64,000 nucleotides of DNA from an uncultured Bacteroidota bacterium (GTDB taxonomy: Bacteria > Bacteroidota > Bacteroidia > Flavobacteriales > Flavobacteriaceae): contig CABXVR010000006.1 in NCBI GenBank assembly GCA_902515565.1, forward strand, positions 1-64,000, in the 5' to 3' direction. The position numbers and the translations under genes were made by a program. This document shows, piece after piece, positions 1 to 64,000 of this stretch. The notes under the pieces are model-generated. The model saw only the letters and a program-made list of their open reading frames with translations, did no database searches and was not told where the DNA came from. Position 1 is the first letter of the stretch; each line of letters opens with the position of its first letter.

Positions 1-24
1 ACTGGTAAACCATTAAGAAATTAA
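1..24 (+). CDS. C-terminal tail of an upstream gene (partial)
   Basis: The window opens in a short open frame of seven codons (TGKPLRN) ending in TAA, six bases before the thiolase start. That tight spacing is typical of the fatty-acid degradation operons of flavobacteria, where a 3-hydroxyacyl-CoA dehydrogenase (FadB type) commonly precedes the thiolase. Too little is visible to identify it; the FadB suggestion rests on gene order alone. Confidence 0.3.
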   Translation, partial: TGKPLRN

Positions 25-30
25 AATATT

Positions 31-1221
31 ATGAAAACAGCATATATAGTAAAAGCATATAGAACAGCAGTTGGAAAAGCACCTAGAGGTGTATTTCGTT
101 TTAAACGTGCAGACGAATTAGGTGCCGAAACAATTCAACACATTATGAAAGAATTACCAGATTTAGATGTAAAGCGAATTGATGATGTAATTGTTGGAAA
201 CGCAATGCCTGAGGGTGCTCAAGGTTTAAATATGGGGCGCTTTATTTCATTAATTGGTTTAAATTCTGTTGATGTTCCAGGTGTAACTGTAAATCGTTTT
301 TGTTCTTCGGGAATTGAAACCATTGGTATGGCAACAGCAAAAATTCAAGCTGGAATGGCTAATTGTATTATTGCAGGTGGAGCAGAAAGTATGAGCTCTG
401 TACCTATGACCGGATTTAAACCTGAACTAAACTATAATACAATTAATTCAGGTCATGCTGATTATTATTGGGGAATGGGAAATACAGCAGAAGCTGTTGC
501 TAATCAATTCAATATCTCAAGAGAAGATCAAGATAAATTTGCATATGAATCTCATTTAAAAGCTTTAAAGGCGCTTTCAGAAAATCGTTTTCAAGATCAA
601 ATTGCTCCAATTAAAGTTGAAGAAACTTATTTGGATTCAAATGGAAAAAAAGTTAATAGAAACTATGAGGTTACAAAAGATGAAGGGCCAAGAAAAGGAA
701 CTAGCATATCTGCACTTAGTAAATTAAGAGCAGTGTTTGCAAACAACGGCAGTGTAACTGCAGGAAATTCTTCTCAAATGAGTGATGGAGCTGCTTTTGT
801 AATGGTAATGAGTGAAGATATGGTTAAAGAATTAAATATTGAGCCCATTGCAAGAATGGTTAATTATGCGGCTGCAGGCGTAGAACCAAAAATTATGGGT
901 ATTGGACCAGTAGCAGCAGTGCCAAAAGTGTTAAAACAATCAGGATTAAAACAAAATGACATCGAGTTGATTGAATTAAATGAAGCTTTTGCATCACAAT
1001 CTTTAGCAGTAATGCGCGAGTTAAATTTAAACCAAGATATAGTAAATGTTAACGGAGGTGCTATAGCATTAGGTCACCCATTGGGATGTACTGGTGCTAA
1101 GTTGTCTGTTCAACTTTTTGATGAAATGAGAAAAAGAAGTATGAAAGGTAAATATGGAATGGTGACTATGTGTGTTGGAACTGGTCAAGGTGCAGCAGGA
1201 ATATTTGAATTTTTAAAATAA
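31..1221 (+). CDS. fadA: acetyl-CoA C-acyltransferase (thiolase, FadA type)
   Basis: Thiolase for the last step of beta-oxidation: CoA-dependent cleavage of 3-oxoacyl-CoA to acetyl-CoA and a shortened acyl-CoA. The 396 residues match the usual family length. The nucleophile is Cys91 in NRFCSSG, His349 lies in GHPLG, and the proton-shuttling Cys381 lies in CVGTGQG near the C-terminus, so all catalytic residues are present. The acyl-CoA dehydrogenase gene follows after five bases, so the two are probably co-transcribed. Degradative rather than biosynthetic use is inferred from that neighbour. Confidence 0.93.
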   Translation: MKTAYIVKAYRTAVGKAPRGVFRFKRADELGAETIQHIMKELPDLDVKRIDDVIVGNAMPEGAQGLNMGRFISLIGLNSVDVPGVTVNRFCSSGIETIGMATAKIQAGMANCIIAGGAESMSSVPMTGFKPELNYNTINSGHADYYWGMGNTAEAVANQFNISREDQDKFAYESHLKALKALSENRFQDQIAPIKVEETYLDSNGKKVNRNYEVTKDEGPRKGTSISALSKLRAVFANNGSVTAGNSSQMSDGAAFVMVMSEDMVKELNIEPIARMVNYAAAGVEPKIMGIGPVAAVPKVLKQSGLKQNDIELIELNEAFASQSLAVMRELNLNQDIVNVNGGAIALGHPLGCTGAKLSVQLFDEMRKRSMKGKYGMVTMCVGTGQGAAGIFEFLK

Positions 1222-1226
1222 TTATT

Positions 1227-3017
1227 ATGAAAAATAAAGAAAACTTAATTAGCGGATCGGAATTCATTACTCATCAAACAAATCATTCCAATGTCTTCAC
1301 ACCTGAGGATTTTACTGAAGAACACATTATGATGAGAGATTCAGTAAAAGAATTTAACGAACGTGAAATTATACCATTTAGATCACGATTTGAACAAAAG
1401 GATTATAAGTTAACTGAAGATCTTATGAAAAAAGCAGGTGAAATGGGATTTCTTAGTATTGCTGTTCCTGAACAATATGGTGGCTTAGGTATGGGTTTTG
1501 TTTCAACAATGTTAGTTTGTGAATATATTTCAAGTGGTAGTGGATCCTTTAGTACAGCTTTTGGTGCTCATACAGGCATAGGAACTATGCCAATAACATT
1601 ATACGGAACAGAAGAGCAAAAGAATAAATATGTGCCAAAATTAGCAAGTGGAGAATGGTTTGGAGCATATTGTTTAACTGAACCGGGCGCTGGAAGTGAC
1701 GCTAATTCTGGAAAAACAACTGCTACTCTTTCCGATAACGGAGATAGTTATAAAATTAATGGGCAAAAAATGTGGATATCTAATGCAGGATTCTGTAGCC
1801 TTTTTATTGTATTTGCAAGAATTGAAAATGATAAAAACATAACAGCTTTTATAGTTGAAAATAATTCTGAAAATGGAATTACACTAGGCGAAGAAGAGCA
1901 TAAGTTAGGAATTAGAGCATCTTCGACTAGACAGGTCTTTTTTAATGATACAATCGTTTCAAAAGAAAATATGTTAGCTAAGAGAGGTGAAGGATTTAAA
2001 ATTGCTATGAACTCCTTAAATGTTGGAAGAATTAAATTAGGTGCTGCTGGTATAGATTCACAAAGAAGGTTAACCACGACATCAATTGAATATGCTAATG
2101 AAAGAAAACAATTTAAAACTAGCATTTCCAATTTTGGAGCAATTAAATACAAAATTGCTGAAATGATAACTAATACTTATGTAGGAGAATCTGCATGCTA
2201 TCGTGCAGCAAAAGATATCGAAGACAATATTAACAGACTTGTAGCAGAGGGAATGACCCATCAAGAGGCAGAGTTGAAAGGAGTTGAAGATTTTGCTGTG
2301 GAATGTTCAATTTTAAAAGTCGCTGTTTCTGAAGATGTTCAAAATGCTGCTGATGAAGGATTACAAATTTTCGGTGGGATGGGTTTCTCAGAAGAAGCCC
2401 CAATGGAGTCTTATTGGAGGGATGCAAGAATCGCCAGAATTTATGAAGGAACTAATGAAATTAACAGAATGGTTTCAGTAGGACATTTACTTAAAAAAGC
2501 ATTTAAAAAAGAAATCAACCTTAAAAAGGCCATTACTGATTCAACAATTAATTCAAAGTTTTCGTTTTTAAAAAAGAAAAAACAAAATGGAATATTCAAA
2601 TTAGAAAAAGAAGCAGTAAGTAATTATAAAGATCTTTTTCTAACGCTTCTTGGTCACTGTTTGCAAGACAAAATTGATCTTGAAAAAAATCAACAACTTT
2701 TACTCGGGTTATCTAATATTTTAATTGAAATTTACATGTCAGAATCAGCAGTATTGAGGACAGAAAAAAATACAAATAACAAAGAAAATAATTATAAGAT
2801 TAAAGCTGACTTAACAAGTATTTATTTATCAAACGCAAATGGTATAATAAATAAAAATGCAAAAGAGGTGATAAATTTAATTTCTACAGGACCAAAAAGA
2901 AAAAAACTCCATAATTATTTATATAGAAAAACAAAATCTTACTCTGATATTAACATAATTAAACTTCGTAATAAGGTTTCAGAAAAATTTACAAATGAAG
3001 GGAAATATTTTATATAA
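1227..3017 (+). CDS. acyl-CoA dehydrogenase (long Bacteroidetes form)
   Basis: FAD-dependent enzyme that oxidises acyl-CoA to trans-2-enoyl-CoA, the first step of beta-oxidation. The 596 residues are longer than the ~380 of a minimal enzyme. The acyl-CoA dehydrogenase core (about 30-420) includes TEPGAGSD at 151-158 and the C-terminal YEGTNE with the likely catalytic base Glu407. An extra C-terminal helical region of ~170 residues follows, as in the VLCAD-like enzymes common in this phylum. It sits directly behind the thiolase, and its last 23 bases overlap the next gene. Chain-length preference cannot be read from the sequence. Confidence 0.92.
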   Translation: MKNKENLISGSEFITHQTNHSNVFTPEDFTEEHIMMRDSVKEFNEREIIPFRSRFEQKDYKLTEDLMKKAGEMGFLSIAVPEQYGGLGMGFVSTMLVCEYISSGSGSFSTAFGAHTGIGTMPITLYGTEEQKNKYVPKLASGEWFGAYCLTEPGAGSDANSGKTTATLSDNGDSYKINGQKMWISNAGFCSLFIVFARIENDKNITAFIVENNSENGITLGEEEHKLGIRASSTRQVFFNDTIVSKENMLAKRGEGFKIAMNSLNVGRIKLGAAGIDSQRRLTTTSIEYANERKQFKTSISNFGAIKYKIAEMITNTYVGESACYRAAKDIEDNINRLVAEGMTHQEAELKGVEDFAVECSILKVAVSEDVQNAADEGLQIFGGMGFSEEAPMESYWRDARIARIYEGTNEINRMVSVGHLLKKAFKKEINLKKAITDSTINSKFSFLKKKKQNGIFKLEKEAVSNYKDLFLTLLGHCLQDKIDLEKNQQLLLGLSNILIEIYMSESAVLRTEKNTNNKENNYKIKADLTSIYLSNANGIINKNAKEVINLISTGPKRKKLHNYLYRKTKSYSDINIIKLRNKVSEKFTNEGKYFI

Positions 3018-3885
3018 GATAGTACTAAATTTATTCCTATTATTTAATTGCACAAAGTTTATTGCACAGACAAATACTGAAATATTTCTTTTAGATATTA
3101 AATTTAAACATGCTAAAATTGAAATTTATAATGTAGAAAAAATATCAACTAATAAAGGATACAATAATCAGCCAATATTTACATCAAATAATAAAGTCTT
3201 ATTTACTTCTGAAAGAAATTTTCAAAATGATATAGTTCAATATAATAGTTTAGATAATAGTTTAAAATATTTAACTAATACACAAACAAGCGAGTACTCC
3301 CCTATTATATATAAAAAAAATAAAGTTTCAGCGGTCAGTTTGGATAAAAAAGGAGAGCAATATTTGCGTATATATAATGTAAATGATAATACATACAATA
3401 TTCCATTTACAGATAAAATAGTTGGATATTATAATTATTCTAAGAAAGTAAAAAATCTAATTATATCCTCTGTTTTAGAAAATAACGAGCTAGTGTTATA
3501 TACTTCAAATTTAAAAACAAAAGAACATACTTATGTTGATAATAATACTGGTAGGTCTATTCATAACATTCCTAAAAATAAATTTGGACAGGAAAAAATT
3601 AGTTACATTTCAAAAAAAGACTCTATATGGAATATTAACTACGTAGATTTAAGTAATTATAAAACTAAAACCATAACAACAACATTGAATAATAACGAAG
3701 ATATTTGCTGGTTTAAAGATGGTTCTATTTTAACTTCTCATAAAAATAATCTTTACATCTTCAATAGTAAATTTTCTAATGATTGGATACTTCTATGTTC
3801 ACTTGAAGAATACGGAATAACTAATATATCACGTATAGCAATAAATCCTGATAATGATAAATTAGCATTAGTTAATTCTAAATAA
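2995..3885 (+). CDS. exported beta-propeller-like protein, unknown function
   Basis: I do not recognise a named family. The first ~25 residues form a signal peptide (basic start, hydrophobic stretch, then FIAQ). The rest of the 296 residues carries repeats of the PD40/TolB-like type, such as NQPIFTSNNKVLFTSE, EYSPIIYKKNKVSAVS and SRIAINPDNDKLALVNSK, pointing to a periplasmic or surface beta-propeller. The ATG chosen overlaps the end of the acyl-CoA dehydrogenase gene by 23 bases in another frame and gives a clean signal peptide. It comes before other exported proteins. No catalytic residues are visible. Confidence 0.72.
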   Translation: MKGNILYKIVLNLFLLFNCTKFIAQTNTEIFLLDIKFKHAKIEIYNVEKISTNKGYNNQPIFTSNNKVLFTSERNFQNDIVQYNSLDNSLKYLTNTQTSEYSPIIYKKNKVSAVSLDKKGEQYLRIYNVNDNTYNIPFTDKIVGYYNYSKKVKNLIISSVLENNELVLYTSNLKTKEHTYVDNNTGRSIHNIPKNKFGQEKISYISKKDSIWNINYVDLSNYKTKTITTTLNNNEDICWFKDGSILTSHKNNLYIFNSKFSNDWILLCSLEEYGITNISRIAINPDNDKLALVNSK

Positions 3886-3924
3886 TATATTTATAAAAAA
3901 TATTTTTTAATCTAATTTATTATA

Positions 3925-6900
3925 ATGAAAAGAAGGATCTATACACTATTTACATTTGTTTTAATATTTACACTATCAGCTTTATCACAAGATTTCACAA
4001 TGGATCTTTTAAAAGACTTAAGTCCAAGAAATATTGGTCCAGCAGGAATGTCCGGAAGGGTTACATCAATAGATGTAGTGCTAAACAATACCGACATCAT
4101 CTATGCTGGCACAGCGTCTGGAGGTTTATGGAAATCTGAATCAGGAGGAATCAAGTGGTCACCAATTTTTGATAACGAATTAACAGCTTCAGTTGGTGCA
4201 GTAAAGATTCAACAATCTAATCCTAGTGTTATTTGGGTCGGAACTGGAGAAGGAAATCCTAGAAATAGTTTAAATGGAGGCTTTGGTATATATAAATCTA
4301 TTGATGGAGGAAAAACTTGGATAGAAAAAGGATTAAAAGAAACTAGACATATTCATAGAATTGTGATTGACCCTACTAATCCAGACATAATTTATGTTGG
4401 TGCTATTGGTTCTCCATGGGGAGAACATAAAGAAAGAGGTGTCTACAAATCTGTTGATGGAGGTAATAATTGGAAAAAAATATTATTTACAAATAATAAA
4501 ACTGGCGCAGCGGACCTTGTAATGGATCCTGAAAATCCAAATAAACTTATTGCAGCGATGTGGGAACATAAAAGAGAACCATGGTATTTTAACTCAGGTG
4601 GAAAAGGTTCAGGATTACACATTACTCATGATGGAGGAGAAACCTGGAAAAAACTTTCAAGCATAGAAGGGTTACCAGAAGGAGATTTAGGTAGGATAGG
4701 AATAGCTATAGCTCCAAGTAGTCCTAACATTGTTTACGCAATTATAGAATCTAAAAAAAATGCACTTTATAAAAGTGAAGACGGTGGAGATAGTTGGAAT
4801 AAAATAAATGATAAAAATGATATTGGTGGAAGGCCATTTTATTACTCTGAAATTTATGTGGATCCTCTAAACGAAAATAGAGTATACTCAATTTTTACTT
4901 ATGTTAATGTTAGTGAGGATGGTGGTAAAAACTTCAAACAATTAATGCCTGCGTATGGGGTTTCTAATGGAGTACACCCAGATCATCACGCTTGGTGGAT
5001 ACATCCTGAAAATGGGAAATTCATGATAGATGGTAACGATGGTGGCTTAAATATCACAAAAGATGGTGGTAAATCATGGAGATTTATTGAAAATCTTCCA
5101 GTAGCTCAGTTTTATCACATAAATGTAGATAATGAATATCCATATAACGTGTATGGGGGCATGCAAGACAATGGATCTTGGAGAGGGCCAGCTTATGTTT
5201 TGAGAGATCAAGGAATTAGAAATTCTTATTGGCAAGAGATATCTTTCGGAGATGGATTTGATGTAGTCCCTGACAAAGATGATTCAAGATATGGTTGGAC
5301 TATGAGTCAACAAGGATATGTTAGCAGGTATGATTGGAAAACAGGAAATAATTATAACATTCAACCTACCCATCCTGATGGAACAACAAACTTAAGATTT
5401 AATTGGAATTCAGCTATAAATATAGATCCATTCAATAATAGTACTATTTATTTTGGTAGTCAGTTTGTTCACAAATCAAAGGATAAAGGTTTGACATGGG
5501 AAATAATTTCTAATGACCTTACAACAAATGATCCTAGTAAATTAAAACAATCTGAAAGTGGTGGCTTGACTATGGATGCAACTGGTGCAGAAAACCATTG
5601 TACTATTTTAGTTATTGAACCCTCTGAGGTAGAAAAAAATATGCTATGGGTCGGCACTGATGATGGAAGAGTTCATTATACTCGTGATAGTGGTACTAGC
5701 TGGACAGAAGTAAGTAAAAATATTAAAGGTTTACCAAAAGGGAGTTGGATACCACAAATTAAGGCTTCAAAAATTAATAAAGGTGAAGCTATATTGGTGG
5801 CAAATGATTACAGAAGATTTAATTATGAACCCTATGTTTACAGAACACTGGATTATGGGAAAAAGTGGTCTAGAATTGTAGATGCTGATGACGTTGAAAG
5901 TTATGCATTATCAATTATACAAGACAAAACATCTCCTAATTTATTATTCCTAGGTACAGATGATGGACTTTATGTTTCAATTGACAATGCAGATAATTGG
6001 TTAAAATGGACAAAAGACTTTCCTACTGTTCCAGTAAAAGATTTAGTAATTCAGGAAAGAGAAAATGACTTAGTTATTGGGACTTTTGGTAGATCTGCGT
6101 GGGTAATAGACAACATAAATCCTTTGAGAGAATTAGCTGACAATTATTCGCTTTTAGAAAATAAAATCGAATTATTTCAACCATCAACGTCAGTACTGGC
6201 ATCTTATCAACAACCTACTGGAAGTAGGTTTGGTGGAGATGCTTTATATAATGGTGAAAATAGAAGATCTGGTTCATTAATCTCATATTATTTTAATAAA
6301 GAAAAAAGTAATGATACATTAAATAAAGAATTGAAAGACAGTTTGTTTTTGAATATTTATGACGGTGAAAGGCTAATTAGAACATTAAAGAAAAAATCAC
6401 CAAAAGAAAGTGGGTTTTATAAGTGGACATGGAGAATGGATGAAAAAGGTAAAGAAAGACCATCTAGAAAAATAAGGAAAAATAAATTTGAATCTAGTGG
6501 AGTTTCTGTAAAAGCAGGAAATTATAAGATTGAACTAACTTATAATGATGAAAAATCTTATTCAAATATCAATGTAATAAATGACCCAAGAGTTGATGAT
6601 AATCAAAATATTGACCAACAATATAATTCATTAAAAGAAATTGATGACCTTTTACAAAAATCAGCAGATGTTGTAAGACAATTGGTAGAAAGTAAAAATA
6701 TTGCCAATGGTTTAAAATCTAGATTAAGTAAACTTGATATAGATAAATTTAAAGATGAAATAAATTTATCATCTGAAATGGTTAAACAAACAGATAGCTT
6801 AGTGGCATTATTTTTAGGTAAAATTGACAAAAGACAAGGGATAACTAGAAATAAAGAGAGTAATGTTCAGGAAAAGGTTTATAAAGCTTATTATTATATT

Positions 6901-7077
6901 AGTTCAAGACCTAACGGAAATACAATAACTGAGACTAATTTAATGAAACATGCTAATAACTCACTTAGCAAAGCTGTTAAACTTGTTAATATGTTTTTTA
7001 CAGAGAAATGGAAAAGTTATAGAGAGCAAATGGATAAACTAGAGTATTCAGAATTTAAGGATGTAAAACAATTTTAA
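3925..7077 (+). CDS. exported sortilin/VPS10-like Asp-box (BNR) repeat protein
   Basis: A large secreted protein of 1050 residues. It begins with a signal peptide (hydrophobic residues ~6-20, ending ALSQ). About ten Asp-box repeats of the form S-x-D-G-G-x-x-W follow, for example KSIDGGKTW, KSVDGGNNW, HDGGETW, SEDGGDSW, TKDGGKSW and TRDSGTSW, spread over roughly residues 60-680 and making one or more sialidase/sortilin-type beta-propellers. The ~300 C-terminal residues are rich in Lys and Glu and partly helical. Homologues are usually called glycosyl hydrolase or VPS10-domain protein, but Asp-boxes are structural and no glycosidase active site is evident. The next gene starts five bases downstream. 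Confidence 0.85.
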   Translation: MKRRIYTLFTFVLIFTLSALSQDFTMDLLKDLSPRNIGPAGMSGRVTSIDVVLNNTDIIYAGTASGGLWKSESGGIKWSPIFDNELTASVGAVKIQQSNPSVIWVGTGEGNPRNSLNGGFGIYKSIDGGKTWIEKGLKETRHIHRIVIDPTNPDIIYVGAIGSPWGEHKERGVYKSVDGGNNWKKILFTNNKTGAADLVMDPENPNKLIAAMWEHKREPWYFNSGGKGSGLHITHDGGETWKKLSSIEGLPEGDLGRIGIAIAPSSPNIVYAIIESKKNALYKSEDGGDSWNKINDKNDIGGRPFYYSEIYVDPLNENRVYSIFTYVNVSEDGGKNFKQLMPAYGVSNGVHPDHHAWWIHPENGKFMIDGNDGGLNITKDGGKSWRFIENLPVAQFYHINVDNEYPYNVYGGMQDNGSWRGPAYVLRDQGIRNSYWQEISFGDGFDVVPDKDDSRYGWTMSQQGYVSRYDWKTGNNYNIQPTHPDGTTNLRFNWNSAINIDPFNNSTIYFGSQFVHKSKDKGLTWEIISNDLTTNDPSKLKQSESGGLTMDATGAENHCTILVIEPSEVEKNMLWVGTDDGRVHYTRDSGTSWTEVSKNIKGLPKGSWIPQIKASKINKGEAILVANDYRRFNYEPYVYRTLDYGKKWSRIVDADDVESYALSIIQDKTSPNLLFLGTDDGLYVSIDNADNWLKWTKDFPTVPVKDLVIQERENDLVIGTFGRSAWVIDNINPLRELADNYSLLENKIELFQPSTSVLASYQQPTGSRFGGDALYNGENRRSGSLISYYFNKEKSNDTLNKELKDSLFLNIYDGERLIRTLKKKSPKESGFYKWTWRMDEKGKERPSRKIRKNKFESSGVSVKAGNYKIELTYNDEKSYSNINVINDPRVDDNQNIDQQYNSLKEIDDLLQKSADVVRQLVESKNIANGLKSRLSKLDIDKFKDEINLSSEMVKQTDSLVALFLGKIDKRQGITRNKESNVQEKVYKAYYYISSRPNGNTITETNLMKHANNSLSKAVKLVNMFFTEKWKSYREQMDKLEYSEFKDVKQF

Positions 7078-7082
7078 TAATT

Positions 7083-7856
7083 ATGAAAAATAAAAAATAC
7101 TTAGACAAATTTATAATTCCTTTTATAATTGGAGTTATTGCTATTATTTATAGTTGTTTATCTACTGAGAAAAAAGATAATTCTACAAATTCATCTAATG
7201 ATGTAATAAATATTACATTATCAAAGGTTCAAGGTTCCCCAGAATATGAAAATGCATCACTAAATATTAAGTCTATAGAAATGGGCGATGAAAAATCAAA
7301 ATTCTCTTTTAATATAGAGAATTATGATCTTGGTATACAAACTTCAAAGAACTTTGATTATCAGCTTGCAAATTCTGCAAAAGGTCAACATATACATTTT
7401 ATTGTTAATAATGGGCCTTACTCTGCTCATTACATGGACAGTTTTTCAAAAGATTTTGAAAAAGAGAGCAATGTAATACTTGCATTTTTGTCAAGGTCAT
7501 ATCACGAGTCTGTAAAAAATAAAAATGCTTTCATATTAACCCAAGTTGGAGAGAATCAAGTTGATCTAGAAAGTGAATTTTTATTTTACAGTAGACCAAA
7601 AGGAACTTATAAAGGGACTGATACAGAAAGATTATTACTTGATTTCTATTTAGTTAATACAGAAATTTCCAGTTACGGAAATAAAGTAAGAGCTACAATT
7701 CAAGACAAAGAGTTTATAATAGATGAATGGGCCCCTTATTATATAAAAGGACTTCCCAAAGGAGAGATTAATATTAAGCTTGAATTAATTGATTCAAGTG
7801 GCAATTTAATCGAAACTCCTTTTAATCCATCAACAAGAAAAGTAATTTTAGAATAA
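7083..7856 (+). CDS. lipoprotein of unknown function
   Basis: The N-terminus is a lipoprotein signal: a hydrophobic stretch ending in a lipobox, IIYSC, with the acylated Cys near residue 24, followed by a polar linker rich in Ser and Asn. The mature part has a GQHIHFIVNNGPY segment that resembles a cupredoxin-like or Ig-like beta-sandwich, and the whole is similar in feel to proteins annotated as phosphopeptide-binding in flavobacteria, a label I would not trust functionally. It follows the Asp-box protein by five bases and is probably in the same transcript. It is probably anchored in the outer membrane or its inner leaflet. Confidence 0.7.
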   Translation: MKNKKYLDKFIIPFIIGVIAIIYSCLSTEKKDNSTNSSNDVINITLSKVQGSPEYENASLNIKSIEMGDEKSKFSFNIENYDLGIQTSKNFDYQLANSAKGQHIHFIVNNGPYSAHYMDSFSKDFEKESNVILAFLSRSYHESVKNKNAFILTQVGENQVDLESEFLFYSRPKGTYKGTDTERLLLDFYLVNTEISSYGNKVRATIQDKEFIIDEWAPYYIKGLPKGEINIKLELIDSSGNLIETPFNPSTRKVILE

Positions 7857-7918
7857 AATTATTTTAATTGCTACATTTAAATTAATATATAATTAATTTT
7901 TTCATAAATATAAACAAC

Positions 7919-10351
7919 ATGCAAAAAACACTCCTTACAATTTTAATACTGTTAGGAATAAATTCTTTTTCACAAGAAAATATTTCATACCAAAAACCTT
8001 CTTCTGAAATATTAGACTTAGTTGAATTTGATAGACCTCCCTCAGTTATTTACGATAATAATAAAGAATATTTGATTTTTTTATACAGAAGTAACTATAA
8101 ATCAATCGAAGAACTTTCTACAAAAGAGTTAAGACTTGCAGGACTTAGAATCAATCCTAAAACTAATATTGGTAGTAGAATTACATATTATAATAATATT
8201 AAGTTAAAAGATTTTAATGACTCCAAAGCTGATCCTAAAGAAATCGTTGGGATGCCAAAAAACCCCAAAATATCTAATCTTAGTTGGTCTCCAAATGAAA
8301 AGATGATTGCCTTTACTAATACAACTGATCTTGGGGTTGAATTGTGGATATTGAATTTAAAATCTAACTCAGCAAACAAAGTATTTGATCTTAAATTAAA
8401 TTCGAATATTGGAAATGTAATTAATTGGTTTGCAGATAGTAACAGTTTACTTGTAAAAGTAATTCCAAAGGATAAAATGGATTTACTTGAATCAACAAAT
8501 GTTGTTCCGTCAGGACCAACAATTTCTTCAAATTTTGGAGAAAAAGCACAAAATAGAACATATCAAGATTTGTTAAAAAACAAAACAGACGAATTTAATT
8601 TTGAACAACTTGCAACTTCAGAAATATATAAAGTAACATTGGATGGTGCCTATAAAAAATGGTTGAATAAAGGGATGTATACAAATATTTCTGTTTCACC
8701 AGATGGCAATTACGTTATGATTAGTGAAATTCAAAAACCGTTTTCATACATAGTTACCTACAGAAGATTTCCTAACTCTGTTAAAATATATTCAAAAGAC
8801 TCTGAGCTAATACAAAAACTAATTGATGTTCCATTAATTGAAGAGCTTCCAAAAGGATTTATGTCTGTCAGAACAGGAAAAAGAAATTTCAGTTGGAGAT
8901 CAGACAAAGCTTCAACTTTAACATATGTTAAAGCTCTTGACTCAGGTGACCCCTTAGTTGATGTAGAATATAGAGATGAAGTATTTGAACTCAACAAACC
9001 ATTTAATGGGGATGGTAGTAGCATTTTAAAGACTATTAATAGATTTAGAGGAATTGATTGGGGAAATGATAATTTTGCAATTGCTTATGACTATTGGTGG
9101 AATACAAGAAATGAAAAAATTTATGCATTTAATCCATCTAAACAAGTTTCAAATACATCAATCATAACAAACAGAAATTATCAAGATAATTACAGTGATC
9201 CTGGGTATTTTATAAAAGAAAAAAATTCTTTTAATAGAAATGTAATTAAATTACAATCAGGAAATGCATTTCTAATTGGTGACGGATATACCAAAAGTGG
9301 ACAATTTCCATTTATTGATAAAATCAATATAATGGACTTTAAAAAAAATAGAATATTTGAATCTGACTATACTGATAAATTTGAATCAATAATTGATTTT
9401 AATCCTAGAAATAATGAATTATTTGTAAGAATTGAATCTGCTATTGATTTTCCAAATTATTTCATAAAAAAAATTAATAATAACAAAATTACTCAGTATA
9501 CATATTTTAAAAATCCTTTTGATCCAATTAAAGATGCTCATAAAGAAGTTATTAAATATAAAAGAAATGATGGGCTTGAACTTTCTGGAGTGTTGTATCT
9601 TCCTGTTGACTATGATAAGAAATCGAAAGAAAAGTTACCTATGATTTTATGGGCTTATCCAAGAGAGTTTAAAGATAAATCTAGTGCAGGGCAAAGTACA
9701 AAGAATGAAAATAAATTCACATATCCATATTATGGTTCAATGGTTTATTGGATTACAAAAGGTTATGTTGTTTTAGACGACGCTTCCTTTCCAATTTTAG
9801 GAGAAGATAATATTGAGCCAAATGACAGTTTCAGAACACAGTTAGTAGATAATGCAAAGGCTGCAATTGATGCTGTAAATAAACTGGGCTATATAGACAC
9901 TAACCGTGTTGCGGTTGGAGGACACAGTTACGGAGCTTTTATGGTTGCTAATCTGTTATCTCATAGTAATTTATTTTCTGCTGGCATAGCCAGAAGCGGA
10001 GCTTACAATAGAACCTTAACTCCTTTTGGTTTTCAAAGTGAAGAAAGAAGCTATTGGGAATCACCAGATATATATTATTCAATGTCACCATTTATGCACT
10101 CCGACAAAATGAAAACACCACTATTATTAATTCATGGTGAGGATGATAATAATTCAGGAACATATCCAATGCAAAGTGAAAGGTATTTTAATGCCTTAAA
10201 GGGACTAGGCGCTACAGTAAGACTTGTTATGCTGCCAAAGGAAAGTCATGGATATAGATCTAAGGAAAGTATTTTTCATGTATTATGGGAACAGGATCAA
10301 TGGCTTGAGAAGTATGTAAAAAATAAAAAAATAGATAATGGGACTAACTAA
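7919..10351 (+). CDS. S9-family serine peptidase (glutamyl endopeptidase-like)
   Basis: Exported serine peptidase of the prolyl oligopeptidase family, 810 residues. A signal peptide (residues ~1-20, ending NSFSQ) is followed by an N-terminal beta-propeller region and a C-terminal alpha/beta hydrolase domain (~530-800). The triad is Ser670 in GGHSYGAF, Asp743 in HGEDD and His777 in KESHGY, so it should be active. The layout and the HSYGAF signature resemble the glutamyl-peptidase branch (plant chloroplast cGEP relatives) more than true prolyl oligopeptidases. Peptide degradation for nutrition is the likely role. Its last 14 bases overlap the next gene. Confidence 0.88.
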   Translation: MQKTLLTILILLGINSFSQENISYQKPSSEILDLVEFDRPPSVIYDNNKEYLIFLYRSNYKSIEELSTKELRLAGLRINPKTNIGSRITYYNNIKLKDFNDSKADPKEIVGMPKNPKISNLSWSPNEKMIAFTNTTDLGVELWILNLKSNSANKVFDLKLNSNIGNVINWFADSNSLLVKVIPKDKMDLLESTNVVPSGPTISSNFGEKAQNRTYQDLLKNKTDEFNFEQLATSEIYKVTLDGAYKKWLNKGMYTNISVSPDGNYVMISEIQKPFSYIVTYRRFPNSVKIYSKDSELIQKLIDVPLIEELPKGFMSVRTGKRNFSWRSDKASTLTYVKALDSGDPLVDVEYRDEVFELNKPFNGDGSSILKTINRFRGIDWGNDNFAIAYDYWWNTRNEKIYAFNPSKQVSNTSIITNRNYQDNYSDPGYFIKEKNSFNRNVIKLQSGNAFLIGDGYTKSGQFPFIDKINIMDFKKNRIFESDYTDKFESIIDFNPRNNELFVRIESAIDFPNYFIKKINNNKITQYTYFKNPFDPIKDAHKEVIKYKRNDGLELSGVLYLPVDYDKKSKEKLPMILWAYPREFKDKSSAGQSTKNENKFTYPYYGSMVYWITKGYVVLDDASFPILGEDNIEPNDSFRTQLVDNAKAAIDAVNKLGYIDTNRVAVGGHSYGAFMVANLLSHSNLFSAGIARSGAYNRTLTPFGFQSEERSYWESPDIYYSMSPFMHSDKMKTPLLLIHGEDDNNSGTYPMQSERYFNALKGLGATVRLVMLPKESHGYRSKESIFHVLWEQDQWLEKYVKNKKIDNGTN

Positions 10352-10574
10352 TAATGACATTTTTAAAAAACTAAGGGTGGCTCACAAACTAAGAGATAAC
10401 GATATTATAAAAATATTTACACTTGTTGATTTTAAAGTTTCAAAAAGTGAACTTAATGCGTTTTTTAGAAATGAGAATCACCCAAAATATATGGAATGTG
10501 GAGATCAAATGTTAAGAAACTTTCTAAATGCTTTAATTATTCATCTTAGAGGTCCATTACCTCCAAAAAAATAA
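10338..10574 (+). CDS. DUF1456 family protein (YehS-like, single repeat)
   Basis: Small protein of 78 residues with the DUF1456 signature: an N-terminal TNNDIFKKLRVAHKL, a central FKVSKSELNAFFR and the terminal RGPLPPKK. The E. coli relative YehS has two such repeats in ~156 residues; this one has a single repeat. The function is unknown. It overlaps the end of the peptidase gene by 14 bases, so translation may be coupled. It ends immediately against the stop of the convergent acyltransferase gene, with no base between them. Confidence 0.82.
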   Translation: MGLTNNDIFKKLRVAHKLRDNDIIKIFTLVDFKVSKSELNAFFRNENHPKYMECGDQMLRNFLNALIIHLRGPLPPKK

Positions 10575-11372
10575 CTACCACTCTCTTTTTTTATTTAGCT
10601 CATTATTTCTTTTTAATTCTTCCTCAGAAATAACTTTTAAAAATGAAGGATGTTGTTCTATTGCATATTCAATTTTTTTAACAATATCCTCTGGAGTATC
10701 ATTTTCATAATCAATATCTAAAGGAGCTTTAATTTCCATTGATTGAAGAATGTTTTTCTTTTTAATCCTTAACCCTTTTTTATCAAATGATCTTCTAAAC
10801 CCATCAATAACAATAGGGATTACAATAGGTTTATATTGTTTAATAATAAATGCAGTTCCTTTTCTAATAGGTTTAAAAGGAGTTGTAGTTCCTTGTGGGA
10901 AGGTAATTACCCAACCATCGTTTAAAGCTGTACCAATTTTAGAAATATCACTCATTTTAACTTGCCTTTTAACATCTTTCCCTTTACTTCTCCAAGTTCT
11001 CTCAATACTCACAGATCCAGCATATGCCATTATTTTTGGAAACAAGCCAGATGTCATTGTTTCTTTCGCAGCAATAAAATACATATTAAGTTTAGGTTGC
11101 CATAGATAGCCTACATTTTTTATAGAATCAACCCTTCCTTTTAGACTTGCATTAAATACGTGAAACATAGAAACTACATCTGCAAAATATGTTTGGTGAT
11201 TAGAAATAAATAATACATTTTTGTCAGGTAAATTTTTGATTATCTCAGAGCCTTCAATTTTTAGTTCATTGAAACCCCTAAACCTGCGATGGGATAAAGT
11301 ACCAAGAATACGAATTAACCATTTCTTTACAAATAAAATATGTCCAAAAGGATTTCTCTTAAAAAGACCCAC
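10575..11372 (-). CDS. 1-acyl-sn-glycerol-3-phosphate acyltransferase family protein (PlsC-like)
   Basis: Membrane-associated acyltransferase of phospholipid synthesis, 265 residues. The usual blocks are present in order: motif I as SNHQTYFAD, motif II around GSVSIERTW, motif III as FPQGTTTPF and motif IV around PIVIDGF. Two blocks are atypical: motif I has five residues between His and Asp rather than the canonical four (NHX4D), and motif III has FPQG instead of FPEG. I recall the same spacing in other flavobacterial members, so this is probably a lineage-specific subfamily rather than a broken enzyme. Acyl donor and acceptor cannot be read from the sequence. Confidence 0.85.
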   Translation of the reverse strand: MGLFKRNPFGHILFVKKWLIRILGTLSHRRFRGFNELKIEGSEIIKNLPDKNVLFISNHQTYFADVVSMFHVFNASLKGRVDSIKNVGYLWQPKLNMYFIAAKETMTSGLFPKIMAYAGSVSIERTWRSKGKDVKRQVKMSDISKIGTALNDGWVITFPQGTTTPFKPIRKGTAFIIKQYKPIVIPIVIDGFRRSFDKKGLRIKKKNILQSMEIKAPLDIDYENDTPEDIVKKIEYAIEQHPSFLKVISEEELKRNNELNKKREW

Positions 11373-11409
11373 GTGTTTATAAATGATTAAAATGCTAAGT
11401 TAATAAAAG

Positions 11410-12078
11410 TTATATAACATCGTTGATTAAATCTTTTATTTCAGAAAGTATCATCGCCGTAGCTCCCCACACATTATAGCCAGCTAATTTAAAGGTTGGT
11501 ACTTCCACATCATTTTGTGTAATTAATTCATTTAATTTAGCAGGAATTGGTATTAGAGTTTGAGTAATTTCGCAACTAAGCAAAGATTCTAAATCAATTG
11601 TAATAATTTCTTTAACTTCTTTATCATCTTTAACAAAAGAAGGTGAGTGATTTAAAATAACTAAAAAAGGATATACATTAAAATTACTTGGAGGGATATA
11701 AATTTCTTGTAATTCTCTAATTAATTCATTTTTTTGTACTATTACTCCGATTTCTTCACGGGTTTCTCTAATTGCTGTATCAAATAGAGTTTTATCATAG
11801 ACTTCTACCCTACCACCAGGAAAACCAATTTGATTTGAATGAACTCCGTTATATGTATTTCTTAAAATTAATATTAACCTTACTTTATCATCATCTTCGT
11901 ATAAAGCAGCTATTACAGCAGCTTTCTTTGAGCTTAAAAGTTTATTATTATTATTATTATTATTAAGTTTTATAAATTCTTTTCTAAAGCTCGGTGCTAG
12001 TTTAATCTGAGATGTTTTTGAATTTAAATTACTTAACTTTAACTTTGGTATTATACGTTTTAAATCTTTAAAATTCAT
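11410..12078 (-). CDS. Nudix hydrolase, CoA pyrophosphatase-like
   Basis: Nudix enzyme of 222 residues, probably cleaving CoA or related nucleotide diphosphates. The Nudix box is FPGGRVEVYD followed by RETREEIGV; as in CoA pyrophosphatases the spacing between the Gly and the REx2EE core is slightly longer than the textbook box. A conserved late YNVWGATAMIL is also typical of this group. Near residue 40 there is a run of seven Asn, encoded by a tandem trinucleotide repeat. The start lies 12 bases from the start of the divergent cyclophilin gene. The exact substrate is inferred. Confidence 0.84.
   Translation of the reverse strand: MNFKDLKRIIPKLKLSNLNSKTSQIKLAPSFRKEFIKLNNNNNNNKLLSSKKAAVIAALYEDDDKVRLILILRNTYNGVHSNQIGFPGGRVEVYDKTLFDTAIRETREEIGVIVQKNELIRELQEIYIPPSNFNVYPFLVILNHSPSFVKDDKEVKEIITIDLESLLSCEITQTLIPIPAKLNELITQNDVEVPTFKLAGYNVWGATAMILSEIKDLINDVI
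11942..11965. repeat. (TTA)8 trinucleotide microsatellite
   Basis: Eight perfect TTA units (AAT/TAA on the coding strand) lie inside the Nudix gene and encode a run of seven Asn. Length changes would add or remove Asn without shifting the frame, so this is a length-variable linker rather than an on/off switch. Confidence 0.9.
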
Positions 12079-12090
12079 TTTTAATAAGTA

Positions 12091-12777
12091 ATGAGATTAC
12101 TATATATATTATTAATTGCTTCGATATTATCTTCATGCATTAAAAAAGATAATGAAAATATAAATAAAACTAAAGTTACCAGTATTACTAAAGTAAAAAA
12201 AGAAAGCTCAAAAGTTAAATCTAAATTTATTTTAACAGAAAAAAACTCAATGGATTTTTTCTTAGAATATGATAAGATTCATAAAGAAAATGTTGTAGAG
12301 TTAGACACCGACATGGGTAAGATTGAGATAACTCTTTTTAATGAAACTAAGTTTCATAGATCTAATTTCTTGTATTTATCTAAACTAAATTATTTCAAAA
12401 GTACACAGTTCTATAGAGTTATTAATAACTTCATAATTCAAGGGGGTAATAGCGATAATAGGAAAATTTGGAAAAAAAGAAAGTCAATCGGAAAATATTT
12501 ATTGCCAGTAGATAACAACCATGGATTTAAACACTCTAGAGGAATGGTTAGTATGCCTAGTAGTATTATAAAAAACCCTCACAAACTAGCCTCACCATAC
12601 GAATTTTTTATCGTACAAAGTCAATCAGGAGCACACTTTTTAGACGGAGACTATACTATTTTTGGTAAAGTTACAAAGGGAATGGATGTAGTAGATAAAA
12701 TTGCTGGTGTAGATACTGATGATTTAGATTGGCCAATAAGTAATATTTTTATTAATAATGTAAAAGTATTAAGATGA
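12091..12777 (+). CDS. cyclophilin-type peptidyl-prolyl isomerase, lipoprotein
   Basis: A 228-residue lipoprotein with lipobox LSSC (Cys near residue 16), a Lys-rich linker, and a cyclophilin domain (~68-227) with VELDTDMGKIEITLF and YRVINNFIIQGG. The catalytic Arg of the RV..F..QGG block is present, but other pocket positions differ from canonical cyclophilins: the GSQFFI block reads PYEFFI and the position of the active-site His in LDGKHxxFG is Tyr (LDGDYTIFG). Activity may be reduced or the protein may act mainly as a chaperone in the envelope. Its stop overlaps the next start (ATGA). Confidence 0.83.
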   Translation: MRLLYILLIASILSSCIKKDNENINKTKVTSITKVKKESSKVKSKFILTEKNSMDFFLEYDKIHKENVVELDTDMGKIEITLFNETKFHRSNFLYLSKLNYFKSTQFYRVINNFIIQGGNSDNRKIWKKRKSIGKYLLPVDNNHGFKHSRGMVSMPSSIIKNPHKLASPYEFFIVQSQSGAHFLDGDYTIFGKVTKGMDVVDKIAGVDTDDLDWPISNIFINNVKVLR

Positions 12778-13076
12778 CCATCACACAGTTGAATTACATA
12801 ATAACATTAGAAAAAACTAGAAATTTTACTAAGGCTGCTAATTTATGTAAGGTATCTCAACCTACTTTAAGTATGCAAATACAAAAACTTGAAGAAGAAT
12901 TAAAGGTCAAAATATTTGATAGAACAAAAAAACCAATTGAATTATCAGAAATTGGATTAAAGATAATTAATCAGGCAAAAAAAATAGTAATTGAATTTAA
13001 TAAAATGGATGATGTTTTGAATGATAAAAAAGAGGTACTTAAAGGACAGTATATATTTAAAAATTTCAAAAGTTAA
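12774..13076 (+). CDS. OxyR/LysR-type DNA-binding domain only (truncated regulator)
   Basis: A 100-residue protein matching only the N-terminal winged HTH and linker of LysR-family regulators: MTITQLNYIITLEKTRNFTK, then CKVSQPTLSMQIQKLEEEL and FDRTKKPIELSEIG. It is closest to the flavobacterial OxyR type. A full protein is ~300-315 residues; here the whole effector-binding domain with the redox cysteines is missing, and the frame ends in KNFKS just after the linker helix. Its TAA shares bases with the stop of the convergent DUF4442 gene, so no remnant follows. It may be a degraded gene or a stand-alone HTH protein. Confidence 0.8.
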   Translation: MTITQLNYIITLEKTRNFTKAANLCKVSQPTLSMQIQKLEEELKVKIFDRTKKPIELSEIGLKIINQAKKIVIEFNKMDDVLNDKKEVLKGQYIFKNFKS

Positions 13077-13522
13077 GACCTGACCTTCAATGACCAAGTA
13101 AAACTAAATTCAGACACTTTTATATTGTTTGAGTCTGTCCCAATAGACTTAAGCTCAATAATTGCTTTATTATTATCATGATCAAAAGAATTAAATAAAT
13201 CTTGTAACTCTTTACCTTGATTACATTCAAAAATTATTTTTCCAGTTGCCTTCTTATAAAAAGATGATTTATTTTCAACTACAAGGTATGAGACATTCAC
13301 TCCACTTTCTTTAATAGCATTTTTTATTAGTGAGCCTGTTGTTAGTTCAGCAGCCATTCCCTGTGCTGCCCAGAAAATTGATTTAAAAGGGTTTTTATTA
13401 AACCATGAATGATTAATTGAAACAATTGATTTTAATGAATCTAAATACTTTAGTCTAACTCCACAGAAAAAGGCTGATGGAAGTTGGAAAAGTAGAAAAA
13501 AAGTATATTTTAATTGATTCAT
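13073..13522 (-). CDS. DUF4442 (hotdog-fold) protein
   Basis: A 149-residue protein of the DUF4442 family, which has the hotdog fold of acyl-CoA thioesterases. Recognisable parts are SIFWAAQGMAAELTTG in the middle and the conserved late segment around LKSIGTDSNNIKVSEFSF. Substrate and role are unknown. It starts four bases after the thioredoxin reductase stop on the same strand and is probably in that transcript. Its stop overlaps the stop of the truncated regulator on the other strand. Confidence 0.78.
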   Translation of the reverse strand: MNQLKYTFFLLFQLPSAFFCGVRLKYLDSLKSIVSINHSWFNKNPFKSIFWAAQGMAAELTTGSLIKNAIKESGVNVSYLVVENKSSFYKKATGKIIFECNQGKELQDLFNSFDHDNNKAIIELKSIGTDSNNIKVSEFSFTWSLKVRS

Positions 13523-13526
13523 ATAA

Positions 13527-14468
13527 TTATAATGATGCTAAATATCTTTCTGCATCTAAGGCTGCCATACACCCCGTTCCAGCAGCAGTAATTGCCTGTC
13601 TATAAACATGATCAGCTGCATCACCAGAGACAAAAACTCCAGCTACATTAGTTTTACTAGACCCAGGTTCATTTACTATGTAACCAGTTTCATCCATGTT
13701 TAAATATGGCTTAAATATATCAGTATTAGGTTTATGACCAATAGCTACAAAGAAACCAGTAACTGGAATTGTAGTTTGCTTATCGGTCTTATTGTTTTTA
13801 ACCAAAACTGAATCAACAACCTGATCATTGCCGATAACTTCAACAGTTTCAGTGTTAAATAGAATCTCAATATTATCAGTCTTTTTAACTCTCTCTTGCA
13901 TAATTTTAGAAGCTCTAAACTCATCTCTTCTTACAAGCATAGTAACTTTGTTACATAACTTAGAAAGGTAATGAGCCTCTTCACAAGCCGAATCTCCTGC
14001 ACCAACAATTATAACATCTTGATTTTTGTAGAAAAAACCATCACAAACAGCACAAGCAGAAACTCCACCACCTAGTTTCAAATATTTTTGTTCTGATTCT
14101 AAACCTAAATATTTTGCCGAGGCACCTGTAGATATTATAATAGTTTCACAATTTAATTCCTCACTGTCATTAACCCAAACTCTTAATCCTTTGTCAAAAT
14201 CAACTTTTGTGACCCAACCATTTCTAACATCAGTACCAAATCTCTCAGCTTGTTTTTGTAATTGAATCATCATTTCAGGGCCAGTGATTCCATCTGGATA
14301 TCCAGGAAAATTTTCAACATCATTTGTAGTCGTCAGTTGTCCGCCTGGTTGAATTCCTTGATATAAAATTGGACTCATATTAGCTCTTGCAGCATAAATA
14401 GCGGCAGTATATCCAGCAGGTCCTGAACCTATAATTAGACACTTAATTTTTTGAGAGTTAGATTTCAT
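13527..14468 (-). CDS. trxB: thioredoxin-disulfide reductase
   Basis: Cytoplasmic flavoenzyme that transfers electrons from NADPH to thioredoxin. The 313 residues are standard for the low-molecular-weight bacterial type. The FAD-binding GSGPAGYTAA is at 14-23, the redox-active CAVC at 139-142, and the NADPH-binding VGAGDSACEEA around 155-165. A late GDAADHVYRQ block completes the FAD site. The gene lies 37 bases downstream of the tRNA-Pro gene on the same strand and may be read from the tRNA promoter; DUF4442 follows. Confidence 0.96.
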   Translation of the reverse strand: MKSNSQKIKCLIIGSGPAGYTAAIYAARANMSPILYQGIQPGGQLTTTNDVENFPGYPDGITGPEMMIQLQKQAERFGTDVRNGWVTKVDFDKGLRVWVNDSEELNCETIIISTGASAKYLGLESEQKYLKLGGGVSACAVCDGFFYKNQDVIIVGAGDSACEEAHYLSKLCNKVTMLVRRDEFRASKIMQERVKKTDNIEILFNTETVEVIGNDQVVDSVLVKNNKTDKQTTIPVTGFFVAIGHKPNTDIFKPYLNMDETGYIVNEPGSSKTNVAGVFVSGDAADHVYRQAITAAGTGCMAALDAERYLASL

Positions 14469-14505
14469 AATTGAAAAGTTAAATATGAGTAATTTAATAA
14501 TTTAG

Positions 14506-14580
14506 TCGGGGTGGCAGGATTCGAACCTGCGACCTCCGCGTCCCAAACGCGGCGCGATAACCGGGCTACGCTACACCCCG
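14506..14580 (-). tRNA. tRNA-Pro (anticodon TGG)
   Basis: On the minus strand the 75-base gene begins CGGGGTG and ends CACCCCG plus discriminator A, giving a perfect 7-bp acceptor stem. The anticodon stem CGCGT/ACGCG holds the loop TTTGGGA with anticodon TGG (positions 14543-14545), and the T arm contains GGTTCGAATCC. No CCA is encoded. It is by far the most GC-rich patch in the neighbourhood. Wobble TGG can read all four proline codons. Confidence 0.96.
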
Positions 14581-14595
14581 AATAATTATAGAAGC

Positions 14596-14603
14596 CAAAT
14601 ATA
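14596..14603 (-). promoter_or_regulatory. -7 promoter box TATATTTG for tRNA-Pro
   Basis: The minus strand reads TATATTTG, an exact match to the Bacteroidetes sigma-A -7 consensus TAnnTTTG, 15 bases upstream of the tRNA 5' end. No clear -33 TTTG was seen. The position suits a start just before the tRNA. Confidence 0.6.
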
Positions 14604-14657
14604 TAATTTTCTTTTAATATCTCTCTGATTTTTTTGTAATTTAAACCAAAAAATAAA

Positions 14658-15749
14658 GTGAAAAAAATACTATCTAATTTATCAATATTTCTTCTTACAG
14701 TACAAGTTTTCTCAAATGGATTAACTCTTAAAGAAAACTATGAATTAATTGTATCTGACCTAAACAACCCTTGGTCGTTTGTTTTTTTAAGTGAAAAATC
14801 TATATTAATTACTGAAAAAGAAGGTAAACTAATTCATTTTAAAAATGGAATTAAAACTACTATAAACGGATTACCTGAAATTGTAGATTTAGGTCAAGGT
14901 GGTTTGCTAGACATTGAACTTCATCCAAACTATAAAGATAATGGCTGGATTTACATTACTTACGCTTCTTCAAATGATGATAAAAATGGAGCTAATACTT
15001 CATTAATGAGATTTAAAATAAGTGGAAATACAATTACGAATAAAGAACTTTTATATAGTGCAACTCCAAATAGCAAAAAAGGACAACATTTTGGGAGTAG
15101 AATTATTTTTGATGATAATAATGATTTATATTTTTCAATTGGGGACAGAGGAAATAGAAATGTGAACCCACAGAATATCAAAAGAGATGGTGGTAAAATA
15201 TATCGTCTTTATGATGATGGAAGTATTCCAATTAACAATCCATTTGTAAAAGACCGATATGCAAAAAAAGCCATTTACTCTTATGGTCATAGAAATCCTC
15301 AAGGAATAGCTATCAATCCTTTATCAAATGAAATTTGGATTCATGAACATGGACCAAGAGGAGGAGATGAAATTAACATAATAAGTCCTGGTAAAAATTA
15401 CGGTTGGCCACTAGCGAGTTATGGAGTTAACTATATTGGAACTAAGTTTACAGATAATACAACATTGAAAGGCATGGAAGACCCTATACATTATTGGGTA
15501 CCTTCAATTGCACCAAGTGGAATGGTATTTGTAACAAGTGACTTATATCCTAAACTAAAAAATAACCTTCTTATTGGTTCTTTAAAATTTGAATATCTAC
15601 ACCTTTGTGTAATAGATGGTAATAGTGTTACAAAGGAAGAGAAATTATTTGAAGGAATTGGTAGGGTCAGGTCTTTAGAAATTGGTCCAAAAGGTTATGT
15701 ATATGCTGGAGTTGAAAATCTTGGAATTATTAAAATCTTACCAAATTAA
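14658..15749 (+). CDS. PQQ-dependent aldose sugar dehydrogenase family protein
   Basis: Exported beta-propeller oxidoreductase of the soluble glucose/sorbosone dehydrogenase family (YliI/Asd-like), 363 residues. A GTG start gives a proper signal peptide (residues 1-19, ending VFSNG). Family blocks are ELHPNYKDNGWIYITYA, SIGDRGNRNVNPQN, YGHRNPQGIAINP, IHEHGPRGGDEIN and YWVPSIAPSGM. These hold the PQQ- and Ca-binding positions of characterised members. No PQQ synthesis genes are in the window, so cofactor use is inferred from the family. Confidence 0.88.
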   Translation: MKKILSNLSIFLLTVQVFSNGLTLKENYELIVSDLNNPWSFVFLSEKSILITEKEGKLIHFKNGIKTTINGLPEIVDLGQGGLLDIELHPNYKDNGWIYITYASSNDDKNGANTSLMRFKISGNTITNKELLYSATPNSKKGQHFGSRIIFDDNNDLYFSIGDRGNRNVNPQNIKRDGGKIYRLYDDGSIPINNPFVKDRYAKKAIYSYGHRNPQGIAINPLSNEIWIHEHGPRGGDEINIISPGKNYGWPLASYGVNYIGTKFTDNTTLKGMEDPIHYWVPSIAPSGMVFVTSDLYPKLKNNLLIGSLKFEYLHLCVIDGNSVTKEEKLFEGIGRVRSLEIGPKGYVYAGVENLGIIKILPN

Positions 15750-15752
15750 TTA

Positions 15753-15760
15753 TAACTTTG
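15753..15760 (+). promoter_or_regulatory. -7 promoter box TAACTTTG before uridine kinase
   Basis: An exact match to TAnnTTTG in the short gap between the sugar dehydrogenase stop and the uridine kinase start, 18 bases before the ATG. It would drive the kinase, DivIC-like and methylmalonyl-CoA mutase genes as one transcript. Confidence 0.45.
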
Positions 15761-15778
15761 GTTAATAAATTTTATTAA

Positions 15779-16396
15779 ATGTATTTAATTGGAATAACAG
15801 GCGGTACTGGCTGTGGTAAATCAACAATAGTTGATAAAATAATTAACGAAATTTCTGATAAAGATATATGTGTTCTTTCTCAAGATTCTTACTACAATGA
15901 TAATTCAAACTTTACCTTTGAGCAAAGGGACAAGTTAAACTACGATATTCCTGAAGCTCTGGACTTTAAACTATTTTATGAGCATTTAAAATTATTAAAA
16001 GATGGATTTAGTATAAATAGACCTAACTACTGTTTTACTAATCATTTGAGAAGTAAAGACACAACCTTAATTAAGCCAAAAAAAATCATTATAATTGAAG
16101 GAATACTGATTTTAAGTGATGAAAATATTAGAAATATTTTAAACCATAGGATTTATATAGATGTTGCTGAAAATATTCGTGAAAATAGAAGAGTTGAAAG
16201 AGACTTTGTTGATAGAGGAAGAAAGAAGCTTAATACAATAAAATTATTTAAAGAATTACTTCACCCTATGCATAATTTACATATCGAGCCTGTAAAAAAA
16301 TACTGCGATCTAATTTTAGAAAACAACAACTTGGATAGTGGCTGTGATGTAATAATCAGTAATTTTATAAAAAAAGTATTGAAAAATGAAATTTAA
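15779..16396 (+). CDS. udk: uridine kinase
   Basis: Phosphorylates uridine or cytidine to the monophosphate in pyrimidine salvage. The 205 residues fit the family. The P-loop is GGTGCGKST (8-16), followed by SQDSYYNDNSN and the ENIRENRRVERDFVDRGR block that carries lid and substrate residues. The last 11 bases overlap the next gene, as the udk-divIC pair often does in flavobacteria. Confidence 0.92.
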   Translation: MYLIGITGGTGCGKSTIVDKIINEISDKDICVLSQDSYYNDNSNFTFEQRDKLNYDIPEALDFKLFYEHLKLLKDGFSINRPNYCFTNHLRSKDTTLIKPKKIIIIEGILILSDENIRNILNHRIYIDVAENIRENRRVERDFVDRGRKKLNTIKLFKELLHPMHNLHIEPVKKYCDLILENNNLDSGCDVIISNFIKKVLKNEI

Positions 16397-16691
16397 AATT
16401 CCATCTATTTTTAAAAACATTTATGTAATAATTTTTTTATTATTTGCCACATGGATGGTTTTTTTTGACAGTAACTCAACATTAGTTCATCTTGAACTAA
16501 ACGAACAAATAAATGAATTAGAAAAGGAAACTGAGTACTATAAAAATGAGATTGAAAAAGACAAAAAAGAATTGTCTAAAATCCAATCTGACAGTGGACT
16601 AGAAAAGTACGCAAGAGAAAAGTTATTTATGAAAAGGGAAAACGAAGATATTTTCATAATTGAATTTGACAGTAGTAATGTAAAGAAATAA
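16386..16691 (+). CDS. septum formation initiator family protein (FtsB/DivIC-like)
   Basis: A 101-residue bitopic membrane protein: one transmembrane helix (~residues 11-27), then a coiled coil rich in Glu and Lys (~35-75), and a conserved short C-terminal YAREKLFMKRENED. This is the FtsB/DivIC architecture, a partner in the divisome with FtsL and FtsQ that links septal peptidoglycan synthesis to FtsZ. It overlaps the kinase gene by 11 bases and is followed three bases later by the mutase small subunit. Confidence 0.87.
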   Translation: MKFKIPSIFKNIYVIIFLLFATWMVFFDSNSTLVHLELNEQINELEKETEYYKNEIEKDKKELSKIQSDSGLEKYAREKLFMKRENEDIFIIEFDSSNVKK

Positions 16692-16693
16692 CA

Positions 16694-18058
16694 ATGAGGT
16701 CTAATTTGTTTAAAGAATTTGATTTAATATCAGAAAAACACTGGAAACAACAGATTCAATTTGACTTGGCTGGAAAAGATTTTAATTCTGAGGTTAATTG
16801 GACTTCTTATGAAGGCATTAATGTTAAACCTTTTTTTACAGATAAATATAAATCTGTTAACACTTTCTTTGTTCCTGAAAACTGGAATATTTCACAAGAA
16901 ATTTATTTAACCAAAGAGTCTAAATCAAATAAAGAAATAAAAAAACTCATTACCCAAGAAGTTTATGACATAACTATTAATATTCATAAGAAAAATATCA
17001 ATCTTGATATATTATTTGATGATATTGATCTGACATATATAAATATATATTTTAAGGTAGAAGATTTAGATGATCTGATTTTATCAAAATTAAATGAATA
17101 TGCTAAAGAGAATAAATCTCTATTTCATCTTGACCACGATTTACTAGGTGATTATTTATCTAACGGAAATTGGAAAACAAATTACAAGGATGAAGTTAAT
17201 AGATTTAAAAAAATACTAAAAACAATAACACATTTTAAGTCGGTCATACAGCTTAAATCCTCAAACTTTCAAGAGGCAGGAGCTAATATTGTACAACAAA
17301 TCAGTTATTCAATGTGTCAGGCCAATGAGTACATAAATCTCTTTGGCACTAATATTATTAAACAACTAAATTTCGAGATAGCTGTTGGTTCTAACTATTT
17401 TTTTGAAATTGCAAAGATTCAGGCGTTTAGAATATTATGGAAAACCATAAGTAATTCGTATAGAATTCCAATTAATAACCTTCATATAATAGCAATTCCT
17501 ACTAGTAGAAATAAAACTATTTATGATTATAACAATAATCTTATCAGATCTACTTCTGAGTGCATGGCTGCCATTTTAGGGGGTGCTAATTCTGTAAAAA
17601 ACTTTAATTACGATTCAATTTATAAAAATAGAAACGAGTTTTCCAAAAGGATAGCAATTAATCAATTGCTAATTCTAAAGCATGAAAGCCATATTGATAA
17701 AGTAAAAAATCCAATTTCTGGATCTTACTACATCAGCTACCTTGTTGATGAATTTTCGAAAAAATCATTTAAATTATTTAAAGAATTAGATTGTAAGTCG
17801 GGTTTTTTAGATCATCTAAAAAATGGCACAATTCAAAGAAAAGTCAAAGAAAATGCGTCTAAGGAACAAACAAATTATAATTCTAAATTAGAAATTCTAG
17901 TTGGTTCTAATTGTTATGCTAATATGGATGAGAAAATGAAGCACCAATTAGAAATCAACCCCTTCCCTACTAAAGAATCTAAAAAAACCTTCATAGAGCC
18001 ACTAATTAAAAAAAGATTAGCCGCTGAAAGCGAAAAAACACGAATCGGCAATGAATAG
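16694..18058 (+). CDS. mutA: methylmalonyl-CoA mutase small (beta) subunit
   Basis: Non-catalytic partner of the heterodimeric methylmalonyl-CoA mutase. The 454 residues follow the TIM-barrel domain of the large subunit (for example [20 protein letters not shown] at the start and [19 protein letters not shown] in the middle) but the C-terminal B12-binding domain is absent, so it is shorter than the ~620 residues of some small subunits. It cannot bind cobalamin itself. The end overlaps the large-subunit gene by eight bases. Confidence 0.9.
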
Positions 18059-20168
18059 AAATAGATTCAAAAATATCAAATTAGAACAGTTGTCAATTTC
18101 AAAAGTTAATACTAAAGATTTTGAAACTTCAGAGGAAATAAATATTAAATCTAGATATGATGTTAATGACTTAGATCAACTAGGACATTTAGGTTTTGGT
18201 GCTGGTATTGAACCTTTTTTGAGAGGACCTTATTCAAGTATGTATACAACAAAGCCATGGACAATTAGACAATATGCTGGTTTTTCTACCGCTGAGGAAA
18301 GTAATGCTTTTTATCAAAAAAACTTAAAAGGCGGACAAAAAGGATTGTCAGTAGCATTTGATTTAGCAACTCATAGGGGTTACGATTCAGATCACCTAAG
18401 AGTTTCAGGAGATGTAGGAAAGGCTGGTGTAGCTATTGATACTGTTGAGGACATGAAGATACTTTTTAATAAAATTCCTTTAGATCAAATGAGCGTCTCA
18501 ATGACTATGAATGGCGCTGTGTTACCTATAATGGCATTTTATATAGTTGCCGCAGAGGAACAAGGGGTTAAAATCAATAACTTAAAAGGAACTATTCAAA
18601 ATGATATCTTAAAGGAGTATATGGTTAGAAACACATACATATATCCACCAAGAGAATCTATGAGGATAATTTCAGATATTTTTAAATATACATCTGAAAA
18701 AATGCCAAAATTCAATAGTATAAGCATTTCTGGTTACCACATGCAAGAAGCTGGTGCTACTAATGATATAGAATTAGCATACACACTTTGTAACGGAATA
18801 GAATATGTTAAAAATGGCCTTAAAGCAGGGTTAAATATTGATGATTTTGCGCCCAGACTATCTTTTTTCTGGGGAATAGGAATGAATCATTTTATGGAAA
18901 TTGCAAAACTTAGAGCCGGTAGACTTTTGTGGAGTAAACTCATGAAAAAATTCAATCCTAAAAACAAAAAATCACTAATGCTTAGAGCTCATTGTCAAAC
19001 TAGTGGTTGGAGTTTAACCGAACAAGATCCTTTCAATAATGTTACAAGAACATGCGTAGAAGCAAGCGCAGCTGTGTTTGGAGGAACTCAAAGTTTGCAC
19101 ACTAACTCTTTAGATGAAGCTATAGCTCTGCCTACAGAGTTCTCTGCAAGAATTGCCAGAAACACTCAGTTATATTTGCAACATGAAACTAAAATCACAA
19201 AAACTGTAGATCCTTGGGGAGGTAGTTATTATGTAGAAAACCTAACCAATAGTCTTGTTGAAAAAGCTTGGAAACACATAGAAGAGATTGAAAGTTATGG
19301 AGGGATGACAAAAGCAATTGAAAAAGGAATTCCAAAAATGAGAATTGAACAATCAGCAACCAAGAAACAAGCAAAAATTGATTCTAAAAAAGACATAATA
19401 GTAGGTGTAAATGATTTCAAAGTTGATTACGACGAACAGATTCAATATTTAGAAATAAATAACAAAAAGGTTAAGGATTTACAGATTGAAAGATTAAAAA
19501 AAGTAAAAAAAGCCAGAGATCAAAAAAAAGTAGATATTTCTTTAACTAATTTAAAAAATGCAGCTAGTACGAATGAAAATTTATTAGCTTTAGCAGTAGA
19601 AGCCGCTAAAAACAGAGCTACTATTGGAGAAATAAGTACTGCTTTAGAAAAAGTTTTCACAAGGTACAAAGCAAAAATTAATACTTTTACAGGGGTGTAT
19701 AGTAAAGAGATTAAAAACGACAATTCATTTAAAGAAGCTGTAGAATTAGCAGATAAATTTTCTGTCATTGATGGCAGAAGACCAAGAATTTTAGTTGCAA
19801 AAATGGGGCAAGATGGACATGACCGTGGAGCAAAAGTAGTTGCTACTAGTTATGCCGATTTAGGCTTTGATGTAGATATTGGTCCTTTATTTCAAACGCC
19901 TTTCGAAGCAGCCAAACAAGCTATTGAAAATGATGTTCATATATTAGGTATATCTTCTTTAGCTGGTGGACATAAAACCTTAGTGCCAGAAGTTATTAAA
20001 GAACTAAAAAAATATCAAAGAGAAGATATTATGGTTATTGTTGGGGGGGTAATTCCTAAACAAGATTACGCATTCTTAAAAAGTGAGGGAGTTGCTGCAA
20101 TTTTTGGACCTGGTACAAAAATTAGTGAAACAGCTAAAACCATTCTTACCATACTACTAAATAAATAG
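18051..20168 (+). CDS. mutB: methylmalonyl-CoA mutase large (alpha) subunit
   Basis: Adenosylcobalamin enzyme interconverting methylmalonyl-CoA and succinyl-CoA, joining propionate and branched-chain degradation to the TCA cycle. The 705 residues hold an N-terminal catalytic barrel with the family signature [16 protein letters not shown], and a C-terminal B12 domain (~575-705) with DGHDRG, whose His590 is the lower cobalt ligand. All key elements are present. No epimerase or MeaB chaperone gene lies nearby. The beta-oxidation genes at the window start may feed it with odd-chain products. Confidence 0.96.
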
Positions 20169-20267
20169 TATCAATATTAATTTTTCCCATCTTAAAATGT
20201 TAACAAGTTATATTTTAATTATACCTAATTAGTTGTATTTTTAATTTTTGTAAATACCTATACATAA

Positions 20268-21029
20268 ATGACTAAAATTATTGCTATATCTAATCAAAAA
20301 GGTGGTGTTGGTAAAACAACTACTTCAGTTAATTTAGCAGCTTCATTGGGTGTTTTAGAAAAAAAAGTGTTACTTATTGATGCTGATCCTCAGGCTAATG
20401 CTACCTCTTCTTTAGGCGTTGATACAGAGTCTGTCGAAAATGGTACTTATCAGCTTTTAGAACATACAAAAGAGATAACAGATTGTATTCAAAAAACTGA
20501 TGTTCCGAATTTAGATATTATCCCCTCTCACATTGATCTTGTGGCTATAGAAATTGAATTAGTTGATACTGCTGAAAGGGAATACATGTTAAAAAAAGCC
20601 ATAAGTAAATGTAATTTAGACTATGACTACATTATAATTGACTGTGCTCCTTCACTTGGTCTTATTACCTTAAATGCATTAACTGCAGCAACATCAGTAA
20701 TAATTCCTATTCAATGCGAGTATCTTGCACTTGAAGGTCTTGTTAAGCTATTAAATACTATCAAGAACATTCAAAAAATACACAATTCTAATTTAGAAAT
20801 AGAAGGAATGTTACTGACCATGTATGATTCTCGATTAAAACTTGCCAATCAAATTGTTGCTGAGGTTAACAATCATTTTGGAGATATGGTATTTAAAACG
20901 ATCATTCAACGTAATGTTAAACTTGGAGAAGCACCAAGTTATGGTGAGAGTATTATTAATTACGATGTTGGAAGCAAAGGGGCTGAAGATTATTTAAGTC
21001 TAGCGAGAGAATTAATTTCAAAAAATTAA
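20268..21029 (+). CDS. parA: chromosome-partitioning ATPase ParA (Soj)
   Basis: Deviant Walker-type ATPase that moves the ParB-bound origin region. The 253 residues begin almost at once with the Walker A box KGGVGKTT (11-18); LLIDADPQANAT (35-46) and YIIIDCAPSLGLIT are the A' and B motifs. Lack of an N-terminal HTH marks it as the chromosomal rather than the plasmid type. parB follows after seven bases. A 99-base gap upstream separates it from the mutase genes and probably holds its promoter, though no exact box is seen. Confidence 0.95.
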   Translation: MTKIIAISNQKGGVGKTTTSVNLAASLGVLEKKVLLIDADPQANATSSLGVDTESVENGTYQLLEHTKEITDCIQKTDVPNLDIIPSHIDLVAIEIELVDTAEREYMLKKAISKCNLDYDYIIIDCAPSLGLITLNALTAATSVIIPIQCEYLALEGLVKLLNTIKNIQKIHNSNLEIEGMLLTMYDSRLKLANQIVAEVNNHFGDMVFKTIIQRNVKLGEAPSYGESIINYDVGSKGAEDYLSLARELISKN

Positions 21030-21036
21030 AGTATAA

Positions 21037-21873
21037 ATGGCTAATAAGAAACAAGTTTTAGGAAGAGGTTTATCTGCGATGTTAAGTTCAAATGAAACGG
21101 ACACTATTAAATCTAGTGTTAATGAAATTAATATTGATGAAATATCAGTAAACCCATTTCAACCTAGATCTAATTTTAATAATACCTCCTTACAAGAACT
21201 TATTGTTTCAATTAAAAATATTGGAATAATTCAACCTATTACGGTTAGAAAAACAGAAAACAATAATTATCAATTAATTTCTGGAGAAAGAAGACTTAGA
21301 GCATGTAAAGAAATTGGTTTAAAAAACATTCCAGCTTTCGTCAGAGAGGCTAATGATCAAGATTCGTTAGAAATGGCTCTTGTAGAAAATATTCATAGAC
21401 AAGATTTAGATGCTATTGAAATTGCAATCTCTTATCAAAGGTTAATTGAAGAAATCAATTTAACTCAGGAAGAACTCAGTGACAAAATTGGAAAAAACAG
21501 AACAACCATTAGTAATTACCTAAGACTATTAAAATTAGATCCTATTATACAAAGTGGCATAAGAGATGGGTTTATTTCTATGGGTCATGGTAGAGCGCTG
21601 ATAAATGTAAATTCTAATAAGGAACAATTAAACATCTACAAAAAAATAATTTCTAAAAATTTATCCGTTAGAAATACCGAATTACTTGTTAGAGATTTAA
21701 AAGGTAAACCTTCAAAAGTTACAATTAAAATAAAAGAAAAATTTAAGAGTTCTCTACTTCAAACAGAAGTATTTATCAATAAAGGTAAAAACGGAAAAGG
21801 AAATTTTGTTGTAAATTTTGACAACGAAATAGAATTCGAAAGAATTAATAAATTATTTAATGACAAACAATAA
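21037..21873 (+). CDS. parB: chromosome-partitioning protein ParB (Spo0J)
   Basis: Binds parS sites and spreads on DNA as a CTP-dependent clamp. The 278 residues show the family order: a basic N-terminus with GRGLSAML for contact with ParA, the NPFQPR box (39-44), GERRLRA (83-89) and ENIHRQDLDAIEIA around 117-130 that form the CTP pocket, and an HTH (about 142-166). The C-terminus is a short dimerisation domain. It overlaps the next gene by 14 bases. I saw no convincing parS in the window. Confidence 0.95.
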   Translation: MANKKQVLGRGLSAMLSSNETDTIKSSVNEINIDEISVNPFQPRSNFNNTSLQELIVSIKNIGIIQPITVRKTENNNYQLISGERRLRACKEIGLKNIPAFVREANDQDSLEMALVENIHRQDLDAIEIAISYQRLIEEINLTQEELSDKIGKNRTTISNYLRLLKLDPIIQSGIRDGFISMGHGRALINVNSNKEQLNIYKKIISKNLSVRNTELLVRDLKGKPSKVTIKIKEKFKSSLLQTEVFINKGKNGKGNFVVNFDNEIEFERINKLFNDKQ

Positions 21874-22411
21874 GTTATTTTTATTTTTAATTACTTTATT
21901 TCTATCCCAGAGTATTTTTACTCAAGAAATAGACGAAAAATTAGAGAAGAAGAAAGTTTTAGCTCCTGCAAAAGCTGCATTTTTTTCTGCTGTTTTACCT
22001 GGATTAGGACAAGCTTACAATAAGAAATATTGGAAAATACCAATTGTTTATGCAGCACTTGGAACCGGAATCTACTTTCATAATCAGAACAACGATAGTT
22101 ACAAACGTTATCGTGGAGCATATAAAAGAAGATTAGCTGGTTTTTCCGATGATGAATTTTGGGGATCTGGAGTTACACCAAATATTTCTAATGACGGCCT
22201 TATAAGAGCTCAAAAGCAATTAAAAAGGAATAAAGAAATGTCCATTTTAGTAACAATTGGTCTCTATGCATTAAATATAATTGACGCGAATGTAGACGCG
22301 CACTTAATGCAATATAATATTGATGATAATCTATCTCTAGCTCCAGTTTATAATTTTAATGAAATAAACTCAACATCAGATCTTTCTCTGAGTCTAAAAT
22401 TAAAATTATGA
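21860..22411 (+). CDS. DUF5683 membrane protein
   Basis: A 183-residue protein with a signal peptide (ending SIFTQE) and the conserved DUF5683 region PAKAAFFSAVLPGLGQAYNK, followed by a hydrophobic segment (KIPIVYAALGTGIYF) and a second one (MSILVTIGLYALNIIDANVDAHL). The Gly-rich SAVLPGLGQ motif is typical of small membrane proteins in Bacteroidetes. Function is unknown, but its place between parB and dapB is widely kept in flavobacteria. It overlaps both neighbours by a few bases. Confidence 0.85.
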   Translation: MTNNKLFLFLITLFLSQSIFTQEIDEKLEKKKVLAPAKAAFFSAVLPGLGQAYNKKYWKIPIVYAALGTGIYFHNQNNDSYKRYRGAYKRRLAGFSDDEFWGSGVTPNISNDGLIRAQKQLKRNKEMSILVTIGLYALNIIDANVDAHLMQYNIDDNLSLAPVYNFNEINSTSDLSLSLKLKL

Positions 22412-23106
22412 GGATTGGTATAATTGGATATGGAAAAATGGGCAAATCGATTGAAAAAATTGCTATTGATAGAGGTCATTTAATAAGTTTTAAAACCAAT
22501 GATTTTAATTTAAATTTAATTAAAGATGTAGATGTTACTATTGAATTCAGCACACCTGAATCGGCATTTACAAATATCAAAAATTGTTTAGATAGTAAAG
22601 TTCCAGTTGTATCGGGTACTACTGGTTGGTTAGATGGTTTTCATGACATTAAAAGATTATGTGATAAGAAAAATGGAAGTTTTTTATATGCATCTAATTT
22701 TAGCTTAGGGGCTAATCTTTTTTTTGAATTAAATAAAAAGTTAGCTCATTTAATGTCAGATAAAAAAGAGTATAAAACCTCAATTGATGAGACTCATCAT
22801 ATACATAAAGTAGACAAACCTAGTGGAACAGCAATTACACTAGCTAAAGACATTATTTCAGATTCTAGGTATAGAGATTGGGAATCAGATTCTTACTCTA
22901 ATGACAAAATTAATATTAATTCTTATCGAAAAAAGGAAGTTAATGGGGTTCATAAAGTAACTTATAGCTCTGAAAATGATATAATCTCAATTAAACACGA
23001 AGCTTTAAATCGTAACGGATTTGCACTTGGTGCTGTTATTTCAGCTGAGTGGTTAGTAAATAAGAAAGGTTGTTTTTCTATAAGTGATATGTTAAACATG
23101 GGTTAA
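22408..23106 (+). CDS. dapB: 4-hydroxy-tetrahydrodipicolinate reductase
   Basis: NAD(P)H-dependent enzyme of lysine and diaminopimelate synthesis. The 232 residues start with the dinucleotide-binding GYGKMGKSIE and include SGTTGW and the active-site signature ETHHIHKVDKPSGTA, which supplies the catalytic His and Lys. It is shorter than the E. coli enzyme (273 residues), as is usual in this phylum. The start overlaps the preceding stop (ATGA). Confidence 0.94.
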   Translation: MRIGIIGYGKMGKSIEKIAIDRGHLISFKTNDFNLNLIKDVDVTIEFSTPESAFTNIKNCLDSKVPVVSGTTGWLDGFHDIKRLCDKKNGSFLYASNFSLGANLFFELNKKLAHLMSDKKEYKTSIDETHHIHKVDKPSGTAITLAKDIISDSRYRDWESDSYSNDKININSYRKKEVNGVHKVTYSSENDIISIKHEALNRNGFALGAVISAEWLVNKKGCFSISDMLNMG

Positions 23107-23158
23107 ATAGTAGATGTTGTTTAAACTGAATTATTAATTTTACAAAAAATTAAAAAAA

Positions 23159-24706
23159 ATGTCATACCAGGATTGGTTTATTATTTTTATTGCAGTTCAA
23201 TTCATTCATGGCCTTGGAACATGGAAATTATATATAAAAGCTGGCGAAAAGCCTTGGGCCGCTTTTGTACCTGTTTATAATGCCATTGTTTTAATGCGAA
23301 TAATTAATCGTGAGAGGTGGTTAGTTTTTTTACTTTTCATTCCTGTTATAAATGTTATAATGTTTCTCGTAATATGGGTTGAAATTGCAAGAAGTTTTGG
23401 AAAAAACACATATATAGATACTTTTCTTACAATCATCACGCTAGGGTTTTACAATTATTACCTCAACTACATTGAAGATGTAAAATATATACCAAATAGA
23501 GATGTAAACCCAAAAAGTACTAGTGGAGAATGGACCAGCTCTATTATTTTTGCAATTATTGCAGCTACACTAGTTCATAACTATGTAATGCAACCCTACA
23601 CAATTCCAACATCATCTCTTGAAAAATCATTACTTGTTGGTGATTTTCTATTTGTTAGTAAATTTCATTATGGAGCTAGAGTACCAATGACAGCAGTTGC
23701 AGCTCCAATGGTTCACGATACGATTCCTTTAATAAATACAAAATCTTATTTTGATGAATTAGAACTTCCTTACTTAAGAATTCCTGGTTTTCAGAAAATA
23801 AAAAACAATGATATAGTTGTATTTAACTGGCCTGTAGATACGATGCTTAACATGTATTACACAGATAAATATCATTATAAGCCGATTGACAAAAAAACCA
23901 ATTATGTAAAAAGATCTGTAGGTATTGCAGGTGATACACTCGAAATTAAAGAGGGGTATGTTTATATAAATGGAAAAAAAAATGAATTAAGTGATCGCGC
24001 AGAATTACAATTCTCATATCTAGTTCAGCCTAAAAACAGAACTTTTAGTAAAAAAGTAATGGTTAACAATTATGATATCACAGACCCTTTTGGTATAATA
24101 AATAGAGAAAACACTTACCAGTTTGTTGCAATAGGTGATAAAACTGTTGATAGATTTAAAAATCATCCAAATGTAAGCTCTATTGAAAAGTATTTATCTA
24201 TTGAAGGTGAAAGAGATTCAAATATTTTTCCTCATAATGAAAATTACAATTGGAATAATGATTTTTTTGGACCTATATATATCCCTGAAAAGGGAACAAC
24301 AATAGATTTAAATATTAAAAATTTACCACTTTACAAAAGAGTGATTGAAGTTTATGAAAACAATACCCTGAAAGTAAATGGAAATAACATCTTCATTAAT
24401 GGAGAGCTTGCTAAAGACTATACATTTAAACAAGATTATTATTGGTTAATGGGTGATAATCGTCATAACTCTCAGGATTCAAGAGCATGGGGCTTTGTAC
24501 CTTTTGATCATGTTGTTGGAAAACCAGTCTTTAAATGGATGAGTTGGAATACAAATGGAAAAGGATTTAATAAAATAAGATGGGATAGAATGTTCACAAC
24601 AGTTCATGGAGAAGGCACTCCAAACTCTTATTTTGTGCCATTTTTAGTGTTCCTTGGTATTTATTTTGGAATTAAAAAATGGAAAAAATATAAAAAAGAA
24701 GATTAA
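23159..24706 (+). CDS. lepB: signal peptidase I, long Bacteroidetes form
   Basis: Inner-membrane protease that releases exported proteins from their signal peptides. The 515 residues begin with a ~110-residue multi-helix region (DUF5684-like), then a transmembrane anchor and the S26 catalytic domain. The Ser/Lys dyad is Ser153 in PTSSLEKSL and Lys251 in YVKRSVGIAGD; the late GDNRHNSQDSR box is intact. A large insert separates the dyad from that last box. The first base of the next gene is shared with this stop. Confidence 0.93.
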   Translation: MSYQDWFIIFIAVQFIHGLGTWKLYIKAGEKPWAAFVPVYNAIVLMRIINRERWLVFLLFIPVINVIMFLVIWVEIARSFGKNTYIDTFLTIITLGFYNYYLNYIEDVKYIPNRDVNPKSTSGEWTSSIIFAIIAATLVHNYVMQPYTIPTSSLEKSLLVGDFLFVSKFHYGARVPMTAVAAPMVHDTIPLINTKSYFDELELPYLRIPGFQKIKNNDIVVFNWPVDTMLNMYYTDKYHYKPIDKKTNYVKRSVGIAGDTLEIKEGYVYINGKKNELSDRAELQFSYLVQPKNRTFSKKVMVNNYDITDPFGIINRENTYQFVAIGDKTVDRFKNHPNVSSIEKYLSIEGERDSNIFPHNENYNWNNDFFGPIYIPEKGTTIDLNIKNLPLYKRVIEVYENNTLKVNGNNIFINGELAKDYTFKQDYYWLMGDNRHNSQDSRAWGFVPFDHVVGKPVFKWMSWNTNGKGFNKIRWDRMFTTVHGEGTPNSYFVPFLVFLGIYFGIKKWKKYKKED

Positions 24707-25311
24707 TGGATATTCTAATTCATCCAAATTATTTTCCTAATATTCATCAGTTCAGACAAATAATTAAAGCCAACAATATTCTCTTCGAGGTAAGTGATAA
24801 TTATCAAAAACAAACATTTAGAAACAGAACCTATATTTATGGTGCTAACGGAAAGCTAGGTCTTTTTATTCCAGTAATTCACACTCATAAAAACAGAGAA
24901 CTATTTAAGGATGTTAAAATCTCTTATGAGAGTAATTGGATGGATTTACATCTAAAATCCTTACAAAGCGCCTATAGAAGTTCTCCTTATTTTGAATATT
25001 TTGAAGATGATTTTATCAAGTTATACTCTGAAAAAGAAAAATTTATAGTTGATTTTAATATTAAATGCATCAAGTTGATTTCTAATCTACTAGATCTAGA
25101 TTTAGATTTCAAAATTAGTAATGAGTATGTAGAAAAGACTAGTGATATTATTGATTTAAGAGATTTGAGCAATGCTAGAAAAGAAAAGAAAATTGATACT
25201 CCTAAGTATATTCAGGTTTTTGAATCAAAGCACGGATATTTAAATAATTTAAGTATTCTAGATCTGATCTTTAGTGAAGGAACGAATTCTGTGTTATTAA
25301 TGAGTAATTAG
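24706..25311 (+). CDS. WbqC family protein
   Basis: A 201-residue protein of the WbqC-like family. Visible family features are the N-terminal IHPNYFPNIHQFRQII, the RNRTYIYGANGKLGLFIPV segment and the SLQSAYRSSPYFEYF block. Members are found near O-antigen and glycan genes in other phyla, but the reaction is not known. Its ATG shares one base with the lepB stop. It is convergent with the EEP gene, 15 bases apart. Confidence 0.85.
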   Translation: MDILIHPNYFPNIHQFRQIIKANNILFEVSDNYQKQTFRNRTYIYGANGKLGLFIPVIHTHKNRELFKDVKISYESNWMDLHLKSLQSAYRSSPYFEYFEDDFIKLYSEKEKFIVDFNIKCIKLISNLLDLDLDFKISNEYVEKTSDIIDLRDLSNARKEKKIDTPKYIQVFESKHGYLNNLSILDLIFSEGTNSVLLMSN

Positions 25312-25326
25312 TTAAACTAATAGACT

Positions 25327-26343
25327 TTATAAGTTAAAAGTAGATACTATAGGATAATGATCGGATAAATTTTGACTAAAGGTTTTAAAGTCATTTACCC
25401 TAAAGGTTTTATCCATTAATATAAAGTCTATTCTCATAGGGAAGTATTTAAAGTTATAGGTACTTCCAAAGCCACTTCCAGCAGAATCAAATGAGTCTAC
25501 CAAGTCTCCTTTCAGAAGCTTGTAAACATAAGAGTAAGCTGTATTATTAAAATCACCTGAAACTACCACTTTATAAGGAGATTTTTCAATATGCTTAGAA
25601 ATAATATTAGATTGATTTTCTTGAATTTTAAATGTATTATCAAAAATATTTAAAATTTTATTTGAGTTGTTTTGATCTAACACTTCTAATTCAGATTCAA
25701 GTTTAAAAGATTGCAAATGAATATTATAAAACCTTAAGGTGTCTGAATATTTTTTAACATCAATAAATATTGCAATTGTAGATTGGTTATCAGACTTAAT
25801 TTTCCCCTTATTTACTATCGGTAATTTAGAAAAAGTAGCTAGACCATAACTAGTATTGCCATCACTCAAAGATGAATGTTGAAATTGATATTTATCAAGT
25901 GAAAATCTTTCTGTAGATCTATATTCTTGCATATTAATCACATCTGGCTCTTGGCTGTTTATGAATGAGATAATATCATTTTCAACATCACTATCAATCC
26001 AATTATACAAATTGAATAAACGTACGTTATAACTCATTACACTGATAGTATCTGGACTAACTCGCTCAAGATTATCAGATAATTTAAAAAAAGAAAGGAC
26101 CTGATTATATCCAATTAACAGTACAAATAAAGATAGAATAAATTGTTTTTTAAGTTTTACCAACCAATAGATAAAAAACAATAAATTAATTATTAATAAA
26201 ATTGGAACTGATAAGCTCATAAAAGACAAATAAGGAAAGAGACTTGGTTTTATAAACTGTAATAAAAAAGAAAATAGTAATAAGATTGCTAAAATTGAAT
26301 TAACAAAATAAAGCAGCTTATCAATAAAATTGAGATTCTTCAT
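25327..26343 (-). CDS. endonuclease/exonuclease/phosphatase family membrane protein
   Basis: A 338-residue protein with two or three transmembrane helices in the first ~95 residues, then an EEP-fold domain. The metal and catalytic blocks are MSYNVRLFN, VINMQEYR, YNIHLQSF, VVSGDFNNTAYS and the final SDHYPIV with the catalytic His. The domain would face the periplasm. Such proteins are thought to cleave phosphodiesters or phosphomonoesters; the substrate is unknown. It ends the minus-strand run that begins with the TPR protein. Confidence 0.87.
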   Translation of the reverse strand: MKNLNFIDKLLYFVNSILAILLLFSFLLQFIKPSLFPYLSFMSLSVPILLIINLLFFIYWLVKLKKQFILSLFVLLIGYNQVLSFFKLSDNLERVSPDTISVMSYNVRLFNLYNWIDSDVENDIISFINSQEPDVINMQEYRSTERFSLDKYQFQHSSLSDGNTSYGLATFSKLPIVNKGKIKSDNQSTIAIFIDVKKYSDTLRFYNIHLQSFKLESELEVLDQNNSNKILNIFDNTFKIQENQSNIISKHIEKSPYKVVVSGDFNNTAYSYVYKLLKGDLVDSFDSAGSGFGSTYNFKYFPMRIDFILMDKTFRVNDFKTFSQNLSDHYPIVSTFNL

Positions 26344-26350
26344 TTAGATT

Positions 26351-27169
26351 TTACTTTTTGCCAACTTTAAATAGAAATTCTTTTTCGTCCTTAGTTAAAT
26401 TTTCATATCCACTTTTACTAATTTTTTCTAGAATAATATCAATTCTTTTTTGAGTAGATGCATCATTTTTAAGTTTGGATTTTTTTGAATTTTTATTTTT
26501 ATAATATTTCATTGAAGATTTCTTAAAAAAATATGATTTGATAGATTCCCAATTAAAAAAAGAAGTTTTACTATTTGAATATAGATTAGAATAAAAATAT
26601 AGACCAAGTAAATCTCCACCAATATGAGAAATATATCCTCCTGAGTTTGTACCAAAAGCTCCCAGCACATCTACAATTAATATGAAATAAGCTATATACC
26701 TTAGTTCTATATTCCAAAAGGCAATTTTTACTTGCTTGTTGGGCATATACACACATAAAAATATTAAAAGGGCTCTTACCCCTGCCGAAGCTCCAATTAA
26801 ATTAAAACCTATACTATCAATACCTGAAATTGAAGAAAATAATATAAAAAATATGCCTCCAGTTATAATACCATAAAAATATATTTTTAAAGGAAGTGTA
26901 TTACTAAACAAATCAACCAATAATCTACTAACATAAAAAAGTATTAGCATATTAAAAACAATATCTAAAAAACCAATATGAACAAATGAATAAGTTAGTA
27001 AAGTCCAAGGGTTGAGTATGAGGCTTTGAAAATTTGAGTTAAGTTGAAAAAAATCAAGAAGAAAACTTTTAAATAAAAATGAAGACAAAAAGATTAATAC
27101 GTTATAAAGTATAATCTTTTCAAAGATTGAAAATGATTGATATTTTAACTTAATCTCGTTTAATCCCAT
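26351..27169 (-). CDS. rhomboid family membrane protein (second copy)
   Basis: A 272-residue polytopic membrane protein related to rhomboid proteases. The likely nucleophile is Ser128 in GASAG and the partner His182 in YISHIGGDLLG. The canonical GxSG reads GASA here, so the Gly after Ser is missing, although Ser and His are kept. A basic cytoplasmic tail of ~75 residues ends in a repeat of KDEKEFLFKVGKK type. It overlaps the start region of the first rhomboid gene by 10 bases. Substrates are unknown. Confidence 0.85.
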   Translation of the reverse strand: MGLNEIKLKYQSFSIFEKIILYNVLIFLSSFLFKSFLLDFFQLNSNFQSLILNPWTLLTYSFVHIGFLDIVFNMLILFYVSRLLVDLFSNTLPLKIYFYGIITGGIFFILFSSISGIDSIGFNLIGASAGVRALLIFLCVYMPNKQVKIAFWNIELRYIAYFILIVDVLGAFGTNSGGYISHIGGDLLGLYFYSNLYSNSKTSFFNWESIKSYFFKKSSMKYYKNKNSKKSKLKNDASTQKRIDIILEKISKSGYENLTKDEKEFLFKVGKK

Positions 27170-27912
27170 CTATTTGAATTGAATTGATTTTTTTTCCAAT
27201 AATATATAACTAAAAAACCTGTTAATGCTCCACCAAGGTGTGCGATATAGGCAGTATTGCTAGGGCTGAATATTGAAACTCCAGTTGTGGCAGAAAATAA
27301 GTCCAATAAAATTATTCCAGGGATAAAGTACTTAGCTTTAACAGGAAATGGGACAAATAATAGCATTAATTTAGTTTCTGGAAATAGATAACCAAAGGCT
27401 ACTAAAATACCAAAGATTGCTCCAGACGCTCCGACCATACTTGTATTAAATGCCGAAATAAAAGTATTAAAATCAACTTCATTAATTACTGATAACCAGC
27501 CAGTATTATATTTACCTTGATTTAGAGTATCTAAAATTTCTGATTTATTTATATCAGATGAAACCAATACATCCAGGATAGAATAAAAATTATAGTATGA
27601 AAAAAGTAGAGCTATTAAAGCTGCTCCTAAACCAGATGAAAAGTATAGTAGTAAGAATTTATTAGTTCCATAAACCTGTTCAACTGCAGTTCCAAACATA
27701 AAAAGGGCAAACATATTAAACAATATATGGCTTAGACCTCCATGCATAAACATATGAGTGAAAATCTGCCAAATCTGAAACGTATTATTTGCTGGAAAGA
27801 ATAGACCAAAACTTGAATACATCATCTCAGGACTAATAAGCATTGTAGCTCCAAACATAATCACATTTATGATTAATAAGTGCTTGACTCCATCTGTAAT
27901 TGATCTAAACAT
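27160..27912 (-). CDS. rhomboid family intramembrane serine protease
   Basis: Polytopic intramembrane protease of 250 residues with an intact site: HILFN (His62, Asn66) as the oxyanion part, Ser163 in GASGAIFG and His225 in AHLGGALTG. It lies directly after mutL with two bases between them and is followed by a second rhomboid, an arrangement common in flavobacteria. Substrates are unknown. Confidence 0.92.
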   Translation of the reverse strand: MFRSITDGVKHLLIINVIMFGATMLISPEMMYSSFGLFFPANNTFQIWQIFTHMFMHGGLSHILFNMFALFMFGTAVEQVYGTNKFLLLYFSSGLGAALIALLFSYYNFYSILDVLVSSDINKSEILDTLNQGKYNTGWLSVINEVDFNTFISAFNTSMVGASGAIFGILVAFGYLFPETKLMLLFVPFPVKAKYFIPGIILLDLFSATTGVSIFSPSNTAYIAHLGGALTGFLVIYYWKKNQFNSNRWD

Positions 27913-27914
27913 AT

Positions 27915-29714
27915 TTAATTGAATTTGTTATCTAAATCTTCTTTTGTTAAAGTTATATAAGTTCTTTTATTAAATGGTGATATATTAGGTTCTTTGCATG
28001 CAAATAATCCATTAACTATAAAATCCATTTCGCTAGCACTTAGATGTTGACCATTTTTAATTGCCATACTTTTAGACAATGATTTTGAAATCATATCTGT
28101 TTGACTAAAATTATCATCAGGAATTTCATTATTAATATTGTCTAATAAAGATCTAATTACAGACTCTAAATTCTCTTTTTCAATTGAGCTAGGAAGTGAT
28201 GAAAATGAAAGGGTTTCATTATTAATTGTGTCAAATAAAAAACCTGAATTATTTAATTGAGTTTTAAAGTTTTCAATTATTGCAATTTCTTTAATAGATA
28301 GCTGAACTTCAACAGGATATATTAGTTTTTGTGAATCATTTCCTTGAACAGTTATATATTTAAGGAAGTTTTCATATAAAATTCGTTGATGTGCTCTATT
28401 TTGATTTATTATAACCAATCCAGATTTAATCTTATTAACTAAATACTTGTTTTTAAGTTGAAACACACTAGATGACGACTTGTTAGTTAAATCGCCGTCT
28501 AAATCTAACTGGGTATTTAATTCACCTTGAAAAGCAGAATATTCTAATTGTTGATTATCCTTAGATTGATTTAAATCTTTAAAATTTAATTCATTTTGAT
28601 TCTTATCAAATGGGTTAAAGTTATGATTTACTTCAACATCAATATTATTAGTTGAAGTCATAGAAGCATACTTATATGGGATATCTAAATTCTTATCTCT
28701 ATCAAAATCTAAAATTGGTGATATATTAAATTGACCTAAACTATGTTTTATCGCAGATCGTAATATTGCATAGATTGTGTGATCATCATCAAATTTAATT
28801 TCAGTCTTTGTTGGATGTATATTTATATCTATTCTTTTAGGGTCAACATCCAAAAAAAGAAAATAAGAGGCATTATATCCTGTGTTAATTAAACCTTCGA
28901 ATGCAGAGTTAACAGCATGGTTTAAATAAGGACTCTTAATAAATCTATTATTGACAAAAAAGAATTGCTCTCCCCTTGATTTTTTTGAGAATTCAGGTTT
29001 AAAAATAAAACCGGATAATTTTAAAACTTCTGTTGTTTCATTAACTGGAACTAACTTTTCATTAGATTTAGAACCAAATATATTAACAATTCTTTGACGA
29101 ATATTAGAAATTGGCAGACTAAATAACTGGTTTTCATTATTTTCGAATTCAAAATGAATTTCTGGGTGTGCCAAAGCTACTCTATGAAATTCGTTTATTA
29201 TATGTCTAACTTCTACATTATCTGATTTTAAAAAGTTTCTTCGTGCAGGAACATTATAAAAAAGGTTTTTTACAGAAATTGATGAGCCCTCATTAGCGAC
29301 TATTGATTTATTTTGAGTGATTTTATTTCCTTCAATCTTAATAAACGTCCCTATTTCACTTGTATTATTTTTTGTAATTAGTTCAGTATGAGAAATTGCG
29401 GCTATACTAGCTAAAGCCTCTCCCCTAAATCCTTTTGTAGATAGATTAAATAAATCTGCTGCATTAGTAATTTTGGAGGTAGAATGTCGTTGAAAGCAAA
29501 TGAGTGCATCTTTTTCAGACATACCACAACCATTATCAACTACCTGGATAAGCGTTCTTCCTGATTCTTTTATTAATAAAGATATTTTTTTAGCTCCTGA
29601 ATCAATTGAATTTTCTAATAATTCCTTAACAACTGAAGAAGGTCGTTGGACAACTTCACCAGCGGCAATTTGATTAGCGACATGGTCAGGTAGTAATTTA
29701 ATTAGATTATCCAT
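27915..29714 (-). CDS. mutL: DNA mismatch repair protein MutL
   Basis: Matchmaker of mismatch repair, linking MutS to downstream steps. The 599 residues hold an N-terminal GHKL ATPase with ENSIDSGA (34-41), DNGCGM (60-65) and STKGFRGEAL (92-101), a transducer domain, a polar linker (~340-415) and a C-terminal dimerisation domain. The endonuclease motif DQHA(x)2E(x)4E of MutL homologues without MutH reads NQNRAHQRILYE here (437-448), so the metal-binding Asp and His are Asn. The late ACKEP block remains. Nicking activity may be lost; the ATPase looks intact. Confidence 0.94.
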   Translation of the reverse strand: MDNLIKLLPDHVANQIAAGEVVQRPSSVVKELLENSIDSGAKKISLLIKESGRTLIQVVDNGCGMSEKDALICFQRHSTSKITNAADLFNLSTKGFRGEALASIAAISHTELITKNNTSEIGTFIKIEGNKITQNKSIVANEGSSISVKNLFYNVPARRNFLKSDNVEVRHIINEFHRVALAHPEIHFEFENNENQLFSLPISNIRQRIVNIFGSKSNEKLVPVNETTEVLKLSGFIFKPEFSKKSRGEQFFFVNNRFIKSPYLNHAVNSAFEGLINTGYNASYFLFLDVDPKRIDINIHPTKTEIKFDDDHTIYAILRSAIKHSLGQFNISPILDFDRDKNLDIPYKYASMTSTNNIDVEVNHNFNPFDKNQNELNFKDLNQSKDNQQLEYSAFQGELNTQLDLDGDLTNKSSSSVFQLKNKYLVNKIKSGLVIINQNRAHQRILYENFLKYITVQGNDSQKLIYPVEVQLSIKEIAIIENFKTQLNNSGFLFDTINNETLSFSSLPSSIEKENLESVIRSLLDNINNEIPDDNFSQTDMISKSLSKSMAIKNGQHLSASEMDFIVNGLFACKEPNISPFNKRTYITLTKEDLDNKFN

Positions 29715-29983
29715 TAATTAAAAAATATTTTTAGATCAAATTCGATTAAATATAAAAATATAAAAATCAAAATTGAAGTTATTATGAGTAATCTTATTTT
29801 AACTGACTTTTCAGATTTGTTATTATAATCACTTAAAGCTTTAGTTAGTTTATTTTTAATCCCACCATTAGAACCAAGAGTAGTTCTAAATTCATCAAAT
29901 TTAGGTTTAATCTTAAGCTTTGATTTAGCAAACCTTTCTGTATAATTATAAACTTTATTATTCTTAGAATTAAAATTGAGCAT
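29714..29983 (-). CDS. small membrane protein, often mislabelled riboflavin synthase beta subunit
   Basis: An 89-residue protein with a basic, polar N-terminal half (KIKPKFDEFRTTLGSN) and one transmembrane helix at residues ~66-83 close to the C-terminus. It has no resemblance to any riboflavin enzyme; the common label comes from its neighbour ribH. Its stop shares a base with the mutL start. Conservation of the KFDEFRTT stretch across flavobacteria, as I recall it, argues for a real gene. Function is unknown. Confidence 0.75.
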   Translation of the reverse strand: MLNFNSKNNKVYNYTERFAKSKLKIKPKFDEFRTTLGSNGGIKNKLTKALSDYNNKSEKSVKIRLLIITSILIFIFLYLIEFDLKIFFN

Positions 29984-30044
29984 GCAGTTAATAAAATTTA
30001 CTTAAAAATAATGAATAATATCTTTTTAAGAATGAGTTTCTTAA

Positions 30045-30521
30045 CTAATTTAAATTAGCAAGTTTCAAGGCAGTAATAGCAGCCTCAACTCCCTTATTTC
30101 CATGTTTACCACCAGACCTATCAATTGATTGCTGTATATTATTATCAGTTAAAACACAAAAAACAACCGGAGTATCAAAATTAATATTTAAATCAACAAT
30201 ACCTTTAGAAACAGATTGACATATATAATCAAAGTGCTCTGTCTCACCTTTAATTACACATCCAATAGCAATAACTACATCAACCTTTGCTTGAATCATT
30301 TTTTTTGATCCAAAAACTAATTCAAAACTACCTGGAACATCAATTCTTTTTATGTTATTAGCTTTAACACCAAACTCAGTTAATGTAGTGTAAGCTCCAT
30401 TGAATAAAGATTCTGTAATTTTTTCATTCCATTCTGAAACAACTAAACCAACAGTTAATGAATCACCACTAGGTACATTAGAACTATCAAAATTTGATAA
30501 ATTAGAGTTTTTAGTACTCAT
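30045..30521 (-). CDS. ribH: 6,7-dimethyl-8-ribityllumazine synthase
   Basis: Penultimate step of riboflavin synthesis: joins 5-amino-6-ribitylaminouracil with dihydroxybutanone phosphate. The 158 residues include VPGSFELVF, IAIGCVIKGETEHFDYI with the catalytic His96, and the phosphate-binding region near SGGKHGNKGVEAA. The N-terminus carries ~20 extra polar residues before the first strand. It lies six bases after the TPR gene; other rib genes are not in the window. Confidence 0.94.
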   Translation of the reverse strand: MSTKNSNLSNFDSSNVPSGDSLTVGLVVSEWNEKITESLFNGAYTTLTEFGVKANNIKRIDVPGSFELVFGSKKMIQAKVDVVIAIGCVIKGETEHFDYICQSVSKGIVDLNINFDTPVVFCVLTDNNIQQSIDRSGGKHGNKGVEAAITALKLANLN

Positions 30522-30527
30522 GAACGA

Positions 30528-31292
30528 TTATTTAGCTGAAGCACTAGCCATACCAATTAATGCATCAATATTGGTAACTTCAATAGAGTTTGGATATTCA
30601 TTTTTAATTCTATTAAAAAATGTTAAGGATTTTTTAGATTTATTAATTTCTAATCCTATATATCCTGCTTTAAGTAAATACATTGGAGCAGTAAATCCAT
30701 TACTAGAATAATTTATTGCTTTTTCATAATACTCAAAAGCATCTTCAAACTGATTAAGTTGAGAAAAACTATCAGCAATTGAACCAATAGCTGTAGCTCC
30801 AAGAATCTCATCATCAGATGTGAATTTGCTTAAATACTTGATAGAGTTTTGGTAATCATTTAAATTAAGGTAAGACATACCGGCATAATAATTAGCTAAA
30901 TTTGAAGCTTTAGTCCCTGAATAATTCTCAATTATGTCAATCATACCTAATTTCCCATCAGCACCATTTAAAGCTAAATTAAATAAAGAATCATTTTTTG
31001 TTTGATTTGCTGATTCAAAATGAATCTGAGCTGGATGCATTTCGTTCATGGCATTAACTTCAGCAGGTTGCTGAATAAATTTGTCAAAACCTAAATAACC
31101 AAAAACTAAAGAAGCAACAAGAGCAATAGTAATAAATATATATTTTTGGTTGGTAGCAACCCACTCTTCAGTCTTTGATGCACCATCATCTAAAGTGTTA
31201 ATAATTCCAGCTGTAGCGGATTTATTCTCTAACTCTTCTAATTTGTTTCGAGATGATTTAGATTTAGAACCTTTTTTTTTATAAGTTGCCAT
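30528..31292 (-). CDS. membrane-anchored TPR protein (YfgM-like)
   Basis: A 254-residue protein with a Lys/Ser-rich cytoplasmic start, one transmembrane helix (~50-68, YIFITIALVASLVFGYLGF) and a periplasmic stretch of tetratricopeptide-like helices (for example ASNLANYYAGMSYLNLNDYQ and QFEDAFEYYEKAI). This layout is that of YfgM, an ancillary factor near SecYEG and BamB in E. coli. A role in envelope protein traffic is inferred. A consensus -7 box lies 21 bases upstream, making this the first gene of the minus-strand run through mutL. Confidence 0.85.
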   Translation of the reverse strand: MATYKKKGSKSKSSRNKLEELENKSATAGIINTLDDGASKTEEWVATNQKYIFITIALVASLVFGYLGFDKFIQQPAEVNAMNEMHPAQIHFESANQTKNDSLFNLALNGADGKLGMIDIIENYSGTKASNLANYYAGMSYLNLNDYQNSIKYLSKFTSDDEILGATAIGSIADSFSQLNQFEDAFEYYEKAINYSSNGFTAPMYLLKAGYIGLEINKSKKSLTFFNRIKNEYPNSIEVTNIDALIGMASASAK

Positions 31293-31312
31293 AATTAAAA
31301 ATATTTGAGTCG

Positions 31313-31320
31313 CAAAAATA
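31313..31320 (-). promoter_or_regulatory. -7 promoter box TATTTTTG for the TPR-ribH-mutL run
   Basis: The minus strand reads TATTTTTG followed by C, matching TAnnTTTG, 20 bases upstream of the TPR start in the 122-base divergent gap shared with recF. No clear -33 box is seen. Confidence 0.5.
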
Positions 31321-31414
31321 TATTTTTATTCTTAAAAAAGGATAAAATATTTGTAATTTTTCAATAATTTGCAGTAATAAATTTCAATTTAACCATTTTT
31401 TATTAATCCCTCTA

Positions 31415-32494
31415 ATGATATTAAAATCAATAACGCTAACTAATTACAAAAGTTTTAGTGCTAAAACTGTAGATTTAGATCCTAAAATTAATTGTTTTAT
31501 TGGTCCTAACGGAGTTGGGAAGTCTAACATTTTAGATGCTATCTATCATTTATCATTTGGTAAAAGTTATTTTAATCCAATCTCTTCACAAAATATAAAG
31601 CATGGGGAGGATTTTTTTGCAATAAAGGGCTCCTATAGAAATGAGTCTAAAGAAGAAGTTGTAATTATAAATTTTAAAAAAAATGATAAAAAAGTAATTA
31701 AAAGGAATAATAAAAAGTATGAAAAATTTAGTGACCACATTGGTTTTATCCCTCTAGTTATAATATCTCCAAGTGACAGAAATTTAATTGCAGAAGGTAG
31801 CGATATCAGAAGAAAGTTTATTGATAGTGTTATCTCTCAAAGTGACAAAAAGTATTTAGAAAACTTAATAAATTATAATAAGATTTTAACACAAAGAAAT
31901 AGTTTACTTAAACTGTTTTTTAAAAATAAAAATTTCGATAAACAAACTATTCAGGTTTACGATTCTCAATTAGAATCTATTGGTGAGAAGATACATATAA
32001 AAAGAAAAATGTTTTTAAATGACTTCATTCCTGTATTTAAAGATAAATATAAATCAATATCCAATAATAATGAAGATGTCGATATTAGATATAAAACTGA
32101 CTTAGAGTTTGATAAGTTATCTGTTTTACTTCAGGATAATTTAGAAAAAGATATGTTTTTACAATACACCTCTAAAGGAATTCATAAAGATGATTTGGTT
32201 TTTAATATTAATGATTACTCCGTTAAAAAATTTGGAAGTCAAGGTCAACAAAAATCTTTATTAATAGCTCTTAAACTTGCACAATTTGATTTCCTAAAAT
32301 CTCAAAACAAAAACAATCCCATTTTATTGTTAGATGATATTTTTGACAAATTAGATAAAAATAGAGTTAAACAAATAATAAACTTAGTTAGTGACGATGA
32401 TTTTGGACAGATTTTCATCTCTGATACTGATGAAGAAAGAACTAATGAGTCAATAAAAGAAATTAATAATACCAACAAAATTTTTAAACTTTGA
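31415..32494 (+). CDS. recF: DNA replication and repair protein RecF
   Basis: SMC-like ATPase that loads RecA at gaps with RecO and RecR. The 359 residues show the Walker A GPNGVGKSN (about 29-37), the family block RKFIDSVISQSDKKY, the signature region KFGSQGQQKSLLIALKLAQ and the Walker B LLLDDIFDKLDKNR. The gene is divergent from the TPR gene. A short lipoprotein gene begins inside its stop codon, the usual order in flavobacteria. Confidence 0.95.
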   Translation: MILKSITLTNYKSFSAKTVDLDPKINCFIGPNGVGKSNILDAIYHLSFGKSYFNPISSQNIKHGEDFFAIKGSYRNESKEEVVIINFKKNDKKVIKRNNKKYEKFSDHIGFIPLVIISPSDRNLIAEGSDIRRKFIDSVISQSDKKYLENLINYNKILTQRNSLLKLFFKNKNFDKQTIQVYDSQLESIGEKIHIKRKMFLNDFIPVFKDKYKSISNNNEDVDIRYKTDLEFDKLSVLLQDNLEKDMFLQYTSKGIHKDDLVFNINDYSVKKFGSQGQQKSLLIALKLAQFDFLKSQNKNNPILLLDDIFDKLDKNRVKQIINLVSDDDFGQIFISDTDEERTNESIKEINNTNKIFKL

Positions 32495-32904
32495 AAAAAA
32501 TTACTCTCTTTATTTTTATTAGTTTGAATTTTTCTTGCTTTGAAAAACAAGTAATAGACATAAGTTTGTTAAATGGATATTGGGAAATTCAATCAGTCAA
32601 ACAAGATAATAAGCTTTTAAAAACATATCCTTTTAGTGGAATAGTCGATTATTTTGAAATAGAAAATGGAAAAGGATTACGAAAAAAAGTCATGCCAAAA
32701 ATTGATGGTAAGTTTGAAGCATCTTTACATAAAATTGATTTTAATATTTTTCAAAAAAACGGAAAAACAACTATAGAGTACATTGATAAAAATAATACTT
32801 TTACAGAAACAATTGTTAAATTAGATTCAACTGAGCTATTTATAACCAACAAAGAAAATTATATATATCACTATAAAGCATATGAAAAATTAAAGTTTGA
32901 CTAG
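32491..32904 (+). CDS. small lipoprotein, lipocalin-like
   Basis: A 137-residue lipoprotein starting at TTG, which overlaps the recF stop by three bases. That start gives a full lipoprotein signal: MKKITLFIFISLNFSC with the acylated Cys16. The remainder is beta-rich (LNGYWEIQSVKQDNKL, then DYFEIENGKG) and resembles the lipocalin-like domains of Bacteroidetes. Function is unknown. It is followed directly by DUF721, with no spacing base. Confidence 0.75.
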   Translation: MKKITLFIFISLNFSCFEKQVIDISLLNGYWEIQSVKQDNKLLKTYPFSGIVDYFEIENGKGLRKKVMPKIDGKFEASLHKIDFNIFQKNGKTTIEYIDKNNTFTETIVKLDSTELFITNKENYIYHYKAYEKLKFD

Positions 32905-33192
32905 ATGAACGATGAAGAAATAAAAATTGGGGCGTTACTTAGTAAGTTTCTAAAAAACAATAATCTAGAAAAAGGCCTAGAAAAAGTTGATGCTAAAGAT
33001 GCTTGGTTTAAAATCATGAAAAATGGAGTTAGTAATTATACTACTGATGTACATTTAAAAAATAAAACTTTGTACGTGAGCCTTAGCTCTTCAACACTTA
33101 GGGAAGAACTAAGTTATGGTAAAGAAAAAATAATCAATCTACTTAATGAAGCTTTAGAAAAAGATGCAATTAAAAAAATAGTACTTAGATAA
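32905..33192 (+). CDS. DUF721 (DciA-like) protein
   Basis: A 95-residue member of DUF721, the family that includes the replicative-helicase loader DciA. The conserved central NYTTDVHLKNKTLYVSLSSS and the following ELSYGKEKIINLLNEAL form the KH-like fold of that family; the N-terminal helix is short. The recF neighbourhood fits a role in replication, but helicase loading in this organism is inferred, not shown. Confidence 0.82.
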   Translation: MNDEEIKIGALLSKFLKNNNLEKGLEKVDAKDAWFKIMKNGVSNYTTDVHLKNKTLYVSLSSSTLREELSYGKEKIINLLNEALEKDAIKKIVLR

Positions 33193-33729
33193 ATGATAAA
33201 TTATATATACACATTACTAATAATATCTCACCTAAATATAATGCAAACAAATAAAATCAACATTTTAGACTCAAACAGAAATAATTGGTTGGTAGTCAAT
33301 GATAATGTAATGGGTGGAATATCTGAATCAAACATCAGATTCAGTAAAAATAACACTTTAGTATTTCAAGGTAGAGTATCTTTAGAAAATAATGGTGGAT
33401 TTGCTTCTTTTAGATATCGAACAAAAAACTTAAATGTTAACAAAGATCAAAAAATTAGAATGGTTGTAATTGGTGATTCTAAAGAATATCAAATTCGAAT
33501 AAAACCAAGTCAAAATATTAGGTACACCTATTCAAAAACATTTAAGACAACTAATTCAAAACAAATTATTGAAATTCCATTGAATGAATTTACAGCTCAA
33601 TTTAGAGGATATAACTTAAATATGAAGAATTTTGACTTTGACAAAATCGAAGAATTTGGAATACTAGTAGGAAACAAAAAAAATGAAGAATTTCGGCTTG
33701 AAATTATAGAAATTGAATTTATTAACTAA
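33193..33729 (+). CDS. CIA30 family protein
   Basis: A 178-residue protein of the complex I intermediate-associated protein 30 family, which has a galactose-binding-like beta-sandwich. Family landmarks are WLVVNDNVMGGISESNIRF near residue 34 and LENNGGFASFRYRT. The first ~20 residues are hydrophobic and could be a signal or anchor, though a later ATG (residue 17) would remove them. In mitochondria CIA30 helps assemble respiratory complex I; the bacterial role is unclear. Confidence 0.8.
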   Translation: MINYIYTLLIISHLNIMQTNKINILDSNRNNWLVVNDNVMGGISESNIRFSKNNTLVFQGRVSLENNGGFASFRYRTKNLNVNKDQKIRMVVIGDSKEYQIRIKPSQNIRYTYSKTFKTTNSKQIIEIPLNEFTAQFRGYNLNMKNFDFDKIEEFGILVGNKKNEEFRLEIIEIEFIN

Positions 33730-33769
33730 AAGTTTATTTAGTAAAAACAAAAGATGAATATATTTAATG

Positions 33770-33777
33770 TATATTTG
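33770..33777 (+). promoter_or_regulatory. -7 promoter box TATATTTG for the cold-shock gene
   Basis: Exact match to TAnnTTTG, followed by CAA, 29 bases before the cold-shock ATG. It would give a short leader of about 20-25 bases. No -33 TTTG is obvious. Confidence 0.55.
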
Positions 33778-33806
33778 CAACTTATTAAAACAATTAAATT
33801 AAAAAA

Positions 33807-33998
33807 ATGAGTAAAGGAACAGTAAAATTTTTCAATGACACTAAAGGCTTTGGCTTTATCGTTGAAGATGAAACAAACAAAGAACATTTTGTACACATTT
33901 CTGGTTTAATCGATGAAATTCGTGAAGGAGATGTAGTTGAATTCGATTTAACTGAAGGCAAAAAAGGTCTTAACGCAGTAAATGTAAAAGTTGTATAA
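33807..33998 (+). CDS. cspA: cold-shock domain protein
   Basis: A 63-residue OB-fold RNA/DNA-binding protein. RNP1 is KGFGFI and RNP2 is HFVHIS, both in their usual places; the start MSKGTVKFFNDT is typical. It acts as an RNA chaperone. It has its own promoter box and a strong terminator right behind it, so it forms a monocistronic unit. Confidence 0.95.
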   Translation: MSKGTVKFFNDTKGFGFIVEDETNKEHFVHISGLIDEIREGDVVEFDLTEGKKGLNAVNVKVV

Positions 33999-34020
33999 TT
34001 ATATAATTTAGATTTATCGA

Positions 34021-34060
34021 AAAAAAAAAGAGTCAAATTAAATTTGACTCTTTTTTTTTA
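34021..34060. terminator. bidirectional rho-independent terminator (cspA / ndk)
   Basis: A perfect 10-bp inverted repeat, GAGTCAAATT and AATTTGACTC around one A, is flanked by an A9 run on the left and a T run on the right. It lies between two convergent genes and can stop transcription from both sides. Confidence 0.88.
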
Positions 34061-34072
34061 TATAATACTGAC

Positions 34073-34492
34073 TTAATAAACTTCTCGACCCGAGAAATGA
34101 AAATCAGCTTCAATCTTAGCATTTTCGTCACTATCACTTCCATGTACAGCGTTTTCACTAATTGAATCAGCAAATTCATTTCTAATAGTTCCAACTGCTG
34201 CTTCGGCAGGATTAGTAGCTCCTATTAGTGATCTAAAATCATCCACGGCGTTATCTTTTTCTAATATAGCGGCAACAATAGGACCTCTAGTCATATATTC
34301 AACTAGATCATTAAAAAAGGGACGTTCCTTGTGTACAGAGTAGAAATTTTTAGCATCTAAAACACTCATTTTAGTTAATTTTAATGCTAAAATTTTAAAA
34401 CCTGCTGCATTAATTTTGTTCATTATAGCTCCAATGTTACCTTTCTCAACCGAATCAGGCTTGAGCATGGTAAAAGTTCTGTTTGTAATCAT
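34073..34492 (-). CDS. ndk: nucleoside-diphosphate kinase
   Basis: Balances NTP and dNTP pools by phosphate transfer through a phospho-histidine. The 139 residues match the family. It starts [13 protein letters not shown], contains [15 protein letters not shown] and ends in the active-site block NAVHGSDS with His117. It is a single gene with its own promoter box and the shared terminator. Confidence 0.96.
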
Positions 34493-34515
34493 TTTTGTTT
34501 TTTTAAATTTGATTG

Positions 34516-34523
34516 CAAAAATA
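34516..34523 (-). promoter_or_regulatory. -7 promoter box TATTTTTG for ndk
   Basis: The minus strand reads TATTTTTG followed by CAA, an exact TAnnTTTG match 23 bases before the ndk start. The context is nearly the same as at the TPR promoter. Confidence 0.5.
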
Positions 34524-34579
34524 ATACATTTTAAAGAACTAATTAAATGATTTCTTAATATATCGTATATTCGTAGATT

Positions 34580-35596
34580 ATGATTAAAATTGATATTAAA
34601 GATATAAAGTCACAATTACAAGATTCAAAAAAAATTATTGTAATACCTCATAAAAATCCAGATGGTGATGCTATTGGATCATGCGTTGCTTTAAATGAGT
34701 TATTGAAGTTGCTAGGACACAAGTCATTAATTATTTCACCAAATAATTTTCCTGATTTTTTAAAATGGATGGATGTTGACAATGAAATTAAGATTTATGA
34801 AGATGATCATAAACTATTAAGCAATGAAATCTTGAATTCTGATATTATATTTACTCTAGATTTCAATGCCTTATCCAGAATTGGTCCAATGGGGGATTTT
34901 GTTAAAGAATCTAAAGCCTTTAAGGTAATGATTGATCATCATCAAAATCCTGAAAATTATGCAAAACACATTTATTCTGATGTTAACATGAGTTCAACAT
35001 GTGAAATGGTATATCATTTTATTTGTGAATTATCTTTAGAAGATAAAGTTAATTCAAAAATTGCGAGCGCATTATACACAGGAATAATGACAGATACTGG
35101 ATCTTTTAAGTTTCCGCTAACCACAGATTTAACACATAAAGTAGTTTCTGAACTGATAAAAAAAGGAGCTAATGGTAACAAAATAAACAATTTAGTTTAT
35201 GATAATAATTCTTACGATAAATTATTGCTTTTAAGTCATACTCTATCAAACATGATAGTAGATATGCAACATAAAACTGCATACATGTATCTAACTCAAG
35301 AAAGTTTGAATAAATACAATTTTAAAAAAGGAGATACTGAAGGTTTTGTTAATTATGGATTATCAATAAAGGGAGTAAAATTTTCAGCAATTTTTATAGA
35401 AAATGAAGCTGAAAAAATCGTTAAAATATCATTAAGATCTAAAGGAGATTTTAATGTAAATGAATTCTCAAGAAATAATTTTAATGGTGGTGGCCATATT
35501 AATGCTGCTGGTGGTTACAGTAAACAAAATTTAGAAGCTACTTTATTAAAGTTTAAAAATCTATTACCAAATTATAAAACTAAACTTAACGAATGA
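34580..35596 (+). CDS. DHH-family phosphoesterase (NrnA-like)
   Basis: A bifunctional oligoribonuclease/pAp-phosphatase-type enzyme of 338 residues. The DHH domain shows [22 protein letters not shown] and [10 protein letters not shown]; the DHHA1 domain ends with the [10 protein letters not shown] substrate-binding loop. Metal ligands are complete. A near-consensus TATATTCG lies a few bases before the ATG, so the leader may be very short. gldI starts within its stop (ATGA). Confidence 0.9.
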
Positions 35597-36117
35597 GGTT
35601 TATTTATCTAATTATAATTACTTCGATAATTTCATGTAATACTAATGAACCAAGATACCCAGTAAACTATTTCAAAGAAGATAATTCATCGATAGTAAAT
35701 CAAATTATAATTGAGCAAAACAAGAAAATTGATGATTATATTTTAAAAAACAAAGAGAATAATTATTTAAACTCAAAAAAAGGCTTCTTTTATTTTTTTA
35801 ATATAAAAAATGATTTATCAAATAAAAAAGCTGATTTCGGAGATAACATTAACTTTAATTATTCTGTAAAAGATTTAAATAATAAGATTATTTACGACGA
35901 AGAGTATATTGGTAACCAAAGCTATGTAATGGGAAAACAAGAGATAATTACAGGTTTGAGGGAGGCATTACAATTATTAAAAAATGGAGAAGTTGGAACT
36001 TTCATATTCCCATCTTACAAAGCTTATGGTATTTACGGTGACTCAAATAAAATTTCTGCAAACTCCCCTATAATTTGTACAATCAAAGTAAAATCTATAA
36101 ATTCAACCCAAAATTAA
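35593..36117 (+). CDS. gldI: GldI-like FKBP-type peptidyl-prolyl isomerase lipoprotein
   Basis: A 174-residue lipoprotein with lipobox TSIISC (Cys15) and a C-terminal FKBP domain (~80-172), with the block MGKQEIITGLREALQLLKNGE and FIFPSYKAYG. In Flavobacterium johnsoniae GldI is needed for gliding motility and T9SS function. The family call rests on size, lipid anchor and FKBP type; only this gld gene is in the window. It is coupled to the DHH gene and followed five bases later by another isomerase. Confidence 0.82.
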   Translation: MRFIYLIIITSIISCNTNEPRYPVNYFKEDNSSIVNQIIIEQNKKIDDYILKNKENNYLNSKKGFFYFFNIKNDLSNKKADFGDNINFNYSVKDLNNKIIYDEEYIGNQSYVMGKQEIITGLREALQLLKNGEVGTFIFPSYKAYGIYGDSNKISANSPIICTIKVKSINSTQN

Positions 36118-36122
36118 TATAA

Positions 36123-37265
36123 ATGAAAAAAATACTTTTATTATTGTCTACAGTTGTCGTTTTTGCAAGTTGCAATAAACAATACAAAGATCTTGGAGAG
36201 GGCTTATTTGCAGAATTTGATACTAATATGGGAACTATGATAGTTAAACTTTCGTATGATAAAACACCCATAACTGTAGCTAATTTTGTTGCTCTTGCAG
36301 AAGGTAATCACCCCGATGTAGATTCAATTTATTTAGGCAAACCTTTTTACAATGGTTTAATCTTTCATAGAGTTATGGATAATTTCATGATTCAAGGTGG
36401 TGACCCTGAGGGCACAGGTAGAGGTGGTCCTGGATATAGCTTCCCAGATGAATTTGACGAATCTCTAATGCATGATAAAGCAGGTATTTTATCTATGGCA
36501 AATTCTGGACCTGCAACTAATGGTAGTCAGTTTTTTATAACAGAAACTCCTACTCCACACTTAAATAACAAACACACTGTTTTTGGTGAAGTAGTTTTTG
36601 GTCTTGAAATCCAAGATTCTATTTCTAATGTCCAGACAGGTGTAGCTGATAGACCTATATCTGATGTAATTATAAAGAAATTAAATATAATTAGAAATGG
36701 TGATGAAGCAAATAATTTTGATGCTGTAAATGTATGGAATCTGGAATTAACTAAATTAGTTGAGAAAAATAAATTATTAGAAGAAGAGAAGAAAAAAAAT
36801 AGACTAGAAAATCAAATAAAAGGTAAAGAAAAAGCTAAAAGTTTTATATCAACTTTAGAAAGTTATAAATCTAAGTCTAAATCATCCAAGTCTGGGCTCA
36901 AAACACTTTATTTAAAAAAAGGAAAAGGAATCAAACCAAATGAAGGTGATAATGTATTACTTTATTATGAGTTGTATGATACTGAAGCAAATTTAATTGA
37001 TTCAAATTCTAAAGAAATAGAAGAAAGCTACGGAAGATATAGTTCAGATAAAGAAGTCAAAGGAAGATATAGTCCAATGCCGATGACATTATCACAAGAT
37101 GCTCAGATGATTACTGGCTTTAAAGAAGCTGTAAGAATGATGAGTGTTGGAGATAAGATATTTGCATTTTTGCCCTGGAATTTAGGTTACGGAGCCCAAG
37201 GTGGAGGTATCATTAAACCTAAACAAGATTTAATCTTTATTATAACTATGGTAAGTGTACAATAA
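36123..37265 (+). CDS. peptidyl-prolyl isomerase lipoprotein, cyclophilin plus FKBP-like domain
   Basis: A 380-residue envelope lipoprotein (lipobox VFASC, Cys18). The N-terminal cyclophilin domain (~25-195) is canonical: FHRVMDNFMIQGGDP, GILSMANSGPATNGSQFF and LNNKHTVFGEV, with the catalytic Arg, Gln and His. A charged helix (~210-245) leads to a second domain with ITGFKEAVRMMSVGDKIFAFLPW and YGAQGGG, which is FKBP-like. It belongs with gldI as an envelope folding pair. A strong terminator follows. Confidence 0.88.
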   Translation: MKKILLLLSTVVVFASCNKQYKDLGEGLFAEFDTNMGTMIVKLSYDKTPITVANFVALAEGNHPDVDSIYLGKPFYNGLIFHRVMDNFMIQGGDPEGTGRGGPGYSFPDEFDESLMHDKAGILSMANSGPATNGSQFFITETPTPHLNNKHTVFGEVVFGLEIQDSISNVQTGVADRPISDVIIKKLNIIRNGDEANNFDAVNVWNLELTKLVEKNKLLEEEKKKNRLENQIKGKEKAKSFISTLESYKSKSKSSKSGLKTLYLKKGKGIKPNEGDNVLLYYELYDTEANLIDSNSKEIEESYGRYSSDKEVKGRYSPMPMTLSQDAQMITGFKEAVRMMSVGDKIFAFLPWNLGYGAQGGGIIKPKQDLIFIITMVSVQ

Positions 37266-37295
37266 CTTACAAAAATAAGTAAATAGACAAACTTA

Positions 37296-37328
37296 ACAGC
37301 CTATACTAAGTATAGGCTGTTTTTTATT
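37296..37328 (+). terminator. rho-independent terminator after the cyclophilin gene
   Basis: A perfect 12-bp inverted repeat (ACAGCCTATACT and AGTATAGGCTGT around one A) is followed by a T-rich stretch. The T run extends into the last codons of the convergent pepD gene. On the minus strand the trailing sequence is less T-rich, so it is mainly a plus-strand terminator. Confidence 0.88.
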
Positions 37329-38781
37329 TTAAAGGAATATTTAAAAGAACTTCTTTTAAAAATCTCCAAAACTTAATTGTTGATTTAATAGATGCTCTTT
37401 CATCTGGTGAGTGAGCTCCCCTAATAGTAGGTCCAAAGCTTATCATATCTAATTCAGGATAATGAGACCCTATTATTCCGCATTCTAAACCAGCATGGCA
37501 AGCTGCAACATTTGGCTCTTCAGAATTTAAATCTTTATAAACTTTAACGAGTTTAGCAAGAATTTCTGAGCTCATATTTGGCTGCCACCCAGGATAATCT
37601 CCAGAAAAATCTACAGTATATCTTTTATTAATAAAAATGGATTTAATAATATTTTTTAACTCTTCTTTTGAAGATTCATCTGATGATCTTGTTAAACACT
37701 TTATATTTAAGTATCCATCTTTGAGACTTATATTAGCAAGATTGTTAGAAGTCTCAACTAAACCTGGGATATTATTACTCATTTTGTAAACACCATTTGG
37801 ACAACCTCCAATTAGCTTTATTAATTCTCTTTGATTATCTGCATCTATAATCTTAAAGTCAGAATCTAATTTAATAATATTTAATTTTATTAATGGATCA
37901 GTATTTAAAAATTGATCCTTTATATCAACGAATGACTTTAAAGATTGAGTTTTAATACTTTTAAAGTCTGCTTCGTTAATCCCTAAAATTATTGAGCTTT
38001 CACGAGGAATTGCATTTCTTAAACCGCCTCCATTAATTTCAGAAACATGAATCAAAAAATTATCGTTTAAATCACTAATAATTTTGTTCAGTAACTTGTT
38101 AGAATTACCTAAATTTTTGTGAATTTCCATACCAGAATGTCCTCCAGACAACCCATTAAGAATGATTTTAATAAATAAAAGATTTGGCTTAGTAGTCATA
38201 TTAAAACTTTTACTGATTGTAATATCTACACCGCCAGCACATCCAATTCCAATTTCATCATCTTCTTCAGTATCTAAATTTAATAATATATCACCCTTAA
38301 GAATATTCTCATCTAATTTTAAAGCTCCTGTCATTCCAGTCTCTTCATCAATTGTAAATAATGCTTCAATTTTTGGGTGAGCAATATCATTACTTTCTAG
38401 AATGCTCATTATTGTAGCCACTCCCAAACCATTATCAGCTCCTAATGTAGTTCCCTTTGCTCTAACCCAATCATTATCTACATACATTTGAATTCCAGAT
38501 TTTTCAAAGTCAAAATCAACATCATTGTTTTTTTCATGAACCATGTCTAGGTGAGACTGTAAAATGACTGTTTTTCTGTTTTCCATTCCATCAGTAGCAG
38601 GCTTAAATATCACTACATTTCCTACTTTGTCAATTTGAGTTTCCAAGCCTAAACTAACTCCAAAATCATACATAAATTTAATTACTTTTTCTTCTTTTTT
38701 AGATGGTCTTGGAACAGAATTAAGTTTACAAAAGTTGTTCCAAATAATACTAGGTTCTATGTTTCTGATTTCATTACTCAT
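37324..38781 (-). CDS. pepD: aminoacyl-histidine dipeptidase (Xaa-His dipeptidase)
   Basis: M20-family zinc dipeptidase of ~485 residues. Metal-site blocks are ILQSHLDMV, LGADNGLG, DEETGMTGAL and the late CHAGLECG with ISFGPTIRGAHSPDE. I chose the ATG that begins MSNEIRNIEPSIIW: it matches the family N-terminus, and an exact -7 promoter box lies 24 bases upstream. An in-frame ATG 45 bases further upstream would lie upstream of that box, so it cannot be used from this promoter. Confidence 0.93.
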   Translation of the reverse strand: MSNEIRNIEPSIIWNNFCKLNSVPRPSKKEEKVIKFMYDFGVSLGLETQIDKVGNVVIFKPATDGMENRKTVILQSHLDMVHEKNNDVDFDFEKSGIQMYVDNDWVRAKGTTLGADNGLGVATIMSILESNDIAHPKIEALFTIDEETGMTGALKLDENILKGDILLNLDTEEDDEIGIGCAGGVDITISKSFNMTTKPNLLFIKIILNGLSGGHSGMEIHKNLGNSNKLLNKIISDLNDNFLIHVSEINGGGLRNAIPRESSIILGINEADFKSIKTQSLKSFVDIKDQFLNTDPLIKLNIIKLDSDFKIIDADNQRELIKLIGGCPNGVYKMSNNIPGLVETSNNLANISLKDGYLNIKCLTRSSDESSKEELKNIIKSIFINKRYTVDFSGDYPGWQPNMSSEILAKLVKVYKDLNSEEPNVAACHAGLECGIIGSHYPELDMISFGPTIRGAHSPDERASIKSTIKFWRFLKEVLLNIPLK

Positions 38782-38804
38782 AAATATGTATTTAAATTTC
38801 ATTT

Positions 38805-38812
38805 CAAATTTA
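38805..38812 (-). promoter_or_regulatory. -7 promoter box TAAATTTG for pepD
   Basis: The minus strand reads TAAATTTG, an exact TAnnTTTG match. It puts the transcript start at about 38798, which leaves a leader of roughly 17 bases and supports the shorter pepD start. Confidence 0.5.
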
Positions 38813-38857
38813 AATAATACTAGCATTAAACTAATAGTATTTTACTATTTTTAATTA

Positions 38858-39922
38858 ATGGTATTTAAAAAAAAATATATTGGACTATCAATAATACCTC
38901 AACTTCTATTTGTTGAATATATTTCCAAACATCAAGAAACAATTGAAGAATATTATAGCCTTGGAGTTTATCAATTTACTTCAAACATATTGAGATCAAC
39001 CTTGTCTATATTCCCTTTCTCAATTGGTGATTTTTTATACATAATCATATTGATATACTTTATTAGATTATTAATGAAGGAATTAAATAATAAATTTAAT
39101 TGGAAAAAAAGTATTCAATCCATATTGTTTTATTGTTCTATATTTCACTTCTTGTTTTATTTTCAATGGGGTTTGAATTATCACAGAACTTCTTTACATG
39201 AAAAATTAAAAATTGATTTAACATACACAGTAAATGATTTAAAAGAAATATCAAAACAACTAATAATAAAATCAAATAAACTACATAGACAAATAACTAC
39301 AGTTGATTCGTCTACAACTGAAATTCCTTATAATATTACAAAAATTAACAAAATAGCCTCAGACGGTTATAATAACCTAAGCTTGCTAAAGCAATATTAC
39401 CCAGAAATAAATACAAATAATTTGATTGTAAAAAAATCTTTAATTAGTTTACCATTAACCTATCTTGGATTTAGTGGATATATTAATCCCTTTACGAATG
39501 AATCTCAAATAAATAGTCTAATTCCTAAAAATAGCATACCTCATACTGCTTCACATGAAATTGCTCATCAATTAGGTTTTTCTCAAGAACTAGAATGTAA
39601 TTTTATTGCTTTTGTAAACTTAACTAACAGTGAAGACTTATATTTTAAATATAATGGTTATAAATTTGCATTAAGACAATGCCTAAATGAACTCTACAAA
39701 TATGATAAACCAACATACAATTCGTTGATAAAATTATTGAACATTGGAATTTTAAAAGATTTTAAAAAAAGTTCTGAATTTTGGAAAAATTATTCTAATC
39801 CAATAGAATTAATTACGAAGTCTGGTTATGATAAGTTTTTGAAGTTTAATAATATTAGTCAGGGAATTAAAAGTTACAACCAAAGCGTCTCATTAATTAT
39901 AAACTATCTAAAAAAAACATAG
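38858..39922 (+). CDS. DUF3810 membrane protein with HExxH motif
   Basis: A 354-residue protein with about three transmembrane helices in the first ~110 residues, then a soluble domain containing HEIAHQLGF (His233, Glu234, His237), the zinc-metallopeptidase pattern. A following ELECNF supplies a possible third ligand. This is the DUF3810 family, found mainly in Bacteroidetes and Firmicutes. Peptidase activity is inferred from the motif alone; no substrate is known. Confidence 0.85.
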   Translation: MVFKKKYIGLSIIPQLLFVEYISKHQETIEEYYSLGVYQFTSNILRSTLSIFPFSIGDFLYIIILIYFIRLLMKELNNKFNWKKSIQSILFYCSIFHFLFYFQWGLNYHRTSLHEKLKIDLTYTVNDLKEISKQLIIKSNKLHRQITTVDSSTTEIPYNITKINKIASDGYNNLSLLKQYYPEINTNNLIVKKSLISLPLTYLGFSGYINPFTNESQINSLIPKNSIPHTASHEIAHQLGFSQELECNFIAFVNLTNSEDLYFKYNGYKFALRQCLNELYKYDKPTYNSLIKLLNIGILKDFKKSSEFWKNYSNPIELITKSGYDKFLKFNNISQGIKSYNQSVSLIINYLKKT

Positions 39923-40007
39923 CCATTAGTTAAAATAATTAATTACAACTATAATGTAAAAATTATATATTTAGATATTCAGAAAAACATAAGTTATTAA
40001 ACAATAA

Positions 40008-40805
40008 ATGAATAAAAAACTTACAAGTGTTAACAACAAAGAAGTAAAGGGATATTATCAACTTACTTTAAAAGCAAAACACAGAAAAATATCAAATACT
40101 TTTCTGATTGAAGGGTTAAGAGAAATCAAACTTGCCTTGAAAAATGATTGGCAAATTAAACAACTACTTTTTTGTCCAAAAATAATTTGTGAAGAAGATT
40201 TAGATAAATCATTTAAAAATAAGTTTGAAAAAATTGAAGTTTCTTTTGAAGTCTATCAAAAAATTGCTTATAGAAAGTCAACAGAGGGAGTAATAGCAAT
40301 TACAAATTGTAAAAATCACGATTTAAAAAACATAAAATTCAAATCTAATAATCCTTTAATTATTGTAATAGAAGCACCTGAAAAACCCGGCAATATTGGA
40401 GCAATTTTAAGAACTGCTGATGCTGCAAATATTGACGCAGTAATTATTGCAAACCCAAAAACAGATCTTTACAATCCAAATATAATTAGATCTAGTGTTG
40501 GCTCTATTTTTACCAATAATATATATGTGGGAAATTCAACAGAGATAATTTCACTATTGAATAATAAAAATATTAAAATATATGCTAGCTCTCTTCAAGC
40601 AGATGAATTATATCACAATCAAAATTACTGTGGATCTTGTGCTTTAATATTAGGAACTGAAGACAAAGGAATTTCTAAAGATTGGTCACAAAATTCATAT
40701 AAAAATATAAAAATACCTATGCTAGGGGTAGTAGACTCATTAAACTTATCTAATGCAGCAGCAATATTAATTTTTGAGGCTATACGCCAAAGAAACTTCA
40801 AATAA
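40008..40805 (+). CDS. SpoU/TrmH-family RNA 2'-O-methyltransferase
   Basis: AdoMet-dependent RNA methyltransferase with a trefoil-knot fold, 265 residues. An N-terminal substrate-binding domain (RKISNTFLIEGLREIKLAL) is followed by the three knot motifs: EKPGNIGAILRTADA, LILGTEDKGIS and IPMLGVVDSLNLSNAAAIL. Target (tRNA or 23S rRNA) cannot be fixed from the sequence. The 85-base gap upstream probably contains its promoter. Confidence 0.92.
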   Translation: MNKKLTSVNNKEVKGYYQLTLKAKHRKISNTFLIEGLREIKLALKNDWQIKQLLFCPKIICEEDLDKSFKNKFEKIEVSFEVYQKIAYRKSTEGVIAITNCKNHDLKNIKFKSNNPLIIVIEAPEKPGNIGAILRTADAANIDAVIIANPKTDLYNPNIIRSSVGSIFTNNIYVGNSTEIISLLNNKNIKIYASSLQADELYHNQNYCGSCALILGTEDKGISKDWSQNSYKNIKIPMLGVVDSLNLSNAAAILIFEAIRQRNFK

Positions 40806-40859
40806 AAATATTTATAATACTATTGTCTAATAGAATTGTTTGTGGTATTTTTAATACAT

Positions 40860-43070
40860 ATGTCACTAACTGAAGTAGAAATTGAAAATAATGCAATAGC
40901 TAAAGAATATAAAGAGCTTCTTAAAATTAGTTATCAAACTCTTTCAGCTGCAGACAAAAAACTCATTAGAAAAGCTTTTGATCTTGCTGTTGAAGCTCAT
41001 AATGGTCAAAGAAGAAGATCCGGTGAAGCATATGTATTTCACCCTATTGCCGTTGCTAAGATTGTATCATCTGAAATTGGACTTGACGCTACATCAATTG
41101 CTGCTGCATTAATACATGATGTTGTTGAAGATAATGAAAATTATTCCATAAATGATATAGAGCAAATGTTTGGTAAAGTCGTTGCTAAAATTGTTCATGG
41201 ACTAACTAAAATATCCAAACTTAGTAAAAGTTCCGATGTTTCATTACAAGCTGAAAATTTTAAAAAGATGGTATTAACTCTAAATGATGACATTAGAGTT
41301 ATTATAATTAAAATTGCTGATAGATTACATAATATGCAAACTATGCATTCTATGAAACCTGACAAACAAATCAAGATAGCTTCTGAAACACTTTACATAT
41401 ATGCACCATTAGCACACAGGATAGGCTTGTACAATATCAAAAGTGAATTAGAAGACTTAGGTTTAAAATATCTTGAGCCTGATGTTTATAACGACATCTC
41501 AAGTAGATTAATAGAAAGTAAAGAAGAACAAGATCATTACATAGAAGAAATTAATAATACTTTAAGTGGTAAATTAAACTCTGAAAAATTAAAATATATA
41601 ATAAAAGGAAGACCAAAATCAATTTATTCTATTAGAAATAAAATGATAAAAAAGGGGGTTTCTTTTGATGAAGTATATGATAGGTTTGCAGTTAGAATTA
41701 TTTATAAATCAAGTTTAAAAAATGAAAAATTTTTAGCTTGGAAAATTTATTCAATTGTGACTGATTTTTTCACTCCTAACCCAATAAGGTTAAGAGACTG
41801 GATTTCATCACCAAGATCAACAGGTTATGAGGCTCTACATATAACTGTTGTTGGGCCCAAGAACAGATGGGTTGAAGTTCAAATAAGGAGCGAAAGGATG
41901 AATGAAATTGCAGAAAAAGGATATGCTGCACATTATAAGTATAAACAAGTTGGGGATAATGATGGTAGTCTTGACCTTTGGCTAAATAAAATTCAAGAAA
42001 CTTTAATTAATAACAATAGCAACAATGCTGTTGATTTTGTTGAGGAGTTTAAACTTAATCTATATTCAGAAGAGATTTTTGTCTTTACCCCAACAGGTGA
42101 GTTAAAATCATTACCCAAAAATGCGACATCTTTAGACTTTGCTTTTAGTATTCATACTGAAATTGGGCTAAAAACTAGAGGTGTTAAAGTTAACGGAAAA
42201 TTGGTTCCATTGAATTCTAAATTACAAAGTGGTGACAGAGTGGAGATTTTAACATCTGACAAAACTAAGCCAAATGCTAACTGGCTTGATTACGCTAATA
42301 CTGCAAGGGCTAAAAACAAAATAAAATCGTCTTTAAATGATGAAAAGAAAAAATTAGCAGAGGAAGGAAAAGAAATTCTAAGAAGAAAACTTAAACAACT
42401 TAAAATTAATCTAAACGAAAGTTCAATAAATGAACTTGTTAGGTTCTTTAAATTAAAAACTAGTTTAGATTTATTTTATCGTGTTGGTATTAATACAATT
42501 GACAACCCAATGCTTAAAAAATTTGCTAGTTCAAGAAGTAATGTGTTAATGAGTTTCTTGAAAAATAGGATAAGTAGAAAACCCAAGAAGGTTGATTTAG
42601 ATAAGCAAGAAATTACTCAAAAATATGATATGCTCGTTTTTGGTAGTGATGAGGAAAAGCTAGAATACAAGCTGTCACAATGCTGTAATCCAATTCAAGG
42701 TGATGGAGTATTTGGATTTTTAACAATTAATGATGGGATTAAAGTGCATAAATTCAATTGCCCCAATGCATTAAGTTTACAGTCAAATTATGCCTACAGA
42801 ATAATAAATGCAAAATGGATAGACTCATCACAACAAGATTTTACTATAATAATTAATATAAGTGGTATAGATACATTTGGATTAGTTAATAATATTACAA
42901 AGGTTATTTCAGATAACATGAATGTTAATATGAAAAAACTAAATTTCGAAACAAATAGTGGTGTATTTAGTGGAAGTATTACAATGTTAGTTAAGAGTAA
43001 TAACTATGCTGTAAAAGTTATGGAAAAAATAAAAAAACTTAATGGAGTAGAGAAGGTAAAAAGAATATAA
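40860..43070 (+). CDS. RelA/SpoT (p)ppGpp synthetase/hydrolase
   Basis: Bifunctional stringent-response enzyme of 736 residues. The HD hydrolase domain is intact: His61 (FHP), His86-Asp87 and Glu90-Asp91 (HDVVED). The synthetase domain has GRPKSIYSIRNKM, YDRFAVRIIY and EVQIRSERMNEIAEKGYAAH; TGS (~390-450) and C-terminal ACT domains follow, so both activities are expected. I chose the ATG giving MSLTEVEIEN; a TTG 24 bases upstream adds eight hydrophobic residues that fit the family poorly. The Fur-like gene and purA follow closely. Confidence 0.94.
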   Translation: MSLTEVEIENNAIAKEYKELLKISYQTLSAADKKLIRKAFDLAVEAHNGQRRRSGEAYVFHPIAVAKIVSSEIGLDATSIAAALIHDVVEDNENYSINDIEQMFGKVVAKIVHGLTKISKLSKSSDVSLQAENFKKMVLTLNDDIRVIIIKIADRLHNMQTMHSMKPDKQIKIASETLYIYAPLAHRIGLYNIKSELEDLGLKYLEPDVYNDISSRLIESKEEQDHYIEEINNTLSGKLNSEKLKYIIKGRPKSIYSIRNKMIKKGVSFDEVYDRFAVRIIYKSSLKNEKFLAWKIYSIVTDFFTPNPIRLRDWISSPRSTGYEALHITVVGPKNRWVEVQIRSERMNEIAEKGYAAHYKYKQVGDNDGSLDLWLNKIQETLINNNSNNAVDFVEEFKLNLYSEEIFVFTPTGELKSLPKNATSLDFAFSIHTEIGLKTRGVKVNGKLVPLNSKLQSGDRVEILTSDKTKPNANWLDYANTARAKNKIKSSLNDEKKKLAEEGKEILRRKLKQLKINLNESSINELVRFFKLKTSLDLFYRVGINTIDNPMLKKFASSRSNVLMSFLKNRISRKPKKVDLDKQEITQKYDMLVFGSDEEKLEYKLSQCCNPIQGDGVFGFLTINDGIKVHKFNCPNALSLQSNYAYRIINAKWIDSSQQDFTIIINISGIDTFGLVNNITKVISDNMNVNMKKLNFETNSGVFSGSITMLVKSNNYAVKVMEKIKKLNGVEKVKRI

Positions 43071-43088
43071 TTTTTATAAATTAGCAAT

Positions 43089-43541
43089 ATGAGTTCAAAG
43101 ACACATTCAAAGAATCAAGAGATTGTAAAAAACGCATTCACAAATTTTTTAGAAAACAACGGCCACAGAAAAACACCTGAAAGATATGCTATATTACAAG
43201 AGATATATAACAGTGATATTCATTTTGATATTGAGTCACTTTATATTAAAATGAAGAACAAAAAATATAGGGTATCAAGAGCTACACTTTACAACACTAT
43301 TGAATTATTGTTAGACTCTTCATTAGTAAGAAGACACCAGTTTGGAAACAATCAGGCTCATTACGAAAAATGTTTCTTCGATAAACAACACGATCACTTA
43401 ATTATAAGTGATACTGGAGAGGTTATCGAATTCTGTGACCCAAGAATAGAGACTATAAAGAAAACAATAGAAGAAGTTTTTGATGTTGAAATTGAAAATC
43501 ACTCATTATATTTCTATGGAAAAAAAACTAAAAAAAATTAA
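43089..43541 (+). CDS. Fur-family transcriptional regulator without CxxC zinc motifs
   Basis: A 150-residue Fur-family protein: winged HTH with [16 protein letters not shown] and [21 protein letters not shown], then a dimerisation domain with [20 protein letters not shown]. The two CxxC pairs that hold structural zinc in Fur and PerR are absent; only two isolated Cys remain. The regulatory metal site may still form from His and Glu. It sits between the relA/spoT-type gene and purA, as in many flavobacteria. The signal sensed is unknown. Confidence 0.88.
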
Positions 43542-43547
43542 AATTAT

Positions 43548-44819
43548 ATGAGTGTTGATTTATTACTAGGTTTACAATGGGGAGATGAAGGTAAAGGTAA
43601 AATTGTCGATGTATTAACATCTAAATATGATATCATAGCAAGATTTCAAGGAGGTCCAAATGCTGGACATACTCTTGTTTTCAATGGACGTAAACACGTA
43701 TTACATACTATTCCCTCAGGTATTTTTCATGAAGATAAAATTAATTTAGTTGGAAATGGAGTGGTAATCGATCCTGTAATTTTCAAAAAAGAATTAGAAA
43801 AATTAAAAGAAGTTGATGTAGATTTTAAAAAATCAATGCTTATTTCAAGAAAGGCACACTTAATATTACCAACTCATAGAATAATTGATGCTGCTAGTGA
43901 AAAAGCCAAAGGCAAAAAAAAGATAGGATCGACTTTAAAAGGTATAGGCCCAACTTACATGGACAAAACAGGGAGAAATGGAATTAGAGTTGGTGATTTA
44001 GAATCAAAAGATTGGTTAATAAAATACAGGAACTTAGCCAATAAGCATCAAAAGATGGTTGATTTTTATGATGTCGACATTGAATACAATCTAGATGAGC
44101 TTGAAAAGGAATTTTTTAATGCAGTAGAAGTATTAAAAAGCTTAAACTTTACAGATTCTGAAGAATATATATTTAATGCCCAAAGAAATAGAAAATCGAT
44201 TTTAGCCGAAGGAGCTCAAGGATCTTTACTGGATATTGATTTTGGTACATATCCTTACGTAACTTCATCAAACACAACTGCTGCTGGTGCATGTACTGGT
44301 TTAGGAGTGGCTCCTAATGCAATAAAAAAAGTTTATGGAATATTTAAGGCGTACACAACTAGGGTTGGATCTGGACCATTTCCTACAGAACTCTTTGACA
44401 AAGATGGAGAAACAATGGGTAGAGTTGGAAAAGAGTTTGGAGCAACAACAGGAAGGTCAAGAAGATGCGGTTGGCTGGATCTAGTAGCTCTTAAATATGC
44501 ATGTCAAATAAATGGAGTAACAGAATTAATGATGATGAAAGCTGATGTTCTTTCTGGATTTAAAACTATTAAAGTTTGTACATCCTACAATTATAAAGAA
44601 CAAAAAATAGAACATTTTCCCTATGATATACATCAAGAAAATATAATGCCAATTTATAAAGATTTTAACGGTTGGGATGAAGATCTAACTCAAAAAGAAA
44701 ATTTTGAAAATCTACCAAACACACTGAAAGATTATATAAGTTTTATTGAAAAAGAATTAAATATTCCAATATCAATCGTTTCTGTTGGCCCAGATAGAAA
44801 ACAAACAATATTTGTATAA
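43548..44819 (+). CDS. purA: adenylosuccinate synthase
   Basis: GTP-dependent enzyme that commits IMP to AMP synthesis. The 423 residues start with GLQWGDEGKGKIVD, in which Asp13 is catalytic, followed by GGPNAGHTL with His41. The IMP-binding GSTLKGIGPTYMDKTGRNGIR and the late TTGRSRRCGWLD block are intact. It lies six bases after the Fur-like gene. The (p)ppGpp-forming enzyme upstream is a plausible functional link, since ppGpp inhibits PurA in other bacteria. Confidence 0.96.
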   Translation: MSVDLLLGLQWGDEGKGKIVDVLTSKYDIIARFQGGPNAGHTLVFNGRKHVLHTIPSGIFHEDKINLVGNGVVIDPVIFKKELEKLKEVDVDFKKSMLISRKAHLILPTHRIIDAASEKAKGKKKIGSTLKGIGPTYMDKTGRNGIRVGDLESKDWLIKYRNLANKHQKMVDFYDVDIEYNLDELEKEFFNAVEVLKSLNFTDSEEYIFNAQRNRKSILAEGAQGSLLDIDFGTYPYVTSSNTTAAGACTGLGVAPNAIKKVYGIFKAYTTRVGSGPFPTELFDKDGETMGRVGKEFGATTGRSRRCGWLDLVALKYACQINGVTELMMMKADVLSGFKTIKVCTSYNYKEQKIEHFPYDIHQENIMPIYKDFNGWDEDLTQKENFENLPNTLKDYISFIEKELNIPISIVSVGPDRKQTIFV

Positions 44820-44836
44820 TTACATACAATATCAAA

Positions 44837-46414
44837 TTGAAAAAAAAAGTTAACATATTTTTATTTAGTTCTTTACTTTTAATTTCATTAACCAATATAT
44901 TTTGCCAAGAAAACACACGTATCCAAATTGATAGTGCTGGTTTTTTTGAAAAAGATGACATAAAGTTTTCCAACGCTACAATTTTAACTAGAAATAATAA
45001 AAATAAAGTTAAAATATCTCATGATGGTGTTGATATGTGGTGTAACCAAGCTTTTTTCTATGAAAATAAAAATTACATCGAAGCATATGGTGATGTTATT
45101 TTAATACAAGGTGATACAATTAATTTAAAATCTCAGTATTTAGAATATGACGGAGATACAAAAATCGCATTTGCAAGTGGAAAAGTAAAACTAACAGAAC
45201 CTAATTCTGTTTTATTAACTGACTCACTATATTTTAACAGAAATAAACAAGAAGCGTTTTACAATAATTACGGTCGAGTTATTAAAGAAAAACAAGACAC
45301 AATTGATAGCAAGATTGGAAATTACTTGCTCGAAAACAAAAAATATGAATTCAAAATCAATGTCTTATTAAAAAACCCTAAATATAAAATAAATACACCC
45401 AGATTAGATTTCTACACTGAAAATGGTCATGCTTATTTCTATGGACCAACACAAATAAAAAGTAAAGAATCTAATATATATTGTGAGTTAGGATTTTACA
45501 ATACCAATAGTGATACTGGATACTTTATTAAAGAATCTAAAGTTGATTTCAAAAACACTACTATACTAGCGGATAGTATTTATTTTGACAGAAATTTAAA
45601 TTTTGCATCAGCAACAAGTAATATTAAAATTATAGATACTATAAATGAAAATATAACAAAAGGTAATTATGCGGAAATATTCAAGAATAAGGACTCTATG
45701 TTCATAACAAAACGTGCTATTATAGCATCCAAGCAAAATAAAGATTCTATATATATTCATAGTGATACAATTTTAATAACTGGAAATGAACAAAATAGAG
45801 TAATTAGAGCTTTTAAAAATGCCAAAATATTCAAACAAGATTTAAGTGGACGAGCTGATTCTATTCACTATGATAAATCTAATGGATTAGCTCAATTTAT
45901 AAATATTAATAAACAACTAGATTTATCATTCACAAATGCAAAAAAGCCTATATTGTTTAATTTCAACAATCAAATCACTGGAGATACTATAGTTTTGAAA
46001 TTTGAAAAAACTACTAACAAAATTGACTCGTTAATAGTTTTCAATAATGCGTTTATTCTTGAAAAAGATTCTTTAGGAACAGGATTTAATCAAATTTCTG
46101 GAAAATCATTACTAGGGAAATTTATTGATAATGAATTAAAAAGCATAGATCTTATTAAGAATGCAGAATCTATTTACTATTTAAGAAATGATGAAAAAGA
46201 ATTAGTTTCTATAGATAAATCTAAGTCTGCTAAATTAAAAATATATTTTAAATCAAACGAGATTGAAAAGATTCAAAAAATAAATCAAATTGATGGAAAA
46301 ACATATCCTGAAGAAAAATTTACTGAGAATATTAAATTATTAAAAGGGTTTAACAATAGACTCAATGAAAAGATCTTATCTATTAAAGATCTTTTTAAAC
46401 TAAAAAAAGAATAA
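44837..46414 (+). CDS. OstA-like (LptA/LptD N-terminal-like) exported protein
   Basis: A 525-residue exported protein starting at TTG, which gives a good signal peptide (MKKKVNIFLFSSLLLISLTN, ending FCQE). The body is a chain of OstA/LptA-type beta-jellyroll repeats, for example YGDVILIQGDTINLKSQYLEYDGDTK-like units and FASGKVKLTEPNS. Such domains form the bridge carrying lipopolysaccharide across the periplasm, so a role in LPS transport is the working view. The stop TAA is in the same frame as the aminotransferase that follows. Confidence 0.86.
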   Translation: MKKKVNIFLFSSLLLISLTNIFCQENTRIQIDSAGFFEKDDIKFSNATILTRNNKNKVKISHDGVDMWCNQAFFYENKNYIEAYGDVILIQGDTINLKSQYLEYDGDTKIAFASGKVKLTEPNSVLLTDSLYFNRNKQEAFYNNYGRVIKEKQDTIDSKIGNYLLENKKYEFKINVLLKNPKYKINTPRLDFYTENGHAYFYGPTQIKSKESNIYCELGFYNTNSDTGYFIKESKVDFKNTTILADSIYFDRNLNFASATSNIKIIDTINENITKGNYAEIFKNKDSMFITKRAIIASKQNKDSIYIHSDTILITGNEQNRVIRAFKNAKIFKQDLSGRADSIHYDKSNGLAQFININKQLDLSFTNAKKPILFNFNNQITGDTIVLKFEKTTNKIDSLIVFNNAFILEKDSLGTGFNQISGKSLLGKFIDNELKSIDLIKNAESIYYLRNDEKELVSIDKSKSAKLKIYFKSNEIEKIQKINQIDGKTYPEEKFTENIKLLKGFNNRLNEKILSIKDLFKLKKE

Positions 46415-46417
46415 AAC

Positions 46418-47602
46418 ATAAAAAAAGAATTTCACAAATATCAGGCTCAGGTAACTCCACATCCTCTAGAAATAGAAGTTAAAAGAGCGGATGGTTGTTA
46501 TATTTATGATATTAATAATAAAAAATATTTAGATTTTATAGCAGGTGTTTCTGCTTGTAGTTTAGGCCATTGCAACCCTGATGTGATTAAAGCAATCAAA
46601 AAACAACTAGACAAATATCTACATGTTATGGTTTATGGTGAATTTATACTTAAACCAGCTGTTGATTTAACTAAATTATTATCTGACCACTTACCGGAAG
46701 AATTAGATTCTACGTACTTAACAAATTCTGGAACTGAAGCAATTGAAGGTGCAATAAAATTAGCAAGAAGATACACAGGAAGAAAAGAAATAATTGGAGC
46801 AAATAATGCCTATCATGGAAGTACATTGGGTGCTCTGACATTAATGGGTAAAATTGAAAACAGAAAACCTTTTGAGCCACTTTTACCAGAGGTCAATTTT
46901 ATAAACTTTAATAACCTAAATGATATAGATAAAATAACATACAGAACTGCTGCAGTAATTTTAGAAACTATTCAGGGTGCAGCAGGATTTATAGAACCTC
47001 ATGATGACTATCTACATTTAGTTAGCGAAAAATGCAAAGAGGTTGGAGCATTACTAATTCTGGATGAAATTCAACCTGGAATAGGACGTACAGGAAAATT
47101 ATTTGGATTTGAAAATTACAATTGCGTACCAGACATAATAGTTACTGGAAAAGGACTTGGTGGTGGTATGCCCATAGGAGCATTTATTAGCTCAAAAAAA
47201 ATTATGAATACTATTAGTAATAACCCAAAATTAGGTCATATTACTACTTTTGGGGGGAACGCTGTTATAGCAGCTTCTGCCTATCAAACACTAAAAATAA
47301 TTACAGAATCAAGTTTAATGAAGCAAACATTAAGCAAAGAGAGTCTTATTAGAAAAAAATTAAAGCATCCTTTAATAAAAGAAATAAGAGGAAAAGGATT
47401 AATGCTAGCCATCATTCTTGAGAGTCCAGAAATAGCTGATAAATTAGTTATTAAGTGTAAAGAAAATGGTCTACTGTTATTTTGGTTATTAATTGAAAAA
47501 AAAGCAGTTAGAATTACACCCCCACTAACAATAAGTGAAAAAGAAATTTTAATAGGATGCAAAATAATTATTGAGCAACTAGAAAATTTAAGTGTTAATT
47601 AA
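46418..47602 (+). CDS. class III aminotransferase with apparent ATA start codon
   Basis: PLP-dependent aminotransferase of ~394 residues (acetylornithine/4-aminobutyrate type). The conserved N-terminus KKEFHKYQAQVTPHPLEIEV, then KYLDFIAGVSACSLGHCNP, is encoded well upstream of the first usual start, a GTG at 46583. In this frame the preceding stop TAA (46412-46414) is the stop of the OstA-like gene, and no ATG, GTG or TTG lies between. The position of the expected Met is ATA at 46418. The PLP-binding Lys is in TGKGLGGGMPIG. Beginning at GTG would remove 55 conserved residues. It may use AUA, or carry a start-codon mutation or a sequence error. Confidence 0.85.
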   Translation: MKKEFHKYQAQVTPHPLEIEVKRADGCYIYDINNKKYLDFIAGVSACSLGHCNPDVIKAIKKQLDKYLHVMVYGEFILKPAVDLTKLLSDHLPEELDSTYLTNSGTEAIEGAIKLARRYTGRKEIIGANNAYHGSTLGALTLMGKIENRKPFEPLLPEVNFINFNNLNDIDKITYRTAAVILETIQGAAGFIEPHDDYLHLVSEKCKEVGALLILDEIQPGIGRTGKLFGFENYNCVPDIIVTGKGLGGGMPIGAFISSKKIMNTISNNPKLGHITTFGGNAVIAASAYQTLKIITESSLMKQTLSKESLIRKKLKHPLIKEIRGKGLMLAIILESPEIADKLVIKCKENGLLLFWLLIEKKAVRITPPLTISEKEILIGCKIIIEQLENLSVN

Positions 47603-47651
47603 TTTGTTATAAATAAAACAATAAAAACAACTAATTAATAACATTCTGTAT

Positions 47652-47659
47652 TAATTTTG
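47652..47659 (+). promoter_or_regulatory. -7 promoter box TAATTTTG before the TPR gene
   Basis: Exact match to TAnnTTTG, 23 bases before the ATG of the TPR gene, in an 80-base gap. It could start a transcript that runs on through the DUF368 pair and aroE. Confidence 0.4.
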
Positions 47660-47682
47660 ATTAAATCAACAAATTGATTTTT

Positions 47683-49065
47683 ATGGAATATGAAGAATTT
47701 GAAAACAATAAAAACCTTTCACTTACAAGGTTTGAAAAAATGTTAAAAACGAATAGAGTTCTATTTTTTGATTCAAATGAATTTGAAAATATTATTTCAT
47801 ATTACTTAGAAAATGGAAAAATTAATTTTGCAAAAAAAGCTATTAAATTAGGTTTAGAGCAACATCCAGACTCATCAAATTTAGCTCTATTTGAAATTGA
47901 AATTTTAATATTTGAGAACAAACTTGATAATGCTGAAAAATTATTAGAAGGTTTAATATTGTCTGAACCCTCAAATGAAGAAATTTACATTCAAAAAGCT
48001 AACATATATTCAAAGAAAAAACTTCACAAAAAAGCAATACTCTGCCTAAAAAAAATATTAGATTTTAATACAGACAATCCTGAGGTATATTCCCTTATTG
48101 GAGTAGAATATTTATTTTTGGAAGATTTTGAAAATGCAAAAAACAATTTCATAAAATGCCTTAACTATGATGACTCAGATTATAGTGCATTATATAATAT
48201 TGTCTACTGTTTTGAAATCTTAGAACAAAACGATAAAGCAATTGATTATTTGAATACATATTTAAATTCTAATCCATATTGCGAAGTAGCTTGGCATCAG
48301 CTTGGAAAACAATACTTAATATTTAAAAACTACCTCAAAGCTATATCAGCGTTTGATTTTGCTATAATTTCAGATGAATATTTTGTTGGTGCATATATAG
48401 AAAAAGGTAGAGCACTAGAAAAAATCAACAAATATAATGAAGCGATAGAGAATTATAAGTTAATTATTGCTCTAAAAGACGAGTCTAGCTACCCTTTACT
48501 GAGAATGGGTATTTGTTATGACAAAATAGGTAACCATAAAAAAGCATTACAAAGCCTCAACGAGTGTGTTCAAGTTGATCCTCAATTAAATAAAGCATGG
48601 TATCTATTAGCTGAAATTTATTATAAAAATCAAAAATATAATAGTGCAATATTAAGTATAAAAAAGTCTATAGATATAAATTCAGAAAATGAGAATTATT
48701 GGAAATTATATGCAAAAATTAATATTGGTCTAAAACTCTATGAAGAGGCAAACATAGGTTTCCAAAAAATCATAGAATTAGGGGAAGCGGATGAAAGTAT
48801 ATGGATTGCCAAAACAGATGTGCTGATAAAATTAGGCGAATACAATCATGCAATTGATATATTAGAAAAATGCTATGAACTTCTTGACGATAAATCAATA
48901 ATACTATACCGATTTTCAGGAATTTATTTTTTGCAAAATAAAATTGAAGATGGTATAGTACAGTTAAAAAAAGCTTTATCAATCAATAAAGAAAATAAAT
49001 ATATTTTTAAAGAGTTGTTTGGTACTATATCTAAATACAAATACCTTGAAAACCTACTAAAATAA
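47683..49065 (+). CDS. tetratricopeptide repeat protein
   Basis: A 460-residue protein made almost wholly of TPR helices (about 11 repeats), such as SEPSNEEIYIQKANIYSKKK, NPEVYSLIGVEYLFLEDFEN and KAWYLLAEIYYKNQKYNSAI. No signal peptide or membrane helix is seen, so it is cytoplasmic and acts as a scaffold with unknown partners. The ATG giving MEYEEFENNK is preferred; a TTG nine bases upstream would add MIF. A similar protein sits before DUF368 genes in other flavobacteria. Confidence 0.86.
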   Translation: MEYEEFENNKNLSLTRFEKMLKTNRVLFFDSNEFENIISYYLENGKINFAKKAIKLGLEQHPDSSNLALFEIEILIFENKLDNAEKLLEGLILSEPSNEEIYIQKANIYSKKKLHKKAILCLKKILDFNTDNPEVYSLIGVEYLFLEDFENAKNNFIKCLNYDDSDYSALYNIVYCFEILEQNDKAIDYLNTYLNSNPYCEVAWHQLGKQYLIFKNYLKAISAFDFAIISDEYFVGAYIEKGRALEKINKYNEAIENYKLIIALKDESSYPLLRMGICYDKIGNHKKALQSLNECVQVDPQLNKAWYLLAEIYYKNQKYNSAILSIKKSIDINSENENYWKLYAKINIGLKLYEEANIGFQKIIELGEADESIWIAKTDVLIKLGEYNHAIDILEKCYELLDDKSIILYRFSGIYFLQNKIEDGIVQLKKALSINKENKYIFKELFGTISKYKYLENLLK

Positions 49066-49082
49066 AAATTTAACGACTAATA

Positions 49083-49988
49083 ATGAATAGTAAATCTTCA
49101 GAAAATATTAAATTATATTTCAAAGGTATGGCTATGGGTATAGCTGATGCGTTTCCTGGGATATCTGGAGGTACCATGGCTTTAATTCTTGGGGTTTATA
49201 AAGAACTTGTAAACTCAATTAGTATTATAAATTTTTCATTATTTAAAACTTTAAAAAAAGAAGGTTTAAGAGAGTTTTGGAAAAAATTAAATGGTACTTT
49301 TTTAGTAATACTATTTTCTGGAATTATATCTAGCTTGGTAGTTTTTATGAACCTTGCTAGCTTTTTAATCGATAATTTTCCAATTTTAATTTGGTCTTTT
49401 TTTCTTGGACTCGTTTCTGCTAGTATCTATATTATTTTAAAACCAACTGATTTATTTGATTTTAATAACAAAACTAAGCATATATTAAAGAACTGGTTTT
49501 TATTAATTTCAAGTTTTTATGTTTCATACTTACTAACAAGTTTACCAGAAATAAACAACTTAAATGAAAATATATTATTTATATTTTTTGCAGGATTCAT
49601 AGCTAGCTGTGCTATGATTTTACCGGGTATTTCTGGATCTTACATTTTGGTAATACTTGGGTTGTACAAAACCATGAGTAAAGCATTAATAAATGTAGAA
49701 TTAGATAAAATTGTAATCTTTGGATTTGGAGTGATATTAGGTTTAACATCATTTAGTAAGGTGGTTAAATGGGGTTTTGATAAATTTCCAAATAAAATTT
49801 TAATTATGATGACGGGTTTAATAATTGGATCTATTCATAAACTATGGCCTTGGAAATTAAATGAAATAAATGTTCTTCCTAAAAATTATTCTGAGTACAA
49901 TTACCTACTCGAATCAATTGTATTATTTATAATTGGATTTTTCTTAATTTTCTTGCTAGAAAAAAAACAACAATTATCAAAATATTGA
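49083..49988 (+). CDS. DUF368 membrane protein, copy 1 (PopT-like)
   Basis: Polytopic membrane protein of 301 residues with about nine hydrophobic segments. The family signature appears twice, as expected of an inverted repeat: KGMAMGIADAFPGISGGTMA near the start and CAMILPGISGSYILVILG in the middle. DUF368 proteins of the PopT type move undecaprenyl phosphate back across the inner membrane for reuse in cell-wall synthesis (established for characterised members). Its stop overlaps the TTG start of a second copy. Confidence 0.88.
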   Translation: MNSKSSENIKLYFKGMAMGIADAFPGISGGTMALILGVYKELVNSISIINFSLFKTLKKEGLREFWKKLNGTFLVILFSGIISSLVVFMNLASFLIDNFPILIWSFFLGLVSASIYIILKPTDLFDFNNKTKHILKNWFLLISSFYVSYLLTSLPEINNLNENILFIFFAGFIASCAMILPGISGSYILVILGLYKTMSKALINVELDKIVIFGFGVILGLTSFSKVVKWGFDKFPNKILIMMTGLIIGSIHKLWPWKLNEINVLPKNYSEYNYLLESIVLFIIGFFLIFLLEKKQQLSKY

Positions 49989-50938
49989 AAAAAACTAATC
50001 GAATTAAAGATAACCTAATATTAATCCTTAATGGTATTATTATGGGGACTGCCAACAAAATCCCTGGTATTTCTGGTGGAGTTATAGCTTTGGCACTAAA
50101 TTTTTATGACGAATTATTAAATTCAATGAAAAATATAAACATTAAACATCTATTAAGATTTAAATTTAAAAATGCTTTTAAAGATTCAAATACATCTTTG
50201 CTATTATATATTTGCTTAGGAATAGTAATTAGTTATTTTTCTACATCAAAATTGTTAGATTTTTTATTAGATAAATATGAATTATTTGTTTGGAGTTTAT
50301 TTTTTGGACTTGTAATTGGTACAATTATTCATTTAAAACATAAAATAAGCAATTGGAACAAAAAGTCTATTTCTTTAATTTTGATTGGCATAATTACTGG
50401 ATTACTCATAAGTTATATCGATCCTTTGACAGAAAACACCAACTTATTATTTGTATTCATATGTGGTATTTTAAGTATATGCGGTATGATAATTCCTGGA
50501 CTATCTGGTTCATTTTTATTGATAATACTAGGAAACTATGTGTTATTACTAGTAGATAGTGTAAATGTACTGTTTGATGCTATTTCATCTATTATTGTTG
50601 GAGATTTAGAATTTATGCAAAGCTCCTATACAGTAAGCAGATTAAAAATAATAGCTGTATTCACTCTTGGCTCTGTAACAGGGCTAGTTGTATTATCGAA
50701 AGTTATGTCAATACTTCTAACAAAATTTAATGAAACTATCCAATCAATAATATTTGGCTTTATAATTGGATCTTTAGGAGTGTTGTGGCCTTGGAAAACT
50801 ACAAATCCAGAAAATTTAAATATAACTCGTTATATCCCAGAAATAAATAACAGTTTTCTTATAGCAATTTCACACATTATAATCGGCACTATAATTGTAC
50901 TTATATTAAGTAAATATGAAAGACCAAAAGCAAAATAA
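49985..50938 (+). CDS. DUF368 membrane protein, copy 2 (PopT-like)
   Basis: A second DUF368 protein of 317 residues, with LNGIIMGTANKIPGISGGVI at the N-terminus and CGMIIPGLSGSFLLIILGNY in the middle. It starts at TTG, overlapping the first copy's stop, which gives MKKTNRIKDNL before the first membrane segment. The two copies are diverged from each other outside the signature, so the duplication is old. It overlaps aroE by 23 bases. One may have a changed substrate, or the two may form a heterodimer. Confidence 0.88.
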   Translation: MKKTNRIKDNLILILNGIIMGTANKIPGISGGVIALALNFYDELLNSMKNINIKHLLRFKFKNAFKDSNTSLLLYICLGIVISYFSTSKLLDFLLDKYELFVWSLFFGLVIGTIIHLKHKISNWNKKSISLILIGIITGLLISYIDPLTENTNLLFVFICGILSICGMIIPGLSGSFLLIILGNYVLLLVDSVNVLFDAISSIIVGDLEFMQSSYTVSRLKIIAVFTLGSVTGLVVLSKVMSILLTKFNETIQSIIFGFIIGSLGVLWPWKTTNPENLNITRYIPEINNSFLIAISHIIIGTIIVLILSKYERPKAK

Positions 50939-51665
50939 AATATATGGGCTAATTGGTAAAAACATCAATTATTCTTTTTCAAAAAAATTTTTTAATAACA
51001 AATTTGAGAATGAAAAAATAAATGCTACATATAAAAATTTTGATATTAAAAAAATTGAAGAGTTTAAGACCCTTGTTAATAAATACAATATTTCTGGATT
51101 AAATATTACTATTCCTTACAAAGAATCTATAATAAATCAATTAGATTATGTTGATCCAGTTGCAAAAGAAATTGGAGCAGTCAATACAATAAAATTTCAT
51201 AATAATATATTAAGTGGCTATAATACAGACTATTTAGGTTTTTATACATCTATTAAAAATATTGTCAATTCAAATACAAAAGCTCTTATTTTAGGAAGCG
51301 GAGGAGCTTCAAAGGCAATAGCATACACATTAAAAATATTAAAAATTAAATATGTGTTTGTATCAAGGTCAAAAAAAAATAAAGACCAAATAAATTATAA
51401 TGAAATAAGTAAGGAGATAATTAATAAACATAATTTGATAATTAATTGCACCCCTGTTGGAACTTACCCTGATATAGATCAAATTCCTAAAATTCCAATT
51501 GGTTTAATAAGCAACAAACATATAGTCTATGATTTAATTTATAATCCATCAAAATCTCTTTTACTAAAAAGGTGTGAAGAAAATGGAGCTACAATAATTA
51601 ATGGCTATCAAATGTTAGAAAATCAAGCAATGGAATCATGGAAAATTTGGAATTCAAAACACTAA
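50916..51665 (+). CDS. aroE: shikimate dehydrogenase
   Basis: NADPH-dependent step of aromatic amino-acid synthesis, 249 residues. The substrate-binding NYSFSKKF, catalytic Lys in NITIPYKE and Asp in GYNTDYLGF are all present, as is the NADP loop GSGGASKAIA. It is the last gene of the plus-strand run and its stop overlaps the stop of the convergent mazG gene. Confidence 0.93.
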   Translation: MKDQKQNKIYGLIGKNINYSFSKKFFNNKFENEKINATYKNFDIKKIEEFKTLVNKYNISGLNITIPYKESIINQLDYVDPVAKEIGAVNTIKFHNNILSGYNTDYLGFYTSIKNIVNSNTKALILGSGGASKAIAYTLKILKIKYVFVSRSKKNKDQINYNEISKEIINKHNLIINCTPVGTYPDIDQIPKIPIGLISNKHIVYDLIYNPSKSLLLKRCEENGATIINGYQMLENQAMESWKIWNSKH

Positions 51666-52435
51666 AAAATCTTAGCATCATCCCAATATTTTTTTAGTTC
51701 AACTGAAGTCATTTTAGAAATTGGTTTGTTTAATTTGTCTGCAATTTTTTCTATATAATTAAATCTATTAATAAATTTAATATTTGTTTTTTCTAAAGCT
51801 TTTACTGGATTAATTTTATTGTAGGTAGCATAATTAACTAAGGAAAATAATATATCTCCAAACTCATCTTCCATTAAATCTAAATTAGATTTTGATAATT
51901 CTAATTTAAATTCTCTAATTTCTTCAATTACTTTATCTAAAACATCATGCTTATTATCCCATTTAAATCCCATTCCAGAAGCTTTCTCTTGAATCCTCAT
52001 AGCTTTTATTAAAGACGGTAAGCTTTTGGGTACTCCACTTAATGCTCCCTTATTATGCTCATTTTTCTTAATAATTTCCCAATTCTTCTTAACCTCTTCA
52101 ATATTATCTAGTTTGACATCACTATAGATGTGTGGATGTCGATGAATTAACTTATCACAGATACCATTGATAACGTCATTTATATCAAAATGTTTTTTTT
52201 CACTTGCAATTTTAGAATAAAAAACTATATGAAGTAGTAAATCACCTAATTCATTTTTTATTTCATTAATTTCATTTGATAAAATAGCTTCTGATAATTC
52301 ATATGTTTCTTCAATAGTTAAATGCCTCAAAGATTCCATTGTTTGTTCCTTATCCCACGGACATTCATTCCTCAATCGATTCATGATTTCTAATAACCTA
52401 TTAAAAGAGGATATATCTTTATGTATATTTTTCAC
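51662..52435 (-). CDS. mazG: nucleoside triphosphate pyrophosphohydrolase MazG
   Basis: House-cleaning NTP pyrophosphatase with two MazG domains in tandem, 257 residues. The first has EETYELSEAI and NELGDLLLHIVFYSKIA, the second EIREFKLELS and EDEFGDILFSLVNYA, giving both metal-binding EExxE/ExxD sets. The first part, CPWDKEQTMESLR, is the standard N-terminus. It follows the subtilase gene by three bases. Confidence 0.95.
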   Translation of the reverse strand: MKNIHKDISSFNRLLEIMNRLRNECPWDKEQTMESLRHLTIEETYELSEAILSNEINEIKNELGDLLLHIVFYSKIASEKKHFDINDVINGICDKLIHRHPHIYSDVKLDNIEEVKKNWEIIKKNEHNKGALSGVPKSLPSLIKAMRIQEKASGMGFKWDNKHDVLDKVIEEIREFKLELSKSNLDLMEDEFGDILFSLVNYATYNKINPVKALEKTNIKFINRFNYIEKIADKLNKPISKMTSVELKKYWDDAKIF

Positions 52436-52438
52436 TAA

Positions 52439-54043
52439 TTATTTTTTTATAATTCTTTTTAATACTGATTTGTCTTCACCATCAATTGAATATGAAATTT
52501 TGATTAAATATATTCCTTTTGAAAACATATTTGTATTGATTATTGATCTAGGGTTAGTAAAATATTTGGAAAAAGTTAGTTTTCCATTAATATCAAATAT
52601 ATCAATATGAAAATTAGAAATATTCCATTGTGAAATTATATTTAAATAGTTTATAACTGGGTTAGGGTAAACAATAAAATTATCTAAAACTAAATTTGAA
52701 GCAAACTCATAAGCAGTATGTAAATTCGGAATACCGTAACCTAATTGATAATCTGGATTATTAAATTGAGAGGAAGATTCTCTTATTATATTCATTATTT
52801 CATTTGCTGATAATCTAGGATAAGCTTGCATTAAACAAGCAATGGCACCTGCCATAATTGGAGAACTAAAGGAAGTTCCACTATTACTTACTATTTGATC
52901 ATATATATTTATTACTTTACTTTGATAACCTTGTGCGACTACATCTGGCTTAATACTTGGTTGTATATCGCTACCTTGAGAACTAAATGATGCGTAAAGT
53001 CCCTCAGAATCTACAGCCCCAATTGATAATACTCCTTGTGAATCTGCAGGTGCAATAATTCCATTTATAGATGAATTTCCAGCAGAATTGACAAGTAAAA
53101 TACCTTTTTTAGAAGCAATATTTGCTCCTCTTGTTATAAATGTTGTGTATCCATTCATATCAAGTTGATTATGACTATAATTTGAATTATCATATCCTTT
53201 ATAACCAAGGGAAGTATTTATTATATCTACCCCTAAACTATCAGCAACCTCAACAGCTTCGACCCAATAACATTCTTCAACTGGAGTTTCAGATGAAACA
53301 TCTTCAGTACGAAAAAGATAAAAAGAAGCATCAGGTGCTGTTCCTACATATTCATCCTGAACAAATCCAGCTATAGTGCTTAAAACTTTTGTACCATGTG
53401 AGTTTCCTTGATATTGATAGATATTTTCAGTGTTCAAAACAAAATCATAGGTGTATAATATTTTACCAGAGTCTCGTAATCTAGAAAAAGAGCTCATAGA
53501 ATTCACATTTACAAATCCAGCATCAATAACTGCCATATTAATTCCATTTCCTGTGTATTGACTATCATGTAAAAAATCTAAGCTTAGCATTTCAATTTGA
53601 TTCGTTGTAGATCCGTAATCTATAGTTTTTTCAAAAAAAAGATTATCATATATGTTTCGAACATTTAAGTTTTTATTTGTGTTTAGAGATTTATTAGCAA
53701 ATACTACATTATCTACAAAACTTAAATCAAATAAATCGTTTAACAAATCTAAATCTGCCTCTACATATATACAATTTAACCACTTGGATTTAGCTAAAAT
53801 CGAAATATTATCAATGCCTTGAATTATCTGTAAATAATCTTGATTGACTGGTACATCGTCATAATCAATAGTAATACCTTTAGCTTGTTTTTTAAAAATT
53901 GAATGTTCAGTTAAAATTAATCTTGGATTACTAATAAAATATTCTACATTTTTTTTGTCTTTAAAGTAGACCCAAGCATATTCTTGTTGACAAAGAATGA
54001 CATTAGAATATAAAGAGATAAAAAAAACGAGTAAATACTTCAT
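52439..54043 (-). CDS. S8 subtilase with T9SS C-terminal sorting domain
   Basis: Secreted subtilisin-like protease, 534 residues. A signal peptide (ending VILCQ) leads to a propeptide (~20-150) and the S8 domain with Asp174 (AVIDAG), His216 (GNSHGTKV), the oxyanion Asn323 (SAGNSS) and Ser391 (SGTSFSSP). The last ~80 residues begin DNFIVYPNPVINYLNI and end in SKGIYLIKI and KRIIKK, the type A sorting signal of the type IX secretion system. It is therefore expected at the cell surface or outside. It lies between mnmA and mazG. Confidence 0.92.
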   Translation of the reverse strand: MKYLLVFFISLYSNVILCQQEYAWVYFKDKKNVEYFISNPRLILTEHSIFKKQAKGITIDYDDVPVNQDYLQIIQGIDNISILAKSKWLNCIYVEADLDLLNDLFDLSFVDNVVFANKSLNTNKNLNVRNIYDNLFFEKTIDYGSTTNQIEMLSLDFLHDSQYTGNGINMAVIDAGFVNVNSMSSFSRLRDSGKILYTYDFVLNTENIYQYQGNSHGTKVLSTIAGFVQDEYVGTAPDASFYLFRTEDVSSETPVEECYWVEAVEVADSLGVDIINTSLGYKGYDNSNYSHNQLDMNGYTTFITRGANIASKKGILLVNSAGNSSINGIIAPADSQGVLSIGAVDSEGLYASFSSQGSDIQPSIKPDVVAQGYQSKVINIYDQIVSNSGTSFSSPIMAGAIACLMQAYPRLSANEIMNIIRESSSQFNNPDYQLGYGIPNLHTAYEFASNLVLDNFIVYPNPVINYLNIISQWNISNFHIDIFDINGKLTFSKYFTNPRSIINTNMFSKGIYLIKISYSIDGEDKSVLKRIIKK

Positions 54044-54047
54044 AATA

Positions 54048-55223
54048 TTAAGAAATTACCCCAGAGCCAAGTAACTCTTTATTTGAATACCAGGCAACAA
54101 ATTGACCTTCAGTTATTGCAGATTGTGGAGTCTCAAATTCTACATAAAGACCCTGAATTGTCTTTATTAAAGTAGCATTCTGCAGGGATTGTCTATACCT
54201 AATTCTTGCTTTAACATTCATTGTTTCACCAATTTTTATTGATAAATCTGTCCTTAACCAATGTTCATCTGATTTATTAATAAACAGTTTATTCCTTAGT
54301 AAACCAGGGTGATCACTACCCTCACCAACATATATTATATTCTTTTCAACATCTGTATCAATTACAAATAATGGTTTTTCATAACCTCCAACTCCTAATC
54401 CTTTTCTTTGACCTTTTGTAAAATAATATGCTCCTTGATGATTACCAATAAATTTACCATCGGACTCATCATATAAAATAGGTGAAGATGATTTCTCAAC
54501 GTCATTATTTTTAAAATCAATTGGATAATATTTAGAACTATCTCTTTTAATTTCAATAATTTTACCTGTCTTGGGTTTTAACTTTTGCTTTAAAAAATCT
54601 GGTAATTTTACTTTACCAATAAAACATAAACCTTGTGAATCTTTTTTATTTGCAGTTATCAAATTTAATTTAGAGGCGATCTCTCTAACTTCTTTTTTAG
54701 TTAAGTCACCCAGAGGAAATAACGTGTTAGATAACTGCTCTTGAGATAATTGACATAAAAAATATGACTGATCTTTTACTACATCTTTTGCATTAACTAA
54801 CTTAAATATATTTTTATTATTAATTATTTCCGTTTCTTTCTTACAATAATGCCCAGTTGCAACCATATCAGCACCAATACTATTAGCAATTTTTAAAAAT
54901 ACATCAAATTTAATTTCTCTGTTGCAAAGAATATCTGGATTTGGAGTTCTACCATTTTTATACTCATTAAACATGTATTCAATGATTTTTTCATTGTACT
55001 CTTTACTTAAGTCGATAGTTTGAAAAGGAATATTTAATTTTTCAGCAACAATCATAGCATCGTTACTATCCTCTAACCAAGGGCACTCATTAGAAACTGT
55101 AACAGTATCGTCGTGCCAATTTTTCATAAATAAGCCTATAACATCATAACCTTGCTCTTTTAATAAATAAGCAGCTACGCTAGAGTCAACTCCACCAGAA
55201 AGTCCAACAACAACTTTTTGCAT
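54048..55223 (-). CDS. mnmA: tRNA-specific 2-thiouridylase MnmA
   Basis: Thiolates U34 in tRNAs for Lys, Glu and Gln. The 391 residues contain the ATP-pyrophosphatase loop [12 protein letters not shown] (7-18) and the two catalytic cysteines, Cys100 (NPDILCNRE) and Cys200 (SQGLCFIGK). A C-terminal beta domain with AKAR-like [11 protein letters not shown] follows. The gene starts 48 bases after the yidC stop. Confidence 0.95.
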
Positions 55224-55271
55224 AAGATAAATTTACTAATAATACAGCTTTAAAACTGTAAGAAAATATTA

Positions 55272-57125
55272 CTATTTATTCTGAGATTTTTTTTGCCTTT
55301 CAGCCTCTTCCATTAGTTCTTTCATTTTCTTTTGGAAACGATTTGGTTTTTTTTGAGGCTTAGCTTTATTAACTTGTATCTGAGCATGAATCTTTTCTTC
55401 ATCAAGAATATAATGTTTTATAACTAACATAATAGCAATAGTGATTAAGTTAGAAATAAAATAATATAAACTCAACCCACTAGCATAGTTATTAAAAAAG
55501 ACTAACATTAAAATCGGTGAGAAATATATCATATACTTCATCATTTTAGCCATATCTGGCATACCTTCTTGAGGGGGTTGTTGAGAAGCCATATTCTGTC
55601 CGGTAGTCATTTTCATATAGAAAAATATAGCTATTGAGGCTAGTACAGGAAATAGACTAACATGATCTCCGTAAAAAGGAATATAAAAAGGTAAATCTAA
55701 TACATTATCATACGAAGATAAATCATCAGCCCATAGAAAACTTTTTCTTCTTAAATCAAATGCAGTTGGAAAAAACATAAATAAAGCATAAAAGACTGGA
55801 ATTTGAATAAGAGCTGGAATACATCCGCTCATTGGATTTGCACCAGCTTTATTGTAAAGAGCCATAGTCTCTTGTTGCTTTTTCATTGCATTGTCCTTAT
55901 ATTTTAATGATATTTCAGCTATTTCTGGTTTTAAAATTTTCATTTTAGCCTGAGAAAGATAAGATTTATACAAAACAGGCGATAGAACTAATCTAACTAA
56001 GATTGTCATTATAATAATCGCAATTCCATAAGGAAAATAAGAGCTTAAAAAACTAAATAAAGGGATAAAAATTGACTTATTTATATAACCAAAAATACCC
56101 CATCCAAATGGAATTGAACTCTCTAGATTTTTATTATAAGATGATAATATTTTACTATCTGTTGGACCAAAATATAAATTAAACTTTTCATCAAATTCTT
56201 TATTATTATATTTTAAAGGAAAATTTGCAATATAATTTTTAGTGTATGTTGTATCGACGTCTTCATCAATTACCATATTAATTTGAGAAAGCGTTACATC
56301 ATTAATTGGCTGAGCTGACAATAATATGGCACTAAAAAAATGCTGTCTATATGAGAACCAATTTACATCTGAAACAGTCTCTTCATCATCTCCAGTTTGA
56401 CCTAATTTATCAATTTTATCAGTTTCATACTCATAAGTTAATCTAGAATATCTATTTTCATATGATATACTTTTTGAATTTCTTAAAGATTTATAATCCC
56501 AAGTTAGTTCATAATCGTCTTGGGTATTAATTATATTGCTCAATCCATTTGAACTGATAGAAAAGTCTATCATGTAATCGTCAGGTTTAATTATATATTT
56601 ATATTCTAAATATTGATTTTCTGAAACTAATAATTTCATAACAACAACTTTATTATCATCATTATCATATTCAGATGAAGTAAAAAATTGGTTTTTGGTA
56701 TTTACAGAAGTGTTATTTAATGTTTTGAAATTTAAATTAAAAACAGAGTTTTCTTCATTTATTAAGTAAATAGGAGCTTCTAAATGATTATTAAAATTTT
56801 TTAGATAGAGAGTGGAAATAAAACCTCCTTTGTTATTAATTTCAATGTAAATCAAATCATTTTCAAAAGTGATTTTAGCATCATCAGATTCAACATTGTT
56901 TTTAAAGTTGTTTTCAGAACTAATATTTGTCAATAAACTGTTTTTTAAATCAACAGGTTTATCAGAATCTTTTATAACATCAACATACTCAGATGAATCT
57001 ACTTGAGGGATATCAACTACAGATTCTTCAATAGGAGGCTGAAGGTAAAGCCAAAATAGCATAATAGCTCCCATTAAAGTAAAGCCTAAAAGTGAATTGT
57101 TGTTATCATTATTTTTTTCTATCAT
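55272..57125 (-). CDS. yidC: membrane protein insertase YidC
   Basis: Inserts proteins into the inner membrane, alone or with SecYEG. The 617 residues show the Gram-negative layout: an N-terminal membrane helix (~13-27), a large periplasmic beta domain (~40-340) and a conserved insertase core (~350-575), with PVLYKSYLSQAKMKILKPEI, GCIPALIQIPVFYALFMFF and the late YASGLSLYYFISNLI. The hydrophilic Arg of the groove is in the first core helix (VRLVLSP). The C-terminal tail is Lys-rich and can bind the ribosome. Confidence 0.96.
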   Translation of the reverse strand: MIEKNNDNNNSLLGFTLMGAIMLFWLYLQPPIEESVVDIPQVDSSEYVDVIKDSDKPVDLKNSLLTNISSENNFKNNVESDDAKITFENDLIYIEINNKGGFISTLYLKNFNNHLEAPIYLINEENSVFNLNFKTLNNTSVNTKNQFFTSSEYDNDDNKVVVMKLLVSENQYLEYKYIIKPDDYMIDFSISSNGLSNIINTQDDYELTWDYKSLRNSKSISYENRYSRLTYEYETDKIDKLGQTGDDEETVSDVNWFSYRQHFFSAILLSAQPINDVTLSQINMVIDEDVDTTYTKNYIANFPLKYNNKEFDEKFNLYFGPTDSKILSSYNKNLESSIPFGWGIFGYINKSIFIPLFSFLSSYFPYGIAIIIMTILVRLVLSPVLYKSYLSQAKMKILKPEIAEISLKYKDNAMKKQQETMALYNKAGANPMSGCIPALIQIPVFYALFMFFPTAFDLRRKSFLWADDLSSYDNVLDLPFYIPFYGDHVSLFPVLASIAIFFYMKMTTGQNMASQQPPQEGMPDMAKMMKYMIYFSPILMLVFFNNYASGLSLYYFISNLITIAIMLVIKHYILDEEKIHAQIQVNKAKPQKKPNRFQKKMKELMEEAERQKKSQNK

Positions 57126-57127
57126 AA

Positions 57128-58741
57128 TTAATTTGATTTGCTGTGTGTTAATCCTGCCTTCACAAAAGAAACAAATAATGGATGAGGATTATTTACTGTA
57201 CTTTTATATTCTGGATGAAATTGTACCCCGATAAACCAAGGGTGATTATTTAACTCAAAAATTTCAACTAAACTTGTTTTAGAATTAATTCCTGACGCTA
57301 TGAATCCTTTTGATTGGAATTCATTTAAATAATCATTATTGAATTCATACCTGTGTCTGTGTCTTTCATTAATAACACTAGAACTGTATATCTCTCTAAC
57401 ATTAGATGAATTCTTTAATTCACACTCCCAAGATCCTAAACGCATAGTACCTCCCTTATTTACAATATTTTTTTGACTTTGCATTAAATCAATCACCGGA
57501 TGGGCAACATTCTTGTTCATTTCAGTAGAGTTAGAATCTTTAAGATTTAAAACATTTCTAGCGAATTCAATTACAGCCATTTGCATACCTAAACATATTC
57601 CAAAAAAGGGAATATTATTTGTTCTCACATATTCGATTGCTAAAATTTTCCCTTCAATTCCCCTTTCTCCAAATCCAGGTGCAACTAATACACCATTTAG
57701 GGAACTAAGTTTAGAGTCAATATTTTCTCTCGTGATATACTCGGAATGAATTGATACAATTTCAACATCAACTTCATTCTCAGAACCAGCATGAATAAAT
57801 GATTCCAAAATAGATTTATAAGAATCTTGAAGCTCAACATATTTACCAATTAATCCAACTTTAATTTTATTTTTGGGGTTTTTGTATCTTTTTAAAAATC
57901 CGTTCCATAAATCTAAATTTGGTTTATTGTTTTTTAAATTTAACTTTTTTAGCACAACCTTGTCCAAACCTTCATTTAACATCAAATTTGGCACATCATA
58001 TATAGTGGATGCATCTATAGATTGAATTACAGATTCTTTATCAACATTGCAAAACCTAGCTAATTTAGCTTTAATATTATCTCCAATCTCATGTTCAGTT
58101 CTACATACTAAAATATCTGCTTGCACTCCACTCTCCATCAAAGTTTTAACACTGTGTTGAGTAGGCTTTGTTTTTAACTCCTTAGCTGCAGATAAATATG
58201 GAATCAAAGTAAGGTGAATAGCTAATACATTTGATTGACCTAAATCCCATTTCATTTGTCTTAAGGCTTCTATGTAAGGAAGAGATTCAATATCTCCTAC
58301 AGTACCTCCAATTTCAGTGATTATAATATCATAGTCACCAGTATTTCCTAAAAACTGTATTCTTTGTTTAATTTCGTCAGTAATGTGAGGAATTACTTGT
58401 ACTGTTTTACCTAAAAAATCACCTTTTCTTTCCTTTTCTATAACTCTCTTATAAATTTTACCTGTAGTAACATTATTAGCTTGTGAAGTAGGAACATTTA
58501 AAAACCTTTCATAATGGCCTAAATCTAAATCTGTTTCAGCTCCATCATCAGTAACATAACACTCTCCGTGTTCATAAGGATTTAAAGTTCCTGGATCTAT
58601 ATTTATGTATGGATCTAATTTTTGGATTGTAACAGAGTATCCTTGTGACTGAAGTAATTTCGCAAGTGAAGCGGCAATGATTCCTTTACCCAATGATGAA
58701 GAAACTCCTCCTGTGACAAATATATATTTAGTAGATGACAT
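57128..58741 (-). CDS. pyrG: CTP synthase
   Basis: Makes CTP from UTP using glutamine. The 537 residues comprise an N-terminal amidoligase domain with the P-loop GGVSSSLGKG (11-20) and a C-terminal class I glutaminase with Cys383 in GICLGMQ and the FHPE pair near the end. It starts an apparent transcript with yidC two bases downstream. An exact -7 box and a TTG 22 bases further upstream precede it. Confidence 0.97.
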   Translation of the reverse strand: MSSTKYIFVTGGVSSSLGKGIIAASLAKLLQSQGYSVTIQKLDPYINIDPGTLNPYEHGECYVTDDGAETDLDLGHYERFLNVPTSQANNVTTGKIYKRVIEKERKGDFLGKTVQVIPHITDEIKQRIQFLGNTGDYDIIITEIGGTVGDIESLPYIEALRQMKWDLGQSNVLAIHLTLIPYLSAAKELKTKPTQHSVKTLMESGVQADILVCRTEHEIGDNIKAKLARFCNVDKESVIQSIDASTIYDVPNLMLNEGLDKVVLKKLNLKNNKPNLDLWNGFLKRYKNPKNKIKVGLIGKYVELQDSYKSILESFIHAGSENEVDVEIVSIHSEYITRENIDSKLSSLNGVLVAPGFGERGIEGKILAIEYVRTNNIPFFGICLGMQMAVIEFARNVLNLKDSNSTEMNKNVAHPVIDLMQSQKNIVNKGGTMRLGSWECELKNSSNVREIYSSSVINERHRHRYEFNNDYLNEFQSKGFIASGINSKTSLVEIFELNNHPWFIGVQFHPEYKSTVNNPHPLFVSFVKAGLTHSKSN

Positions 58742-58761
58742 GTATGCGTTATAAACGCAAA

Positions 58762-58794
58762 CAAATTTAGGGATTTAGTTTTAATTTAAGTCAA
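58762..58794 (-). promoter_or_regulatory. promoter for pyrG: -7 TAAATTTG and -33 TTG
   Basis: The minus strand reads TTG, 22 bases, then TAAATTTG at 58762-58769, an exact -7 match. It lies 20 bases upstream of the pyrG start in the 67-base gap after the LysM gene, and it is one of only two candidates here with a usable -33 element. Confidence 0.55.
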
Positions 58795-58808
58795 TTCTAT
58801 ACAAATTA

Positions 58809-60686
58809 TTAATCAACTACTTTTAATTCAAGATTTTCGTACTTAATGATAAATGTAGATATATTTCTATAACCTAAACTGTCATTGTTTTTCAGGTATT
58901 TAAATTTATTTTCAATATGTACTGTTTCGCTAAAATTAGAACTATTGAAATTAAATTCATCAGAACTTATCCTTAATAAAAGATCTAACATTAAATCATA
59001 GCCACGAATCACATACTTATTGGGTATAAAATTATAAATACTACTAAAGTTTTTAATAAAATTAGAGTATAATTTAAAATCTAGTGGCTTGTTAATCGAT
59101 GGATAATGAAATTTTAAATTTGATAAATTATAATTAGAAATATTATTACCTGAAAATGCTTTATTTGAAGAAGTAGTGTACAAAGAAATCTGAACAGTAT
59201 CATTCACAAATGAATTTAATATGCTTGTCACATTTGAAACAAATCCTTGATCTTTAGTTTCTAAGAAGATAATATTCTTTTTATCAACAAAAGTTGAGTC
59301 TAAATCTTCTAAAACCAAAGATTTTGTGTCAACTCCAGAGTCATTAATTGATGAATAAAATTGAGTTGCATTTTTAAACCTCTCTTTAAGCTTATTACTT
59401 GTAATTAGATTTTCAGAATCAGAAATAATATATTTTTTATTTACAGTAGTATCTGATTCTACAAAAGATACTATCCTTTCATATAAAATATCATCTTCTG
59501 TAATTGTATTTATAACATTATTTGAATATGTAACTTTACTTAATGGAGAAACAAGCTGAACAGATTCGTTTTTTAATAATTTTGATGTATAATTAAATGC
59601 TTTTGCAGTTAGAGGACCAATTACAAGGTCATAATTTTTTATGTCATTAGTATTTACAATTTCATAAATATCAGCTTCAGAAGAATTATTAGTATCAAAA
59701 ACATTCATCTCCACAGGAATTCCATAACTAGTAATAGAATCAATTGCTATCGAACTACCTAAATAAAAATCTAATGATAAATTTAAGAGCTTGTCATTAT
59801 TTAATTGACTTTTTGCTATTTGTAGAGAGTCAAAATTTATATTATTAAGTCCAAATGGTAATAAAAGAGCAATTTTTTTCTTACTAAAGTCTGTTACGTT
59901 AATTGTTTGATCTTTAAATAAATTTTCTTGCTCATTAATGATTTTAGGAAGTTTAAGTATCATACCTTGTTTTAACTCACTAGTAATTAAAACTGGGTTC
60001 AAGGACTTGATAATTTTTTCTTCAAGACCTAACTTTATTTTTAATCTATAAAAACCTTCTTTAGGCAAAACTTTATAATAAGCATAGTTTTCATCAATTA
60101 CATTTAGTTTATTCAAATTGATATTAGGAACAAGTATTTTTTCTGATACTTTTAAAAAATTTCCAATTTGAGGATTAATTAATTCTAATTGATCAACTGT
60201 TATCCCATACTTGTAGGCTATTCTCCATTTACCTTCTTTTGCTTTAACCACATAGTATTTAACACGATTTGGGATTTCTTTGATTGAATCTGCTGATAAT
60301 TGAACTAGAGGAATTTTAATTGACGTGCCTTTGTCTAATTTATCTGAGCTTAAATTATTAAACTTTTTAATTAAATTTATATCCACATCATAAAGGTTAG
60401 AAATTTTAATTAATGTTTGTTTTCTTTTTACTTTGTGTAAAATATAATCACTGTCATCAAAAATTAAATCGATTTTTTTTGGAATTATTACCTCATCACC
60501 AACTTTAAGGGTTTTCTCTAAAATATTTGGGTTTAAAGCTGAAAAATCAAAGGAAGAGATAGCTCTATCAAGGCAAAAAGAGTCAATGGTTTGATTAGTT
60601 TGAATAACTTCTTTATGGAATGTTTGTGAAGAAATATTTACACAAACAAATAACAAAAGAAAAGAAAATTTGATTTTAGTATACAT
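58809..60686 (-). CDS. exported LysM protein with periplasmic-binding-like domain
   Basis: A 625-residue exported protein. After a signal peptide (ending ISSQ) come at least three LysM-type repeats (~83-125, ~145-188, ~200-245), such as YILHKVKRKQTLIKISNLYD and YYVVKAKEGKWRIAYKYGI, which bind peptidoglycan. The second half (~270-620) starts KKIALLLPFGLNN and has the fold pattern of a type 1 periplasmic-binding protein. This architecture beside guaA is familiar in flavobacteria; its ligand and role are unknown. It abuts guaA with no gap. Confidence 0.85.
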   Translation of the reverse strand: MYTKIKFSFLLLFVCVNISSQTFHKEVIQTNQTIDSFCLDRAISSFDFSALNPNILEKTLKVGDEVIIPKKIDLIFDDSDYILHKVKRKQTLIKISNLYDVDINLIKKFNNLSSDKLDKGTSIKIPLVQLSADSIKEIPNRVKYYVVKAKEGKWRIAYKYGITVDQLELINPQIGNFLKVSEKILVPNINLNKLNVIDENYAYYKVLPKEGFYRLKIKLGLEEKIIKSLNPVLITSELKQGMILKLPKIINEQENLFKDQTINVTDFSKKKIALLLPFGLNNINFDSLQIAKSQLNNDKLLNLSLDFYLGSSIAIDSITSYGIPVEMNVFDTNNSSEADIYEIVNTNDIKNYDLVIGPLTAKAFNYTSKLLKNESVQLVSPLSKVTYSNNVINTITEDDILYERIVSFVESDTTVNKKYIISDSENLITSNKLKERFKNATQFYSSINDSGVDTKSLVLEDLDSTFVDKKNIIFLETKDQGFVSNVTSILNSFVNDTVQISLYTTSSNKAFSGNNISNYNLSNLKFHYPSINKPLDFKLYSNFIKNFSSIYNFIPNKYVIRGYDLMLDLLLRISSDEFNFNSSNFSETVHIENKFKYLKNNDSLGYRNISTFIIKYENLELKVVD

Positions 60687-62219
60687 TTACTCCCATTCAA
60701 TTGTAGCAGGTGGTTTGGAACTTATATCGTAAACTACACGATTCACACCTTTAACTCTATTAATAATTTTATTTGAAATTTGTTGAAGGAATTTATAAGG
60801 CAGATCTACCCAATCAGCTGTCATCCCATCTGTACTTTCAACAGCTCTTAAAGCAATACATTTCTCATAAGTTCTTTCATCTCCCATAACTCCTACACTA
60901 TTGACAGGCAGTAACATTGCTCCTGCTTGCCATACTTTATCATATAAATCCCATTCTTTTAAACCTTCAATAAAAATATGATCAACATCCTGTAAAATAT
61001 TGACTTTTTCTCTAGTAATATCACCAAGTATTCTAATACCCAAACCCGGTCCAGGAAAAGGGTGTCTGCCAAGTAATTTAGCATCAATGCCTAATGACCT
61101 ACCGACTCTTCTTACTTCATCTTTAAATAACAACTTTAATGGTTCAACAACACTTAGCTTCATATAATCTGGTAATCCACCAACATTATGATGACTTTTG
61201 ATTGTTGCTGATGGTCCTCCAGTTGCAGAAATACTTTCTATAACATCTGGGTAAATTGTTCCTTGAGCTAACCAATTAGCATTAGATATTTTTTTAGATT
61301 CTTCATCAAATGCTTCAATAAAAACTCTACCAATTGTTTTTCTTTTCAATTCAGGGTCTTTTATTCCTTTAAGTGCGCTATAAAACTCATCAGAGTAATC
61401 TATCCCTTTAACATTTAAGTTCATTCCTTGGTATTGGTTAAGTACATCTTGAAATTCATTTTTTCTAAGCAAACCATTATTAACAAAAACACAATTTAAG
61501 TTGGATCCAATAGCTCTGTGTAATAAAACAGCAGCAACAGTTGAGTCTACTCCACCCGAGAGTCCTAAAATCACTTTATCGTCTCCAATTATAGATTTTA
61601 ATGACTCGATTGTCATATCTACAAAAGAATCAGGGGTCCAATCTTGTTTTAAATTTGAAATTTTAAGCAGAAAATTTTCTAATATTTTTTTTCCATCAGT
61701 AGTATGGTATACTTCAGGATGAAATTGCAAAGCATATATACTTTGATCATTAATTTTATAAGCTGCATTTTTTACATCATCAGTACTAGCCAATAAATTA
61801 GCGTTAGATGGAAGATCTTTAATTGTGTCACTATGACTCATCCAAACTTGACTTCCAGTGTTGATTGAAGAAAACAATAAATCATCTTGATTAATATAGC
61901 TAAGCTTAGCCCTTCCGTATTCTCTAATATTAGAGGCTGCTACTAATCCTCCAAACTGTTCTGCAATTAATTGAGCTCCGTAACAAACAGCTAAAACTGG
62001 AAAATTATTTAATATAAAACTTAAATCAGGTTTCGGAGAATTTTTGTCGCGAACTGAAAATGGACTACCAGATAAAATTACAGAACTATAATTATTTAGT
62101 TCTTCAGGAATTTTATTGTAAGGGAATATCTCGCTGTAAATGTTTAGTTCTCTTACTCTTCTGGCAATGAGCTGTGTATACTGAGAGCCAAAATCTAAAA
62201 TTAATACCTTATTTTGCAT
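60687..62219 (-). CDS. guaA: GMP synthase (glutamine-hydrolysing)
   Basis: Converts XMP to GMP. The 510 residues hold a class I glutaminase with Cys79 in AVCYGAQ and the LQFHPEV pair, then an ATP-pyrophosphatase domain with [12 protein letters not shown], and a dimerisation domain ending in the usual PPATIEWE. All motifs are intact. The upstream 52-base gap after bshC shows no exact -7 box, so it may be read from the bshC promoter. Confidence 0.97.
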
Positions 62220-62271
62220 GTGTAAAAATAGAAATAGATTTTAAATTAATTGAGTAAATCAATGATTTTTT

Positions 62272-63867
62272 TTACAATTCTATGATTGAAAATTTATTGT
62301 TTAACGGATGAATGTTATCCTTTAAAGTTTTAATAAATTCATCTCCGTACTGACAATAAAATTCAGCAAAATTAACAGACCGCTCCTGTAATGAATTATT
62401 TGGAAACAAATCATCTTGGATATTAATAATCCTATCTAAATTTGATTTGTGTTTTCTTTTGTTTGCCTTTAATAATCTTTTTTCTAAATTTTTTAATCCC
62501 TTAAGTTGTTTTTTTTCTTGAGCATTAACAGCCCCCAAAAAGCTTATATCAGTAAGTTTTGCTAATTCTCTAAGTTTATCAAACTGCTGCTCTAAAACAC
62601 TAATTTGATCCTTAAAATTAAACTTTTGATTTGCAAATAATTTAATTTTTTTAGTTAGAAGCTTATCTTTAGATAAAAATAAATCTTCAATTTTAGTATT
62701 AATTTTATGTAATTTTTCTAATTGTTTTTTCCTAACTATTAAAACAGAATTCCTATTTAATAAAATTGGAAAATCTAATTTAATTGAATCAAAACAATCT
62801 TTAAGCTCTAACCAATATGAAATTTCAGCGCCACCTCCAATGTAACATAAATTTGGGAGAATTGATTCTTGATACAGAGGTCTTAACAAGACATTAGGTG
62901 AAAAGTTTTCAGGATTAATATTCACCTCCTCAATAATTTGACTTTCTGTCCAAGAATAAAGCTTATCAGTAGTCGAGTAACCATTATTAGTACGAACAAT
63001 TCTATTTCTGTAATTATTAGATAAGTAAAATAAGTTTATCTCGCGTGGATTAACTTGAACTTTATAATTATTTTCTTTTAAAATACTAATAGATTCTTTT
63101 GAATTATTAAATATCAATTTATTAGTTAATTCATTTTTTATTGATGAAGAAAATATTTTTTTTAATTCTTTTTCATTAGGATCTAAAATAATTAAACTAT
63201 AATCTTTAAAAATTTCATAGACTAGTTTCCTGGTAGCATCGGATAAATTGTTAGAATTTAAATATGAGTTTTTAAATAGGTTAATAATTTTTTCTGAATT
63301 GATGTTTTTTGGTAAATGTTTTGAAAATATATCTAGAGTAGATTTTAAGTTACTAGTTGAAAATTTACCTACCTCCCCTTTTTGATCTGAATTCCAAATA
63401 ATTTTATTATTATCATAATTAAAACTTCTAATTTCTTCAAAATCATGATCTTCGGATGCCATCCAATAAATTGGAATAAAATTAAAATCAGGATATTGAA
63501 GATTTAATTCTTCTGATAAATTTATAGTTGAAATAATTTTGTATAAGAAATACAAAGGGCCTGTGAACAAACTTAATTGATGACCTGTTGTTACAGTAAA
63601 TGTATTTGTATTTTCTATTGAATCAATTGTCTGTTTTAAATCTTTAGAAATATTAATATTTGCATATTGCTTTTTTAAAATATTCTTTAATATTAATCTG
63701 TTTTGAATTTTAAAACTTGCTTTTTTTGAAATTATCTGATTTTTAAAACTTTCAATAGTAGGTCTGTTATTATACAGAGTTTTTATATTTTGAGAATTGT
63801 CAATATAATCACAAAATAGCGAATTGAAATAATTAGTATCTTTATATGTTATATGCTTATTTGGCAT
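62272..63867 (-). CDS. bshC: bacillithiol biosynthesis cysteine-adding enzyme BshC
   Basis: Putative cysteine ligase of bacillithiol synthesis, joining Cys to glucosaminyl-malate. The 531 residues carry the family marks TVTTGHQLSLFTGPLYFLYK near residue 92, PIYWMASEDHDFEE, the LLRPLYQESILPN segment and GGGAEISYW, and a long C-terminal coiled coil (~385-480). bshA and bshB are not in the window. Presence of this gene predicts bacillithiol as the low-molecular-weight thiol, as in other flavobacteria. Confidence 0.94.
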   Translation of the reverse strand: MPNKHITYKDTNYFNSLFCDYIDNSQNIKTLYNNRPTIESFKNQIISKKASFKIQNRLILKNILKKQYANINISKDLKQTIDSIENTNTFTVTTGHQLSLFTGPLYFLYKIISTINLSEELNLQYPDFNFIPIYWMASEDHDFEEIRSFNYDNNKIIWNSDQKGEVGKFSTSNLKSTLDIFSKHLPKNINSEKIINLFKNSYLNSNNLSDATRKLVYEIFKDYSLIILDPNEKELKKIFSSSIKNELTNKLIFNNSKESISILKENNYKVQVNPREINLFYLSNNYRNRIVRTNNGYSTTDKLYSWTESQIIEEVNINPENFSPNVLLRPLYQESILPNLCYIGGGAEISYWLELKDCFDSIKLDFPILLNRNSVLIVRKKQLEKLHKINTKIEDLFLSKDKLLTKKIKLFANQKFNFKDQISVLEQQFDKLRELAKLTDISFLGAVNAQEKKQLKGLKNLEKRLLKANKRKHKSNLDRIINIQDDLFPNNSLQERSVNFAEFYCQYGDEFIKTLKDNIHPLNNKFSIIEL

Positions 63868-63914
63868 TAAATCGTATTAGGTAGTAAATATAATATAGTT
63901 TAATATTATAATTG

Positions 63915-63922
63915 CAAATGTA
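63915..63922 (-). promoter_or_regulatory. -7 promoter box TACATTTG for bshC
   Basis: The minus strand reads TACATTTG followed by CAA, an exact TAnnTTTG match 47 bases before the bshC start; a TTG lies 23 bases further upstream. It would drive bshC, guaA and the LysM gene. Confidence 0.5.
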
Positions 63923-63976
63923 TAATTAATTAGTTTTCTTTATATCAATTAAAACTCCATCCCTAACATCATAAAT

Positions 63977-64000
63977 ATGAAAAATATAAATCTATTTTTA
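63977..64000 (+). CDS. N-terminus of a divergent gene (partial)
   Basis: An ATG opens a frame reading MKNINLFL that runs off the end of the window. The basic then hydrophobic start looks like the beginning of a signal peptide. It is divergent from bshC with a gap of 109 bases. Eight codons are too few to name it or to be sure it is coding. Confidence 0.3.

Follow-up and report, generated by a model that had tools for sequence, protein, structure and literature searches.

Where does translation of a gene begin when its conserved reading frame opens without an ATG, a GTG or a TTG? The question is raised by a class III aminotransferase gene in the window, the stretch of 64,000 nucleotides analysed here, which is contig 6 of the AT-rich genome of an uncultured member of the Flavobacteriaceae (G000; 1.27 Mb, 53 contigs, 65% complete). 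A preliminary description had placed the frame right after the stop of an OstA-like gene, with none of these three usual starts ahead of a GTG well inside it, and a reading of the window sequence bears this out. The OstA-like TAA is followed by AAC (46415-46417), ATA (46418-46420) and then AAA AAA GAA TTT CAC, in a frame that stays open as far as the TAA at 47600-47602 and whose first usual start, the internal GTG, comes 165 bases (55 codons) past the ATA. The described adjacency of stop and ATA stands; the distance of four bases given for it does not, as three bases lie between them. The PF00202 (Aminotran_3) model covers residues 16-387 of the frame read from 46415, with 317.7 bits against a gathering cut-off of 30.5, which places the product among the class III aminotransferases. 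The best NCBIfam model is TIGR00707, of the ArgD subfamily, and here the score of 346.5 bits falls under the cut-off of 410.05, outside membership of that subfamily. On our reading of the window-wide tables this is the sole clear gene of the window whose conserved N-terminus extends 5' of all usual starts. Among its neighbours, the OstA-like gene has TTG as its first in-frame usual start, both in the window and in three congeners (G004, G001 and G003), and a RelA/SpoT-like gene (window 40836) has TTG or GTG.

Features of the aminotransferase locus (window coordinates) and four further candidate genes with an AUA, AUU or AUC start
Feature	Position	Strand	Remarks
OstA-like (LptA/LptC-type) gene, TTG start, directly 5' of the aminotransferase	44837..46414	+	PF13100 OstA_2, E 3.8e-37
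OstA-like stop codon TAA	46412..46414	+	three bases ahead of ATA
A-rich leader, A at -3, without Shine-Dalgarno match	46397..46417	+	76% A; longest SD-core match 3 nt
Proposed start codon ATA	46418..46420	+	aligned to ATT/ATC or ATG/TTG/GTG of orthologs
Class III aminotransferase (ArgD-like) CDS	46418..47602	+	PF00202, E 1.2e-94
First in-frame usual start, GTG (conserved Val)	46583..46585	+	a start there would lose 55 conserved residues
16S-methyltransferase-like gene (candidate)	L195:5443-6162
TrmN-like gene (candidate)	L190:12832-13608
OmpH-like gene (candidate)	L153:8396-9553
M14 peptidase gene (candidate)	L158:10897-12012

The answer that the comparison of orthologs most strongly favours is that translation very probably does begin at the ATA itself, as a case of AUH initiation, where AUH is shorthand for an AUA, AUU or AUC start codon. 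The ordinary initiator fMet-tRNA would begin there with Met-Lys-Lys-Glu-Phe, at a weak start that would be inherited, having taken the place of a usual one in an ancestor. No Shine-Dalgarno sequence would be needed, the start instead being served by an A-rich leader on or beside the OstA-like stop.

The position and conservation of this codon are directly visible in the orthologs. The search covered 60 genomes including the window's own, of which 58 gave a match, some only with paralogs. Four further members of the genus were in the searched set (G001, G002, G003 and G004; the genus genomes are 65-82% complete), G002 yielding distant paralogs only. The orthologs of the other three, with 79-93% protein identity (G004, G001 and G003, at loci L003, L004 and L005), all have ATT opposite the window's ATA, while ATC occupies the aligned codon in a sister MAG (L036) and in G012, which belongs to a separate genus. 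The wider set consisted of 108 ortholog rows, namely 30 loci of the genome search and 78 of the best 80 loci listed from named genomes; L032 and L033 were left out as repeats of G001 and G003, and duplicate removal between the two genome sets was limited to these. A usual start lies within eight codons of the anchor in 102 of the 108 (ATG 56, TTG 29, GTG 17), and in 92 of these 102 its distance to the conserved Phe of a downstream F..YQAQ motif is exactly four codons. The remaining six, from the window, G001, G003, G004, L036 and G012, have ATA, ATT or ATC at that same four-codon position. Usual starts other than ATG are common at this gene, with ATG in 56 of 108 rows against 86-93% among single-candidate-start ORFs of seven sampled genomes, a comparison that is descriptive and no clean test because the rows are related. 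In a quick maximum-likelihood tree without bootstrap, L036 and the genus form one group (SH-aLRT 99) and G012 sits elsewhere, so that the simplest history would have two replacements of the usual start, one in the common ancestor of L036 and the genus and the other in G012. On the same tree, four MAGs recorded as Bifidobacterium breve, Rhizobium or Klebsiella (L054, L067, L076 and L111) have their aminotransferase among Flavobacterium, which suggests mislabelled or mixed bins.

This distribution bears on the four options raised in the preliminary description, namely true AUA initiation beside the upstream stop, a start-loss mutation, a sequencing error and readthrough of the OstA-like stop; the first is the one that the relatives back. 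A check for ATG at this codon in relatives had been proposed, and none appears in the nearest of them (ATT in the three congeners, ATC in L036 and G012), the ATG, TTG and GTG forms being found in distant genera. A recent loss of the start, or an ATG misread in sequencing or assembly, would take no more than a single G to A change to give ATA, and a lone MAG could be wrong. Both are nevertheless highly improbable because the three congeners have ATT and L036 and one other genus ATC: an AUH codon is present in five of the five genomes of the genus and L036 group, each a separate genome, the ATT and ATC forms require other substitutions, and the reading frame is without decay.

Is the stretch between the ATA and the internal GTG coding at all? 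Codons 1-54 of the aminotransferase are under purifying selection. The four genus members with an ortholog make six pairs, and the four pairs that allowed a computation give dN/dS values of 0.05-0.13 for this stretch, near that of the rest of the gene. When the window is compared with G004, G001 and G003, third positions account for 13, 27 and 26 changes, and first and second positions combined for 8, 10 and 13. With the PF00202 match, and with the ATA standing at the start codon of the orthologs, the N-terminus is conserved as had been proposed. The obvious rival is that translation begins at the internal GTG, which would leave the first 55 codons as untranslated sequence or as a relic, a reading that can appeal to the GTG being the first in-frame usual start and being present in four of four genus members. 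It is nonetheless quite unlikely: besides the coding-like dN/dS of codons 1-54, the N-terminus aligns with full-length orthologs having their own ATG, TTG or GTG, the next usual codon in L036 and G012 is instead a TTG at codon 16, and the bases directly preceding the GTG are not A-rich. A second, short product from this GTG is possible because the codon is kept in the four genus members though they seldom use GTG for Val (8 of 73 Val codons, four of those eight being this very site; the Val-site count left out 21 of the 108 rows, which lack the anchor).

If the start is not internal, could it lie further upstream? Between the AUH codon and the in-frame stop that precedes it there is no usual start in five of the six AUH orthologs, the stop lying 3 nt upstream in G000, 3 nt in G003, 18 nt in G004, 9 nt in L036 and 39 nt in G012. 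The exception is G001, where in-frame ATGs are found 11 and 18 codons 5' of the AUH codon and could serve, so that an upstream usual start is possible in that genome; as a general explanation an upstream start is very improbable. A fusion protein made by readthrough of the OstA-like stop is suggested by the window, in which the two genes share one frame with three bases between them. This is disfavoured, to the point of being barely credible, because the frame relation differs between congeners: in G004 the OstA-like stop lies 2 nt upstream in another frame, and in G001 and G003 the two genes overlap by 5 nt as ATTAA, again with the stop in another frame.

What does stay constant around the AUH codon is its closeness to the end of the upstream gene. 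The distance from the OstA-like stop to the start is +3 nt in the window, +2 in G004, -5 in G001, -5 in G003, +4 in L036 and -11 in G012, so that all six AUH orthologs have the overlap or very short stop-start distance expected of termination-reinitiation. In the 91 orthologs with an OstA-like gene upstream, a spacing of -11 to +5 nt is found in six of six AUH cases against 25 of 85 others, the six AUH orthologs representing only two lineages. The -5 overlap is described as impossible with the usual starts and possible with ATT (PMC10666635). Because the leader adjoins or overlaps the OstA-like stop, ribosomes finishing the OstA-like gene would probably restart at the AUH codon, and with so short a spacing coupling of the two genes is plausible, indeed somewhat favoured. 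Coupling as a general condition for AUH starts is rejected, as the TrmN-like and M14 peptidase starts described below have no abutting upstream ORF, no long same-strand ORF ending within 400 nt upstream of either. The leaders themselves give no sign of Shine-Dalgarno pairing, with no SD-core match longer than 3 nt in the 16 leaders examined of 24 listed start sites. All six AUH aminotransferase leaders have A at -3, a feature reported as a positive determinant for F. johnsoniae, in a phylum without Shine-Dalgarno sequences (PMC6847099). Predicted folding around the start is weak in three of four genus members and modest in G001, and no conserved hairpin was found at the start region in the folds of these four.

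The aminotransferase is not the only gene of this kind. Long ORFs with their first usual start deep inside were sought in the window, in 28 stretches of G000 and in parts of other genomes, and their orthologs were checked. This gave, by eye, seven AUH genes among 499 ORFs of at least 100 codons in G003, five of 525 in G000, one of 451 in G008, one of 166 in G012 and none of 219 in G028; these counts are no between-genera test of rate, as some stretches were chosen for a gene of interest and only ORFs with deep starts are visible. The single gene is infC in the AT-rich G008 and the aminotransferase in G012. The final count of cases in the genus, excluding infC and the aminotransferase, is eight. 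For infC (L132-L143; L162:8186-8749) no ATG, GTG or TTG stands at the conserved N-terminus in the 12 Flavobacteriales loci read of 20 matches; the basic stretch is preceded by ATT, ATA or ATC in 11 of the 12 and by CTG in L142, and in most loci a further ATH or CTG lies two codons earlier, so that either codon could be the start.

The clearest exchange of start codons is seen in a DEDD exonuclease/GIY-YIG gene (L305-L336, orthologs of L291:17918-19294). In the 29 readable of its best 30 loci (L328 was dropped, as no motif was found), the position five codons ahead of the motif Asp is taken by ATG in nine, TTG in nine and ATT, ATA or ATC in 11, with no other codon seen. Ile codons make up 9.9% of the codons in these genes, and a column limited to ATG, TTG and ATH has the appearance expected of a start codon. 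The 11 AUH orthologs come from eight genera and have no usual start back to the preceding stop, and well-supported branches of the exonuclease tree force at least four changes of the AUH label. No ortholog was found in the window's own incomplete genome. One locus there (G000:C7:45726-46466) matches the GIY-YIG part and is probably uvrC; the one TAG and one TAA within its aligned stretch suggest an alignment artefact because matches in other genomes show similar stops.

Within the genus the same substitution is seen against usual starts outside it. For instance, a DUF5698/DUF2179 gene (L127:8675-9178, minus strand; L165, L166) has ATC in the three of three congeners having the gene and ATG in G046; it overlaps its upstream gene by 13 nt, and its next usual start comes after 89 codons in two of them, one being the window's genome, and after 25 in G001. 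The OmpH-like gene has ATT in the four congeners read and ATG in the five outside orthologs read, and the 16S-methyltransferase-like gene (under its model cut-off) has ATC or ATT in five of five genus members and ATG or GTG in five of five outside. The TrmN-like gene, also under cut-off, has ATA or ATT in both genus members with an ortholog and ATG in four of four outside, and the M14 peptidase has ATA or ATC in G000 and G004 and ATG in G001 and G003. The AUH codons of the genus candidates are often doublets (ATC ATC, ATA ATA or ATT ATT), and because two ATH codons adjoin, the exact start is uncertain in several of them. A further gene, waaA (L152:4595-5818), resembled an AUH case and is an uncertain candidate. 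The main frame of prfB in G003 (L297:15753-16808, identified by a prfB model match) and of its homolog in G008 (L276:11148-12176) also has no early start codon, which we take to be the programmed frameshift of RF2.

Does the genus, then, read AUH codons with special machinery? The several genes just described might suggest that AUH has become an ordinary start in the genus through a second, dedicated initiator tRNA or a relaxed IF3; this is very unlikely all the same. A pattern search allowing up to three mismatches gave one initiator-like tRNA in each of G000, G001, G002 and G003, with a CAT anticodon and three G:C pairs, and no match in the incomplete genome of G004. The IF3 of the window's genome aligns to the best-matching solved IF3 over 173 residues, the FLYE linker included. 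Because IF3 and the initiator tRNA look normal by these comparisons, nothing points to a special decoder, and the ordinary fMet-tRNA would be the simplest agent of initiation at the ATA. A genus-specific loss of start stringency was likewise set aside: there is no sign of it in IF3 or the initiator tRNA, and the exonuclease has AUH starts in other genera too.

How does the aminotransferase start compare with AUH starts already known? Those of E. coli, Streptomyces and S. aureus are real, and are reported as weak or sensitive to IF3 (PMC5472188, PMC13009471). In S. aureus, AUA and AUU starts are reported to give about 10% of the AUG yield in poor medium, with ccpN reaching up to 30% in rich medium (PMC13009471), and for ATT in E. 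coli a figure of about 0.3% relative to ATG is given (PMC10666635, citing Hecht 2017); annotated AUA, AUU and AUC starts are counted among the permitted ones in 260 species (PMC5397173). By analogy, IF3 may hold the yield of the aminotransferase low, although IF3 control of this start is a tentative proposal, rather less than an even prospect. As with infC (AUU, AUA or AUC in E. coli, Streptomyces and S. aureus), the AUH codon lies at a conserved N-terminus, and usual starts are missing there from the host's own infC as well. Unlike infC, the aminotransferase is a metabolic enzyme with no evident autoregulatory loop and no Shine-Dalgarno match. It shares with S. aureus cvfC1 (AUU), ccpN (AUA) and citZ (AUA) the character of a non-infC AUH gene, and the cvfC1 and ccpN starts are reported as conserved; those three are described with an extended Shine-Dalgarno sequence (PMC13009471), whereas the aminotransferase has no such match and adjoins an upstream stop. 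Streptomyces sigR is another non-infC gene with a rare start, and its regulatory elements are called conserved across Streptomyces. It differs in being a regulator with a GTC codon, for which IF3 repression is reported from direct tests (PMC5472188), the aminotransferase being known from its sequence. Finally, G001 and G003 have the exact ATTAA overlap that the non-canonical ATT allows in termination-reinitiation pairs (PMC10666635), coupling here being suggested by spacing.

The class of phenomenon is known. Literature searches in which few subscription journals were covered returned no paper on AUH starts in Flavobacteriaceae, nor was any description found in that searched literature of the setting free of Shine-Dalgarno sequences, of ordinary genes as the carriers, of AUH and UUG replacing each other at one fixed codon or of the spread through the family. 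In bacteria, AUH starts are known at infC and at a few genes besides, the recent S. aureus ones having strong Shine-Dalgarno motifs; here they stand behind leaders without such motifs, in ordinary genes, at positions that different genera share, and alternate there with UUG or AUG. They offer a natural test set for how the 30S subunit chooses a near-cognate start without SD pairing, for the effect of a neighbouring stop codon and for an expression programme that IF3 might set in common. Gene finders restricted to ATG, GTG and TTG would clip conserved N-termini: the aminotransferase would lose 55 residues, and the DUF2179 gene in the genome of the window 89 codons. It is an evenly balanced proposition that AUA, AUU and AUC form a regular fourth class of start in the Shine-Dalgarno-less Flavobacteriaceae, used by recurring genes (infC, the DEDD/GIY-YIG exonuclease and the aminotransferase, with about 1% of the sampled genes in the genus) and exchanging with UUG, which would make up an IF3-tuned set of low expression that gene finders miss or truncate.
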